A program made the position numbers and the translations under genes. Below, piece after piece: positions 1 through 47,208 of a stretch of DNA of 47,208 nucleotides. This stretch comes from Gammaproteobacteria bacterium (GTDB lineage: Bacteria > Pseudomonadota > Gammaproteobacteria > Eutrophobiales > Eutrophobiaceae). The first letter of the stretch is position 1, and each line of letters starts with the position of its first letter. The stretch spans positions 1-47,208 of the forward strand of contig JACORW010000068.1 in the NCBI GenBank assembly GCA_016179185.1. The letters are read 5' to 3'. The notes under the pieces were generated by a model. The model saw nothing but the letters and a program-made list of their open reading frames with translations, made no database searches and was not told the DNA's origin.

Positions 1-1
1 A

Positions 2-892
2 AGCACCTACCTGCAGTGGGCACGCCGCTATATTCTCTTTCATGGCAAGCGCCACCCCCGCGATATGAATGCGGAGTGCGTAGTCTCGTTTCTTAATTAC
101 CTGGCGCGTGATCGCCATGTGTCAGCTTCGACGCAGAATCAGGCACTGAACGCGATCGTTTTTCTTTACAAGCAGGTATTGCAAAAGCCGCTGGAGGAAT
201 TCGAACAACTCGTGCACGCACGGCGTCCGCGCCGGTTGCCGACGGTGCTGACACGCGACGAAGTGAAGGCAGTCTTGGCGCGTCTTGAAGATCCCTATCT
301 CACCATGGCGCTGTTGATGTATGGCGGCGGTCTGCGCCTGAATGAGTGCCTGCGCCTGCGCATCCTGGATGTGGATTTCGGGCGCGGCGAGCTGCTGATC
401 CGTCGAGGAAAGGGCGACAAGGATCGCGTCACGGTTCTGCCCCGGTCCGCCGTGCCCGGACTGCGGGATAGCATTGTGCGGACGAGCAATCTGTTTGAAC
501 GCGATATGGCGCTCGGCATACACCACATCGATCTGCCTGTTGGCCTGGCGCGCAAATTCCCCAATGCCGGGCGCGAGCTTAAATGGCGCTTTGTCTTTTC
601 GTCAGAGCTGCTTTCCCAGGATCCCCGTACCGGGGCGCGCGGCCGTCACCATATTCACAGTGATTCTTTCAGTCGTGCCTTCAGGGCGGCGGTGCGTAAG
701 TCGGGCGTGATGAAATACGTCAGTGCCCATACTCTGCGCCACAGCTTCGCCACCCACATGCTGGAGGCGGGTTACGACATCCGTACGGTGCAGGAACTTC
801 TCGGCCATGCGCATGTGAACACGACGATGATCTACACCCATGTGCTGAACCGGGGCGGGCGCGGCATCATCAGCCCGGCGGATCGGGAATGA
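2..892 (+). CDS. intI: Integron integrase IntI (5' partial)
   Basis: This is a tyrosine recombinase of the integron-integrase family, which inserts and excises gene cassettes at attI/attC sites. The reading frame is open to the left edge, and the residues upstream of the ATG at 65 ([12 protein letters not shown]-like block) match the usual N-terminal SAM-like domain, so the true start is outside the window. Catalytic residues are visible: Arg in GGGLRLNE, Lys in GKGDKDR, HTLRHSF, LGHAH and Tyr in IYTHV. The insertion that separates IntI from XerC/D is present ([15 protein letters not shown], about residues 160-180 from the ATG at 65). IntI usually points away from its attI site and cassettes, so any cassette array should lie left of the window. 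The next gene is an ordinary exonuclease. Calling it an integron integrase rather than XerD rests on this extra segment. Confidence 0.9.
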
Positions 893-944
893 GCATGCCG
901 GCGCGACTTGCCCGTGACCCGGCGCCGCTGCACACTATTTGTCC

Positions 945-1721
945 ATGAACACGCTTGTCTTTGACATCGAAACCATCCCCGATCTGGACGCGGGCCGGCG
1001 CCTGTATGACCTCGAGGGCCTGTCGGACCACGACGTGGGCGAGGTCATGTTCATGAAGCGCCGCCAGGATTCCGGCGGCAGCACGGATTTCCTGCGCCAC
1101 CATCTCCATCGCGTCGTCGCCATCTCCGTGCTGCTGGCCGCCGGGGACAAGGTGAGCCTGTGGTCCCTGGGCAAACCCGAATCCACCGAGTCGGAACTGG
1201 TGCAGCGTTTCTTCGAGGGTATCGAGAAGTACACGCCGCTGCTGGTGACCTGGAACGGCCGCGGTTTCGATCTGCCGGTTCTGCATTACCGCGCACTGCT
1301 GCACGGGGTGCAGGCCGCGCGTTACTGGGAGACGGGCGGCGAGGATCAGTCCTTCCGCTGGAACAATTACCTGAATCGTTTCCACGAGCGCCACACGGAT
1401 CTCATGGACGTGCTGGCCGGCTACGAGGGCCGCGCTTCAGCGCCGCTGCATGAGATCGCAACGATGCTCGGTTTCCCCGGCAAGCTGGGCATGGACGGCG
1501 GGGATGTGTGGGAACGCTGGCTGGCCGGGGGGATCGAGGCCATCCGCGACTACTGCGAGACGGATGTGCTGAATACGTATCTGGTATTTTTGCGGTTTCA
1601 GTTGATGCGCGGCCGGCTCACCGCTGCCGGCTACGATGCCGCCTGCGCCCGCGTGCGCAAGCTGCTGCACGAAGATGGGCGCGATCACCTGCGCCGGTTC
1701 GACGCCGCCTGGAGTAAATGA
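945..1721 (+). CDS. Predicted 3'-5' exonuclease, PolB-like
   Basis: This is a stand-alone DEDD exonuclease related to the proofreading domain of family B DNA polymerases. Exo motif I is DIETIPD at the N-terminus, motif II is in WNGRGFDLPVL, and motif III is in DYCETDVLNTYL. These supply the acidic residues expected to bind two metal ions. A role in trimming DNA or RNA ends is inferred from the family; the substrate is unknown. ATG at 945 puts motif I at residues 6-12 as in relatives, and an in-frame TTG at 939 is possible. The stop overlaps the rlmD start by 4 bases, so the two genes are probably co-transcribed and translationally coupled. Confidence 0.85.
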   Translation: MNTLVFDIETIPDLDAGRRLYDLEGLSDHDVGEVMFMKRRQDSGGSTDFLRHHLHRVVAISVLLAAGDKVSLWSLGKPESTESELVQRFFEGIEKYTPLLVTWNGRGFDLPVLHYRALLHGVQAARYWETGGEDQSFRWNNYLNRFHERHTDLMDVLAGYEGRASAPLHEIATMLGFPGKLGMDGGDVWERWLAGGIEAIRDYCETDVLNTYLVFLRFQLMRGRLTAAGYDAACARVRKLLHEDGRDHLRRFDAAWSK

Positions 1722-3049
1722 ACAGGCCGCGTCCGCGCCCGCCTTCGGCCGCGCCGGCCGAGGTCGTGATTGAATCCCTGTCCCACGAAGGCCGCGGCGT
1801 AGCCCGCGTCAACGGCAAGACCATGTTTGTCGAGGGAGCATTGCCCGGCGAGCGCGTTCGCGCCCGTTATCTGCGCGAGCATCGCCGCTACGATGAGGCC
1901 ATTGCAGAGGAAATCCTGGCAGTTGCGCCGGATCGGGTGCCGCCAACCTGCCGTCATTACGGCGTGTGCGGCGGGTGCAGTCTCCAGCATCTGGATCGTG
2001 CGGCGCAGTTGCGCCACAAGGAGTCCATCCTGCTGGAACAGTTGCGGTACGCAGGTGGGATCGTGCCGCGGTGCGTGTTGCCGCCATTGCACAGCCCGGG
2101 CGAGGGTTACCGGTATCGCGGGCGGTTGAGCGCGCGTTACGTCCCGGCGAGCAGGCAGGCGCGGGTGGGTTTTCGCGAGCGGCGCAGCAGTCTGATTGCC
2201 GCGATCGAGCGCTGCGAAGTGTTGCATCCGCGCATCGGCACGTTGTTGCCGCGGTTGTCGGACTTGCTGGGCGCGCTGACCGTTGCCGATGCGGTGCCGC
2301 AGATTGAGCTGGCGATCAGCGAGGCCGACTGCGGCCTCGTGCTGCGCCATCTGCGGCCGCTGGCGGCGGCAGACCTTGAACTGTTGACGGCCTTTGAACA
2401 GGATCACGGCGTGCGCTGGTTCGTGCAGCCCGGCGGCGACGATACTGTGCAGCCGCTGGATGCCTCCCGGCCGCCGCGCCTGGGTTACCGGCTGGAGGAG
2501 TTCGACGTGGAGATCCGGTTCGGACCCACCGACTTCACGCAGGTCAACTTTCACATCAACCGGCAATTGGTGAGCTGCGTCGTGGCGCTGCTGGATCCCG
2601 GCGCGGCAGAACAAGTGCTCGACCTGTTCTGCGGACTCGGAAACTTCTCGCTGCCGCTGGCGCGTCGCGCCGGCCATGTCGCCGGCGTGGAAGGGCTGGC
2701 GAGACTCGTGGCCGGGGCGCGGGACAATGCGGCGCGCAACGGCATCGCAAACGCCGAATTCATCGCTGCCGATCTCGCGCGCGAAGATCTTGCCGCTCCG
2801 TTCCTGGCCGGACGCTGGGATAAGATACTCCTCGATCCGCCCCGGGCCGGGGCGCGGGAGGTGCTTGCAGCGCTGAATCACGCAACGGTGCGGACCCTGG
2901 TGTATGTGTCCTGTAATCCGGCCACGTTCGCCCGCGACGCGGCGCTGCTCGTGCACGGAAAGGGGTACACACTCGATCAGGTGCGCGTAGTGGACATGTT
3001 TCCGCACACGGCCCACGTGGAATGCCTCGCCCGGTTCACCCGGCAATGA
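1718..3049 (+). CDS. rlmD: 23S rRNA (uracil-1939-C5)-methyltransferase RlmD
   Basis: SAM-dependent enzyme that makes m5U at position 1939 of 23S rRNA. An N-terminal TRAM domain (about residues 14-70) is followed by the iron-sulfur ligands C78, C84 and C87 in CRHYGVCGGC, with a fourth Cys in RCEVLHPR. The C-terminal Rossmann domain has the SAM motif FCGLGNFSLPLA, then LDPPRAGA and the catalytic Cys in YVSCNPATFARD. The C-terminus FPHTAHVECLARF is typical. Its 443 residues compare with about 433 in E. coli. The four Cys ligands separate RlmD from TrmA, and the overall motif set favours RlmD over RlmC. It starts inside the stop region of the upstream exonuclease gene. Confidence 0.93.
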   Translation: MNRPRPRPPSAAPAEVVIESLSHEGRGVARVNGKTMFVEGALPGERVRARYLREHRRYDEAIAEEILAVAPDRVPPTCRHYGVCGGCSLQHLDRAAQLRHKESILLEQLRYAGGIVPRCVLPPLHSPGEGYRYRGRLSARYVPASRQARVGFRERRSSLIAAIERCEVLHPRIGTLLPRLSDLLGALTVADAVPQIELAISEADCGLVLRHLRPLAAADLELLTAFEQDHGVRWFVQPGGDDTVQPLDASRPPRLGYRLEEFDVEIRFGPTDFTQVNFHINRQLVSCVVALLDPGAAEQVLDLFCGLGNFSLPLARRAGHVAGVEGLARLVAGARDNAARNGIANAEFIAADLAREDLAAPFLAGRWDKILLDPPRAGAREVLAALNHATVRTLVYVSCNPATFARDAALLVHGKGYTLDQVRVVDMFPHTAHVECLARFTRQ

Positions 3050-3059
3050 GGTGGGGCGC

Positions 3060-3590
3060 ATGTGGGGCCGGGTTTACCTGGCCGGACTGTCCCCGGACAC
3101 AATGACCTCTGAAACCCGCATAGAAATCTCCCTCCCCGATCAACGCCTGACGCTGTTCAGCACCGGTGCGGGACCGGCGCAATTCCCCGTTTCCACCGCG
3201 AAGAACGGCCCCGGCGAGCGCATGGACAGTTATTGCACGCCGCGCGGCGCCCACGTCATCGCGGAGAAGATCGGCGCCGGCGCGGCGCCCGGAACGGTAT
3301 TTGTCGGCCGCCAGACCACCGGCGAGATCTACGCGCCGGCACTGCGCGCCGCGCATCCGGGCCGTGACTGGATCCTGACGCGCATCCTGTGGCTCGCCGG
3401 CATTGAGCCGGGCCGTAACCAGGGCGGGGAGGTGGATTCGTACCGGCGATACATTTATATACATGGCGCGCCGGCGGACGTGCCCATGGGCCGGCCGGGC
3501 TCTGCGGGCTGCATCCGCATGACCAATGCCGACGTCGTCTGGCTGTTTGACCGTGTGGAAGTCGGCACGCCGGTGCTGATCCGGGAGTAA
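3060..3590 (+). CDS. L,D-transpeptidase family protein (YkuD)
   Basis: YkuD-domain protein. Such enzymes make 3-3 cross-links in peptidoglycan or anchor lipoproteins through a catalytic Cys. The signature is YIYIHGAP followed by GRPGSAGCIRM with the catalytic Cys, ahead of NADVVWLFDRV. Upstream are RIEISLPDQRLTLF and the conserved STAKNGPGE and YCTPRG blocks. No convincing signal peptide is visible, so export is unclear; this short cytoplasmic-looking subgroup is common in Gammaproteobacteria. ATG at 3060 has GAGGTG seven bases upstream and is preferred. GTG at 3051 and ATG at 3102, where family similarity begins, are alternatives. The 3' flank has two small GC-rich hairpins without a T-run. 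Confidence 0.85.
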   Translation: MWGRVYLAGLSPDTMTSETRIEISLPDQRLTLFSTGAGPAQFPVSTAKNGPGERMDSYCTPRGAHVIAEKIGAGAAPGTVFVGRQTTGEIYAPALRAAHPGRDWILTRILWLAGIEPGRNQGGEVDSYRRYIYIHGAPADVPMGRPGSAGCIRMTNADVVWLFDRVEVGTPVLIRE

Positions 3591-3592
3591 GT

Positions 3593-3632
3593 CCGGCTCA
3601 CCCGGACCGGGGATGCGCCGTTTCCGGCGCGG
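3593..3632 (+). other. Two adjacent GC hairpins after the transpeptidase gene
   Basis: GTCCGG pairs with CCGGAC (3593-3609), and GCGCCG pairs with CGGCGC around a TTTC loop (3617-3632). There is no T-run, so an intrinsic terminator is not supported. They may stabilise the transcript end or assist Rho-dependent termination. Confidence 0.35.
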
Positions 3633-3702
3633 CTGGTAATCTTCATCCCCGTCGAATCACGGTGTCTCGGCCACGGAACGGCCATGGACCACCGCCAAGG
3701 CC

Positions 3703-5874
3703 ATGGAACCGGCGTCCCATCCCGATCATTATTTATCCGCATTGCGCTGCCTGGCCGTGTGTGCCCGGCTGCGCGGCGTTCCCGTGGACGCCGATCGGCT
3801 GCTGCACGCCAATCCCCCGGGCGCCGATCCGGAAACGGATCTGCTGCGCGCCGCCGCACGGCTGGGCTTCAGGTCCCGCGCGCTTGACTGTGACAGGGCG
3901 CGCCTGCCGGAACTGGCGGCGCCGTTCCCGGCGCGACAGCGCTCCGGTGCGTGGTGCGTGGTGGCCGGCATCGAACCGGACCGGCTGCTGATCTGGTCCG
4001 CGGAGGGCGGGTCGGAGCGGGTGGCCGCCGAGGCCTTCTGCGAACGCTGGAGCGGCCGCGTGATCCTCCTGCGCCACGAGCGCGATTCGCCGTCAGCGCA
4101 GCGGTTCGGCTGGTCGTGGTTCGTGCCGTCACTGGCGCGCCACGGGCGGCTTCTGGGTCAGGTTCTGCTGGCCACGCTGGTGGTGCAAATGCTGGCGCTG
4201 CTGGCGCCGTTGTTCTTTCAGGTCGTGATCGACAAGGTCCTGGCGCACCATGGCTTGACGACGCTGGACGTGCTGGCCGTCGGTCTGCTGCTGGCTTCGC
4301 TGTTCGAGGTCGTCCTGACGGCGTTGCGCAATTACGTGCTGGCGCACACCGGCAACCGCATTGACGTGAGCCTCGGTGCGGACCTGTTTTCCAGGCTGTT
4401 GTCCTTGCCGGCCTGCTGGTTCGAGGCGCGGCGCGTCGGCGACGTCGTGGCGCGGGCACGGGAGCTGGAGCACATTCGCGCGATCCTGACCGGCCCGGCA
4501 CTGACGGCGATCCTGGAGTTCATGTTCGCGCTGGTCTTCCTGGTGGTGCTGTGGCTGTTCAGCGCGACGCTGTCGCTGGTCGTGGCGGCGTTCATTACCG
4601 CCCATGTGCTGCTGATGTTCATCGCGACGCCGCTGCAACGGCGCCGGATTGCCGACCAGGGGCAGCGGGCGGCGGACGTCCAGGCGTTTCTGGTAGAGAC
4701 CGTGTCCGCCATGGATGCGATCAAGTCCAATGCCGTGGAGCCGCTGCAATGCCGGTCGTGGGAGGATCTGCTGGCTTCCCACGCGCGCAGCGCCTGGCGC
4801 GCGGCCACCCTCGGCAATGTTGTGTCGCAGTCCGCGGCGCTGCTCTGCAAGTTATCGCAGGTGGTGATCCTGTGGCTCGGCGCGCGCCAGGTGTTGCAGG
4901 GTGAGTTGACCATCGGCCAGCTGGTCGCGTTCAACATGATCGCGGCGCGCGTGAACGCCCCGGTGCTGCGGCTGGTGCAACTGTGGCAGGAATTGCAGCA
5001 GGCCGGAGTTTCGTTACAGCGCCTGCGTGACATTCTGGAGGCGCCGCGCGAGCCGGCATTGTGGACTGCAGGCCGTGCCCCGTTGCCGCGGTTGCGGGGC
5101 CGGTTCACGCTGTCGGATGTTTCTTTTCAGTACCGGCCCGGCAGCGAGGACGTGTTGCGGGGCGTGTCGCTCGAGATAGCGCCCGGCACGGTCGTCGGTG
5201 TCGTCGGGCCGTCCGGGTCCGGCAAGAGCACCCTGGCGCGGTTGCTGCAGCGGATCATCGTGCCGCAACGGGGCCGGATCCGGCTGGACGGCGTGGACCT
5301 GTCGCTGCTGGATCCGTCCTGGCTGCGGCGCCGCGTTGCCGTTGTGCAGCAGGAGGCGCGCCTGTTTCAGCGCAGCGTGCGCGAAAACATCGCGCTCTGC
5401 GATCCGGGCGCGGAGCTGAGCCGCGTCGCGCGCGCCGCGTCGCTGGCCGGCGCCCACGAGTTCATCGTGCGCCTGCCGCAGGGCTATGAGACGGTGATCG
5501 GCGCGCAGGGCCAGTCATTGTCCGGCGGCCAGCGCCAGCGCATCGCGCTGGCACGGGCGCTGTTCATGGAACCCGCCGTACTCATCCTGGACGAGGCCAC
5601 GAGCGCGCTGGATATCGAATCGGAGCAGGCCGTCCAGTGCCGCATGCGGGAGTTGTGCCGCGGGCGCACGGTGATCATCATCGCCCATCGCCTGAGCGCG
5701 CTGAGCTGCGCCACGCAGGTCGCGGTGCTGGAGGAAGGGCGCATCACCGCGCACGGCACGCCGGCGGAGCTGGCGCGCGGCGACGGGTTTTTCGCGCGGC
5801 TGGTGAGGGCGCAAACAGGGAAGATTGAAAGTGAAAAGTGGAAAGCGGAAAGGAGAAAACACGGGTTAGAATAG
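3703..5874 (+). CDS. Type I secretion ABC transporter (HlyB/LapB-like) with C39-like domain
   Basis: Inner-membrane permease-ATPase that would export an unfolded protein through a type I secretion channel. Residues about 5-125 resemble the C39-like domain of HlyB. The catalytic Cys of true C39 peptidases appears to be absent (the aligned region reads [13 protein letters not shown]), so a docking rather than cleaving role is likely. Membrane segments follow from about 150 to 430. The nucleotide-binding domain has Walker [10 protein letters not shown] (about 502), signature [15 protein letters not shown] (about 606), Walker [13 protein letters not shown] and the switch His in IAHRLS. No HlyD-like adaptor, TolC channel or repeat-rich substrate lies nearby, so it is an orphan here. 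The last 16 residues are encoded largely by a 7-bp tandem repeat and look acquired. Confidence 0.87.
5824..5858 (+). repeat. Heptamer tandem repeat, consensus GTGGAAA x5
   Basis: Five successive 7-base units (ATTGAAA, GTGAAAA, GTGGAAA, GCGGAAA, GGAGAAA) with period 7. The block lies in the last codons of the ABC transporter, where it encodes a charged tail, and a few dozen bases before the nagZ start. It shares period and general style with repeats at 7884, 9221, 9361 and 47034, although the unit sequence differs. Confidence 0.7.
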
Positions 5875-5909
5875 TCGGAGAGAACGCCGACAGTCTTTCC
5901 GGAGCCACC

Positions 5910-6974
5910 GTGTCACTGGGCCCCATCATGCTGGACCTCAACGGTCCGGCGCTCAGCGCGCAGGAACGCGAACTGCTGCGCCATCCGCTCATCGGCGGCG
6001 TGATCCTGTTCACGCGCAATTACGAGTCCCCGGAACAGCTCGCGGAACTCACGGCAGCGATCCACACTGTGCGCAAACCGCCGTTGCTGATTGCCGTGGA
6101 CCACGAGGGCGGCCGCGTGCAGCGCTTTCGCGCGGGATTCTCCCCGCTGCCGCCATGCCGCGCATACGGCAAACTGCACGGCAAGTCGCCGGCGCGGGCC
6201 TTGGCGCTGGCGCAGCAGGGCGGCTGGCTCATGGCGGCGGAACTGCGCGCCCTGGGCGTGGACCTGAGCTTTGCGCCGGTGCTGGATCTTGATCGCGGCG
6301 TCAGCGGCGTTATCGGCGACCGGGCCTTCCATCGCGATCCCGAAATGGTGGCCCTGCTTGCCCGGCGTTTCATGGAGGGCATGAAGGCCGCGGGCATGGC
6401 TGCGGTGGGCAAGCATTTTCCGGGACACGGCAGCGTGAGCGCGGATTCCCATCATGCGGCACCGGTGGACAATCGTGCCCTGGAGGATATCCGGCTCAGC
6501 GATCTGGTGCCGTTCGAACGCCTGATCCACTCGGGCCTGCCGGCGCTGATGCCTGCACACGTGATTTATCCGGGCGTGGACACGCTGCCGGCGGGGTTCT
6601 CGCCGCGCTGGCTCCGGGACGTCCTGCGCGGACAGCTGGAATTTCGCGGCGCAATCTTCAGTGACGACATCGCCATGGCCGGCGCAGAAGCGGTCGGCGA
6701 TTTTCCGGCACGGGCCGACGCGGCGCTGGGCGCCGGCTGCGATATGGTGCTGATCTGCAATAATCAGCCGGAGGCGATCCGGGTGCTGGATTCGCTGACG
6801 TTCACCGCGGACCCGGTATCGCAAAGCCGGGTGATGCGCTTGCACGGCAGTCCCCAGCGCGTGGATGCGGAAGCATTGCGCGCCGGCCGCGACTGGCATT
6901 CGGCAGTGGCATCCATGGCGGAGCTCGTGGGCACGCCGGAACTGGGGTTGGGAGATGATTCGGTACTGGTTTGA
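5910..6974 (+). CDS. nagZ: Beta-N-acetylhexosaminidase NagZ
   Basis: Cytoplasmic family 3 glycosidase that removes N-acetylglucosamine from anhydro-muropeptides during cell-wall recycling. Diagnostic motifs are [12 protein letters not shown] near the N-terminus, [12 protein letters not shown], and [15 protein letters not shown], which carries the His/Asp general acid-base pair on the flexible loop. [10 protein letters not shown] contains the nucleophile Asp. GTG at 5910 is chosen because it has GGAG five bases upstream and gives the normal MSLGPIMLD start; a longer reading from 5838 would run through the heptamer repeat. The 354 residues are near the family norm of about 340. The end overlaps the next gene by 20 bases. 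Confidence 0.93.
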
Positions 6975-7869
6975 GATAGTGCTGTTGCTGTTCGGTTGCA
7001 TATCCGCGGTCGTCGCGGATCAGGCGCCCGAGTGTCGCCCGCTGCAACCGGGCAGGGTCGAATACGACGGGCCGGCGCGGTTCGATCAGGGGCTGCTGTG
7101 GGAGATCAGGTCGGCCGGCGGCACAAGCCACATTTTCGGGACGATTCACGTTGCCGACGATGAAATCGTCACGCTGCCGGTGCCGGTCAACGAGCGTTTT
7201 CAGGCAGCCGGTACGTTCGTCATGGAGGTCGTGCCGGCGCCGGAAGACGTGATGGAAATGGCCGCGCTGATGTACTTTACCGATGGCCGGAAACTGGATG
7301 CGCTGATATCGCAACCGCTGTACCGCCGCGTTGTGCAGATCCTGACCGATTACAACCTGCCCGAGGAGGCCATCGCCGCGATGCGGCCATGGAGCGCCTA
7401 CCTGACCATGAGCTATCCCGCGGACATGCGCCCGGTACTCGATTTGCAATTGCTGGAACACGCACAGGCCGCCGGGCTTGCAACCCACGGTCTGGAATCG
7501 CTCGCCGAGCAGGGGCGGATTTTCAGTGAACTCGACACCGCGGATCAGTTGCGCCTGCTCGCCGACACGGCCTGCCATCACGATCGCCTGCGCGAAGACA
7601 TGGAGGCGATGAAGCGCCTTTATTTGCAGCGCGATCTGAAAGGCATGTTCGTGTACGGACAAAAGCACGCGTTCGCTGACAACACGCTGTACGAGGAACT
7701 GGCCGAGCGGCTGCTGACGCGCCGAAATGGCGTGATGGCGGACCGCCTGAAGCCCTATCTGGACGCGGGCAGGGCGTTCATTGCCATCGGTGCGATGCAT
7801 CTGCCGGGACGGGAGGGGGTCCTGAACCGGCTGGTGCAGCAGGGGTATGCGGTGGAGAGGGTGTATTGA
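6955..7869 (+). CDS. TraB/GumN family protein
   Basis: Secreted or periplasmic protein of the TraB/GumN family, a putative metal-dependent hydrolase group (Tiki-like fold) of uncertain substrate. A signal peptide is visible at residues 1-21 (hydrophobic [13 protein letters not shown]). The family marks are [10 protein letters not shown] near the N-terminus and [14 protein letters not shown] near the C-terminus, ending with GYAVERV. ATG at 6955 overlaps the nagZ stop and supplies the signal peptide, so it is preferred to the in-frame ATG at 6865. Co-transcription with nagZ is likely. Molecular function cannot be assigned from sequence. Confidence 0.85.
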
Positions 7870-7883
7870 GAAGGGAATGTGAT

Positions 7884-8014
7884 TCGTGAAGCGTGAAAGA
7901 GAACCTGATCAACTGGTTTTGACTTTCACGAGATACGCTTCACGAGATACGAGATACGGGTTCAACCGAGATACGCTTCACGAGATACGAGATACGGGTT
8001 CAACCGAGATACGA
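7884..8014 (+). repeat. Composite heptamer repeat, copy 1 (upstream of rtcB)
   Basis: Built from a GTGAAGC-type heptamer arm, a core with a near-palindrome around TGATCA (AACC...GGTT arms), and an arm of CGAGATA-type heptamers. GTGAAAG and CTTTCAC flank the core as an inverted pair. A 38-bp unit is perfectly duplicated in tandem (7929-7966 and 7967-8004). It closely matches copy 2 at 9221-9356, and the rtcB start follows at 8019. Confidence 0.8.
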
Positions 8015-8018
8015 TCAG

Positions 8019-9215
8019 ATGCCAGTCCGCCAAACCATCACCTCCGGCCTCGTCCCGGTAAAGATCTACACCGACGACATCGAACCCTCGGCCATGCAGC
8101 AGCTCCGGGATCTGGGACAGCTCGACATCGTGTACGGGCACGTGGCGGCCATGCCGGACGCGCACACGGGGATCGGCTCCACGGTCGGCGCGGTCATCCC
8201 GACGCAGGGTGCGATCATTCCTGCCGCCGTGGGCGTGGACATCGGCTGCGGCATGAACGCCTTGCGCCTGTCGCTGGAAGCAGGGCAGTTGCCGGACAAC
8301 CTGCGGCTCGTGCGCGCCGCGATCGAGTCCGCGGTGCCGGTGGGATTCTCCGCCCACGATCAGCCGGTCGTGCGGTCGGGAGAGCTGAAAGATCTCGGCC
8401 GCAGGCTGCGGCAGATCTTCGATCGACATCCGCAGCTCAAACGTATGCAGAGAAACGCCGACCGGGTATGGGCGCAGCAACTGGGTTCACTGGGCGGCGG
8501 CAATCACTTCATCGAACTGTGCATTGACGAGAGCGGGCGCGTCTGGGTGATGCTGCACTCGGGCAGCCGCGGCGTGGGCAACGCCATCGGCCGCTATTTC
8601 ATCGATCTGGCGCGCAAGGATATGACCCGGCAGCAGGCGCAACTGCCGCACCGCGACCTCGCTTACCTCAGGGAAGGCTCGGAGCATTTCGATGACTACG
8701 TGGAGGCGGTGCATTGGGCGCAGGAATATGCGCTGGTGAACCGCCGCGAGATGATGCGCCTGATTCTCGAAGCCGTTGCGCCGCATCTGCCGCCGTTTCA
8801 ATGCACCGCCGAGGCCATCAATTGCCACCATAACTATGTGGCCATCGAACAGCACGCAGGACAACGGCTGTACATCACGCGCAAGGGGGCGATCCGCGCC
8901 GGCCAGGGGGAACTCGGCATCATTCCCGGGAGCATGGGCGCGCGTTCATTCATCGTGCGCGGCAAGGGCAATCCCGAGTCCTGGTGTTCCTGCGCCCATG
9001 GCGCCGGACGGCGGATGAGCCGCACCGACGCGCGCCGGCGATTCAGCCGCGCGGACCTGGAACAGCAGACTGCCGGCGTCGAGTGCCGGAAGGATACGGG
9101 AGTCGTTGACGAAATCCCCGGCGCCTACAAGGACATTGACACGGTCATGGCGAACCAGTCGGACCTGGTGGACGTCGTGCACACGCTGAAGCAGGTGGTG
9201 TGCGTGAAGGGGTGA
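8019..9215 (+). CDS. rtcB: RNA-splicing ligase RtcB
   Basis: GTP-dependent RNA ligase that joins 2',3'-cyclic phosphate or 3'-phosphate ends to 5'-OH ends, as in RNA repair or tRNA splicing. Metal-binding and catalytic motifs are present: GVDIGCGM (Cys ligand), GSLGGGNHFIEL, HSGSRGVGN, CHHNY and HGAGRRMSR with the His that is guanylylated. The 398 residues match the usual 400-410. Neither rtcA nor rtcR is adjacent and there is no sign of an operon. Similar heptamer repeats sit in the same orientation on both sides, which suggests this gene has moved as a unit or that the repeats colonised both flanks. The start ATG lies five bases after the repeat block. Confidence 0.94.
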   Translation: MPVRQTITSGLVPVKIYTDDIEPSAMQQLRDLGQLDIVYGHVAAMPDAHTGIGSTVGAVIPTQGAIIPAAVGVDIGCGMNALRLSLEAGQLPDNLRLVRAAIESAVPVGFSAHDQPVVRSGELKDLGRRLRQIFDRHPQLKRMQRNADRVWAQQLGSLGGGNHFIELCIDESGRVWVMLHSGSRGVGNAIGRYFIDLARKDMTRQQAQLPHRDLAYLREGSEHFDDYVEAVHWAQEYALVNRREMMRLILEAVAPHLPPFQCTAEAINCHHNYVAIEQHAGQRLYITRKGAIRAGQGELGIIPGSMGARSFIVRGKGNPESWCSCAHGAGRRMSRTDARRRFSRADLEQQTAGVECRKDTGVVDEIPGAYKDIDTVMANQSDLVDVVHTLKQVVCVKG

Positions 9216-9220
9216 GGGAA

Positions 9221-9356
9221 GCCGTATCTCGTGAAACGTGAAGCGTGAAGCGTGAAGCGTGAAAGAGAGCCTGAGCAACTGGTTTTGACTTTCACGAGAT
9301 ACGCTTCACGAACGACGAGATACGGGTTCAAGCGAGATACGCTTCACGAGCTACGA
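9221..9356 (+). repeat. Composite heptamer repeat, copy 2 (downstream of rtcB)
   Basis: Same orientation and plan as copy 1: tandem GTGAAGC units, a core reading GAGCAACTGGTTTTGACTTT, then ACGAGATACGCTTCACGA units and GGGTTCAAGC. About 75 bases match copy 1 with few changes. Here the 38-bp unit is not cleanly duplicated and has diverged. Confidence 0.8.
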
Positions 9357-9360
9357 TTTT

Positions 9361-9395
9361 CCAGCCACCAGCCACCAGCCACCAGTCACCAGCCA
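9361..9395 (+). repeat. Heptamer tandem repeat, CCAGCCA x5
   Basis: Four perfect CCAGCCA units and one CCAGTCA unit with exact period 7, abutting copy 2 of the composite repeat and ending five bases before the cnoX stop codon. It is a third unit sequence with the same period. Confidence 0.8.
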
Positions 9396-9399
9396 CCAT

Positions 9400-10290
9400 C
9401 TAGTTTATTGCCCCCGCAAGCAATCCCCGGTACTTCTTCACGAGCGGCCCTTCGTTATTGAGCAGCGCAAATACATCCACCATCGCGCGGCGCCCGCCAT
9501 CGTCGCGGTAGCGCCGATCCTGGCGGATGACCCTCAGCAGGTTCTCCATGGCGGGCTCATATCGCTCCGCCAGCACCTGGCGGGCCGCCAGCGCGAAGCG
9601 TGCATCCAGATTCTCGCTGTCCTCGGTCACCTGCCGCTCCAGGTCGCTCAACGGCGGTGCGTCCCCGGCGGCACGCGCGAATGCCAACCGGGCGTACAGC
9701 AGCCGGTAGGCATCCTCCTGCGCGACATTGGTCGGCAGGCCGCGCAACAGTGTCTCCAGTTCGTCCAGTTCGCCGGCCTGGAGCAAGGCATTACCCAGCT
9801 CGGGATGGATCCGGTAATTGATCGGGTCCTCCGCCAGGGCCTGTCGCAGCAGCGCGCAGGCCTGTTGCGCGTTGCCGTCGCCGAGCGCGGCGCGCGCCTT
9901 CCCGACCAGTTCGTCGGACGCTCGCGGCAAAAACGGTTCCAGCATGTGCCGGACGGCATCCGCCGGCAGCACGCCGCTGAACTGCGTGACTGCCGCGCCC
10001 CCGGCGAACAGGATAACCGTGGGTACGCTGCGGATCGCGAATCTGGCGGCCAGTTGGGGTTCGCGATCGATGTCCACCTTCACCATCGCCAGCCGATCGC
10101 CATACTCCCCTGCCAGCTGTTCGAGGATCGGGGCGAGCATGGTGCACGGCTGGCACCAGGTGGCCCAGAAATCCACGAGCACGGGTCTGCGGGCGGATTC
10201 CCCGACCACACGCTCGTCGAATTGCGCCGCGCTGATGTTGTCCACGGCGACAAAAATAAGGACTTTGGCATGAATTGCAAGTCCGGACAT
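9400..10290 (-). CDS. cnoX: Thioredoxin-TPR co-chaperone CnoX (YbbN)
   Basis: A thioredoxin fold (about residues 15-120) is joined to a TPR-like C-terminal region (about 130-290), the layout of CnoX/YbbN. That protein is a chaperedoxin that holds oxidatively stressed proteins and hands them to GroEL or DnaK. The active site is WCQPC (C46, C49), a full CXXC, with the cis-Pro in RSVPTVILF. E. coli CnoX lacks the first Cys, so this version may retain redox activity. The start at 10290 adds about 15 residues before the thioredoxin fold; GTG at 10245 (VDNISAAQF) is a credible alternative. It is divergent from dapF across 70 bases, and its stop directly adjoins a heptamer repeat. Confidence 0.88.
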   Translation of the reverse strand: MSGLAIHAKVLIFVAVDNISAAQFDERVVGESARRPVLVDFWATWCQPCTMLAPILEQLAGEYGDRLAMVKVDIDREPQLAARFAIRSVPTVILFAGGAAVTQFSGVLPADAVRHMLEPFLPRASDELVGKARAALGDGNAQQACALLRQALAEDPINYRIHPELGNALLQAGELDELETLLRGLPTNVAQEDAYRLLYARLAFARAAGDAPPLSDLERQVTEDSENLDARFALAARQVLAERYEPAMENLLRVIRQDRRYRDDGGRRAMVDVFALLNNEGPLVKKYRGLLAGAIN

Positions 10291-10360
10291 TGGTAATTGG
10301 TCCGATCACGGAGCCGCCGCTGCGGTAAAATTCCGCCCGAAAAGGTCAAGGAGCAGGACA

Positions 10361-11185
10361 TTGCGTTTTACCAAGATGCACGGCACCGGCAACGACTTTG
10401 TCGTGCTGGACGGTTTTTCCCAGACGCTGACTCTGGATTCGGCGCGCATCACGGCGCTTGCCGATCGGCGCTACGGCGTAGGTTGCGATCAGGTGCTGGT
10501 GCTGGAGCCAGGCGCCCAGGATGGTGCCGACGCGCGCTACCGCATCTTCAATGCCGACGGCGGCGAGGTGGAACAGTGCGGCAACGGCGCGCGCTGCGCG
10601 GCGGATTATCTGCTGCGCGCCGGGCGCGCGCGGGGCACCACGATACGACTGCAATCCCGCGCCGGCCTGCTGGCCGTGGATGCGGTCGGTCCCGGGGAAT
10701 ATCGCGTAAACATGGGCGTGCCCGCGTTTGAGCCGGCGCAGATCCCGTTGCGCCGCCCGCAACGGGCTGCAAATTACTCGATCGATCTCGCCGGCGGTGC
10801 GCTGGAATTTGCGGCGCTATCCATCGGCAATCCCCATGCGGTGATTGTGGTCCCGGATGTGGATCGGGCGCCGGTTGCGGCCGTGGGCGCGGCGCTGCAG
10901 GCGTCCGCTGATTTTCCGAACAGCGTCAATGTGGGATTCATGCAGGTCTGCGCTCCGGATCGCATACGCCTGCGGGTGTTTGAGCGCGGCGCCGGCGAAA
11001 CGCTGGCGTGCGGCAGCGGCGCCTGCGCCGCGGTCGTCACGGGGCGGCAGATGCATGGTCTGGGCGCGGCGGTCCGGGCAGAGTTGAAAGGCGGAGCGCT
11101 GCTCATAGAATGGCAGGGCGAAGGGCAGCCGGTCTGGCTGACCGGACCCGCAATCCGGGTTTTCGAGGGCAGCATTGACTTATGA
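10361..11185 (+). CDS. dapF: Diaminopimelate epimerase DapF
   Basis: Converts LL- to meso-diaminopimelate for lysine and peptidoglycan synthesis, using two Cys residues as acid and base without a cofactor. C73 in EQCGNGARC and C217 in LACGSGACA match the H. influenzae catalytic positions. The TTG start at 10361 has AAGGAG seven bases upstream and begins MRFTKMHGTGNDF, as in relatives. The 274 residues are normal. The stop overlaps the DUF484 start (ATGA type), giving the gammaproteobacterial dapF-DUF484-xerC operon. Confidence 0.95.
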   Translation: MRFTKMHGTGNDFVVLDGFSQTLTLDSARITALADRRYGVGCDQVLVLEPGAQDGADARYRIFNADGGEVEQCGNGARCAADYLLRAGRARGTTIRLQSRAGLLAVDAVGPGEYRVNMGVPAFEPAQIPLRRPQRAANYSIDLAGGALEFAALSIGNPHAVIVVPDVDRAPVAAVGAALQASADFPNSVNVGFMQVCAPDRIRLRVFERGAGETLACGSGACAAVVTGRQMHGLGAAVRAELKGGALLIEWQGEGQPVWLTGPAIRVFEGSIDL

Positions 11186-11874
11186 ATGATGTGGACAACC
11201 CCGGGCTGGATGCGGATGCAGTGGCGGATTATCTGCGCCGGCATCCGGAGTTCTTTCAGCAGCACCCGGCGCTGCTGGCGGAACTGGAGATCCCGCATGA
11301 TCGGGGGGACGCCGTGTCGCTGGTCGAGCGGCAGGTCGCGGCGCTGCGTGAGCAGAACCAGAAAAGCCGGCAGCGCTTGCTCGAATTGTTCGACATCGCG
11401 CGCCGCAACCAGGAGCTGGCGACGCGCATGCACCAGTTGGCGCTGAGCCTCATGGATGCGGGGGACCCGCGCGACATCTTTGCCGCGCTGTATGACAACC
11501 TGCGCGCCAATTTCAACGCCGGGCGCGTGGCGGTGCGACTGTTCGCGAAACCCGCGTTCATTGATTTTTACGCCGGGGAGGAGTTCGCCGGCCCCGGCGT
11601 GGAGGAGGCGAAGCTGTTCCGCGCGGTGATTGACAAGGGCAGGCCGCTGACGGGAAGGCTGAAGCGCCAGCAACAGGTGTTTCTGTTCGGCGACGGCGGT
11701 GACGACATCCATTCCGCGGTGCTGGTGCCGTTGCGCGGCGAGCGCTGGGGCGGCGTCCTCGCCATCGGCAGCCCGGACCCGACGCGGTTCCAGGAACACA
11801 TGGGGGTCGAGCTGCTCACCAACCTGGGCGAGATGCTGAGTTTGATCCTCAAACCCTGGATTTCCACAAAATAA
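11182..11874 (+). CDS. DUF484 family protein (YigA-like)
   Basis: Conserved protein of the DUF484 family with a GAF-like fold, always found between dapF and xerC in this lineage. The N-terminus VADYLRRHPEFFQQHPALLAEL is the family mark, followed by SLVERQVAALREQN, a coiled-coil stretch and a GAF-like second half. The biochemical role is unknown; its operon position suggests a link to chromosome dimer resolution or cell-wall precursor supply, but that is inference. It is translationally coupled to dapF by a 4-base overlap. Confidence 0.88.
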   Translation: MNDVDNPGLDADAVADYLRRHPEFFQQHPALLAELEIPHDRGDAVSLVERQVAALREQNQKSRQRLLELFDIARRNQELATRMHQLALSLMDAGDPRDIFAALYDNLRANFNAGRVAVRLFAKPAFIDFYAGEEFAGPGVEEAKLFRAVIDKGRPLTGRLKRQQQVFLFGDGGDDIHSAVLVPLRGERWGGVLAIGSPDPTRFQEHMGVELLTNLGEMLSLILKPWISTK

Positions 11875-11905
11875 CCGCGGGTGACCGGCGGCACCGGGAT
11901 CAGCA

Positions 11906-12811
11906 ATGGGCATGGGGCGGGCAGCGGTTCAGCAACTGGACGATTTCCTTCGCTCTGTGCAGCATCTTTCTCCGCACACGCGCAATGCCTACCGGCGTGA
12001 CCTCGAGGCATTGCGGGCATACTGCGAGCGCGAGGGTGTCGAGCGCTGGAGCAGGCTGGATGGAGCGCGGCTGGGCGCCTTTGTCGCGCAGCGCCACCGC
12101 CTGGGCCTGGGCGGGCGCAGCCTGCGACGCAATCTGTCTGCGGTGCGCGCGTTTTTCCGGTACCTGAATCGCAGCGGACTGGCCGTTGCCAATCCCGCCG
12201 TGGGTCTGGTGACGCCCAGGACACCGCGCCTGCTGCCGCGCGCGCTGGACGTGGATCAGGCCGGGCAGTTGATGCGCATTCCCGGCGATGACGCGCTCGC
12301 GGTCAGGGATCGCGCCATCCTCGAATTGATGTATTCCGGCGGCCTGCGGCTGTCGGAAGCCGTCGCGCTCGATCTGGAGGGCATAGACTGGATAGACGGC
12401 ACCGCCACCGTGCTCGGCAAGGGCAGCAAGATGCGCAAGGTGCCGGTGGGACGGTACGCGGATGCCGCGCTCAAGGCGTGGCTCAAGGTCCGCGCCAGCT
12501 TCGCCGCTGCGCAGGAACGCGCGCTGTTTGTGAGCAGCCGTGGAACGCGCATCAGTCCCCGATCCATCCAGGAGCGGATGCGGCAATGGGCGATCCGGCT
12601 CAAGCTGCCGGTGCACGTTCATCCGCACATGCTGCGCCACTCGTTTGCCACGCACATGCTCGAATCCAGCGGCGACCTGCGCGCGGTGCAGGAGCTGCTC
12701 GGCCATGCCGACATCAGCACGACGCAGGTGTACACCCATCTCGATTTTCAGCATCTGGCGCGCGTCTACGACCAGGCGCATCCGCGGGCGAAGCGGACCA
12801 GGCCGCGCTAG
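11906..12811 (+). CDS. xerC: Site-specific tyrosine recombinase XerC
   Basis: With XerD it resolves chromosome dimers at dif. An N-terminal SAM-like domain (about 1-95) precedes the catalytic domain with Arg in SGGLRLSEA, Lys in [29 protein letters not shown] and Tyr in QVYTH. Position after dapF and DUF484 identifies it as XerC rather than XerD or the integron integrase at the left edge. The stop codon at 12809-12811 lies inside the left terminal repeat of a 214-bp MITE-like element, so the last residues may have been altered by its insertion. Confidence 0.93.
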
Positions 12812-13019
12812 CAGGTTGATGCAAAACGTGATGAGCGCAGCCAGAACAAGGCGCGAGCCCCCGAAAAACCGGACGACTACAGGGATGTAGGAGGTAGACA
12901 ACGTCAGGAACGAGTTGTCGGGTGTACACGCCAGTACATGAGGCCAGGAAAGGCCAATTCAGAGGGGGCGAGCAACGCAGTTATGGCAAGCGCAATAGTT
13001 TTGCATCAACCTGCCAGCG
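12806..13019. mobile_element. MITE-like element with 22-bp terminal inverted repeats
   Basis: The left end 12806-12827 (CGCTAGCAGGTTGATGCAAAAC) is the reverse complement of the right end 12998-13019 with one mismatch; 17 bases in a row are perfect. The 214-bp interior has no credible ORF but includes the palindrome GTGTACAC and paired GC blocks. No clear target duplication was found. It sits between xerC and the CDGSH-cupin gene, exactly where a non-canonical gene has entered the xerC-hslV interval. Confidence 0.7.
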
Positions 13020-13040
13020 GCCTGCAACGGCCCGGCTGAC

Positions 13041-14105
13041 ATGTCCGGAACGAGCGGCGCGCGGCTCAAGCCGTACCTCGCCGAACTGAAGGCCGGGCAG
13101 GCCTATGCGTGGTGCGCATGCGGCCGCAGCAGGCGCCAGCCATTCTGTGATGGTTCCCATGCCGGCTCGGGCATTGAGCCGGTTCGATTCACAGTGCCGG
13201 GCGATCGCGAGGCGCTGCTGTGTGGTTGCAAACGTACTGGCGACGCGCCGTTCTGCGACGGTACGCATAACTCGCTCGCGGACAGGTATGCGGCGGCCGA
13301 TGCCGGCGAGATCGGCGCCTCCGCCCACATCCGGCCGACGCCGCGCGGCGGCGGCCGGACCGGAAAATCAAGGCTGGACGGCGGTTGCTTCGTCAGCACC
13401 GTTAACACGGCGGCGCTGGAGAAACACGGCACAACCCGGCTTGGGCCGGTGATAGGCGCGGCGGACGGCGCCCGCTGTCTGTCCCTGTGGTACATGGTGG
13501 CGGAGCCGGGGCGATCCGGCGTGTTGTCCTTCCCCGGCAGCGACACGGTGTTGTTTCTGCCCGCCGGGGAAGTGCAGGTGAACATCTCCGGCCGCGACTT
13601 CCGGGCGGTATCGGAATGCGGCATCTTCGTGCGCGCCGGCGAGGCATTCCGGATAAACAACGAGGGGACGACACCGCTGATTATGCTGCTGACCGTCTGC
13701 CCCCGGAAAGACGCGCCGCAATGGCTCGAATCCATGCCGCGCGCATTCGATGCCGCCATCCCGGGGCGCGTGTTTGGCGTGGACCATTCCCGGCGCGAAC
13801 CGATGGCGGATCGCTTCTATCAGGTGCTGAACGGAGCGGAGAACGGATCGCGCGAAATCACCCAGTTCATCGGCGAGCTGCCGCGTTCCCGGGCGGCGGC
13901 GCACCGTCACCTCTACGAGGAGGCGATCATGATCCTGGGCGGCGCCGGATTCCTGTGGACGGAAACGGCGCATGCGTCAGTGGGCCCCGGCGACATCCTG
14001 TTTCTGCCCTGCAAACAGGTGCATTCCCTCGAATGCACGTCTGACGGCGGCATGCGGCTGGTGGGCGCCTTCTATCCCTCCGGCAGTCCGGCGATCAACT
14101 ATTGA
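13041..14105 (+). CDS. Double CDGSH iron-sulfur / double cupin fusion protein
   Basis: Two CDGSH [2Fe-2S] motifs stand in tandem: C25, C27, C36 and H40 in CACGRSRRQPFCDGSH, and C61, C63, C72 and H76 in CGCKRTGDAPFCDGTH. They are followed by two cupin-like barrels. The first cupin (about 120-230) includes FLPAGEVQVNISG; the second (about 255-350) has AAAHRHLYEEAIMILGG and GPGDILFLPCKQVHSLE, whose His and Glu are positioned to bind a metal. A redox-linked or metal-sensing oxygenase-like role is inference; substrate unknown. It begins 22 bases after a MITE-like element and ends before hslV, so it may be a late arrival. An ATG at 13041 gives the full first CDGSH motif. Confidence 0.85.
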   Translation: MSGTSGARLKPYLAELKAGQAYAWCACGRSRRQPFCDGSHAGSGIEPVRFTVPGDREALLCGCKRTGDAPFCDGTHNSLADRYAAADAGEIGASAHIRPTPRGGGRTGKSRLDGGCFVSTVNTAALEKHGTTRLGPVIGAADGARCLSLWYMVAEPGRSGVLSFPGSDTVLFLPAGEVQVNISGRDFRAVSECGIFVRAGEAFRINNEGTTPLIMLLTVCPRKDAPQWLESMPRAFDAAIPGRVFGVDHSRREPMADRFYQVLNGAENGSREITQFIGELPRSRAAAHRHLYEEAIMILGGAGFLWTETAHASVGPGDILFLPCKQVHSLECTSDGGMRLVGAFYPSGSPAINY

Positions 14106-14115
14106 ACCCGGGCGC

Positions 14116-14138
14116 CGGTTTTCCGCGACGCGGAACCG
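14116..14138. other. GC hairpin between the CDGSH-cupin gene and hslV
   Basis: CGGTT...AACCG with an inner CCG/CGG stem. No T-run follows, so only a weak terminator or stabiliser can be proposed. Confidence 0.3.
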
Positions 14139-14261
14139 CGACGCGACCCGTTGCGGCCCTGGTCCGGCGCGCCTGAAAATCATTCGCCTGCGCAGGGACC
14201 GGACGCGTGCCGGCCGGCGCATCGTGTAAAATGCGCCCTCGCACCACCGGACTGCCCGCCC

Positions 14262-14801
14262 GTGAAACAGTTTGACGGCACCACCATCCTCTCCGTCCGC
14301 CGCAACGGGCGTGTCGTCGTGGGCGGCGACGGCCAGGTTTCCCTTGGCAATACCGTGATGAAGGGCAATGCGCGCAAGGTGCGGCGCCTGTTTCAGGACC
14401 GGATTCTTGCGGGTTTCGCCGGCGGGACCGCGGACGCGTTCACGTTGTTCGAGCGCTTCGAGGGCAAGCTGGAGAAACACCAGGGCAATCTGACGCGCGC
14501 CGCGGTGGAGCTGGCCAAGGACTGGCGCACCGATCGCATGCTGCGGCGGCTGGAAGCCATGCTGTGCGTCGCCGACACCGCCGTGTCGCTGATCATCTCA
14601 GGCAACGGCGACGTGATCGAGCCCGAGGACAGCATCATGGCCATCGGCTCCGGCGGTCAGTTCGCCCGCGCAGCCGCGCAGGCGCTGTTGCAGAACACCG
14701 AACTGCCGGCCCGCGACATCGTGGAGCGGTCGCTGGGCATTGCCGCGGACATCTGCATCTTCACCAACCGCAATCTGACCATCGAAGAGTTGGGCGCCTG
14801 A
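14262..14801 (+). CDS. hslV: ATP-dependent protease peptidase subunit HslV
   Basis: Threonine peptidase of the HslVU (ClpYQ) protease. GTG at 14262 gives a six-residue propeptide (VKQFDG) before the catalytic Thr of TTILSVRR, as in many HslV proteins. [20 protein letters not shown] and [18 protein letters not shown] are conserved. The product is 179 residues. A longer open frame to 14151 lacks support. A TAAAAT hexamer at 14227-14232 is a possible -10 but no good -35 or sigma-32 element is clear. hslU follows after 11 bases. Confidence 0.95.
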
Positions 14802-14812
14802 GGGGCGTTGCG

Positions 14813-16144
14813 ATGTCCATGCAGGATCTGACGCCGCGGCAGATCGTCGCGGAACTCGACAAACACATCATCGGCCAGGACAAGGCCAAGCGCGCCGTTG
14901 CGATTGCGCTGCGCAACCGCTGGCGCCGGGCACGCGTGCCGGAGGCGTTGCGCAACGAGATCACGCCGAAGAATATTCTGATGATCGGTCCCACCGGCGT
15001 CGGCAAGACCGAGATCGCGCGGCGCCTGGCCCGGCTGGCGCATGCGCCGTTCATCAAGGTGGAGGCGACCAAATTCACCGAGGTGGGCTACGTCGGCCGC
15101 GACGTGGAATCCATCATCCGTGATCTGGCGGATGTGGCGGTGAAGATGCAGCGCGAAGCGGAGATGGCGAAGGTGCGGGATCGGGCCGAGTCGGCGGCCG
15201 AGGAACGCATCCTGGACATCCTGCTGCCGCCGGCGCGCGGCACCGATCCCGAGTCGCGGGCCGAGTCCAGCGCGACGCGCGAACGGTTCCGCGCGATGTT
15301 GCGCGAGGGGCAACTGGCGGACAAGGAAATCGAGACTGAAGTGTCCATGCCTGCCATCGGCGTCGAGATCATGGCCCCGCCCGGAATGGAGGAAATGACC
15401 AGCCAGTTGCAGAGCATGTTCCAGAGCATCTCCGGGGAGCGCAAGCGCAAGCGGCGCATCAAGGTGCGCGAGGCGCGCAGGCTGCTGGCGGAGGAGGAGG
15501 CGGCGCGCATGATCAACGAGGATGAGGTCAAACTGCACGCCCTGGAAAACATGGAGCAGAACGGCATCGTGTTCCTGGATGAGATTGACAAGATCACCGG
15601 CCGGTCCGAGACGCACGGGCCGGATGTGTCGCGCGAGGGCGTGCAGCGCGACCTGTTGCCGCTGGTTGAGGGCTGCACAGTGTCCACGCGCTACGGCATG
15701 GCGCGTACCGATCACATATTGTTCATCGCCTCGGGCGCGTTTCATCTCTCCAGGCCGTCGGACCTGATCCCGGAATTGCAGGGGCGGCTGCCGATCCGGG
15801 TCGAACTGGACGCGCTGGGCGTGGCGGAATTCCAGCGCATCCTGACCGAACCGGATGCGTCGTTGACGGAGCAGTATGCGGCACTGCTGGAGACGGAGAC
15901 CGTGCGCCTGCGCTTCGAGGAATCCGGCATCCGGCGCCTCGCCGAGATCGCCTGCCAGGTGAATGAATCCACCGAGAACATCGGCGCGCGGCGCCTGCAC
16001 ACGGTGCTGGAGCGGCTGCTGGAATCGCTGTCGTTCGAGGCGCCGGACAGCTCCGGCCGGGAGATCGTCATTGATGGTGCTTACGTGGAGGCGCAGCTTG
16101 CCGAGCTGGCGCGTAACGACGACCTGGCCCGGTACATATTATGA
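14813..16144 (+). CDS. hslU: ATP-dependent protease ATPase subunit HslU
   Basis: AAA+ unfoldase that feeds substrates to HslV. It begins [22 protein letters not shown], with Walker A GPTGVGKT at residues 59-66, the pore motif [11 protein letters not shown], an intermediate (I) domain of about 110-240, Walker [10 protein letters not shown] near 252 and the sensor-2 region [12 protein letters not shown]. The C-terminus LARYIL matches the conserved tail that docks into HslV. 443 residues is normal. ATG at 14813 is chosen over upstream in-frame codons that lie inside hslV. Confidence 0.96.
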
Positions 16145-16185
16145 TTCCGCGCACACAGGCGCGATAGCGCCTGGGACGTCTCCCT

Positions 16186-16578
16186 GTGCCTGCGAGCCTG
16201 AACAATCACGTGATCGAAGATCGCCCCTATCCCGTCGCCATCAATCTTTTGCAGAAATCGCGCCTGCTCGCGCTGGAGTACAGCGACGGCGCGAAATTCG
16301 AGTTGAGCTGCGAGCTGCTGCGCGTGTACTCGCCCTCGGCCGAAGTGCGCGGCCACGGACCGGGACAGGAGGTGCTGCAGGTGGGCAAGGAGAACGTGAA
16401 CATCAGGGAGATCGAACCCATGGGCCATTACGCCGTGCGGCTGGTGTTCGACGACGGACATGAATCGGGGATCTACACCTGGGATTATCTCTACGATCTC
16501 GGCACCCGCCGGGATGAATATTGGCGGCGCTATCTGGCGGCACTGGCGGCTGCGGGCCATGCGCGCGCGACCCGATGA
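16186..16578 (+). CDS. DUF971 (gamma-butyrobetaine hydroxylase-like N-terminal) protein
   Basis: Small protein of the DUF971 family, which matches the N-terminal domain of gamma-butyrobetaine hydroxylase without its catalytic part. Conserved blocks are [32 protein letters not shown] and [14 protein letters not shown]. The hslVU-DUF971-ubiE order is common in Gammaproteobacteria. A possible link to iron-sulfur or ubiquinone metabolism is inferred from context only. The start at GTG 16186 is uncertain; GTG at 16210 is also possible. It overlaps ubiE by 4 bases. Confidence 0.83.
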
Positions 16579-17321
16579 GCGGCCCGGCGACGGACTTCGG
16601 TTTCGAGCGCGTTACGCCGGCGGAAAAGACCGCGCGCGTCGGGCAGGTGTTTTCCTCCGTCGCCGGCCGGTACGACCTGATGAATGACCTGATGTCCCTG
16701 GGCGTGCATCGGCTCTGGAAGCGCGAGGCCGTGCTGCTGTCCGGCGTGCGCCGGGGCGCCGCCGTGCTGGACGTGGCCGGAGGGACCGGGGACTGCGCGC
16801 TGTTGTACCGCGCTGCCGTCGGAGACGCCGGGCGGGTCGCGATCGCCGACATAAACGCCGACATGCTGCGCCGCGGGCGCGACCGGCTCACCGATCGCGG
16901 CGTGATCCGGGGCATCGAATATGTGCAGGCGGATGCGGAGCTGCTGCCGTTCCGCGATCAGGAATTCGACTGCATCAGCATTGCATTCGGGCTGCGGAAC
17001 GTCACCCACAAGGAACGCGCGTTGCGTTCGATGTTGGGCTGCCTCAGGTTCGGCGGCACGCTGGTCGTGCTCGAATTCTCCCGCGTCGTGCTGCCAATGC
17101 TGGAACGGCTCTATGACGCATGGTCGTTGCATGTCATACCTGCCCTGGGAGAACTGATTGCCGGCGACCGGGACAGCTACCGGTATCTCGTGGAATCCAT
17201 TCGCGTGCATCCGGATCAGGAGACGCTGCGAAACATGATGCTGGATGCGGGTTTCGGGCGCGTTGATTACGTCAATCTGAGCGGCGGGATCGTCGCGGTG
17301 CACCGGGGCCGCCGGATATGA
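16575..17321 (+). CDS. ubiE: Ubiquinone/menaquinone C-methyltransferase UbiE
   Basis: SAM-dependent C-methyltransferase of ubiquinone (and menaquinone) synthesis. The start region [10 protein letters not shown] is followed by [19 protein letters not shown], the SAM motif [22 protein letters not shown] and LEFSRV, all typical. The ATG at 16575 overlaps the previous stop (ATGA), which favours it over the longer frame from 16521. 248 residues is standard. It heads the ubiE-ubiJ-ubiB cluster with overlapping genes. Confidence 0.95.
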
Positions 17322-17950
17322 GCGCGGTCCATGCCGGTGCCGCTCCGGAACCCGGCGGACTTCTGCTCCTCGAGCAGATACTGAACCGGCTGCTGGAACT
17401 GGATGAGGATACCGCGGCGCGCCTGGAAGAGATCGCGGGCCGCATCATTGCCGTCGAGCTGACCGGCACCGGGATCGCATTTGAGCTGCTGGCGGAGGCC
17501 GGCGCGGTGCGGCTGCGCGCCGTGGGATCCCGGACACCGGATGTCATCATCCGCGGCCGCCCCTCGGAGTTGTTGCGCCACGTCACGTCGCGGCGGGGCG
17601 GTGGTCAGATCGAGATCTCCGGCGACGTGGAACTGGCACAGGAGCTGCAGCGGATTTTCGCCGCGCTGGACCCGGACTGGGAGGAGGCGCTTTCCCAGAG
17701 GATCGGAGACATGCCGGCGCGCGCGCTGAGCCGGATGTCGGCGGCCCTGATCCGGTTCGTGCGCGAGGCGCGGGGTTCCCTGGCGTTCAGCCTGAGCGAA
17801 TATCTGCGCTATGAACGCCAGGTGCTTATGGATCGACCTGACGTGGACGCATTCGTGCGGGCGGTGGACGATCTGCGCGATGACGCCGAACGGCTGCGCG
17901 CGCGCCTGCAGGTCATCAATCGGCGCGCCGGAGGGGATCGGCCATGCTGA
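17318..17950 (+). CDS. ubiJ: Ubiquinone biosynthesis accessory factor UbiJ (SCP2 domain)
   Basis: An SCP2 lipid-carrier domain (about residues 20-120, ending in [19 protein letters not shown]) is followed by an amphipathic helical region and a C-terminal coiled coil ([15 protein letters not shown]). UbiJ binds ubiquinone precursors and works with UbiK in the soluble Ubi complex. Gene order ubiE-ubiJ-ubiB and 4- to 7-base overlaps on both sides support the assignment. Sequence conservation in this family is low, so position carries much of the weight. Confidence 0.88.
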
Positions 17951-19602
17951 CGGTCGGCCAGATGCTGCGGCTGATTTTCATCCAGCGCGTGCTGATCCGG
18001 CATGGACTCGACGAACTCGTGTTTGCAATGCACCTGTTCCGGCCATTGCGGTTCCTGCAGTACCTGCTGCCGTGGAACTGGTACGTCCGTGAACGCGGGC
18101 CGCGCGCCGAACGTCTGCGCCGCGTGCTTGAGGAACTCGGCCCGATTTACGTGAAACTGGGCCAGTTGCTGTCCACGCGCCGCGACATGCTGCCCGAGGA
18201 CGTTGCGGCGGAACTGGCCCGGCTCCAGGATCGGGTGCCGCCATTTCCCGGCGCGCGCGCCAGGGAGATCGTGGAGCGTGCCCTGAATCGCCCGGTGTCC
18301 GAGGTGTTTCTGAATTTCGATGAAACGCCGCTGGCCTCGGCTTCCGTCGCCCAGGTGCACGCGGCGCGGCTGCGCGACGGCCGCGAGATGATCGTGAAGG
18401 TTTTGCGCCCGGGAATCGAAACGGTGATCCGCCGCGATCTGGGGCTGATGTACATCCTGGCCGACATGGCCGAACGCTACTGGGGGGACGCGCGGCGGCT
18501 CCGGCCCAGCAACGTCGTGCGCGAGTTCGAAAAGACCCTGCTGGATGAACTCGATCTGATGCGCGAGGCGGCCAACGCAACCCAGTTGCGCCGCAATTTT
18601 TCGGATTCCGACCTGCTGTACGTCCCGCAGGTCGAATGGGACCTGACGCGCCGGAATGTGATGGTGATGGAGCGCATCTCGGGCGTCCCCGTAAGCGACC
18701 TCGAAGGCCTGCGCCAGGCGGGTATCGATCGCAGGTGGCTGGCGGAGGCGGGCGTCGAGCTGTTTTTCACGCAGGTGTTCCGCGACAGCTTCTTCCACGC
18801 CGACATGCACCCCGGCAACATCTTCGTGCGGCCGGAGCAGGGCCGGCAGCCGCGCATCCTGGTGGTGGACTTCGGCATCATGAGCTCGCTGACCGAATAC
18901 GATCAGCGCTATCTGGCGGAAAATTTTCTGGCCTTTCTGAACCGGAATTATCAGAAAGTTGCGCAGTTGCACGTGGAATCCGGCTGGGTTCCGGCCGGAA
19001 CGCGCGTGGACGAGTTCGAGGCCGCCATCCGCGCCGTGTGCGAACCGCTGTTCGATCGGCCGCTGAAGGAAATCTCCTTCGGCACGCTGCTGCTCAGGCT
19101 GTTTCAGACCGCGCGCCGCTTCAACATGGTGATCCTGCCGCAGCTTATCCTGCTGCAGAAGACGCTGGTGAATATCGAGGGTCTGGGCCGGCAACTCTAC
19201 CCGGATCTCGATCTCTGGCACGTGGCGCGGCCGCTGTTGGAGCGCTGGATGAGCGAGCGCGTCGGCTGGCGGGGGTTGCTGCGCGGTACGCGCGACAACC
19301 TGCCGCACTGGCTGGACCGGCTGCCGGCACTGCCGAATCGCCTGATTGACGTGGTCGAGCGGTTGCGTGACGGGCGCCTGCAGGTGCAATGGCGCTCCGA
19401 GGCCCTGGAGAGCCTGCATGCGGAACTTCGCCGCACCGGCCGGCGCAATCTGTCCGCCGTCACCGGATGCACGCTGTTTCTGGCGGGGATCGTGCTGTAT
19501 GGAATGTTCGGCACGCCGGACTGGCCCGAAGGCGTGCCGGCATTGTCCTGGGCGCTGGGCGGCACCGGCCTCGGAGTGCTGTTCCTGGCCTGGATGGAAT
19601 AA
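17944..19602 (+). CDS. ubiB: Ubiquinone biosynthesis kinase-like protein UbiB
   Basis: ADCK/UbiB atypical kinase-like ATPase needed for ubiquinone synthesis. The KxGQ signature is in VKLGQLLSTRRDMLPEDV, the Ala-rich loop in ASVAQVHAARL, the catalytic loop in HADMHPGNIF and the metal-binding DFG in VVDFGIMSS. Two C-terminal membrane helices (CTLFLAGIVLYGMFG and the final WALGGTGLGVLFLAW) anchor it to the inner membrane. The 552 residues match E. coli (546). Transcription probably ends at the palindrome just downstream. Confidence 0.95.
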   Translation: MLTVGQMLRLIFIQRVLIRHGLDELVFAMHLFRPLRFLQYLLPWNWYVRERGPRAERLRRVLEELGPIYVKLGQLLSTRRDMLPEDVAAELARLQDRVPPFPGARAREIVERALNRPVSEVFLNFDETPLASASVAQVHAARLRDGREMIVKVLRPGIETVIRRDLGLMYILADMAERYWGDARRLRPSNVVREFEKTLLDELDLMREAANATQLRRNFSDSDLLYVPQVEWDLTRRNVMVMERISGVPVSDLEGLRQAGIDRRWLAEAGVELFFTQVFRDSFFHADMHPGNIFVRPEQGRQPRILVVDFGIMSSLTEYDQRYLAENFLAFLNRNYQKVAQLHVESGWVPAGTRVDEFEAAIRAVCEPLFDRPLKEISFGTLLLRLFQTARRFNMVILPQLILLQKTLVNIEGLGRQLYPDLDLWHVARPLLERWMSERVGWRGLLRGTRDNLPHWLDRLPALPNRLIDVVERLRDGRLQVQWRSEALESLHAELRRTGRRNLSAVTGCTLFLAGIVLYGMFGTPDWPEGVPALSWALGGTGLGVLFLAWME

Positions 19603-19618
19603 CAGTCTGCGCCTGAAT

Positions 19619-19664
19619 TTGTGGGGCCGGCATCATGCCGGCCGGGATAAACCCGGCCCCACAA
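19619..19664. repeat. REP-like palindrome between convergent ubiB and yibQ
   Basis: TTGTGGGGCCGG (19619-19630) pairs with CCGGCCCCACAA (19653-19664), enclosing GCCGGCATCATGCCGGC. The 12-bp outer stem and inner palindrome could act as a bidirectional terminator or a REP unit. No strong T-run is present. Confidence 0.6.
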
Positions 19665-19674
19665 GGACGTCGAG

Positions 19675-20514
19675 TCAGCGCATACCCGCGCCGGCGGACG
19701 GGCCGGCGGCGGGCAGGGCGCGCACCAGCATGCGGTCGTTGCCCAGTTCCAGAAGCTCCGACACGCTGACCAGCCGAACCCCGAGCCGATCCAGGGCCGG
19801 CAACTGCGCGCGCAGCAATGCGATCGTTTCCGGGTGCGGATGGCCGATGGCGAGCGCGCTGCCCTTGCGGCGCGCAATCCCAATCAGTTCGCCGAACTCG
19901 ACCTGCAAATTGCGGGCATCGCGGGCATTGTCCAGAAACACGTCGCGGCGCAGATTCGGCACGCCCTTGCGTCCGGCCACATCGAAGGCAACGCTGCGCT
20001 CGCTGGTGACGCTGTCCACGAAGAACAGGTTCCGCAACCGCAACGACTCCATCAGCCACTGCATGTGCTGCGTGTCGCGGGTCAACAGACTGCCCATGTG
20101 ATTGTTGACACCGACCGCCGACGGCACGGAACGGAGGTTCTGGGTCAACGTGTGCATCAGCGCCACGCGATCCATTGCCAGTGTCAGCGCGCCGGGACCG
20201 AGCGCAATATTCTCCGTGCCGCGCTCGGGTTCCATGGGCAGATGTAGCATGATTTCCTTGCCCGATGCGATCGCGAGCTCCGACATCTCGCCCGCATGGG
20301 GCGAATGGGGGAGAATGGCCACCGCCAGCGGGCCCGGGAGCGCGATGACCGCCTGATCCTCCCGGTGGCGGTAGCCGATATCGTCAATGATGATGGCAAT
20401 GGCGGGGAGGTCCGGGTTCGCACCCACCTGTGCCGGCAGCGCCGAAGCGATGATTGCCAGCATGGCAAAAAGCGGGCGACGCACCTTTTTTTCCCGCGGA
20501 CTGGCCGCCGGCAT
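19675..20514 (-). CDS. yibQ: Divergent polysaccharide deacetylase family protein (YibQ)
   Basis: Periplasmic protein of the YibQ/DUF610 group, a divergent polysaccharide-deacetylase fold. A signal peptide is seen (PLFAMLAIIASALPAQVGA), then IAIIIDDIGYR with the paired Asp, LAVAILPHSPHAGEM, MLHLPMEP, and VGVNNHMGSLLT. Catalytic activity is unproven in the family. ATG at 20514 (MPAASPREKKV) gives a normal exported protein and has AAGG upstream; an ATG at 20604 would overlap ctpA. It is the last gene of the gpmI-envC-ctpA-yibQ operon. Confidence 0.88.
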   Translation of the reverse strand: MPAASPREKKVRRPLFAMLAIIASALPAQVGANPDLPAIAIIIDDIGYRHREDQAVIALPGPLAVAILPHSPHAGEMSELAIASGKEIMLHLPMEPERGTENIALGPGALTLAMDRVALMHTLTQNLRSVPSAVGVNNHMGSLLTRDTQHMQWLMESLRLRNLFFVDSVTSERSVAFDVAGRKGVPNLRRDVFLDNARDARNLQVEFGELIGIARRKGSALAIGHPHPETIALLRAQLPALDRLGVRLVSVSELLELGNDRMLVRALPAAGPSAGAGMR

Positions 20515-20560
20515 TCGGGCCTTGTTCACCGGGAAAAAGGGACTGCCCTTGTTTTCCCGA

Positions 20561-21925
20561 TCAGCCTGACCCGGTCTGCCGTAGCGCCAGGGCCTTGAGC
20601 ACATTCAGCGCCTGACCGAGCGCGTAATCTTCGTCCTCGATCCGCACGGGGGCCGTGGTTATCTTCCGGTCGCCCCCCGGTTCAGCCGCATCCCCCGGTG
20701 CGCCGGTCGCTTCCCCGCTGCCTTCATCCCCGGATTCTCTGGCGTCGCCCTCCAGGTGCCCGCTCAGGTCAGCCTCCTTGATCAGCACATCCTCGTCCTC
20801 AATCTTCCTGACGACGACCGCGTCGATCACGATATCGGGGGCGATGCCCTCGGCCTGGATGGAGCGGCCCGAAGGCGTGTAATAACGGGCCGTGGTCAGC
20901 TTTACCGCCTCGGTCTCCGTCAAGGGCAGCACGGTCTGCACCGAGCCCTTGCCGAAGGTTTTCTGGCCCATGATGACCGCGCGCTTTCGATCCTGGAGCG
21001 CACCCGCGACGATCTCGGCGGCGGATGCCGACCCGGCATTGACCAGCACCACCATCGGCGCATTCTCCAGCACGTCTTCCGGTCTGGCGTTGAACCGCAT
21101 CTGGGCTTCCTTCACCCGCCCCTCGGTGTACACGATCAAGCCGCTGTCCAGGAACAGGTCGGAGATGCCCACGGCCGCGCTCAACGTGCCGCCGGGATTA
21201 TTGCGCAGGTCCAGCACCAGCCCGCGCAGCCCTTCCGGGCTCTCCGCCCGCAGCGTCTCGACACCCTTGCGCGCGTCCTCGGCGGAATGGGTCTGGAAAC
21301 TGGAGACGCGAAGGTAGCCGAATCCCGGTTCGAGCATGCGCTGCCGCACGCTTTGCACCTTGATGATGTCCCGCGTCAGCGTCACCTTGATGGGTTTTTC
21401 CTCGCCGTCGCGCACCAGCGTGATGCGGATCTGCGTGCCCGGTTTGCCGCGCATCATCTTGATGGCGTCATTGAGGGACATTCCCTTTACCGGCTTGTCG
21501 TCGAGGCGGATGATCAGATCGCCCGACTTGATGCCGGCGCGTTGCGCAGGCGTGTCGTCAATGGGGGAGATCACCCGCAGGAATCCGTCCTCCGTGCCCA
21601 CTTCCAGACCGAGACCGCCGAATTCCCCGGTCGTGCTCTCCTGCAGTTCCAGGTAATCGTCCTTGTCCAGGTACGCCGAGTGCGGATCCAGCCCCTCCAG
21701 CATTCCGCGGATCGCGTTTTCCAGCAGTTTGCGATCGTCCACGGCTTCCACATAGTCGCTTTTGACCTTGGCAAACACGGCCGTGAACGTGCGGATTTCA
21801 TCCAGCGGCAGCGCGCCGGGCTGCGCCGGGACGGATTCTTCCGCATCCGGTTCCTGCGCGTGCGACAGAAACGTGAAGGGGAACAAAAACAGCGGGAACA
21901 GCAACACAGGTATGCGCCAGTTCAT
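20561..21925 (-). CDS. ctpA: Carboxy-terminal processing protease (S41, CtpA-like)
   Basis: Periplasmic S41 serine protease. Signal peptide MNWRIPVLLFPLFLFPFTF with cleavage near SHAQ; N-terminal region with FAKVKSDYVEAVDDRKLLENAI; PDZ domain about residues 85-170 (GFLRVISPIDDTPAQRAGI); catalytic Ser in VNAGSASAAEIVAGAL and Lys in GQKTFGKGSVQT. The 454-residue length includes a low-complexity acidic Gly/Glu/Asp-rich stretch near residue 400. ATG at 21925 starts a clear signal peptide, so the longer frame to 22051 is rejected. Position after envC suggests peptidoglycan-hydrolase turnover. Confidence 0.92.
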   Translation of the reverse strand: MNWRIPVLLFPLFLFPFTFLSHAQEPDAEESVPAQPGALPLDEIRTFTAVFAKVKSDYVEAVDDRKLLENAIRGMLEGLDPHSAYLDKDDYLELQESTTGEFGGLGLEVGTEDGFLRVISPIDDTPAQRAGIKSGDLIIRLDDKPVKGMSLNDAIKMMRGKPGTQIRITLVRDGEEKPIKVTLTRDIIKVQSVRQRMLEPGFGYLRVSSFQTHSAEDARKGVETLRAESPEGLRGLVLDLRNNPGGTLSAAVGISDLFLDSGLIVYTEGRVKEAQMRFNARPEDVLENAPMVVLVNAGSASAAEIVAGALQDRKRAVIMGQKTFGKGSVQTVLPLTETEAVKLTTARYYTPSGRSIQAEGIAPDIVIDAVVVRKIEDEDVLIKEADLSGHLEGDARESGDEGSGEATGAPGDAAEPGGDRKITTAPVRIEDEDYALGQALNVLKALALRQTGSG

Positions 21926-22035
21926 AATCAGAGTGCCTTGATGGGTATCGGAAGCTCCCGGTCGGTCCGGGCGGGCGAGGTGGGCTGCAAGAATACAGGC
22001 CGAGTGACGGAATTGACAAGGCGCCGGGTGCAGCG

Positions 22036-23172
22036 TCACCGGCTGCACCACAACGTCGGATCCTGGGGCGCGCCGTCGCGGCGTATCTCGAAATACAGCG
22101 CGCTTTCATCCGCGCCGCCGGTGTCGCCGGCGCGTCCAATCACTTCCCCCGCTGAAACCAGATCGCCGGCCTTTTTCAGCAGCGCCTCGTTGTGCCCGTA
22201 CAGGCTCATATAGCCGGAGCCGTGGTCCACGATGAGCAGCAGGCCGAGATTGCGGAACCAGTCGGCGAATACGACGCGCCCGTCGCTGACGGCGTGCACA
22301 TCCTGGCCGGCCGCCGCCGCCAGCGTCACGCCCTGGGATCGCATGCGCCCGCCCTTGCGCAACGCGCCAAAGGGCGTTATGACCCGCCCCTGCAGCGGCC
22401 ATGACAGCCTGCCTTTGAGGCTCGCGAACGGGGTCTGTTCTTCGAACTCGGCCACGGCCGGCTTGCGCTCGTGGATTCTGTTCAGCAGGCTCGACAGTTC
22501 GCGCTCGTTTTTCCGCAGCCGCCGCAGATCGCGATCCTGGTCCGAAATGTGGGCGTGAATGCGGGCGATGATGTCGCGCCGGGACTGCCGGTAACGATCC
22601 AGCTCGCCGAGTTTTACCAGTTGCTGCTGACGCAACACGTCCAGGCGCGCGGATTCATCCTGGATCTCCACCTGGACACGGGCCAGATCGTCCATGGATC
22701 TTCCGATGGACTGTATTTTCCTGAGCCGCGCGCGATTGAAGTAGTCGTGGTAGGCCAGCATCCGGCCGACCAGCGCCGGGTCTTCCTGGTTCAGCAGCAA
22801 CTTCAGGTAATCCTCGCGCCCGGCCATGTAGGCGATGCGAATCTGCCGCCCCAGCCGGCCGGATTCGCGCGTGAGCAGCCGTTGCTGCTCTTCCGCCTGC
22901 CGCCGCAACTCCGTCAGGCGCCGTTCGCGGTCGCCGGCATCGCGTTCGACCTCTTCCAGTTGCGCGCGCAGGCCGGCCGCGGCGGCCTCGGCCTGCTGCA
23001 GTTCAAGCTGCAATGCCTCGGCTTCGTCACGGGCCGCCGCGATCCCGGACTGCACGTCGCGGATGCGTTCGCGCACCTGTTCAAGTTTCTCTCCCTCCGC
23101 CGGCACGCCCTCCTGCGCCGCGTCCGCTGGTACCGTTGCCAGAAGCGCGCAAAAGACGGCGGAGCGGAACAA
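22036..23172 (-). CDS. envC: Murein hydrolase activator EnvC
   Basis: Periplasmic activator of amidases AmiA/AmiB at the division septum. A signal peptide (AVFCALLATVPADA) precedes a long coiled coil (about residues 30-250) and a LytM-like domain at the C-terminus. The active M23 ligands appear degenerate (SQGVTLAAAAG where active enzymes have HxGxD), as in E. coli EnvC, so it should activate rather than cleave. The end SALYFEIRRDGAPQDPTLW is characteristic. No ATG or GTG suits the start; TTG at 23172 directly before the signal peptide, 17 bases after the gpmI stop, is preferred. The open frame extends to 23541 but overlaps gpmI. Confidence 0.88.
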   Translation of the reverse strand: MFRSAVFCALLATVPADAAQEGVPAEGEKLEQVRERIRDVQSGIAAARDEAEALQLELQQAEAAAAGLRAQLEEVERDAGDRERRLTELRRQAEEQQRLLTRESGRLGRQIRIAYMAGREDYLKLLLNQEDPALVGRMLAYHDYFNRARLRKIQSIGRSMDDLARVQVEIQDESARLDVLRQQQLVKLGELDRYRQSRRDIIARIHAHISDQDRDLRRLRKNERELSSLLNRIHERKPAVAEFEEQTPFASLKGRLSWPLQGRVITPFGALRKGGRMRSQGVTLAAAAGQDVHAVSDGRVVFADWFRNLGLLLIVDHGSGYMSLYGHNEALLKKAGDLVSAGEVIGRAGDTGGADESALYFEIRRDGAPQDPTLWCSR

Positions 23173-23189
23173 GGGAAGGGTTTCCGGAG

Positions 23190-24848
23190 CTACGCGCCGG
23201 CGGCGGTACGGAGCCCGACTGATTCCGTGCCCTGCGGATCGCGTGCCGCCGGTGCCCGGAGCCTGAGGCGCGATTTGCCGGTCATCTCGGCGGGTTGTTC
23301 CAGTCCCATCAGGTGCAACAGCGTCGGCGCGATGTCGCACAACGCTCCGACTCCGGGGACAATGTCTGCGCTCCGCCCGACGTAGACCAGCGGCACCAGG
23401 TTGCTGGTATGCGCCGTGTGCGGCTGGGACTGTTCCTTCTCGGTACCGAACGAACGCATCTGTTCCGCGTTGCCGTGATCCGAGGTGATCAGCACTTCGC
23501 CGCCGGCCGCCCGCGCGGCGTCCACGATGCGGCCCAGGCACCCGTCTATGGCCTCGATGGCGCGCACCGTGGCGTTAAAGTCGCCGCTGTGGCCGACCAT
23601 GTCGGCATTGGCAAAGTTGCAGATGATCGCGTCGTAATTGCCGCCGCGGATCGCCTCCACCATGCGGTCCGTCACTTCCACGGCGCTCATTTCCGGTTTC
23701 AGATCGTAGGTCGCGACGTGCGGCGACGGCACCAGGATGCGATCCTCGAACCTGAACACGTATTCCTCGCCGCCGTTGAAAAAGAACGTGACGTGGGCGT
23801 ACTTTTCCGTCTCGGCAACGCGCAACTGGTGCAATCCGAGCCGCGAGATGAATTCGCCGAAGCTGTTGCGCAGTTGCACCGGCGGAAATGCCACCGGGAA
23901 GTCGTATTCCGCCTTGTACTGCGTCATGCCGATGAACGCGGCGAGTTTCGGGACATGCGCCCGCGGGAAATTGTCAAAGGCCGGCCACGTGAACGCGCGC
24001 GCCAGTTGCCGCGCCCGATCGGCGCGATAATTGGCGAACACCATCACGTCCCCGTCCTCGACCCGCACCGGTTTCCCGCCGCGCCGGACGATGGCCGTGG
24101 GCGCCACGAATTCGTCGGTTTCGCCGCGGGCATAGGCCAGGTCCACGGCGATGAAGGCGTCACTGCACACGTGCGCCGCCGTGCCCGAACTGATCAGGTC
24201 ATAGGCCTTCTGCGTCCGATCCCAGTGGTTGTTGCGATCCATCGCGAAATAACGCCCCACGATGCTTGCGAACCGCCCGCAGCCCACCTCGCGCATCTTT
24301 ATCTGGGCGAGGTGCAGATATTCAGCCGCGCTCTTCGGCGGCGTGTCGCGGCCGTCCAGAAACGCGTGCAGATGAACGTCCCGCACCTCGCAGCGGGCCG
24401 CCAGCTCCAGCAGCGCATATATATGATCCTGGTGACTGTGCACGCCCCCGGGCGACAATAAACCAAGCAGGTGCAGCGCCTTGCCGTTGGCCGCCGCGGC
24501 GCGGAATGCGCCCGTGAACGTTTCATTGCGGAAGAAACTGCCGTCCTCGACGGCCCGGCTGATGCGGGTGAACTCCTGATGCACGACGCGGCCGGAGCCG
24601 ATGTTCATGTGTCCGACCTCGGAATTGCCCATCTGCTGGTCCGGCAGGCCCACGTCCAGCCCGGAGGCGCTGATCAATCCGTGCGGGCACTCGCTCCAGA
24701 GCCGGTCCCAGACCGGCTTGCGCGCGCTGTGGATGGCGTTGTAATTGGTGTTCTCGGAATAACCCCACCCGTCCAGCACGATCAGGACCATAGGGCGATG
24801 CGCAATGCTGCGGGTGGTGGGGCTGACGGCGGGGGAGGACTCGGTCAC
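23190..24848 (-). CDS. gpmI: 2,3-bisphosphoglycerate-independent phosphoglycerate mutase
   Basis: Manganese-dependent glycolytic enzyme interconverting 3- and 2-phosphoglycerate. Metal and catalytic motifs are VLDGWG, GNSEVGHMNIG with the nucleophile Ser, SHQDH, FLDGRDTPP, NYRADRARQL, ADMVGHSGD, TSDHGNAE and PHTAHTSNLVP. The 552 residues exceed the usual 510-515 because of about 18 extra N-terminal residues and a C-terminal tail of about 24 residues after EMTGKS. A downstream ATG before VLIVLDGWG is possible. It heads the envC-ctpA-yibQ operon and is divergent from the rhodanese gene. Confidence 0.95.
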   Translation of the reverse strand: MTESSPAVSPTTRSIAHRPMVLIVLDGWGYSENTNYNAIHSARKPVWDRLWSECPHGLISASGLDVGLPDQQMGNSEVGHMNIGSGRVVHQEFTRISRAVEDGSFFRNETFTGAFRAAAANGKALHLLGLLSPGGVHSHQDHIYALLELAARCEVRDVHLHAFLDGRDTPPKSAAEYLHLAQIKMREVGCGRFASIVGRYFAMDRNNHWDRTQKAYDLISSGTAAHVCSDAFIAVDLAYARGETDEFVAPTAIVRRGGKPVRVEDGDVMVFANYRADRARQLARAFTWPAFDNFPRAHVPKLAAFIGMTQYKAEYDFPVAFPPVQLRNSFGEFISRLGLHQLRVAETEKYAHVTFFFNGGEEYVFRFEDRILVPSPHVATYDLKPEMSAVEVTDRMVEAIRGGNYDAIICNFANADMVGHSGDFNATVRAIEAIDGCLGRIVDAARAAGGEVLITSDHGNAEQMRSFGTEKEQSQPHTAHTSNLVPLVYVGRSADIVPGVGALCDIAPTLLHLMGLEQPAEMTGKSRLRLRAPAARDPQGTESVGLRTAAGA

Positions 24849-24899
24849 GGGTCATCCTGGGCGTCTGTGGACGGAACGCCAGTCTACCATGACTGGGCC

Positions 24900-24927
24900 G
24901 CAACCCGCGGTTGCGCCATGCGCAACC
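24900..24927. promoter_or_regulatory. Two mutually exclusive stem-loops in the gpmI/yibN divergent region
   Basis: GGTTGC at 24909-24914 can pair with GCAACC at 24900-24905, or within GGTTGCGC/GCGCAACC (24909-24916 with 24920-24927). Only one can form at a time. It could be an operator or a folding switch; transcript start is unknown. A TATCAT hexamer at 24959-24964 is a weak -10 candidate. Confidence 0.35.
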
Positions 24928-25008
24928 CTTTGATGTTCCGAAAATATCCGGCTTCACGTATCATGCAGCGCGGCGCCGGAGTCCCGACCCCGTGATCGGC
25001 AGGTATCC

Positions 25009-25443
25009 ATGGAACGCATCCCCGAATTCATCGGCAATCATCTGTTTCTGGTCAGCCTGTTTGCGGCGCTCCTGGTCATGCTGCTGTGGAACCTGTTCGG
25101 CGCCGGCCTGACCGGCGTGCAGGAGATTGAACCGGCGGATGCGACATTGTTGATCAACCGGGAGGGCGGTCGGGTGGTGGACGTGCGGGCGGCGGATGAA
25201 TATGCCGCCGGTCACATCCTGAATGCATTGAATCTGCCGCTGGCGGAACTGGAGTCGCGCCGCGGCGAGCTGGACAAGTACAAGGATAAACCCGTCATCG
25301 CCGTGTGCGGAAACGGCCCGATGTCCGGCCGGGCCGCGCGCCAGTTGCGCGGCGCCGGATTTGCGCGCGCGGTGGCGCTGCGCGGCGGTATCGCCGCATG
25401 GCAGGGGGCGCACCTGCCGCTCACCCGCTCCCAGAAGATCTGA
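25009..25443 (+). CDS. yibN: Membrane-anchored rhodanese-like protein (YibN)
   Basis: One N-terminal membrane helix (about residues 11-30, LFLVSLFAALLVMLLW) anchors a rhodanese domain (about 38-140). The catalytic Cys lies in IAVCGNGPMSGRAARQL, and VVDVRAADEYAAGHI is the conserved CH2 block. Rhodaneses carry persulfide sulfur; the acceptor here is unknown. It precedes secB and gpsA as in many Gammaproteobacteria, but the grxC gene usually found between yibN and secB is missing. Confidence 0.9.
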   Translation: MERIPEFIGNHLFLVSLFAALLVMLLWNLFGAGLTGVQEIEPADATLLINREGGRVVDVRAADEYAAGHILNALNLPLAELESRRGELDKYKDKPVIAVCGNGPMSGRAARQLRGAGFARAVALRGGIAAWQGAHLPLTRSQKI

Positions 25444-25466
25444 TCCAAGAGAGGAACCGAACACCC

Positions 25467-25976
25467 ATGGCTGCTGAAGACATCGCCGCCGGCGCAACGC
25501 CTGCAGAACCGACCCAGGGAGGACGGTTCGGCATTCAAAAAATCTACATCAAGGACCTGTCCTTCGAGACGCCCCATTCGCCGCAGATCTTTCAGGAGGA
25601 ATGGAAGCCGACCGTGAATCTGGACCTGTCCAGCACCGCCACGGCGATCATGGAAAACATCTATGAAGTCGTATTGTCGGTGACGGTCACGGTGAGTTTC
25701 GAGGAGAAGACCGTGTATCTGGCCGAGGTGGAACAGGCGGGCATCTTTCAGATCCAGGATCTGCCGAAGGAAGTGCTGGCGCGGGTGCTGGCGACCGTGT
25801 GTCCGAACATCCTGTTTCCGTTCGCGCGCGAAGTGGTCGCGGACCTCGCGATGCGCGGCGGCTTTCCGCAATTGCTGATTGCCCCGATGAATTTCGAGGC
25901 GTTATACGCTCAACATCAACAGCAGCAGGCGGCCGCGGCGGCCGCAAAGCCCGCCCCCGGCGAAAAGAAACACTGA
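25467..25976 (+). CDS. secB: Protein-export chaperone SecB
   Basis: Tetrameric chaperone that keeps preproteins unfolded and delivers them to SecA. Conserved segments are IQKIYIKDLSFETPHSPQ, WKPTVNLDL, EVVLSVTVTV, EVEQAGIF, CPNILFPFAREVVADL and GGFPQLLIAPMNFEALY. An Ala/Gln-rich C-terminal tail ends in GEKKH. ATG at 25467, with GAGGA upstream, gives 169 residues (family about 155-170). The longer frame from 25305 lies inside yibN and is rejected. Confidence 0.96.
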   Translation: MAAEDIAAGATPAEPTQGGRFGIQKIYIKDLSFETPHSPQIFQEEWKPTVNLDLSSTATAIMENIYEVVLSVTVTVSFEEKTVYLAEVEQAGIFQIQDLPKEVLARVLATVCPNILFPFAREVVADLAMRGGFPQLLIAPMNFEALYAQHQQQQAAAAAAKPAPGEKKH

Positions 25977-25984
25977 GCCGGGAC

Positions 25985-26992
25985 GTGCGTGCCGAAGCCT
26001 CAGTGCTGGTCCTTGGCGCCGGTTCCTGGGGCACGGCGCTGGCGCTGGTACTGGCGCGCCACGGAATTGACACCTTTCTCTGGGACTGCGACGCCGCGCA
26101 CACCGCGCGCCTCAAGTCGGACCGGACCAATTCACGCCACCTGCCCGGCATCCCGTTCCCCGAGCGTCTGATCCCGGTCACTGATCTGGGGGATGCACCG
26201 GCCGGGATCCAGGATGTCGTCGTTGCCGTGCCGTGCGAAGGGCTGGGCGCGGCACTGGCATCGCTGCGCGCTGCGTGCGGAACCGGGCTCCGGCTGTGTC
26301 TCGCCAGCAAGGGACTGGAACCAGCCACGCTGCGCCTGAACCATGAGGTGGCGCTGGAGTGTCTGGGGCCGGTCCCGACCGCGGTCCTTTCCGGACCGTC
26401 GTTCGCCGCCGAAGTGGCACGCGGGCTGCCGACCGTGGTCACCATCGCCTCCACCTCCCCCGTCACTGCGGAGCATTTTGCGCAGTTGTTTCACAGTGAG
26501 ACGTTTCGCATTTACACCCATGACGATGTGATCGGCGTCCAGGTGGGCGGCGCCGTGAAGAACGTCATGGCCATTGCGGCGGGGATTTCCGACGGCCTGG
26601 GTTTCGGCGCAAATACCCGCGCGGGCCTCATCACGCGGGGGCTGGCGGAGATCATGCGGCTGGGTATCGCGATGGGAGGGCGCCGCGACACGTTCATGGG
26701 TCTGGCTGGGCTCGGTGACCTGGTGCTGACCTGCACCGATGATCAGTCGCGTAACCGGCGACTGGGATTGGCACTGGCGCGGGGCAAGTCACTGGAGGAA
26801 GCACGGCGGGAAATTGGCCAGGCCATCGAAGGTGTCCGGACCGCGGCGGTGGTGGTCGAGCTGGCCCGGAGGCATCGCATCGAAATGCCCATCAGCGAAC
26901 AGGTACAGCAGGTCATCATCGGTACGGTGACGCCCGCGGCCGCGGTGCAAAATTTACTGCGGCGAGAGCGAAAAGGGGAACTTATATTCTGA
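25985..26992 (+). CDS. gpsA: Glycerol-3-phosphate dehydrogenase [NAD(P)+] GpsA
   Basis: Makes sn-glycerol-3-phosphate for phospholipids. The Rossmann motif VLGAGSWGTALA begins near residue 8. SKGLE, LSGPSFAAEVA, the catalytic Lys in GGAVKNVMAIAAG and GFGANTRAGLITRGLAE are standard, with a C-terminal substrate region ending in IEMPISEQVQQVI. GTG at 25985 is chosen because the frame upstream runs through secB. The 335 residues are normal. It follows secB by eight bases and ends this operon. Confidence 0.95.
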   Translation: MRAEASVLVLGAGSWGTALALVLARHGIDTFLWDCDAAHTARLKSDRTNSRHLPGIPFPERLIPVTDLGDAPAGIQDVVVAVPCEGLGAALASLRAACGTGLRLCLASKGLEPATLRLNHEVALECLGPVPTAVLSGPSFAAEVARGLPTVVTIASTSPVTAEHFAQLFHSETFRIYTHDDVIGVQVGGAVKNVMAIAAGISDGLGFGANTRAGLITRGLAEIMRLGIAMGGRRDTFMGLAGLGDLVLTCTDDQSRNRRLGLALARGKSLEEARREIGQAIEGVRTAAVVVELARRHRIEMPISEQVQQVIIGTVTPAAAVQNLLRRERKGELIF

Positions 26993-27118
26993 TCCCGGCC
27001 GGAATTGCGGTAATGCACTGAATCCAGATCGGAACTGCGTCACAATAAACCACAGGGCCAGAACTTATGCTGGCAATACCTCGTCTAAAGTCGGGTCGTG
27101 TAAGGGATCTGCGGATCA

Positions 27119-30100
27119 GTGGGAAGCGTGATTAACAGGGGAACCCTGAGACTGGTAGCGTTCATTGCCGGGGTGTTTTTGGCGGACCCGGTGCTGGCTG
27201 CCACCTGCACCAGCAACGTCGCACCCAACGGTAACTGGAGTGCAAGCGGCAGTTGGTCGGCATGCGGGGGAGGCATCCCGCAGAACGGTGACGACGTGGT
27301 CATCGCAGCCAACGACACCATCATCTTGGATGTCACCACAAATGACCTGGATGATTTCACGATTAATGCCAGCGGAATTTTGCGCGGAGACAATACCGGC
27401 AAAATCCTGCAGCTCGGCGGGGGAGGTGGCGAGGACTTTACCAATGACGGCACGCTGGATTTCGGGCCCGGCAATCTGGCGACGGTCAGGCTCAGCGGTG
27501 GTAACTCGCGTTGGGGTGGCGCCGGCACGTGGAATCTGAGTGTCCTGGACATAGTTGCCAGGACACTGACGTTTTCGGCGGGCACCACCGCGACACTGAA
27601 TTTCAGTGGTGACGCCGCACCCATCCTCTTCACCACCGGTATCGTCACGTCCCGGTCCACGATTACCTGGAATTTTGCCGGCAGTGTGGCGCAAACCCTG
27701 CCCACCAGCACCAACGTCAAGTACGGGGCCATCGCCACGAACAATTCCGCCGGGGTGACGCTGGGGGTCGCCCTTTCCGCCACCAGCCTGCTGGACAACC
27801 TGGGTGTGCAGAGCGGCATTTTCAACGATGGCGGCTTTGCCATCGTGGGGAATACGGGCAAGACCTTTTCCGTGTCCAGCGACGCCACGTTCAATCTCAC
27901 CAATGCCGCCGGCATGGTCACCGGATTCAGCACGAAGACCTTCGGCGCCACCAGCACCGTGAATTACGCGCTGAATGGCGATCAGCCGGTGAGCGCGGAG
28001 ACCTACGGCCACCTGACCCTGAGCGGCGGCGGTAACAAGACGCCCGCCGCCGGCACAACCACCATCGCCGGCGACTTCACGCTGGCCGCGGGTGTCACCT
28101 ATGCCGGCACCACGAACAATCCCACCGTGAACCTGGCCGGCAACCTTTCCAACAGCGGTACATTCAATTCCGGCACCGGCACCTTCACCTTCAACGGCAG
28201 CGCGGCCCAGTCCGTGACCGGCGCCACCACGTTCACGAACATGACACTGGACAACGGCAGCGGCCTCACCCTGAACAATGATGTCACTGCGAACACGCTG
28301 CTGACCTTCACCAACGGCACGATCACCACCGGCGCGAACAAGATGATCATTGACACGGCAGGCAGTCACACCGGCAGCAGCAGCGCCCGCTATGTCATCG
28401 GGACCATGGAAAAGGTCGGGCCGGTCGCCACGTTCACGTTCGCCGTCGGCGATGCCAGTAATTACACGCCGGTCCTCACCGCATTCAGCGGCGGGGGCGC
28501 CAGCGGCAGCCTGGCCGTCAACACGACCGCCGGGGAGCACCCGAACATCGGCACCTCCACGCTGGACTCGACCCGGAGCGTGAATCGCTACTGGACGCTC
28601 ACCAGTACCGGCCTCACCGGCACCTACGACGCCACCATCACCTTCATATCGCCGGGGGACGTGGACTCGGCCTCCGATTTTTCCTCTTACACGATCCAGC
28701 GCTTTTCCGGGGGCAGTTGGTTCACGACCACCACCGGCGCACAGAACAATACGGATACTTCCGCCACCGGACTGACCGGATTCGGCGATTTTGCCGTCGC
28801 GGTGCCCCTGTCCGGGGTCAATCATTATCTGATCAGCCATGACGGCAGCATGGTGACCTGCCTGACCGAGGACATCATTTTTACCGCGCACAATGCCGGT
28901 CACATTGCCGTCAACCCGTCCTCCGGCAATGTGTTGTCCGTTTCCACGTCCACCGGGCGGGGCACCTGGACGCTGGCACCATTGGGCGGCACCGGAACCT
29001 TCACCGATGCCACGCCCAATGACGGCAGCGCCACCTACCAGTTCCTGGGCGGCGAACCGGCGGTGACGCTGCGCCTCAGCTACACGAATCCAGCGACGGA
29101 CCCCGAGGCTGTGAATTTCAATGTGTCCGACAACAACGGCAAGACCGAGGCCACCGGCACCGCCGCCGGCGACAGCGACGACGCCGATCTCGGCGTCAGC
29201 AAGACCGGGTTCGTGTTCTACAACAGCACGGACAGCAACACGACGTTTCCGACACAGATCGCCGGCAAGCGATCCGACCAGGGGTTTGGTGCCAAGAACC
29301 TGGCGTTGCGCGCGGTGAAGGTGTCTGACTCCGATCCCAGCGTCTGTTCCACGCTGTTTGCCAATGGCAGCGACGTGATCGTGGAATTGGGCGCCGAGTG
29401 CAGGAATCCGGTTGCCTGCGCCGGCCAGCAGGTCAGCGTGACCAACAACGGCAACACCAGCGCGCTTTCGACCAACGATGATAATGGGGGAGTACTTACT
29501 ACCGGTTTTACGCCGGTAACACTGCGCTTCGCGGCCAGTTCCACCGCGGAACTGCACGTCAGCTATCCCGATGCCGGACAGATGCAGTTGCATGCGCGCT
29601 TTGACCTGGGGGATCCGGTGGGCACTTTCATGACCGGCTCGTCCAATGATTTTGTCGTGCAACCGTTCGGGTTCCTGGTGACCGCCACCGGCAATCCTGC
29701 CGCGGCGGATGAAACCGGCACCGTATACAAGTCGGCGGATGACGATTTCACTTCCACCATCAAGGCCATCGGCTGGCAGTCCGCGGACGATGCCAACAAT
29801 GATGGCATTCCGGACGGGCACGAGGCGGCAGACACCGATCCCACCAACAATGCCGACCTGTCGGACAACGCCGCACTGCCCAATTTCGGCCAGGAATCCG
29901 GCGGTGGCGAGGACGTGGCGCTGACCGCGGCGCTGGAGCAGCCCGCGGGCGGTGCCGATCCCGGATTGAGCGGTGGGACCTCCGTGACGAGTTTCACTGC
30001 CGGCGCAGGAAGCACGGCGACCGCGCGATATGCCGAGGTCGGCATCATCGAAATCAGCACCGTCATTTCCGACGGTGACTATCTGGGTATCGGCGCCGCC

Positions 30101-31093
30101 GCGACGGCGCTTGCGCGCGGCAAGAGTGGCCGCGTCGGCCGCTTCCGGCCCTTCGAATTCACGGTCACCGGGAATACACCGGCGTTCACGCCCGCGTGCA
30201 ACGCGGACACGACGGATTTCACCTACCTGGACCAACCGTTCAATTATGCGACCGCGGCGCAGGTGACCATCACCGCGAAGAGCAAGCTGGGGGCGACGAC
30301 GACGAACTACGACAGCGCCTGGTGGAAGCTCGCCAACTTTTCGGCGACCTACGCCCATGATGGCGGAGCGTTGCCGGGCGGAGTCACGCTGGACAGCGCG
30401 GCCGCGAGTCATGCCGCGGTGGATTGCAGCGGCGGGGTCTGTGACGGCGTGTTCACTTCCACGTTCGCCGGGCCATTCATGTACAGCCGCACGGTCACGC
30501 TGACGGCGCCATTTGCTGCCGCCGTGGACATCACGCTGAGCAGCATCACCGACAGCGACGGCGTGACCTACGCGGGCAATCCGTTCAAATTCGAAAACAT
30601 CGTGTTTACCGGGGGCGCAAACCAGCAGCGTTGGGGCCGGTTGGCGATCTCGGAGTCTGTGGGCGATCCGGCGCTTACAGTGGACGTGCCGGTGACCGCG
30701 GAGTATTACGACGGGGCCGCGTTCGTCCAGAACGCGGACGACGACTGCTCCGCATTCGATCTGGCGAACGATGTCAGTCTCACGAACGAGGCCAGCGGCA
30801 CGCAGGACGGGGACCAGTCCATGACCATTGGTGGCGGCACCACCTCGGTGACGTCCGGAAACGGATTGATGGGCAACGGCTCGGATCTGATGACCTTCAG
30901 CGCCCCGGGTTCCGGAAATACCGGGTTGGTGGACATCGCCGTGGACCTGGATACCGCCACCGGCGCCGATCTGCCGTGGCTTTTTTTCGACTGGGACGGG
31001 GACGGAATCTTCGACACGACTACGTCGGGCCGGGCCTCCTTCGGGATCATCTCCGGGCCCCAGAGCATAATTTACTCGCGCGAACCCTGGTAA
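27119..31093 (+). CDS. mshQ: MSHA biogenesis protein MshQ-like, large exported adhesin-like protein
   Basis: A 1324-residue exported protein. The signal peptide ends near VLAATC. The N-terminal half (about 30-560) is Gly/Thr/Asn-rich with short repeated strands, suggesting a beta-helix or beta-sandwich stalk; motifs such as TGFGDFAVA resemble large secreted proteins of Bacteroidota. From about 567 (NHYLISHDG) to the end it matches the DUF6701 region of MshQ: FTPACN, FTYLDQPF, ITAKSKLGATTTNYD, WWKL, MYSRTVTL, QRWGRLA and the final FGIISGPQSIIYSREPW. A calcium-type motif (DANNDGIPDG) is near residue 895 and another (DWDGDGIFD) near the end. Only GTG 27119 or GTG 27128 can start it. MshQ usually follows mshP; here it stands alone upstream of mshI. 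Confidence 0.85.
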   Translation: MGSVINRGTLRLVAFIAGVFLADPVLAATCTSNVAPNGNWSASGSWSACGGGIPQNGDDVVIAANDTIILDVTTNDLDDFTINASGILRGDNTGKILQLGGGGGEDFTNDGTLDFGPGNLATVRLSGGNSRWGGAGTWNLSVLDIVARTLTFSAGTTATLNFSGDAAPILFTTGIVTSRSTITWNFAGSVAQTLPTSTNVKYGAIATNNSAGVTLGVALSATSLLDNLGVQSGIFNDGGFAIVGNTGKTFSVSSDATFNLTNAAGMVTGFSTKTFGATSTVNYALNGDQPVSAETYGHLTLSGGGNKTPAAGTTTIAGDFTLAAGVTYAGTTNNPTVNLAGNLSNSGTFNSGTGTFTFNGSAAQSVTGATTFTNMTLDNGSGLTLNNDVTANTLLTFTNGTITTGANKMIIDTAGSHTGSSSARYVIGTMEKVGPVATFTFAVGDASNYTPVLTAFSGGGASGSLAVNTTAGEHPNIGTSTLDSTRSVNRYWTLTSTGLTGTYDATITFISPGDVDSASDFSSYTIQRFSGGSWFTTTTGAQNNTDTSATGLTGFGDFAVAVPLSGVNHYLISHDGSMVTCLTEDIIFTAHNAGHIAVNPSSGNVLSVSTSTGRGTWTLAPLGGTGTFTDATPNDGSATYQFLGGEPAVTLRLSYTNPATDPEAVNFNVSDNNGKTEATGTAAGDSDDADLGVSKTGFVFYNSTDSNTTFPTQIAGKRSDQGFGAKNLALRAVKVSDSDPSVCSTLFANGSDVIVELGAECRNPVACAGQQVSVTNNGNTSALSTNDDNGGVLTTGFTPVTLRFAASSTAELHVSYPDAGQMQLHARFDLGDPVGTFMTGSSNDFVVQPFGFLVTATGNPAAADETGTVYKSADDDFTSTIKAIGWQSADDANNDGIPDGHEAADTDPTNNADLSDNAALPNFGQESGGGEDVALTAALEQPAGGADPGLSGGTSVTSFTAGAGSTATARYAEVGIIEISTVISDGDYLGIGAAATALARGKSGRVGRFRPFEFTVTGNTPAFTPACNADTTDFTYLDQPFNYATAAQVTITAKSKLGATTTNYDSAWWKLANFSATYAHDGGALPGGVTLDSAAASHAAVDCSGGVCDGVFTSTFAGPFMYSRTVTLTAPFAAAVDITLSSITDSDGVTYAGNPFKFENIVFTGGANQQRWGRLAISESVGDPALTVDVPVTAEYYDGAAFVQNADDDCSAFDLANDVSLTNEASGTQDGDQSMTIGGGTTSVTSGNGLMGNGSDLMTFSAPGSGNTGLVDIAVDLDTATGADLPWLFFDWDGDGIFDTTTSGRASFGIISGPQSIIYSREPW

Positions 31094-31116
31094 CCCGGTT
31101 TTTCCGGCTCCCCCCA

Positions 31117-31146
31117 GCCGGCAAGCTGCCGGGGACTTTGTTTTCG
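31117..31146 (+). terminator. Probable terminator after mshQ
   Basis: CCGGC-AAGCT-GCCGG stem-loop followed by GGACTTTGTTTT. The stem is short but GC-rich and the tail is T-rich, so it probably separates mshQ from the mshI operon. Confidence 0.5.
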
Positions 31147-31196
31147 TCGTCGCAAAATCCTTAAAAATCAAAATATTAGCCGTATTCCCGAGATCG

Positions 31197-31213
31197 CTGC
31201 TGCATTGCAGCAG
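31197..31213. other. Small inverted repeat upstream of mshI
   Basis: CTGCTGC-ATT-GCAGCAG, a 7-bp stem with a 3-base loop. It has no T-run and may be an operator or part of the leader of the mshI operon. The rest of the 31094-31391 gap shows no gene; TTGACT at 31295 is a possible -35 with no good -10. Confidence 0.35.
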
Positions 31214-31391
31214 CCACACCCCCGGCATTTGATTCCTGGCGCACCAGAGCGGCGCAGACGCCATTCCGTCTGCCGGCATTATTCCTATTTTCCATTGACT
31301 ATCATGCACTAAGAGAGGAAACTTAGACTTGGGGTTAAAGTTGCTGCCTGAAACCGGCACAGGCTCCCAGGCTTTACCGTGGTACGAAAGA

Positions 31392-32351
31392 ATGCTCGGA
31401 CTGTTGAGAACAAAGGTCGAAAAAAACGCGCTCGCTTCGGTGTGCATGCGGGAACACGGCATTGCCGTCGCGAAAGTACGGCGTGAGGAAAATCTTCCGC
31501 CGGTGCTGGAGCAGGCGTTGTTCGAGCCCGTTTCCGGCGAACCGGATCGATCGGAGGTGCTCGCCCGGCTGGTCAGGTCGCAGCGCCTCGACCGGGCCAC
31601 GGCGGTCACGGCGATGGAGCTGGGCACCTACGCCCTGGTGCTGGTGGAGGCGCCGGACGTCAAGCCGGAGGAATTGCGCGCCGCGATCCGCTGGCGCATC
31701 AAGGACCTTATAGATTTTCACATTGACGACGCGGTGGTGGATGCATTCGAGTGTCCGCAGCAGTACACCGCCGGACAGAATCGCATGATGTACGCGGTGG
31801 TCGCCCGCAGCAGCGAGGTGCGCGCGCTGATTAACGCATTGACCCGGTCGGGACTCAGGCTGGAAGTCGTGGATATCCCCGAGATGGCGCTGCGCAATGT
31901 CTCGGCGCTGCTGCCCGAGGACAGCGGCGGGGTGGCTTTGCTCCAGGTTGGGGAGCGCCGCGGGCTCATTGTCATCACGCGGCAGCAGAAACTCTACATG
32001 TCCCGGCGCATCGAGACCGGGCTCTCCCATCTGCCCGATACCGCCATCCACGCTGCTGACCGGGACACCATCGAAGACTGGCTGGATCGCATCATTCTGG
32101 AGATCCAGCGCTCGCTGGATTACTACGAGCGGCATTTCGGCGCGCCGCCGGTGTCTGCGGTGGTGATTTGCCCGACCGGCAGGGAAATCCCGGGGATGGC
32201 GGAATACATGGCCGGGCAACTGGGTATTCCGGCGCGCCTGCTGGACGTCAACGGGATCATAGACAGCGAAACGCCGCTGGATGCGGCAACGCAGGCGGAC
32301 TGCCTGCTGGCCATCGGCGCGGCGCTGCGCCAGGAGTCGCGCACGCTGTGA
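31392..32351 (+). CDS. mshI: MSHA biogenesis protein MshI (PilM-like)
   Basis: Actin-like cytoplasmic protein of the pilus inner-membrane platform, equivalent to PilM. It has the PilM-type beginning (ASVCMREHGIAVAKVRRE), RWRIKDLIDFHIDDAVVDAF, MMYAVVARSSEVRALINAL, and the second-half block SLDYYERHFG near residue 240. ATG at 31392 gives the usual MshI start; TTG at 31329 with GAGAGG upstream would add 21 residues. It is the first gene of an operon whose members overlap or nearly touch through 42428. The next start codon (GTG) overlaps its stop. Confidence 0.83.
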   Translation: MLGLLRTKVEKNALASVCMREHGIAVAKVRREENLPPVLEQALFEPVSGEPDRSEVLARLVRSQRLDRATAVTAMELGTYALVLVEAPDVKPEELRAAIRWRIKDLIDFHIDDAVVDAFECPQQYTAGQNRMMYAVVARSSEVRALINALTRSGLRLEVVDIPEMALRNVSALLPEDSGGVALLQVGERRGLIVITRQQKLYMSRRIETGLSHLPDTAIHAADRDTIEDWLDRIILEIQRSLDYYERHFGAPPVSAVVICPTGREIPGMAEYMAGQLGIPARLLDVNGIIDSETPLDAATQADCLLAIGAALRQESRTL

Positions 32352-33043
32352 TTCAGCAAATCAATCTCTACCAGCCGATCTTCCGCAAGCAGAAGGTCGT
32401 ATTTTCAGCGCTCGCCATGGTGCAGGTGTGGGGCATCGTCGCGCTGATGATGACCGTCATTGCCGGCTATACCGCGTATCAGATCAGGGCCCTGGAGCGG
32501 CAACTGGCGGAAGCGCGGAAGTATCAGTCCGTGACGCAGGGCAACGTGGACAAACTCAAGGCGCAGGAACTGGCGAAGACACCGAGCAAGCTGCTCGAGT
32601 CCGAGGTCAGGCGCGCTCAGGTGGAAATGGCGGAGCGGCGCCAGGTGGCGGACCTGCTGTCCTCCGGGGCCCTGTCAAACGTGCGCGGCTTCTCCGCCCA
32701 GTTCGAGGGACTGGCCAGGCAGCACGCCGGCGGAGCCTGGCTCACCGAGATCAGCATGCGCGAGGGTGGCAACTGGATCAATCTGCGCGGTATCGCGCTG
32801 GCGCCCGAAATCGTTCCGGCATATCTGCGCAACCTGCTGGCAGCGGAGGCGTTCGCCGGCATGAAATTCAACGTGCTCAATCTTCAGGCGTCCGTGGACG
32901 ACCCCGGTCGCCTGTGGTTCGAGGTGGGCACGGCGGTAAAGGAAACCGCGCCGGCCGGCGCGGCACCACAGCCGGCGGGCCGCCCATCCGTGTCCGGGAG
33001 ACAGAATGATGAGATCGTGGGAATCACTCGCCGGACGAATTGA
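32348..33043 (+). CDS. PilN domain-containing MSHA platform protein
   Basis: Type IV pilus PilN homolog, a bitopic inner-membrane protein that bridges the PilM-like MshI and PilO-like MshJ. The conserved N-terminal QQINLYQPIFRK is the MshI/PilM-binding segment. One membrane helix (about 20-45, VWGIVALMMTVIAGYTAYQI) is followed by a coiled coil and a ferredoxin-like periplasmic domain (SMREGGNWINLRGIAL). GTG at 32348 overlaps the mshI stop by four bases. In other msh loci this gene is sometimes called mshI2. Confidence 0.87.
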   Translation: MIQQINLYQPIFRKQKVVFSALAMVQVWGIVALMMTVIAGYTAYQIRALERQLAEARKYQSVTQGNVDKLKAQELAKTPSKLLESEVRRAQVEMAERRQVADLLSSGALSNVRGFSAQFEGLARQHAGGAWLTEISMREGGNWINLRGIALAPEIVPAYLRNLLAAEAFAGMKFNVLNLQASVDDPGRLWFEVGTAVKETAPAGAAPQPAGRPSVSGRQNDEIVGITRRTN

Positions 33044-33701
33044 CGCGTTCACGCTAAGGGAGCGGGGCTTCGTGATCGCGGGCCTGCTCGCGGCCACCTA
33101 TTTTGTCTGGACCGCGGCGTTCATGCAGCCCATGGAAAAGCAGCAGCGCGAACTGAAGCTGTCTCAGGAACGTGTTGCCGCGGAGATTGCCGGATTGAAC
33201 GCGCAGGCGCAGACCATTTTGAAACAGGCGCAACAGGACCCCAATGTCATCCACCGCGCGGAACTGGAGTCGTTGAAGAAGGAGCTTGCACAACTGAACG
33301 AGAAGCTTGCGGGCACGACCGATCATCTTGTGACGCCGGGGCAGATGCCCAGGGTGCTGGAGACCGTGCTGCAGGAGGCCGGCGGACTCCAGTTGCAGCA
33401 GGTCGTCAGCCTGGGCAGCAGCCCGCTGGTGCCGGAGAAGACGCCTGCCGGGAAGTCCGCGGAGGCCGGCGATGCAGATGACGGCGGCGAAGTTGCTGCA
33501 CGCAAGGTCTACAAGCACGGCGTAAAGCTGGTTTTGCAGGGGAGCTTTTTCAGCGTGCTGGAGTTCCTGCGCAAACTGGAGCGGCTGGACTGGAAGTTCT
33601 TCTGGGACGCGATTGATTTCCGTGTCGTGGATTACCCGGATGCCACGGTGGAGATAACCGTGTTTACCATCAGTCTTGAACCCACGTGGATTGGGAGCTG
33701 A
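33006..33701 (+). CDS. mshJ: MSHA biogenesis protein MshJ (PilO-like)
   Basis: Inner-membrane platform protein of the PilO type. A membrane helix (about 22-42, VIAGLLAATYFVWTAAFMQP) is followed by a long coiled coil (ELKLSQERVAAEIAGLNAQAQ) and a periplasmic domain with YKHGVKLVLQGSFFSVLEFL and a C-terminal VEITVFTISLEPTW, typical of MshJ. It starts inside the previous gene (38-base overlap), which implies tight translational coupling. Confidence 0.86.
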   Translation: MMRSWESLAGRIDAFTLRERGFVIAGLLAATYFVWTAAFMQPMEKQQRELKLSQERVAAEIAGLNAQAQTILKQAQQDPNVIHRAELESLKKELAQLNEKLAGTTDHLVTPGQMPRVLETVLQEAGGLQLQQVVSLGSSPLVPEKTPAGKSAEAGDADDGGEVAARKVYKHGVKLVLQGSFFSVLEFLRKLERLDWKFFWDAIDFRVVDYPDATVEITVFTISLEPTWIGS

Positions 33702-33703
33702 GC

Positions 33704-34069
33704 GTGCCGATGTTCCTGATGATTTCCGGCATCACACTGGCGGCGGCGCTGGCCGGCGATACGGGCTCGTTGCCGGATCCGACGCGGCCGGTGGACTATC
33801 TCCCGGCATCCGCCCAGGCGCAGCCATTGCCCGGGGAGCTGATCGACTGGCGGCTGACGGCGGTGCGGATCGGCAGGGAGGATCGGTCCGCGGTGCTGAA
33901 CGGCAAGGTGGTGCACGCCGGGGAGTCCGTCGGCCGGGCCCGGATCATCGAGATCCGGCCCGGTGCCGTGCTGGTGGAATTCGATCGCAAACAACTGGAA
34001 GTCCGCCTGCACGGGGTTCCGGTCAAAAAACAGATAACGGACAAGACATCCATTCCGGTGCAGCCATGA
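33704..34069 (+). CDS. mshK: MSHA biogenesis protein MshK
   Basis: Small periplasmic protein with a signal peptide (MFLMISGITLAAALA) and the mark LPDPTRP that recurs in MshK and PilP-like partners. The rest (TAVRIGREDRSAVLNGKVVHAGESV) resembles the PilP/GspC-type domain that links the platform to the secretin. GTG at 33704 has GGGAG six bases upstream and is preferred; an in-frame GTG at 33686 overlaps mshJ. The stop overlaps the mshL start (ATGA). Confidence 0.82.
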   Translation: MPMFLMISGITLAAALAGDTGSLPDPTRPVDYLPASAQAQPLPGELIDWRLTAVRIGREDRSAVLNGKVVHAGESVGRARIIEIRPGAVLVEFDRKQLEVRLHGVPVKKQITDKTSIPVQP

Positions 34070-35787
34070 GTTCGCTCATTCATCGCAGCGTCATCACCTG
34101 CCTCAGCGCCGTACTCGTGCTGTCGGCGGGTTGCGAAACCACCAGTCCACGGACGGGTGTTTCCGAACACGTCGGCAAGATCATGGAAGAGGCCATCGCC
34201 ACGAACCCGGATAAAGCCGCTGTGCCGGAGGAAGTGGCGGATGCGCTGTTGCCCACCATTGACCTGTCATCGGCGAAGTTGCCGAAGGTCGAGAGCCAGG
34301 ATCGGTTCGACATCTCCGTCAGCGAGGTTCCCGCGGACCAGTTTTTCCTGAGCCTGGTGGACGGCACGCCGTACAACATCGTCATTCATCCGGAAGTAAG
34401 GGGAAGCATCACGCTGAATCTGCAAAACGTCGGCATCCCGGATGTGCTCGAGGCTGTGCGCGACGTGTACGGGTATGAGTTCGTCAGCACGCCTTATGGC
34501 TTCCAGGTGTTGCCGGGCCGTTTACAGGCGCGCATTTACCAAATCAACTATCTCAATGTGGAACGAGCCGGAAAATCCGCGACGCTGGTGAGTTCAGGTG
34601 CGTTAACAAGCACTGAATCCAATAATAGCGGCGATCGCCAAGATCGAACGAGATCCGGTGGGGACCAGACTTCGAGCACGCGTCTGTTTGGGACCGAGAT
34701 TAGTACGCGTCAACCAGTAACCACATTTTGGTCTGAGTTGCGCGACTCGATCGCGGCGATTGTCGGTGAAGGAGAAGGTCGCGACGTAGTGGTAAACCCT
34801 CAATCCGGTGTGGTCGTCGTGCGCGCGCTGCCCACCGAACTGCGGGAGGTGGAGACGTTTTTGCGAGCGACGCAACTGATCGTCCAGCGCCAGGTGATCC
34901 TGGAAGCCAAAATCATTGAAGTGCGGCTGGATGACCTGCACCAGACCGGTATCAACTGGGCCGGCATCCTCAAACCCGGAAGCGATTCCATCACCGTCGG
35001 CCAGATCGGCGGCGGCAGTGTGCTCGTGGATGAGGGCGGCGTCAGCGGCATCGCCGGCAATACCGGCAATCTCGATCCGGACAATCTGGCGCCGATACTG
35101 GGCACCGCCAGCGAGGCCTTTGGCGGCGTGTTCACTCTGGCGCTTAATCTTGGGGATTTCACCGCGTTCATCGAATTGCTGAAGACCCAGGGCAATGTCC
35201 AGATCCTTTCCAGCCCGCGTGTCTCGACAATGAACAATCAGAAGGCTGTAATCAAGGTGGGCACTGACGAATTTTTTGTGACGGAAATTGAAACTCAGAA
35301 TGTTTCCTCTGCAACGGCAACAACAGTCGTGCCAGACATCACTTTAACGCCGTTCTTCTCAGGTATTGCGTTGGATGTTACACCGCAGATCAGCGAGTCC
35401 GGCGACGTCACGTTGCATGTGCATCCCTCCATCAGCGAGGTTGTTGACCAGCAAAAGACAGTGATAATCGGAAATTTGCAACAGCAATTACCGTTGGCGC
35501 TGAGCACGGTTCGGGAAACGGACAGCATTGTGCGGGCAAAGAGCGGTCAGGTCGTCGTCATCGGCGGTCTGATGCAGGACATCATTGATGACCAGGACGC
35601 CAAGACGCCGGTGGCCGGAGACATCCCGTTGCTGGGCAATCTGTTCAAGCACAAGCGACATAACACGGTAAAGAGCGAACTGGTGATACTGCTCAGGCCC
35701 GTTGTTGTGGCTGAAAATGCCCAGTGGCGGAGTGAGCTGGAGAAATCCGCGGACTACATCAAGCGCGTCCATGAACCGCCCAAGTAG
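34066..35787 (+). CDS. mshL: MSHA secretin MshL
   Basis: Outer-membrane secretin through which the pilus emerges. A signal sequence with a probable lipobox (LSAGC, Cys at residue 23) is followed by N-domains (residues about 80-200) and the secretin core. The core includes VQRQVILEAKIIEV, GNVQILSSPRVSTMNNQKAVIKVG, ALDVTPQISESGDVTLHVHP, VVVIGGLMQDIIDDQDAKTPVAGDIPLLGNLF and SELVILLRPVVV. 573 residues. Two internal stretches (about 34590-34800 and 35230-35520) have noticeably lower GC and more A/T-ending codons than the rest, suggesting patchwork recombination. Confidence 0.92.
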   Translation: MSSLIHRSVITCLSAVLVLSAGCETTSPRTGVSEHVGKIMEEAIATNPDKAAVPEEVADALLPTIDLSSAKLPKVESQDRFDISVSEVPADQFFLSLVDGTPYNIVIHPEVRGSITLNLQNVGIPDVLEAVRDVYGYEFVSTPYGFQVLPGRLQARIYQINYLNVERAGKSATLVSSGALTSTESNNSGDRQDRTRSGGDQTSSTRLFGTEISTRQPVTTFWSELRDSIAAIVGEGEGRDVVVNPQSGVVVVRALPTELREVETFLRATQLIVQRQVILEAKIIEVRLDDLHQTGINWAGILKPGSDSITVGQIGGGSVLVDEGGVSGIAGNTGNLDPDNLAPILGTASEAFGGVFTLALNLGDFTAFIELLKTQGNVQILSSPRVSTMNNQKAVIKVGTDEFFVTEIETQNVSSATATTVVPDITLTPFFSGIALDVTPQISESGDVTLHVHPSISEVVDQQKTVIIGNLQQQLPLALSTVRETDSIVRAKSGQVVVIGGLMQDIIDDQDAKTPVAGDIPLLGNLFKHKRHNTVKSELVILLRPVVVAENAQWRSELEKSADYIKRVHEPPK

Positions 35788-35801
35788 CGGGGAGAGATGC
35801 C

Positions 35802-36698
35802 GTGTATCTTGAACATTTCGGGCTAAAGGAATTGCCGTTCAGCATCACTGCCGACACGGCGTTCTTCATGAATCGCGCCGGTCACCAGGATGCATTAAAC
35901 GTCATGCTGGTGGCCCTGCGCAGCGGCGAGGGATTCATCAAGGTCACCGGGGAAGTGGGGGTCGGCAAGACGCTGTTGTGTCACAAGCTGATCAAGACGC
36001 TCACGCCCGAATTCGCCGCCGCCTACATATATAACCCCTACCTCAACCCGGAGGGGTTGATCTCCGCGCTGGCCGATGAATTGCAGGTGGCATACGCCGA
36101 GACTGCCGGTCCCAACCAGATCCTCAAGGCTGTCACGCGGCGCCTGACGGAGCTGCATCAGGCCGGCAGGCGCGTTGTGCTGTGCCTGGATGAGGTCCAG
36201 GCCATGCCCATCCGCACACTGGAGGTATTGCGCCTGATCACGAACCTGGAGACCGAGAAGCGCAAACTCGTCCAGGTGGTCCTGTTCGGCCAGCCGGAGC
36301 TGGACTCGCTGCTTGAGCATCCGGCGGTGCGGCAACTCAAGCAACGCATCACGTTTTCGTACCTGCTGCTGCCGATGAACCGCATCGCGGTCCGTGCCTA
36401 CGTCCGCCACAGGCTGCGTGTCGCCGGCGGCCGCGGGCCGGACCTGTTTAGTGATTCCGCCGTCACCGCTTTGAGCCGTGCGTCGAAGGGCATCCCGAGA
36501 CTCATTAATATCCTCAGCCACAAGGCGATGATGGCGGCCTTCGGTGAAGGCGATGACCGGATCCGTCCGCGCCACGTGCAGGCGGCCATTCGTGACACCC
36601 TCGAGGCGCAGCAGACCCGCCTGCGCGGCTTGGCGGCGTGGATGCCGAATTTTCACCGCTGGTTGTTCGGCGCGCCGCTGACCGGGGCCCGGCGCTGA
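35802..36698 (+). CDS. mshM: MSHA biogenesis ATPase MshM (ExeA-like)
   Basis: AAA+ ATPase of the ExeA/GspA type that helps secretin or pilus assembly. The N-terminal YLEHFGLKELPFSIT is typical, with Walker A GEVGVGKT near residue 51, Walker B VVLCLDEVQAM near 127 and the C-terminal SRASKGIPRLINILSHKAMMAAF. GTG start at 35802. The 298 residues match MshM; the peptidoglycan-binding tail of ExeA is absent. Confidence 0.92.
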   Translation: MYLEHFGLKELPFSITADTAFFMNRAGHQDALNVMLVALRSGEGFIKVTGEVGVGKTLLCHKLIKTLTPEFAAAYIYNPYLNPEGLISALADELQVAYAETAGPNQILKAVTRRLTELHQAGRRVVLCLDEVQAMPIRTLEVLRLITNLETEKRKLVQVVLFGQPELDSLLEHPAVRQLKQRITFSYLLLPMNRIAVRAYVRHRLRVAGGRGPDLFSDSAVTALSRASKGIPRLINILSHKAMMAAFGEGDDRIRPRHVQAAIRDTLEAQQTRLRGLAAWMPNFHRWLFGAPLTGARR

Positions 36699-36734
36699 GC
36701 CGCGGGAAGGGAACCCGGATCGCAGGATCGGTCC

Positions 36735-38192
36735 ATGAGTCTCGTCAATCGCATGTTGCTGGATCTGGAGTCGCGCCAGTCCGCGGCGGCCGCCGATCCG
36801 GTCTTTGCCGGATTGAGTTCCGTGGAGTATCAGGCGCTGGAAGAACGCCGCTCACCCGGCGGCGGTCGCAGTGCGATGCTGGTCGTCAGCCTGGTGGTAA
36901 TGACGGCGCTGTTCTATGCGGCGCTGATTCCCGATTCGCAGGGGATGCGGGAAGGTTCGATTGCGGAGCCGGTCCGGCCTTCTGCCGTGCCACCCGCCGC
37001 GCCACGGATCCCCGCGCAATCCACCCCGGCGAGCCCGGTCGAAACGCGGGATATCGAGACTCCGTCCATGACGCCCCTGGTACCGAGTCTGTCATTGAAG
37101 GTCGCGGACACATTATCGTTTCTGGCCCGAACTGCCGCATTAACCACGCCGCCTGAACCGGCGCAGCCGCAACCGGCCGCAACCGGCGGCACGGAAATAT
37201 CCGCCGTGGATGTCAGCATGCGCGGCGGGAGCGCGGACATCGTGATATCCCTGAGTAACCCGGCCAGATTCGCCGCATATTCGCTGGTCGCCCCGGACCG
37301 CGTCGTCGTTGAGATCGCCGGCGGCAGGGTGGGCGATCACATTCAGCGAAACGTTGATATCGGGCCGGTGCAGCGCCTGCGTGCCCGGAATGCGCGCGGC
37401 CAGGCCCTGCTCATGTTCGATCTGGATCGGCAGGCCCAGGTTGAGACCGCGGAACTGGACGAAGCCGCGCCCACGCCGGCGTTGCGCGTAGCACTGTCTT
37501 TTCCCGACGGCTCCGCGGCTCAATCCGGTGCGGAAGCAGAAAATCCGGAACCTCCGGAACCGGAGGAAGTGACGCCCGGGATCCCGGGCGCATTCCAGAT
37601 CCAGCCCGCCCGGGCTGTGAATGACGCGGATCGCCTTTTCGACGAGGGAGCAAGGTTGTGTCACGACGGCGAAATCACGCGTTGCCTGGCAAAACTGACC
37701 GATGTGGTTGCCCAGGATCCGGGTCATGTGGCGGGCCGCCGGTTGCTGGCCACGGAACTGGTGAAGCAGGGGGATGCGGTGCAGGCGGCCGCGATACTGG
37801 ATACCGGGCTGGAGAAATTCCCGCGAGTGTGGCAGTGGGCGCAACTGCGCGCGCAACTTGCAATCGGTTCCGGCGAAACCGGGCGCGCCCTTGCCGTTCT
37901 GATCTCCGCGCCACCTGCCGTTGCGGATGCGCCGGACTACCATGCGTTGCTGGCCGCCGTTCTGCAACGCGCCGGCCGCCATGGGGAGGCCGTCAACACC
38001 TATCATTCCGTGCTCGGGCGGCACCCGGAGCGTGGAGTGTGGTGGATGGGACTCGGGATCTCGTTGCAGGCATTGGAACGGACGCGCGAGGCGGGATTCG
38101 CCTTTCTCCGCGCCCTTGAGGACAAAACGCTCACACCCGAGTTGCGCACTTTCGTGCGCGGGCGCATGGCATCGTTGCCGCAGGGAGGTTAG
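36735..38192 (+). CDS. mshN: MSHA biogenesis protein MshN with AMIN-like domain
   Basis: Bitopic protein: short cytoplasmic N-terminus (MSLVNRMLLDLESRQ, the usual MshN start), a membrane helix (about 46-66), a Pro/Ala-rich linker and a C-terminal TPR region (about 290-480). Between linker and TPRs, residues about 153-245 (SAVDVSMRGGSADIVISLSN, APDRVVVEIAG, HIQRNVDIGPVQRLRARN) look like an AMIN domain, a peptidoglycan- or secretin-associated module known from AmiC and PilQ. I do not know of this domain in typical MshN, so the fusion is notable. It may tether the pilus machine to the wall. Confidence 0.82.
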   Translation: MSLVNRMLLDLESRQSAAAADPVFAGLSSVEYQALEERRSPGGGRSAMLVVSLVVMTALFYAALIPDSQGMREGSIAEPVRPSAVPPAAPRIPAQSTPASPVETRDIETPSMTPLVPSLSLKVADTLSFLARTAALTTPPEPAQPQPAATGGTEISAVDVSMRGGSADIVISLSNPARFAAYSLVAPDRVVVEIAGGRVGDHIQRNVDIGPVQRLRARNARGQALLMFDLDRQAQVETAELDEAAPTPALRVALSFPDGSAAQSGAEAENPEPPEPEEVTPGIPGAFQIQPARAVNDADRLFDEGARLCHDGEITRCLAKLTDVVAQDPGHVAGRRLLATELVKQGDAVQAAAILDTGLEKFPRVWQWAQLRAQLAIGSGETGRALAVLISAPPAVADAPDYHALLAAVLQRAGRHGEAVNTYHSVLGRHPERGVWWMGLGISLQALERTREAGFAFLRALEDKTLTPELRTFVRGRMASLPQGG

Positions 38193-38199
38193 CGGGGTG

Positions 38200-39942
<1,743 letters not shown>

Positions 39943-39979
39943 TCCCGCGCTAATTCCGCGCGATTGCCCCGAAACCGCC

Positions 39980-41200
39980 GTGCCCAGTTTCAACTACAAA
40001 GGACGCAGCCGCCGCGGTGCATTGGTGGTGGGCATCATTGACGCGGGGTCAGCCGATTCCGTCGCGGCGCAGTTGATCAACACCGGCATTACGCCCATTG
40101 ACATCACGCCGCGGTCCGATACTGCCGTGGCCATGGACGTACTGCAAAACCTGCGCACAAGCCGCGCGCCGGAGCCGCAGGACCTGATCCTGTTCACCCG
40201 CCAGATGTACACGCTCACCAAGGCCGGCGTGCCGCTGGTGCGCGCCATCAACGGCCTCATCCAGAGCACCCGGAATATGCAACTGGTGCAGGCACTGCGG
40301 GATGTGCTGGCGAACCTGGAATCGGGGCGCGATCTGGCCGGCTCGATGTCCCGTCACCCGAAGATCTTTTCCACGCTTGCCACGAGCCTGGTACGCGTCG
40401 GAGAGAACACCGGTCGGCTGGAGGAGTCGTTCCTGCGCCTCACCGAGTACCTTGCCCGGGAAAAGGAAACCCGAGAGCGCATCAAGACGGCATTGCGCTA
40501 CCCCACTTTTGTACTGGTTGCAATCGGAGTCGCCATTGGCATCGTCAACATATTTGTCATCCCGACATTCGCACAATTGTTCATGAAAGCCGACGTACCG
40601 TTGCCGTGGCAGACCCGGCTGCTGATTGCCACCTCGGATTTCTTCGTCGCGTGGTGGTGGCTGATCCTGGTCGCGCTGGTAGCAGGCGCGGTGGCGTTTG
40701 CCAATTACATCCAGACCGAACGGGGCAAATACTGGTGGGGGCGGCAGAAGGTGAATCTGCCGCTGGTCGGCGATATCATCCACCGCGCCACGTTGTCACG
40801 GTTTTCCCGCGCCTTCGCGATGGCGCTGACCTCCGGCGTGCCGTTGATCCAGGCGCTGACCGTGGTGTCCCGGGCCGTGGACAACGAATATGTCGGCGAA
40901 CACATTCTCAACATGCGCAATGGCGTTGAACGCGGCGAATCGCTGACCCGCACCGCCGCGCTCACCGGCATGTTCACGCCGCTGGTCATCCAGATGTTGT
41001 CCGTGGGCGAGGAGACCGGCGCCGTGGACGACATGATGAACGAGGTGGCGGAATACTATGAGCGCGAGGTGGATTACGACATCAGGAATCTGAGCTCCCT
41101 CATCGAACCCGTGATGATTGTGGCAGTCGGTGTACTGGTGCTGATCCTGGCGCTGGGCATCTTCCTGCCCATGTGGGACATGTCCAGGGTCGTGCGCTGA
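39980..41200 (+). CDS. mshG: MSHA inner-membrane platform protein MshG (PilC-like)
   Basis: Polytopic type II secretion F/PilC-type platform protein on which the ATPase acts. Two cytoplasmic repeat domains are marked by LILFTRQMYTLTKAGVPLVRAI and RATLSRFSRAFAMALTSGVPLIQAL, with three membrane segments (about 170-195, 218-242 and 370-400). GTG at 39980 gives MPSFNYKGRS, the usual start. 406 residues is normal. Confidence 0.94.
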   Translation: MPSFNYKGRSRRGALVVGIIDAGSADSVAAQLINTGITPIDITPRSDTAVAMDVLQNLRTSRAPEPQDLILFTRQMYTLTKAGVPLVRAINGLIQSTRNMQLVQALRDVLANLESGRDLAGSMSRHPKIFSTLATSLVRVGENTGRLEESFLRLTEYLAREKETRERIKTALRYPTFVLVAIGVAIGIVNIFVIPTFAQLFMKADVPLPWQTRLLIATSDFFVAWWWLILVALVAGAVAFANYIQTERGKYWWGRQKVNLPLVGDIIHRATLSRFSRAFAMALTSGVPLIQALTVVSRAVDNEYVGEHILNMRNGVERGESLTRTAALTGMFTPLVIQMLSVGEETGAVDDMMNEVAEYYEREVDYDIRNLSSLIEPVMIVAVGVLVLILALGIFLPMWDMSRVVR

Positions 41201-41826
41201 TGGCACTGGCGCACCGCTGGACCAGCCGCAACCTGACGCGGCTGGAGCTGGTCTTCGCAATAACCGTAATAGCGCTGCTGATGGGCGCATTTCTTCAGCG
41301 CGGTTTGCGCGTGTTCGCAATCGCGGAAGAACGGTCACTCCAGGCCACCGTGTTGAATCTGAACTCCGCGCTGCGCATTCTCCTTTATGATCTGGTGATC
41401 TCGGGACGAACGGCGGAGGTGGCGCAATGGCAGGGGGCCAATCCGGTGCGCCTGCTGGAAAGCGCAGGTGCCTCCCCGAACCTGGAAACCATGATGGCGT
41501 ACCCGGAGCTGGCGCGGTTTCATGCAGTGGCAGCCGGGCTCGGGGCAAGGTATCAGGGTGAATTCGTTTCTCCTGATGCCGCGCTCGTTGAGGATGGGAA
41601 ATGGTATTTCGATATGGCCGATTCGGTGCTCGTATACCGTGTGCGAAACCATGAGTTTTTCCGCTCCGCACTACCTGGCCCGCCGCAGATCCGCTTTCGC
41701 CTGGAGGTTCGATTTGATGATCTGAACGGGGACGGCCAGTACAATCCGGAACTGGAACCAGCGACGGACGTGACGCTCAGGACTGTGGATGAATACAGGT
41801 GGACTCAGGCAGGCGTGAACTTATGA
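41200..41826 (+). CDS. mshF: MshF-like protein with pilin-type N-terminus
   Basis: The N-terminal segment LTRLELVFAITVIALLMGAFL resembles a type IV pilin helix and keeps Glu at the +5-like place, but the usual Gly-Phe cleavage site is replaced by Asn-Leu, so peptidase processing is doubtful. It matches MshF by position (between mshG and the pilins) and size (208 residues); sequence support is moderate. The C-terminal half contains RLEVRFDDLNGDGQYNPE, a calcium-loop-like motif. TGATG overlap with mshG implies coupling. Confidence 0.7.
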   Translation: MALAHRWTSRNLTRLELVFAITVIALLMGAFLQRGLRVFAIAEERSLQATVLNLNSALRILLYDLVISGRTAEVAQWQGANPVRLLESAGASPNLETMMAYPELARFHAVAAGLGARYQGEFVSPDAALVEDGKWYFDMADSVLVYRVRNHEFFRSALPGPPQIRFRLEVRFDDLNGDGQYNPELEPATDVTLRTVDEYRWTQAGVNL

Positions 41827-42428
41827 ATCCCATCTGGCGCGAGATCCTGTTGATTACGCTCTTCAGTCTCGGCGCGATTTGCCTGGTCATCGGGCTCTTG
41901 CTGTTCGTCGCGCCACAACGGTTTCTGGAGTCCACGGCACGACTCAACCGTTGGATATCCACCGAAGCCGCATTCGAGTCTCTGGACCGGTCGCGGCCTG
42001 CCGACCGCTATTTCTATCGCCTGCACCTGTGGGTGGGTACGGTGCTTGTGCTTGGCAGCCTCTACATTATCTACACATTTTGGGCCTGGTATGACCGGGC
42101 TCTGGTGTTGCCAAAATTGCCGGTGATCTACAACCCCGCGGCCAGCGCCTGGATCTACGACAGCCTGGTAGTTTTTCTGCGGGGGGCAGGTGTGGTCGGA
42201 TTGGTATCGGGCATCGTGGTGCTGGTGCGTCCGAGTCTGTTGAAGTCGGTGGAGGCCTGGGGCAACCGTTGGGTGGCCACCGAGCGCTGGACCCGGCCAT
42301 TGGACCAGCAGAAGGATCTGCCGCCGCAGTGGTTTCCGGGACGGGCGCGCTGGTTCGGACTGGGTATCTCCTTGGGCAGTCTTTATGTGATGTTGCGGTG
42401 CGGGAGCGCGATATGGGGACTGGATTAA
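41823..42428 (+). CDS. Unknown polytopic membrane protein in the msh operon
   Basis: I do not recognise a family. The 201-residue protein has about four membrane helices: LITLFSLGAICLVIGLLLFV, HLWVGTVLVLGSLYIIYTFW, LRGAGVVGLVSGIVVLV and GLGISLGSLYVML. It begins 4 bases inside the MshF-like gene and precedes the pilin promoter, so it is the last gene of the mshI operon. A role in pilus anchoring or membrane environment is only inferred from position. Confidence 0.75.
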   Translation: MNPIWREILLITLFSLGAICLVIGLLLFVAPQRFLESTARLNRWISTEAAFESLDRSRPADRYFYRLHLWVGTVLVLGSLYIIYTFWAWYDRALVLPKLPVIYNPAASAWIYDSLVVFLRGAGVVGLVSGIVVLVRPSLLKSVEAWGNRWVATERWTRPLDQQKDLPPQWFPGRARWFGLGISLGSLYVMLRCGSAIWGLD

Positions 42429-42459
42429 CTCATTGAAATATCATGAATTACCGTAGCTA

Positions 42460-42475
42460 TGTGATCTAACTCACA
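42460..42475 (+). promoter_or_regulatory. CRP-type binding site upstream of mshA
   Basis: TGTGA-TCTAAC-TCACA has both perfect half-sites of the E. coli CRP consensus. Its centre (42467.5) lies 61.5 bases before the start predicted from the -10 below, exactly the class I (lac-like) position. Confidence 0.75.
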
Positions 42476-42516
42476 GATTTATCACAAAAATTTACAATGG
42501 ATAGGATTGGCGCCGG

Positions 42517-42522
42517 TATAAT
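42517..42522 (+). promoter_or_regulatory. mshA promoter -10 with inverted repeat
   Basis: TATAAT perfectly matches a sigma-70 -10. TTTACA at 42491-42496 is a loose -35 with 20-base spacing, as CRP-activated promoters tolerate. GCCGGTA (42512-42518) and TACCGGC (42524-42530) form an inverted repeat centred on the -10, which could bind a repressor. Start predicted near 42529, leaving a leader of about 130 bases. Confidence 0.7.
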
Positions 42523-42583
42523 TTACCGGCACGACCGGAGCGTTGGATAACTGGGGATGGCAGGAATGGACCCTTCTCGGTGC

Positions 42584-42601
42584 GGTTCCCGCGGGAACCG
42601 A
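42584..42601 (+). other. Structured mshA leader stem-loop
   Basis: CGGTTCCCGCGGGAACCG is a perfect 18-base palindrome. TCTCGGT upstream and ACCGAGA downstream offer a competing or extended pairing. It does not match a c-di-GMP-I riboswitch. It lies about 60 bases ahead of the pilin start and may affect message stability. Confidence 0.5.
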
Positions 42602-42658
42602 GACTCGAACATCCCTGTACGCGGGCTGCGGCCCGAACCTTGAATGAGGACAGCAATA

Positions 42659-43084
42659 ATGAAACAGCAAAGCGGTTTTACGTTAATTGAACTGGTGGTC
42701 GTGATCGTTGTACTGGGTATCCTGGCTGCCACGGCGCTGCCGCGGTTTGCCGCCGTCTCGGACGATGCCAGGGTCGCCGTGGCAAACGGTGTTGCGGGCG
42801 CTGTGCTGAGCGCGGCAGTCGTGCAGCTCGGTGCAAACAGCGGTGCGGCGCAGACATTTGGCTCGATCATTGGCCAGGTCGATGTGTCCGGTCCGGATCA
42901 AATCGACGTGTCCTTGGACGGTGGCACAACCTTTGAAGATATTACCGGGGCCATCGCGCAGGCCTGCACCGCCGCTGGCGGTGGCGACAACACGTTGACG
43001 GTGCGGGTGCGGGTCGGGACCAGCACGACCAACGCGCAGTTGGGAAACCCGACGACCATTCCCGACGCCATATGTGACCTCTAA
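42659..43084 (+). CDS. mshA: Major MSHA-type pilin MshA
   Basis: Type IV pilin subunit. Short leader MKQQSG, then GFTLIELVVVIVVLGILAAT with the conserved Phe+1 and Glu+5. Two Cys near the end (AQACTAAGG and AICDL) could form the usual disulfide loop. 141 residues. ATG at 42659 has GAGGA eight bases upstream. Its own CRP-type promoter, structured leader and strong terminator downstream suggest it is the most expressed gene of the locus, so major pilin is the best reading. Confidence 0.87.
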   Translation: MKQQSGFTLIELVVVIVVLGILAATALPRFAAVSDDARVAVANGVAGAVLSAAVVQLGANSGAAQTFGSIIGQVDVSGPDQIDVSLDGGTTFEDITGAIAQACTAAGGGDNTLTVRVRVGTSTTNAQLGNPTTIPDAICDL

Positions 43085-43110
43085 ACTGGAAAGGACTTCA
43101 TGGTCCAGAT

Positions 43111-43138
43111 AGAGGGGGCGAAGCCCCCTCTTTCTTTT
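43111..43138 (+). terminator. Rho-independent terminator after mshA
   Basis: AGAGGGGGC-GAA-GCCCCCTCT with a perfect 9-bp stem and a TTCTTTT tail. It would cap most mshA transcripts and let a fraction read through into the minor-pilin genes. Confidence 0.9.
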
Positions 43139-43243
43139 CCAGGAGTCGTTCGCTATCCGGGTAGGCTGGCCGCGGCAGTGGGGCATCAGCTCGCGTGATT
43201 TTGACTGCACCCCGGGAGTACGTCTAAGGTACGCCGGACTGCG

Positions 43244-43726
43244 ATGACCCCTTCCGACACCCGAAGACAAACGAGGCTGTCCGGCGCCACGCTCGTGGAG
43301 CTGGTGGTCGTCATCCTCGTGATCGGCGTGCTCGCAGCCTTTGTCGTTCCGCGCGTAAATATCTCGGGATTCCGCCAGCAGGGTTTCTACCAGCAGGCGC
43401 AATCCGCCGTGCGATTTGCACAGAAGCTTGCCATCAGCTCCGGCTGTGTGACGCGCGCGCAGATCAGCAGCGCCGGGTGCACGGTGACCTGGAACGTGTG
43501 CGCGCCGGCCAGCGGCACCAACGTGCCAAATCCCGCCACGGGCAGTAACGATTTCTGCAACAACAGCGACGGCACCGTGCCGGTCGCGGCGGACATCAGT
43601 TTCGATGCCATCGGCCGGCCGGTGAACAGCGCGACACCCACGACTTTTCTGGCCACGCAAAATGTCACCATCAACGGCCGCACGCTGCGCGTGGAGGCGC
43701 AGACGGGGTATGCCCATGAGCCGTGA
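43244..43726 (+). CDS. mshC: Minor prepilin MshC
   Basis: Prepilin with leader MTPSDTRRQTRLSG followed by ATLVELVVVILVIGVLAAFVVP. Ala at +1 in place of Phe is seen in some minor pilins; Glu+5 is kept. Position right after mshA and the 160-residue length fit MshC. A Cys pair in the middle may form a disulfide. It overlaps the mshD start by 11 bases. Confidence 0.82.
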   Translation: MTPSDTRRQTRLSGATLVELVVVILVIGVLAAFVVPRVNISGFRQQGFYQQAQSAVRFAQKLAISSGCVTRAQISSAGCTVTWNVCAPASGTNVPNPATGSNDFCNNSDGTVPVAADISFDAIGRPVNSATPTTFLATQNVTINGRTLRVEAQTGYAHEP

Positions 43727-44441
43727 CAGAGTTCGTCATCCCGGCCGGGTAATCCGACCCACAGGACCTGGGAAGTGCCGCGTGACGCCTGCATGGATGC
43801 AGGCGGTAGGGCGACGCAGGATGCCAAAGCCGAGGACAGGACGTCCGGAGCGGCGACCCACAGGACGTGGGGAATGTCGCGTGAGGACAGGACGTCCGGA
43901 GCGACCGGCCCCACAACGGTCTGTCTCACGAGCGTGTTCGGGATTCACATTAGTGGAACTGGTCATCGCCTTGGTCATTCTGAGCGTCGGCGTCACGGCG
44001 TTTCTGAATCTGATCATCACCACCACCCAACACAGCGCGGACCCCATGGTGCAGCAGCAGTCCCACGCCATCGCCCAGGCCTACATGGAGGAGATCCTGG
44101 CGCAGCCGTTCTGCGATCCGGACTTTGCCATCGACTGCCGCACGGCCTGCACCAGCGCCACGGCCTGCGCCACGTGCAACACGGTGGAAGGGGCGCGCAA
44201 TGACTATGACGCGGTATGCGACTACGCCGGACTGTCCGATGCCACCGGCGCGCGGGATTTTTCCGGCGCGCTCGTCGGCGGTTTGACCGCGTACAACGTC
44301 AGCGTGGCTGTGGACGACAGCGCGGTAACATTGTCCGGCCTGTCGTCCGCCAGCGGGCAACTGGTGGAGGTGACGGTGACCGTTGCCCATGACACCCAGA
44401 CCATCAATACCGCGCTCAAGGCGTTCAAGTTCAACAACTGA
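43716..44441 (+). CDS. mshD: Minor prepilin MshD with expanded leader
   Basis: The prepilin motif is SGFTLVELVIALVILSVGV with Phe at residue 77, so the leader is 76 residues. That is far longer than the 6-25 usual for prepilins. Residues about 12-66 are encoded by an array of AGGA-loop hairpins and are Arg/Gly/Pro-rich with a 17-residue in-frame duplication (RTGRPER...). The mature part has a Cys-rich stretch (CDPDFAIDCRTACTSATACATC, 6 Cys) near 125-150. Internal in-frame ATGs could start translation later. Position matches MshD. Confidence 0.78.
   Translation: MSRDRVRHPGRVIRPTGPGKCRVTPAWMQAVGRRRMPKPRTGRPERRPTGRGECRVRTGRPERPAPQRSVSRACSGFTLVELVIALVILSVGVTAFLNLIITTTQHSADPMVQQQSHAIAQAYMEEILAQPFCDPDFAIDCRTACTSATACATCNTVEGARNDYDAVCDYAGLSDATGARDFSGALVGGLTAYNVSVAVDDSAVTLSGLSSASGQLVEVTVTVAHDTQTINTALKAFKFNN
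43741..43912 (+). repeat. Array of AGGA-loop hairpins inside the mshD leader
   Basis: Six short hairpins in tandem, most with the form stem-AGGA(C/T)-stem: 43758-43772 CCCACAGGACCTGGG; 43786-43805, 20-base perfect palindrome around GG; 43816-43824 GCAGGATGC; 43834-43846 GGACAGGACGTCC; 43857-43871 CCCACAGGACGTGGG; 43885-43897 GGACAGGACGTCC. A 51-base unit is directly repeated (43834 and 43885), keeping frame. They lie between the mshC stop and the mshD cleavage motif. Confidence 0.75.
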
Positions 44442-44451
44442 GTCTGCACCG

Positions 44452-45330
44452 ATGACACCCCTGCGCCCGGTACGCGGTTTCACGTTGATCGAACTGATCG
44501 TCGTGATGGTCCTGATCAGTATCCTGGCCGGAACGCTGTTCATGGTGTTGCGTGGTCCGATGCAGGCGGTGGCGGACAACGAGAAACGCGCCCGGCTGGT
44601 GGACATCGCTGAAACCGCGCTGCAGCGCATGATGCGGGAGATCCGGCTGGCGCTGCCCTACAGCGTCCGCGTCTCCGGGACCAATGCCGTGGAGTTACTG
44701 CGGCTGCTGGACGGCGGACGCTACCGGGCCAAGGGCGCCGGGCGGCTCAAGTTCAACGTGAACGGCGATACCTTCGACTCGTTGAGCACGCTGGTCAATG
44801 CCGGCGCCGTTGCCACCGGCACCGGTTCCGCCGCCTGCACCAACGGCACGGCCGACTGCCTCGTTGTTTACAACATCGGCCAGCCGCTGACGGTGGCATC
44901 CGCGACGGCATCCGGACTCAGCGCCAATGCCTACCTGGGGGCATCCACGGCGTACGACGGCAATGTCGCAACGATCTCCGCCGCCGCGGCCAATTCCGTG
45001 ACTTTTGACAATAACGATCTGGCCGGCTGGGATTTGAGTTTCGAATCGCCGCGCCAGCGGTTTCATGTTGTGGATACGCCGGTGAGCTTTGTCTGCAACG
45101 GCGGGGAGATCCATCGCTTTTCCGGGTATGCCATTACGCCCACCCAGTCAGCGACGCCGGGCGGCATCGACAATCTGCTCGTGGATCAGGTCAGCGCCTG
45201 CACGTTCACGCTGCGGGCGCCCACATTGACCCGGGCCGGCCTGCTCACGCTGAGCCTGACCATCAACGACGCTACCCTGGGGCAGTCCGTGACGTTGCTG
45301 CAACAGGTGCACGTGGACAACGTGCCGTGA
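44452..45330 (+). CDS. mshO: Minor prepilin MshO
   Basis: Type IV prepilin with a nine-residue leader (MTPLRPVRG) and FTLIELIVVMVLISILAGTL. 292 residues, with the long beta-rich C-terminal part of MshO-type pseudopilins (FRFxVVDTPVSFVCNGG region and a terminal [12 protein letters not shown]). ATG at 44452. It overlaps mshP by 4 bases. Together with MshC, D and P it should form the pilus tip or priming complex. Confidence 0.85.
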   Translation: MTPLRPVRGFTLIELIVVMVLISILAGTLFMVLRGPMQAVADNEKRARLVDIAETALQRMMREIRLALPYSVRVSGTNAVELLRLLDGGRYRAKGAGRLKFNVNGDTFDSLSTLVNAGAVATGTGSAACTNGTADCLVVYNIGQPLTVASATASGLSANAYLGASTAYDGNVATISAAAANSVTFDNNDLAGWDLSFESPRQRFHVVDTPVSFVCNGGEIHRFSGYAITPTQSATPGGIDNLLVDQVSACTFTLRAPTLTRAGLLTLSLTINDATLGQSVTLLQQVHVDNVP

Positions 45331-45722
45331 TCGGGCGCATCCGAAAGCAGGACGGGTTCAGCGCCATGATCGCTTTGGTCTTGGTGACGCTGCTCGGGCT
45401 GGTCGGCGTTTACATGTCCACCCAGGGCACGGTGGGGCAACTGAGCACAACGCTGTCGCTGAACGGCATGCAGGCGTGGTTCGCGGCGCGCAGCGGCGCG
45501 GACTGGGGTGCGCTGCGCGCGCTGAACGGTTCCTGCGCCGCGTCAACCAGTTTCACCATTGACGGCTACTCGGTCACCGTGACCTGCGCCAGCACGGCTG
45601 TGACCGAACCGCCGGACACTTACAATATTTATTCCATCGTCGCCAGCGCCGCGCGCGGGTCGAACGGCGAGCTGACGCACATTTCCCGCACGGTACGCGC
45701 CTTCGCTACCAACGCTCCGTAA
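45327..45722 (+). CDS. mshP: Minor pilin-like protein MshP
   Basis: Short protein with an atypical pilin-like N-terminus ([23 protein letters not shown]) that keeps Gly-Phe but lacks Glu+5, as is usual for MshP and PilX-like proteins. 131 residues. GTG at 45327 overlaps the mshO stop. In other genomes mshQ follows; here a deleted trmL gene lies convergently and overlaps the last codons by 17 bases. Confidence 0.83.
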
Positions 45723-45921
45723 ACCCGTGCTGGCGCCAGGCCTCGTATACGACGACGGCCATGTCGCTGTAATCCAGGTGCGCGCGCCGGAGCTTGCTTT
45801 CCTCCAGATCAAAGCCCATGGGATGAATCAGGTGCAGGTGCGTGCCGGTGTTTGCGCACAGACGGATGATATTGCCGGTATTCGGCGGGATCTCGGGCTG
45901 GTAGAGAACGACGTGAAACAT
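45706..45921 (-). pseudogene. trmL: trmL with large in-frame internal deletion
   Basis: Normal TrmL (tRNA 2'-O-methyltransferase for position 34) is about 155 residues. This 71-residue ORF has the N-terminal block [20 protein letters not shown] to [10 protein letters not shown] (residues 1-53), then jumps straight to [12 protein letters not shown], the normal C-terminus. By comparison with E. coli TrmL as I recall it, about 83 residues are missing in frame, including the FGPETRGLP and MNLSN motifs of the SAM-binding knot. It should be inactive. An assembly artefact is possible. It converges on mshP, with a 17-base overlap. Confidence 0.8.
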
Positions 45922-46043
45922 GATGGCCAGGCACCTGCTTCAAATTGGATTTCGAACGGCCCGACCGTTGGTGACTTGTAGCGTATTTCGCAACCGTTCT
46001 TGAGGTCGGGGGCCGGCGGGTTCCTGTATCATACGTGCCCGCC

Positions 46044-47012
46044 ATGCGCGAATCACCGCCATCCGTGAACGAAGCGGCAGCCGATGCGCTGCGAATGCGG
46101 TTCCTGGGCATGGACTTCAATACACCGCTCGTGCTGCTGTCCGGGTGCGTCGGTTTCGGCGAGGAGTACACCCGCGTCAAGGGATTCTCCAATCGCGACG
46201 TCGGCGCGGTCTGCCTCAAGGGAACCACGCTGGCGCCTCGGCTCGGCAACGCGCCGCACCGGGTCGCCGAAACGTGGATGGGCATGCTCAATTCCATCGG
46301 CCTTCAGAATCCGGGCGCCAGGGCCGTGGTGGACGAATACCTGCCGAAGCTGGACTTCAGCGAGACCCGGTTCATCGCCAACGTCAGCGGTTCCACGTTT
46401 GAGGAGTATGCGGAGGTCGTGCGCATCTTTGACGATTCGCCCATTGACGCGATGGAGATCAATATCTCGTGCCCGAACGTCAAGGAGGGCGGCGTCCAGT
46501 TCGGCAATTTTCCGGACATGTCGGCGCGCGTCGTGGAGGCCTGCCGCGCCGCCACGAAAAAGCCGCTGATCACGAAGTTGTCTCCGAACCAGACCGACAT
46601 CGCCGAGAATGCGCGCCGCTGTCTGGAGGCGGGATCGGACGGATTCGCCGTCATCAATACGATTTCCGGGATGAGCATTGACATTGAAAAACGCCGCCCG
46701 GTGATCGGGCACAACCAGGGAGGGTTGTCCGGCCCGGCCATCAAGCCCATCGCGCTGCTCAAGGTGCACGAGGTGTATCAGGTATGCCGGAAGCACAGTG
46801 CCCCGATCATCGGCCAGGGCGGGATCGTCACGGCCGGCGACGCCGTGGAGTTCCTGCTGGCCGGTGCCTCCGCCGTCGGCGTCGGCACGGCGCTGTTCTA
46901 TGAGCCGCTCGCGTGCCAGAGCATCAATACGGGGCTGCGCGATTACCTTGTGCGCCACAAGCACAGTCACGTGTCGGAACTGGTGGGCAAACTCACGTTG
47001 AATGCTTGCTAA
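46044..47012 (+). CDS. pyrD: Dihydroorotate dehydrogenase, class 1B-like
   Basis: Oxidises dihydroorotate to orotate in pyrimidine synthesis with FMN. The catalytic Cys lies in INISCPNVKEGG, as in class 1 enzymes; class 2 enzymes use Ser. VCLKGTTLAPRLGN, GMLNSIGLQNPG, INTISGMSIDIEKRRP and GGLSGPAIKPIAL match the NAD-linked 1B group, which needs the PyrK partner; pyrK is not in the window. ATG at 46044 or GTG at 46035; TATCAT at 46027-46032 is close upstream, hinting at a short or absent leader. 322 residues. Confidence 0.86.
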   Translation: MRESPPSVNEAAADALRMRFLGMDFNTPLVLLSGCVGFGEEYTRVKGFSNRDVGAVCLKGTTLAPRLGNAPHRVAETWMGMLNSIGLQNPGARAVVDEYLPKLDFSETRFIANVSGSTFEEYAEVVRIFDDSPIDAMEINISCPNVKEGGVQFGNFPDMSARVVEACRAATKKPLITKLSPNQTDIAENARRCLEAGSDGFAVINTISGMSIDIEKRRPVIGHNQGGLSGPAIKPIALLKVHEVYQVCRKHSAPIIGQGGIVTAGDAVEFLLAGASAVGVGTALFYEPLACQSINTGLRDYLVRHKHSHVSELVGKLTLNAC

Positions 47013-47033
47013 TCAGACATACAGTCACAAGCT

Positions 47034-47208
47034 AATCGTATCTCGCTGAAACCCGTATCTCGTATCTCGTGAAGCGTATCTCGTAAAAAAAAGCTTGACA
47101 GAGCCTTGCGAAGGCGCCAACGTCAATTTTTGATAAACGAAAACCGCTTCACGCTTCACGCTTCACGCTACACTCTTCACGCTTCACGCTTCACGCTTCA
47201 CGCTTCAC
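47034..47208 (-). repeat. Composite heptamer repeat, copy 3 (inverted, runs off right edge)
   Basis: Read on the minus strand it has the same plan as copies 1 and 2: tandem GTGAAGC heptamers (47147-47208), a unique core, then ACGAGATACGCTTCACGAGA units and GGGTTTCA. The core differs and carries a GCCTT-GCG-AAGGC hairpin. Its orientation is opposite to the two rtcB-flanking copies, and it extends beyond the window. Confidence 0.75.

Follow-up and report, generated by a model that had tools for sequence, protein, structure and literature searches.

The moment at which many environmental bacteria attach to a surface is decided by MSHA-type pili. What is known of the control of these pili comes mainly from Vibrio and concerns c-di-GMP and the MshE motor. 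Three described systems offer comparisons for the locus reported here. The c-di-GMP riboswitches (GEMM-I and c-di-GMP-II) are structured leaders ahead of surface-attachment genes. Leaders bound by CsrA/RsmA present one GGA within a hairpin loop, the form of a CsrA site, and another at the Shine–Dalgarno sequence. The third is the E. coli lac promoter, a class I CRP-dependent promoter.

The locus lies in a window of 47 208 nucleotides, the whole stretch of DNA analysed, which is contig 38 of a genome assembly (MAG; 2.58 Mb in 115 contigs, 86% complete). It encodes a PilM-like protein, MshE, MshG and pilin-like proteins, and was identified as an MSHA-type pilus locus from the MshE ATPase with its MshEN domain, MshG and pilins in msh order. 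The order mshE–mshG–...–pilin–mshC–mshD–mshO and a homologous MshE are shared with the msh loci (mshA) of Vibrio and Shewanella. In contrast to the window, the twin-hairpin model described below found no match in the loci of Vibrionaceae, Shewanella, Colwellia and Idiomarina, and no homologue of X201, the upstream neighbour of the pilin gene (Table 1), turned up there. We take the pilin gene to be the major pilin gene of the MSHA-type pilus; it appears to form its own transcription unit, with its own promoter and its own terminator-like stem. Further upstream of the msh genes, positions 27119–31093 hold a very long open frame of 1324 amino acids, perhaps an MshQ-like protein, overlapped on the opposite strand by one of 1503 amino acids.

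The pilin leader shares with the c-di-GMP riboswitches a structured region ahead of a surface-attachment gene. It differs from them in its structure, which is a pair of simple hairpins and not a ligand-binding junction, and in having no Rfam match in the window or its relatives; Rfam 15, applied at gathering and permissive thresholds to the window and 20 relatives' loci, returned matches at chance level only. The literature searched yielded no description of such a leader. Overall, our comparisons support control by CRP and a leader that is very probably a conserved structured RNA outside Rfam 15, and leave an operator at the −10 element unsupported. A covarying pilin leader in two large proteobacterial groups, outside Rfam, points to a control layer absent from the literature searched; the element, about 60 nt long and single-copy per genome, is directly testable.

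Table 1. Features in and around the pilin leader (positions in the window)
Feature	Position	Strand	Remarks
X201, 201-aa probable membrane protein	41823–42428	+	Directly upstream of the pilin promoter
CRP site TGTGATCTAACTCACA, TGTGA-N6-TCACA	42460–42475	+	Both half-sites perfect; 9/10 in sister species G001
Candidate promoter A, CTCACA-17-TACAAT	42470–42498	+	TACAAT at 42493–42498; predicted start near 42505
Second TCACA half-site	42482–42486	+	11 bp 3' of the TCACA in the CRP site; G001 has it too
7-bp inverted repeat GCCGGTA-TAATT-TACCGGC	42512–42530		Spans TATAAT; not conserved
Candidate promoter B, −10 TATAAT	42517–42522	+	Predicted start near 42529; no good −35
Weak GGA-loop hairpin CGAC(CGGAGC)GUUG	42532–42545	+	4 pairs only; outside the predicted fold
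Twin-hairpin element, full covariance-model match	42578–42638	+	44.9 bits (R1), 44.7 bits (R2); training sequence
Hairpin 1, CGGUUCC-CGCG-GGAACCG	42583–42600	+	18 bases; the palindrome CGGTTCCCGCGGGAACCG
Hairpin 2, CGGGC-UGCG-GCCCG	42622–42635	+	10 nt upstream of the Shine–Dalgarno sequence
Shine–Dalgarno sequence GAGGA	42646–42650	+	Eight bases ahead of the pilin start
MSHA-type pilin gene	42659–43084	+	141 aa; N-methylation motif; PF07963, 2.6e-9; synteny
Intrinsic-terminator-like stem, then TTCTTTT	43111–43131	+	Directly 3' of the pilin gene

CRP and the pilin promoter region

A preliminary description of this region had proposed three layers of control: a textbook class I CRP promoter with perfect half-sites at lac geometry, a repressor operator over the TATAAT and an 18-base palindrome in the leader. 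The CRP site does match at all ten positions and is the sole perfect site in the window (0.017 expected). Genome-wide there are seven perfect sites, compared with 0.92 expected from the window's composition and none for a reversed-pattern control. In 12 further genomes of the family, synteny from MshE led to the orthologous pilin genes, and sites matching at nine or more positions were found upstream of five of the 13 family pilins (window, G001, G022, G018 and G040), as against none of 371 control stretches of equal length.

The CRP homologue on which the earlier proposal depended is encoded on contig 43 (protein L017). It is a CRP/Vfr-type regulator whose best PDB match is a cyclic AMP receptor protein (E 1.3e-72), with the recognition helix CSREMVGR where that match has CSRETVGR. 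An OsmC/YhfA-like gene adjoins it, as one adjoins crp in E. coli. The orthologue and the conservation of the site together support the proposed CRP control of the pilin, and we consider it likely that CRP acts at this promoter region. That the signal is carbon status was an assumption of the preliminary description; in the MAG we found seven class III cyclase domains and no match to a class I adenylate cyclase.

The geometry can be read in two ways. As in the lac promoter, perfect half-sites are combined with a poor −35, and the distance from the centre of the site (42467.5) to the predicted TATAAT start is 61.5 bp, as had been claimed, and to the first TATAAT base 49.5 bp. Unlike lac, the pilin promoter has a competing −10 at conserved spacing and undergoes a 2 bp shift in the sister species, its start is a predicted one, and other genera of the family place the CRP site differently or lack it, the spacing to promoter and leader varying between genera. 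The counterpart of TATAAT in G001 is TATGAT, 2 bp further from the CRP site. The competing hexamer, TACAAT, which like the second TCACA half-site and hairpin 2 had been missed, belongs to candidate promoter A, the sole pattern match of our promoter scan and the best σ70-like match by the scores used. Its −35 overlaps the right CRP half-site and its spacing to CRP is identical in G001. The −61.5 centring holds for the TATAAT start and fails for TACAAT. Because TACAAT keeps its CRP spacing in G001 while TATGAT is shifted, the class I position is only one reading, and with two −10 candidates CRP could act in either direction: it would activate from −61.5 if TATAAT is used, and would interfere or repress if TACAAT is used.

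Repression, in which the transcript starts near 42505 and CRP occludes the −35, is an alternative that we take seriously and think rather less likely than not. Promoter A's rank in the scan and its constant CRP spacing speak for it, as do predicted starts in several family leaders that cluster 68–77 nt before the hairpin element. A further point in its favour is that deletion of crp raises the mshA transcript in Vibrio mimicus (PMC10854923); that locus is a distant one. Against repression, V. mimicus is without this leader type to judge from other Vibrionaceae loci, TATAAT is a perfect −10, and the score of promoter A is unremarkable, being reached by 31% of shuffles; that of promoter B is not remarkable either. 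The original combination of class I activation with a repressor at the −10 repeat and the palindrome as a further DNA operator seems to us improbable. It has the exact −61.5 geometry on its side, and the 7-bp repeat exists as described; 0.2% of shuffles place an inverted repeat that long with its centre no more than 3 nt from a given point, the point having been picked post hoc. Yet with the position left free, 8.8% of dinucleotide-shuffled versions of the 230-nt intergenic region contain a perfect 7-bp repeat, and the sister species, where the CRP spacing is off by 2 bp, has no equivalent at that place. We identified no cognate repressor and do not accept the repeat as an operator. The palindrome is also poorly accommodated, since its stems covary across 30 leaders and the common loop, UGCG, does not make a DNA palindrome. 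Conservation in relatives, which had been suggested as a check, extends to the CRP site and the leader hairpins and not to the −10 repeat.

CRP sites were also noted at two other places. At L072 (943–990, G000:C104) two identical perfect sites, TGTGATGCAATTCACA, lie 32 bp apart between AMP-ligase-like and transporter-like genes. A Thiobacillus pilin (L101) has a 9/10 site (AGTGATGGACATCACA) 97 bases ahead of its start codon, without the leader element.

Twin hairpins in the leader and their spread

The 18-base palindrome is present as described. It is better regarded as hairpin 1 of a two-hairpin RNA leader than as a separate layer of control, and its perfect symmetry in the window comes only from a loop that reads CGCG in place of the usual UGCG. 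A palindrome of this kind (arm of at least nine, or arm of seven with a loop of four) occurs in 1.7% of shuffles. Both hairpins, with YGCG loops (UGCG or CGCG), are found in 12 of 13 family leaders picked by synteny and not by structure. In an alignment of 14 leaders (A3), both partners vary in 13 of 14 pairs; covariation is 0.640, compared with 0.258 for shuffled alignments and a maximum of 0.229 for slid partners. For 30 leaders (A5) the figures are nine of ten pairs and 0.653, compared with 0.244 and at most 0.198; A5 was fitted to the covariance model and hence leans towards it. All 60 loops in A5 are YGCG, with G always at position 2, an invariance that is partly circular for leaders found by the model, which scores the loop, so that the family set alone is exempt. 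The closing pair of hairpin 2 is C–G throughout A5, and that of hairpin 1 is C–G in 22 leaders, U–A in seven and U–G in one; in several of the U–A-closed hairpins the stem is broken by a 3 × 3 internal loop. The whole leader of the window folds no better than shuffles (z −0.04), and its predicted fold contains both hairpins.

Covarying helices thus occur at a fixed place ahead of one type of gene, as is characteristic of a structured cis-regulatory RNA leader, and on these alignments the twin hairpins very probably represent a conserved RNA structure. On account of the covarying stems and the common UGCG loop, we reject the palindrome as a DNA operator. In one sub-clade (L055, L056, L061, L064, L179 and L054) hairpin 1 is of the form CCAAAGGU-UGCG-ACCAGCGG; instead of a continuous stem it has three base pairs at the top and, beyond a 3 × 3 internal loop, an outer stem.

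Covariance-model searches covered about 790 genomes: 369 of the class (R1), 399 of the order of G418 (R2) and 35 chosen genomes; an order-level search round G238 comprised three genomes only. Named loci reached via MshE added leaders from Gallionellaceae, Nitrosomonadales, Noviherbaspirillum and one Ectothiorhodospiraceae genome. Non-training matches with E < 0.001 numbered four in R1 (G178, G238, G316 and G206), each immediately preceding a pilin start, and five in R2 (G776, G473, G591, G802 and G508), all before pilins; the G316 stretch is the named locus L086 and is independent of the R1 training set, not of L086. Each positive genome among the 35 had one copy, and the new matches in G002, G051 and G044 (E 0.005) precede pilins. 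In total, 11 of 11 non-training matches with E < 0.001 (two of two in the chosen genomes) stand before an MSHA-type pilin. Only G092 (E 0.006) of five weaker R1 matches does so, and G461 (E 0.0014) does in R2; with these two and G044 the count is 14 of 14, against which are set six weak matches (G055, G162, G218, G119 and two in G731) that we ascribe to chance, no pilin start lying directly downstream. L082 has the hairpin pair by inspection and scores only E 1.4. An isolate, Noviherbaspirillum sp. Root189, carries the element. On the MshE tree its presence requires at least five changes, in both the betaproteobacterial and gammaproteobacterial halves, and may reflect an old origin with losses, or transfer.

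We also considered whether the hairpins belong to a DNA repeat dispersed through the genome, or attenuate transcription, rather than forming a pilin-specific leader element. Genomes of high GC content abound in hairpins that are short and GC-rich. Nevertheless, there is a single model match per genome, always at the pilin, on which ground we reject a dispersed repeat; no U-run follows either hairpin, which speaks against an attenuator; and 30 leaders share the position relative to the start codon. We regard this explanation as extremely improbable.

X201, which matched no family above the cut-off, accompanies the element. Every one of the 30 element-bearing loci tested has a homologue. Of the roughly 27 loci scored as element-free, L057, L082 and L090 have one too; L082 really has the pair. 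Joint loss of X201 and the element could result from adjacency alone. A Wenzhouxiangella leader (L085), unscored by the model, carries GAC-TGCG-GTC and CCGAC-CGCG-GTCGG, wider apart and further from the start; X201 was not found there.

Possible roles of the leader

The best explanation of the whole, to which we lean with some confidence, combines the CRP site with a conserved twin-hairpin leader that would act post-transcriptionally on the pilin mRNA. Most likely, the hairpins would be recognized through their YGCG loops by an RNA-binding factor, and they might serve as a 5' stabilizer as well. UGCG belongs to the UNCG loops, in which position 2 is free, and C(UNCG)G loops are exceptionally stable. 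The hairpins might therefore be mRNA stabilizers, UNCG-type caps that need no dedicated factor and protect an abundant pilin mRNA against 5'-end-dependent and endonucleolytic decay; this is possible, and we are inclined to doubt it. The stability of such loops, the closeness of betaproteobacterial hairpin 1 to the predicted 5' end and the terminator-like stem of the window pilin are consistent with it. The details of the loops count against it: the position that is free in UNCG is G in 60 of 60, neither UUCG nor GNRA ever substitutes for YGCG in the synteny-chosen family set, and the seven U–A-closed first hairpins, several with the internal loop, retain YGCG, a choice that stability alone would not be expected to favour there.

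Recognition is favoured over plain stability because loop position 2 is always G and YGCG is kept under U–A closing, an argument to be read with the selection of the model-found leaders for the loop itself. Loop-specific recognition by a factor is a plausible proposal that we advance with reserve. The YGCG loop is self-complementary if G–U pairs are counted, and the two hairpins may be in loop–loop contact. More speculatively, the twin hairpins could be the target of a putative RNA-binding regulator, or pair mutually or with a partner RNA, as a CsrA-independent switch for MSHA-type pilins across the beta- and gammaproteobacteria.

The arrangement of the leader differs between groups. In eight of ten betaproteobacterial leaders the best σ70-like promoter predicts a start 6–11 nt before the element, and the twin hairpins would form most of the leader; three of these eight promoters have scores reached by fewer than 5% of shuffles. 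For the window's family, starts are mostly predicted 68–90 nt before the element, and the extra stretch often holds a GGA-loop hairpin. Of 15 family leaders, 11 have such a hairpin at a comparable place (1.7 expected) and nine have one with a stem of at least six pairs (0.7 expected), within a position range chosen after looking; none of the ten betaproteobacterial leaders has one.

Further points of likeness to CsrA/RsmA-bound leaders are the GAGGA of the Shine–Dalgarno sequence, which supplies a second GGA, and the presence of csrA. CsrA is encoded in the window's genome (G000:C110, E 1.2e-26) and in 14 others of 20 genomes tested; none was found in the two betaproteobacterial genomes tested or in the family genomes G042, G044 and G052. 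The leader departs from the CsrA type in several respects. GGA is absent from the twin YGCG hairpins. Betaproteobacteria retain these hairpins, and CsrA is missing from both of the betaproteobacterial genomes tested. The GGA hairpin of the window, standing where most family relatives have a strong CsrA-type hairpin, is weak. A CsrA-type GGA hairpin would have been added upstream of the twin hairpins in this family. Because the window's GGA hairpin has just four pairs, CsrA control of this pilin is a lead only. The GGA hairpin is preceded by yet another, CTGGA-GNNA-TCCAG, in one sub-clade of the family (L055, L056, L064 and also L179).
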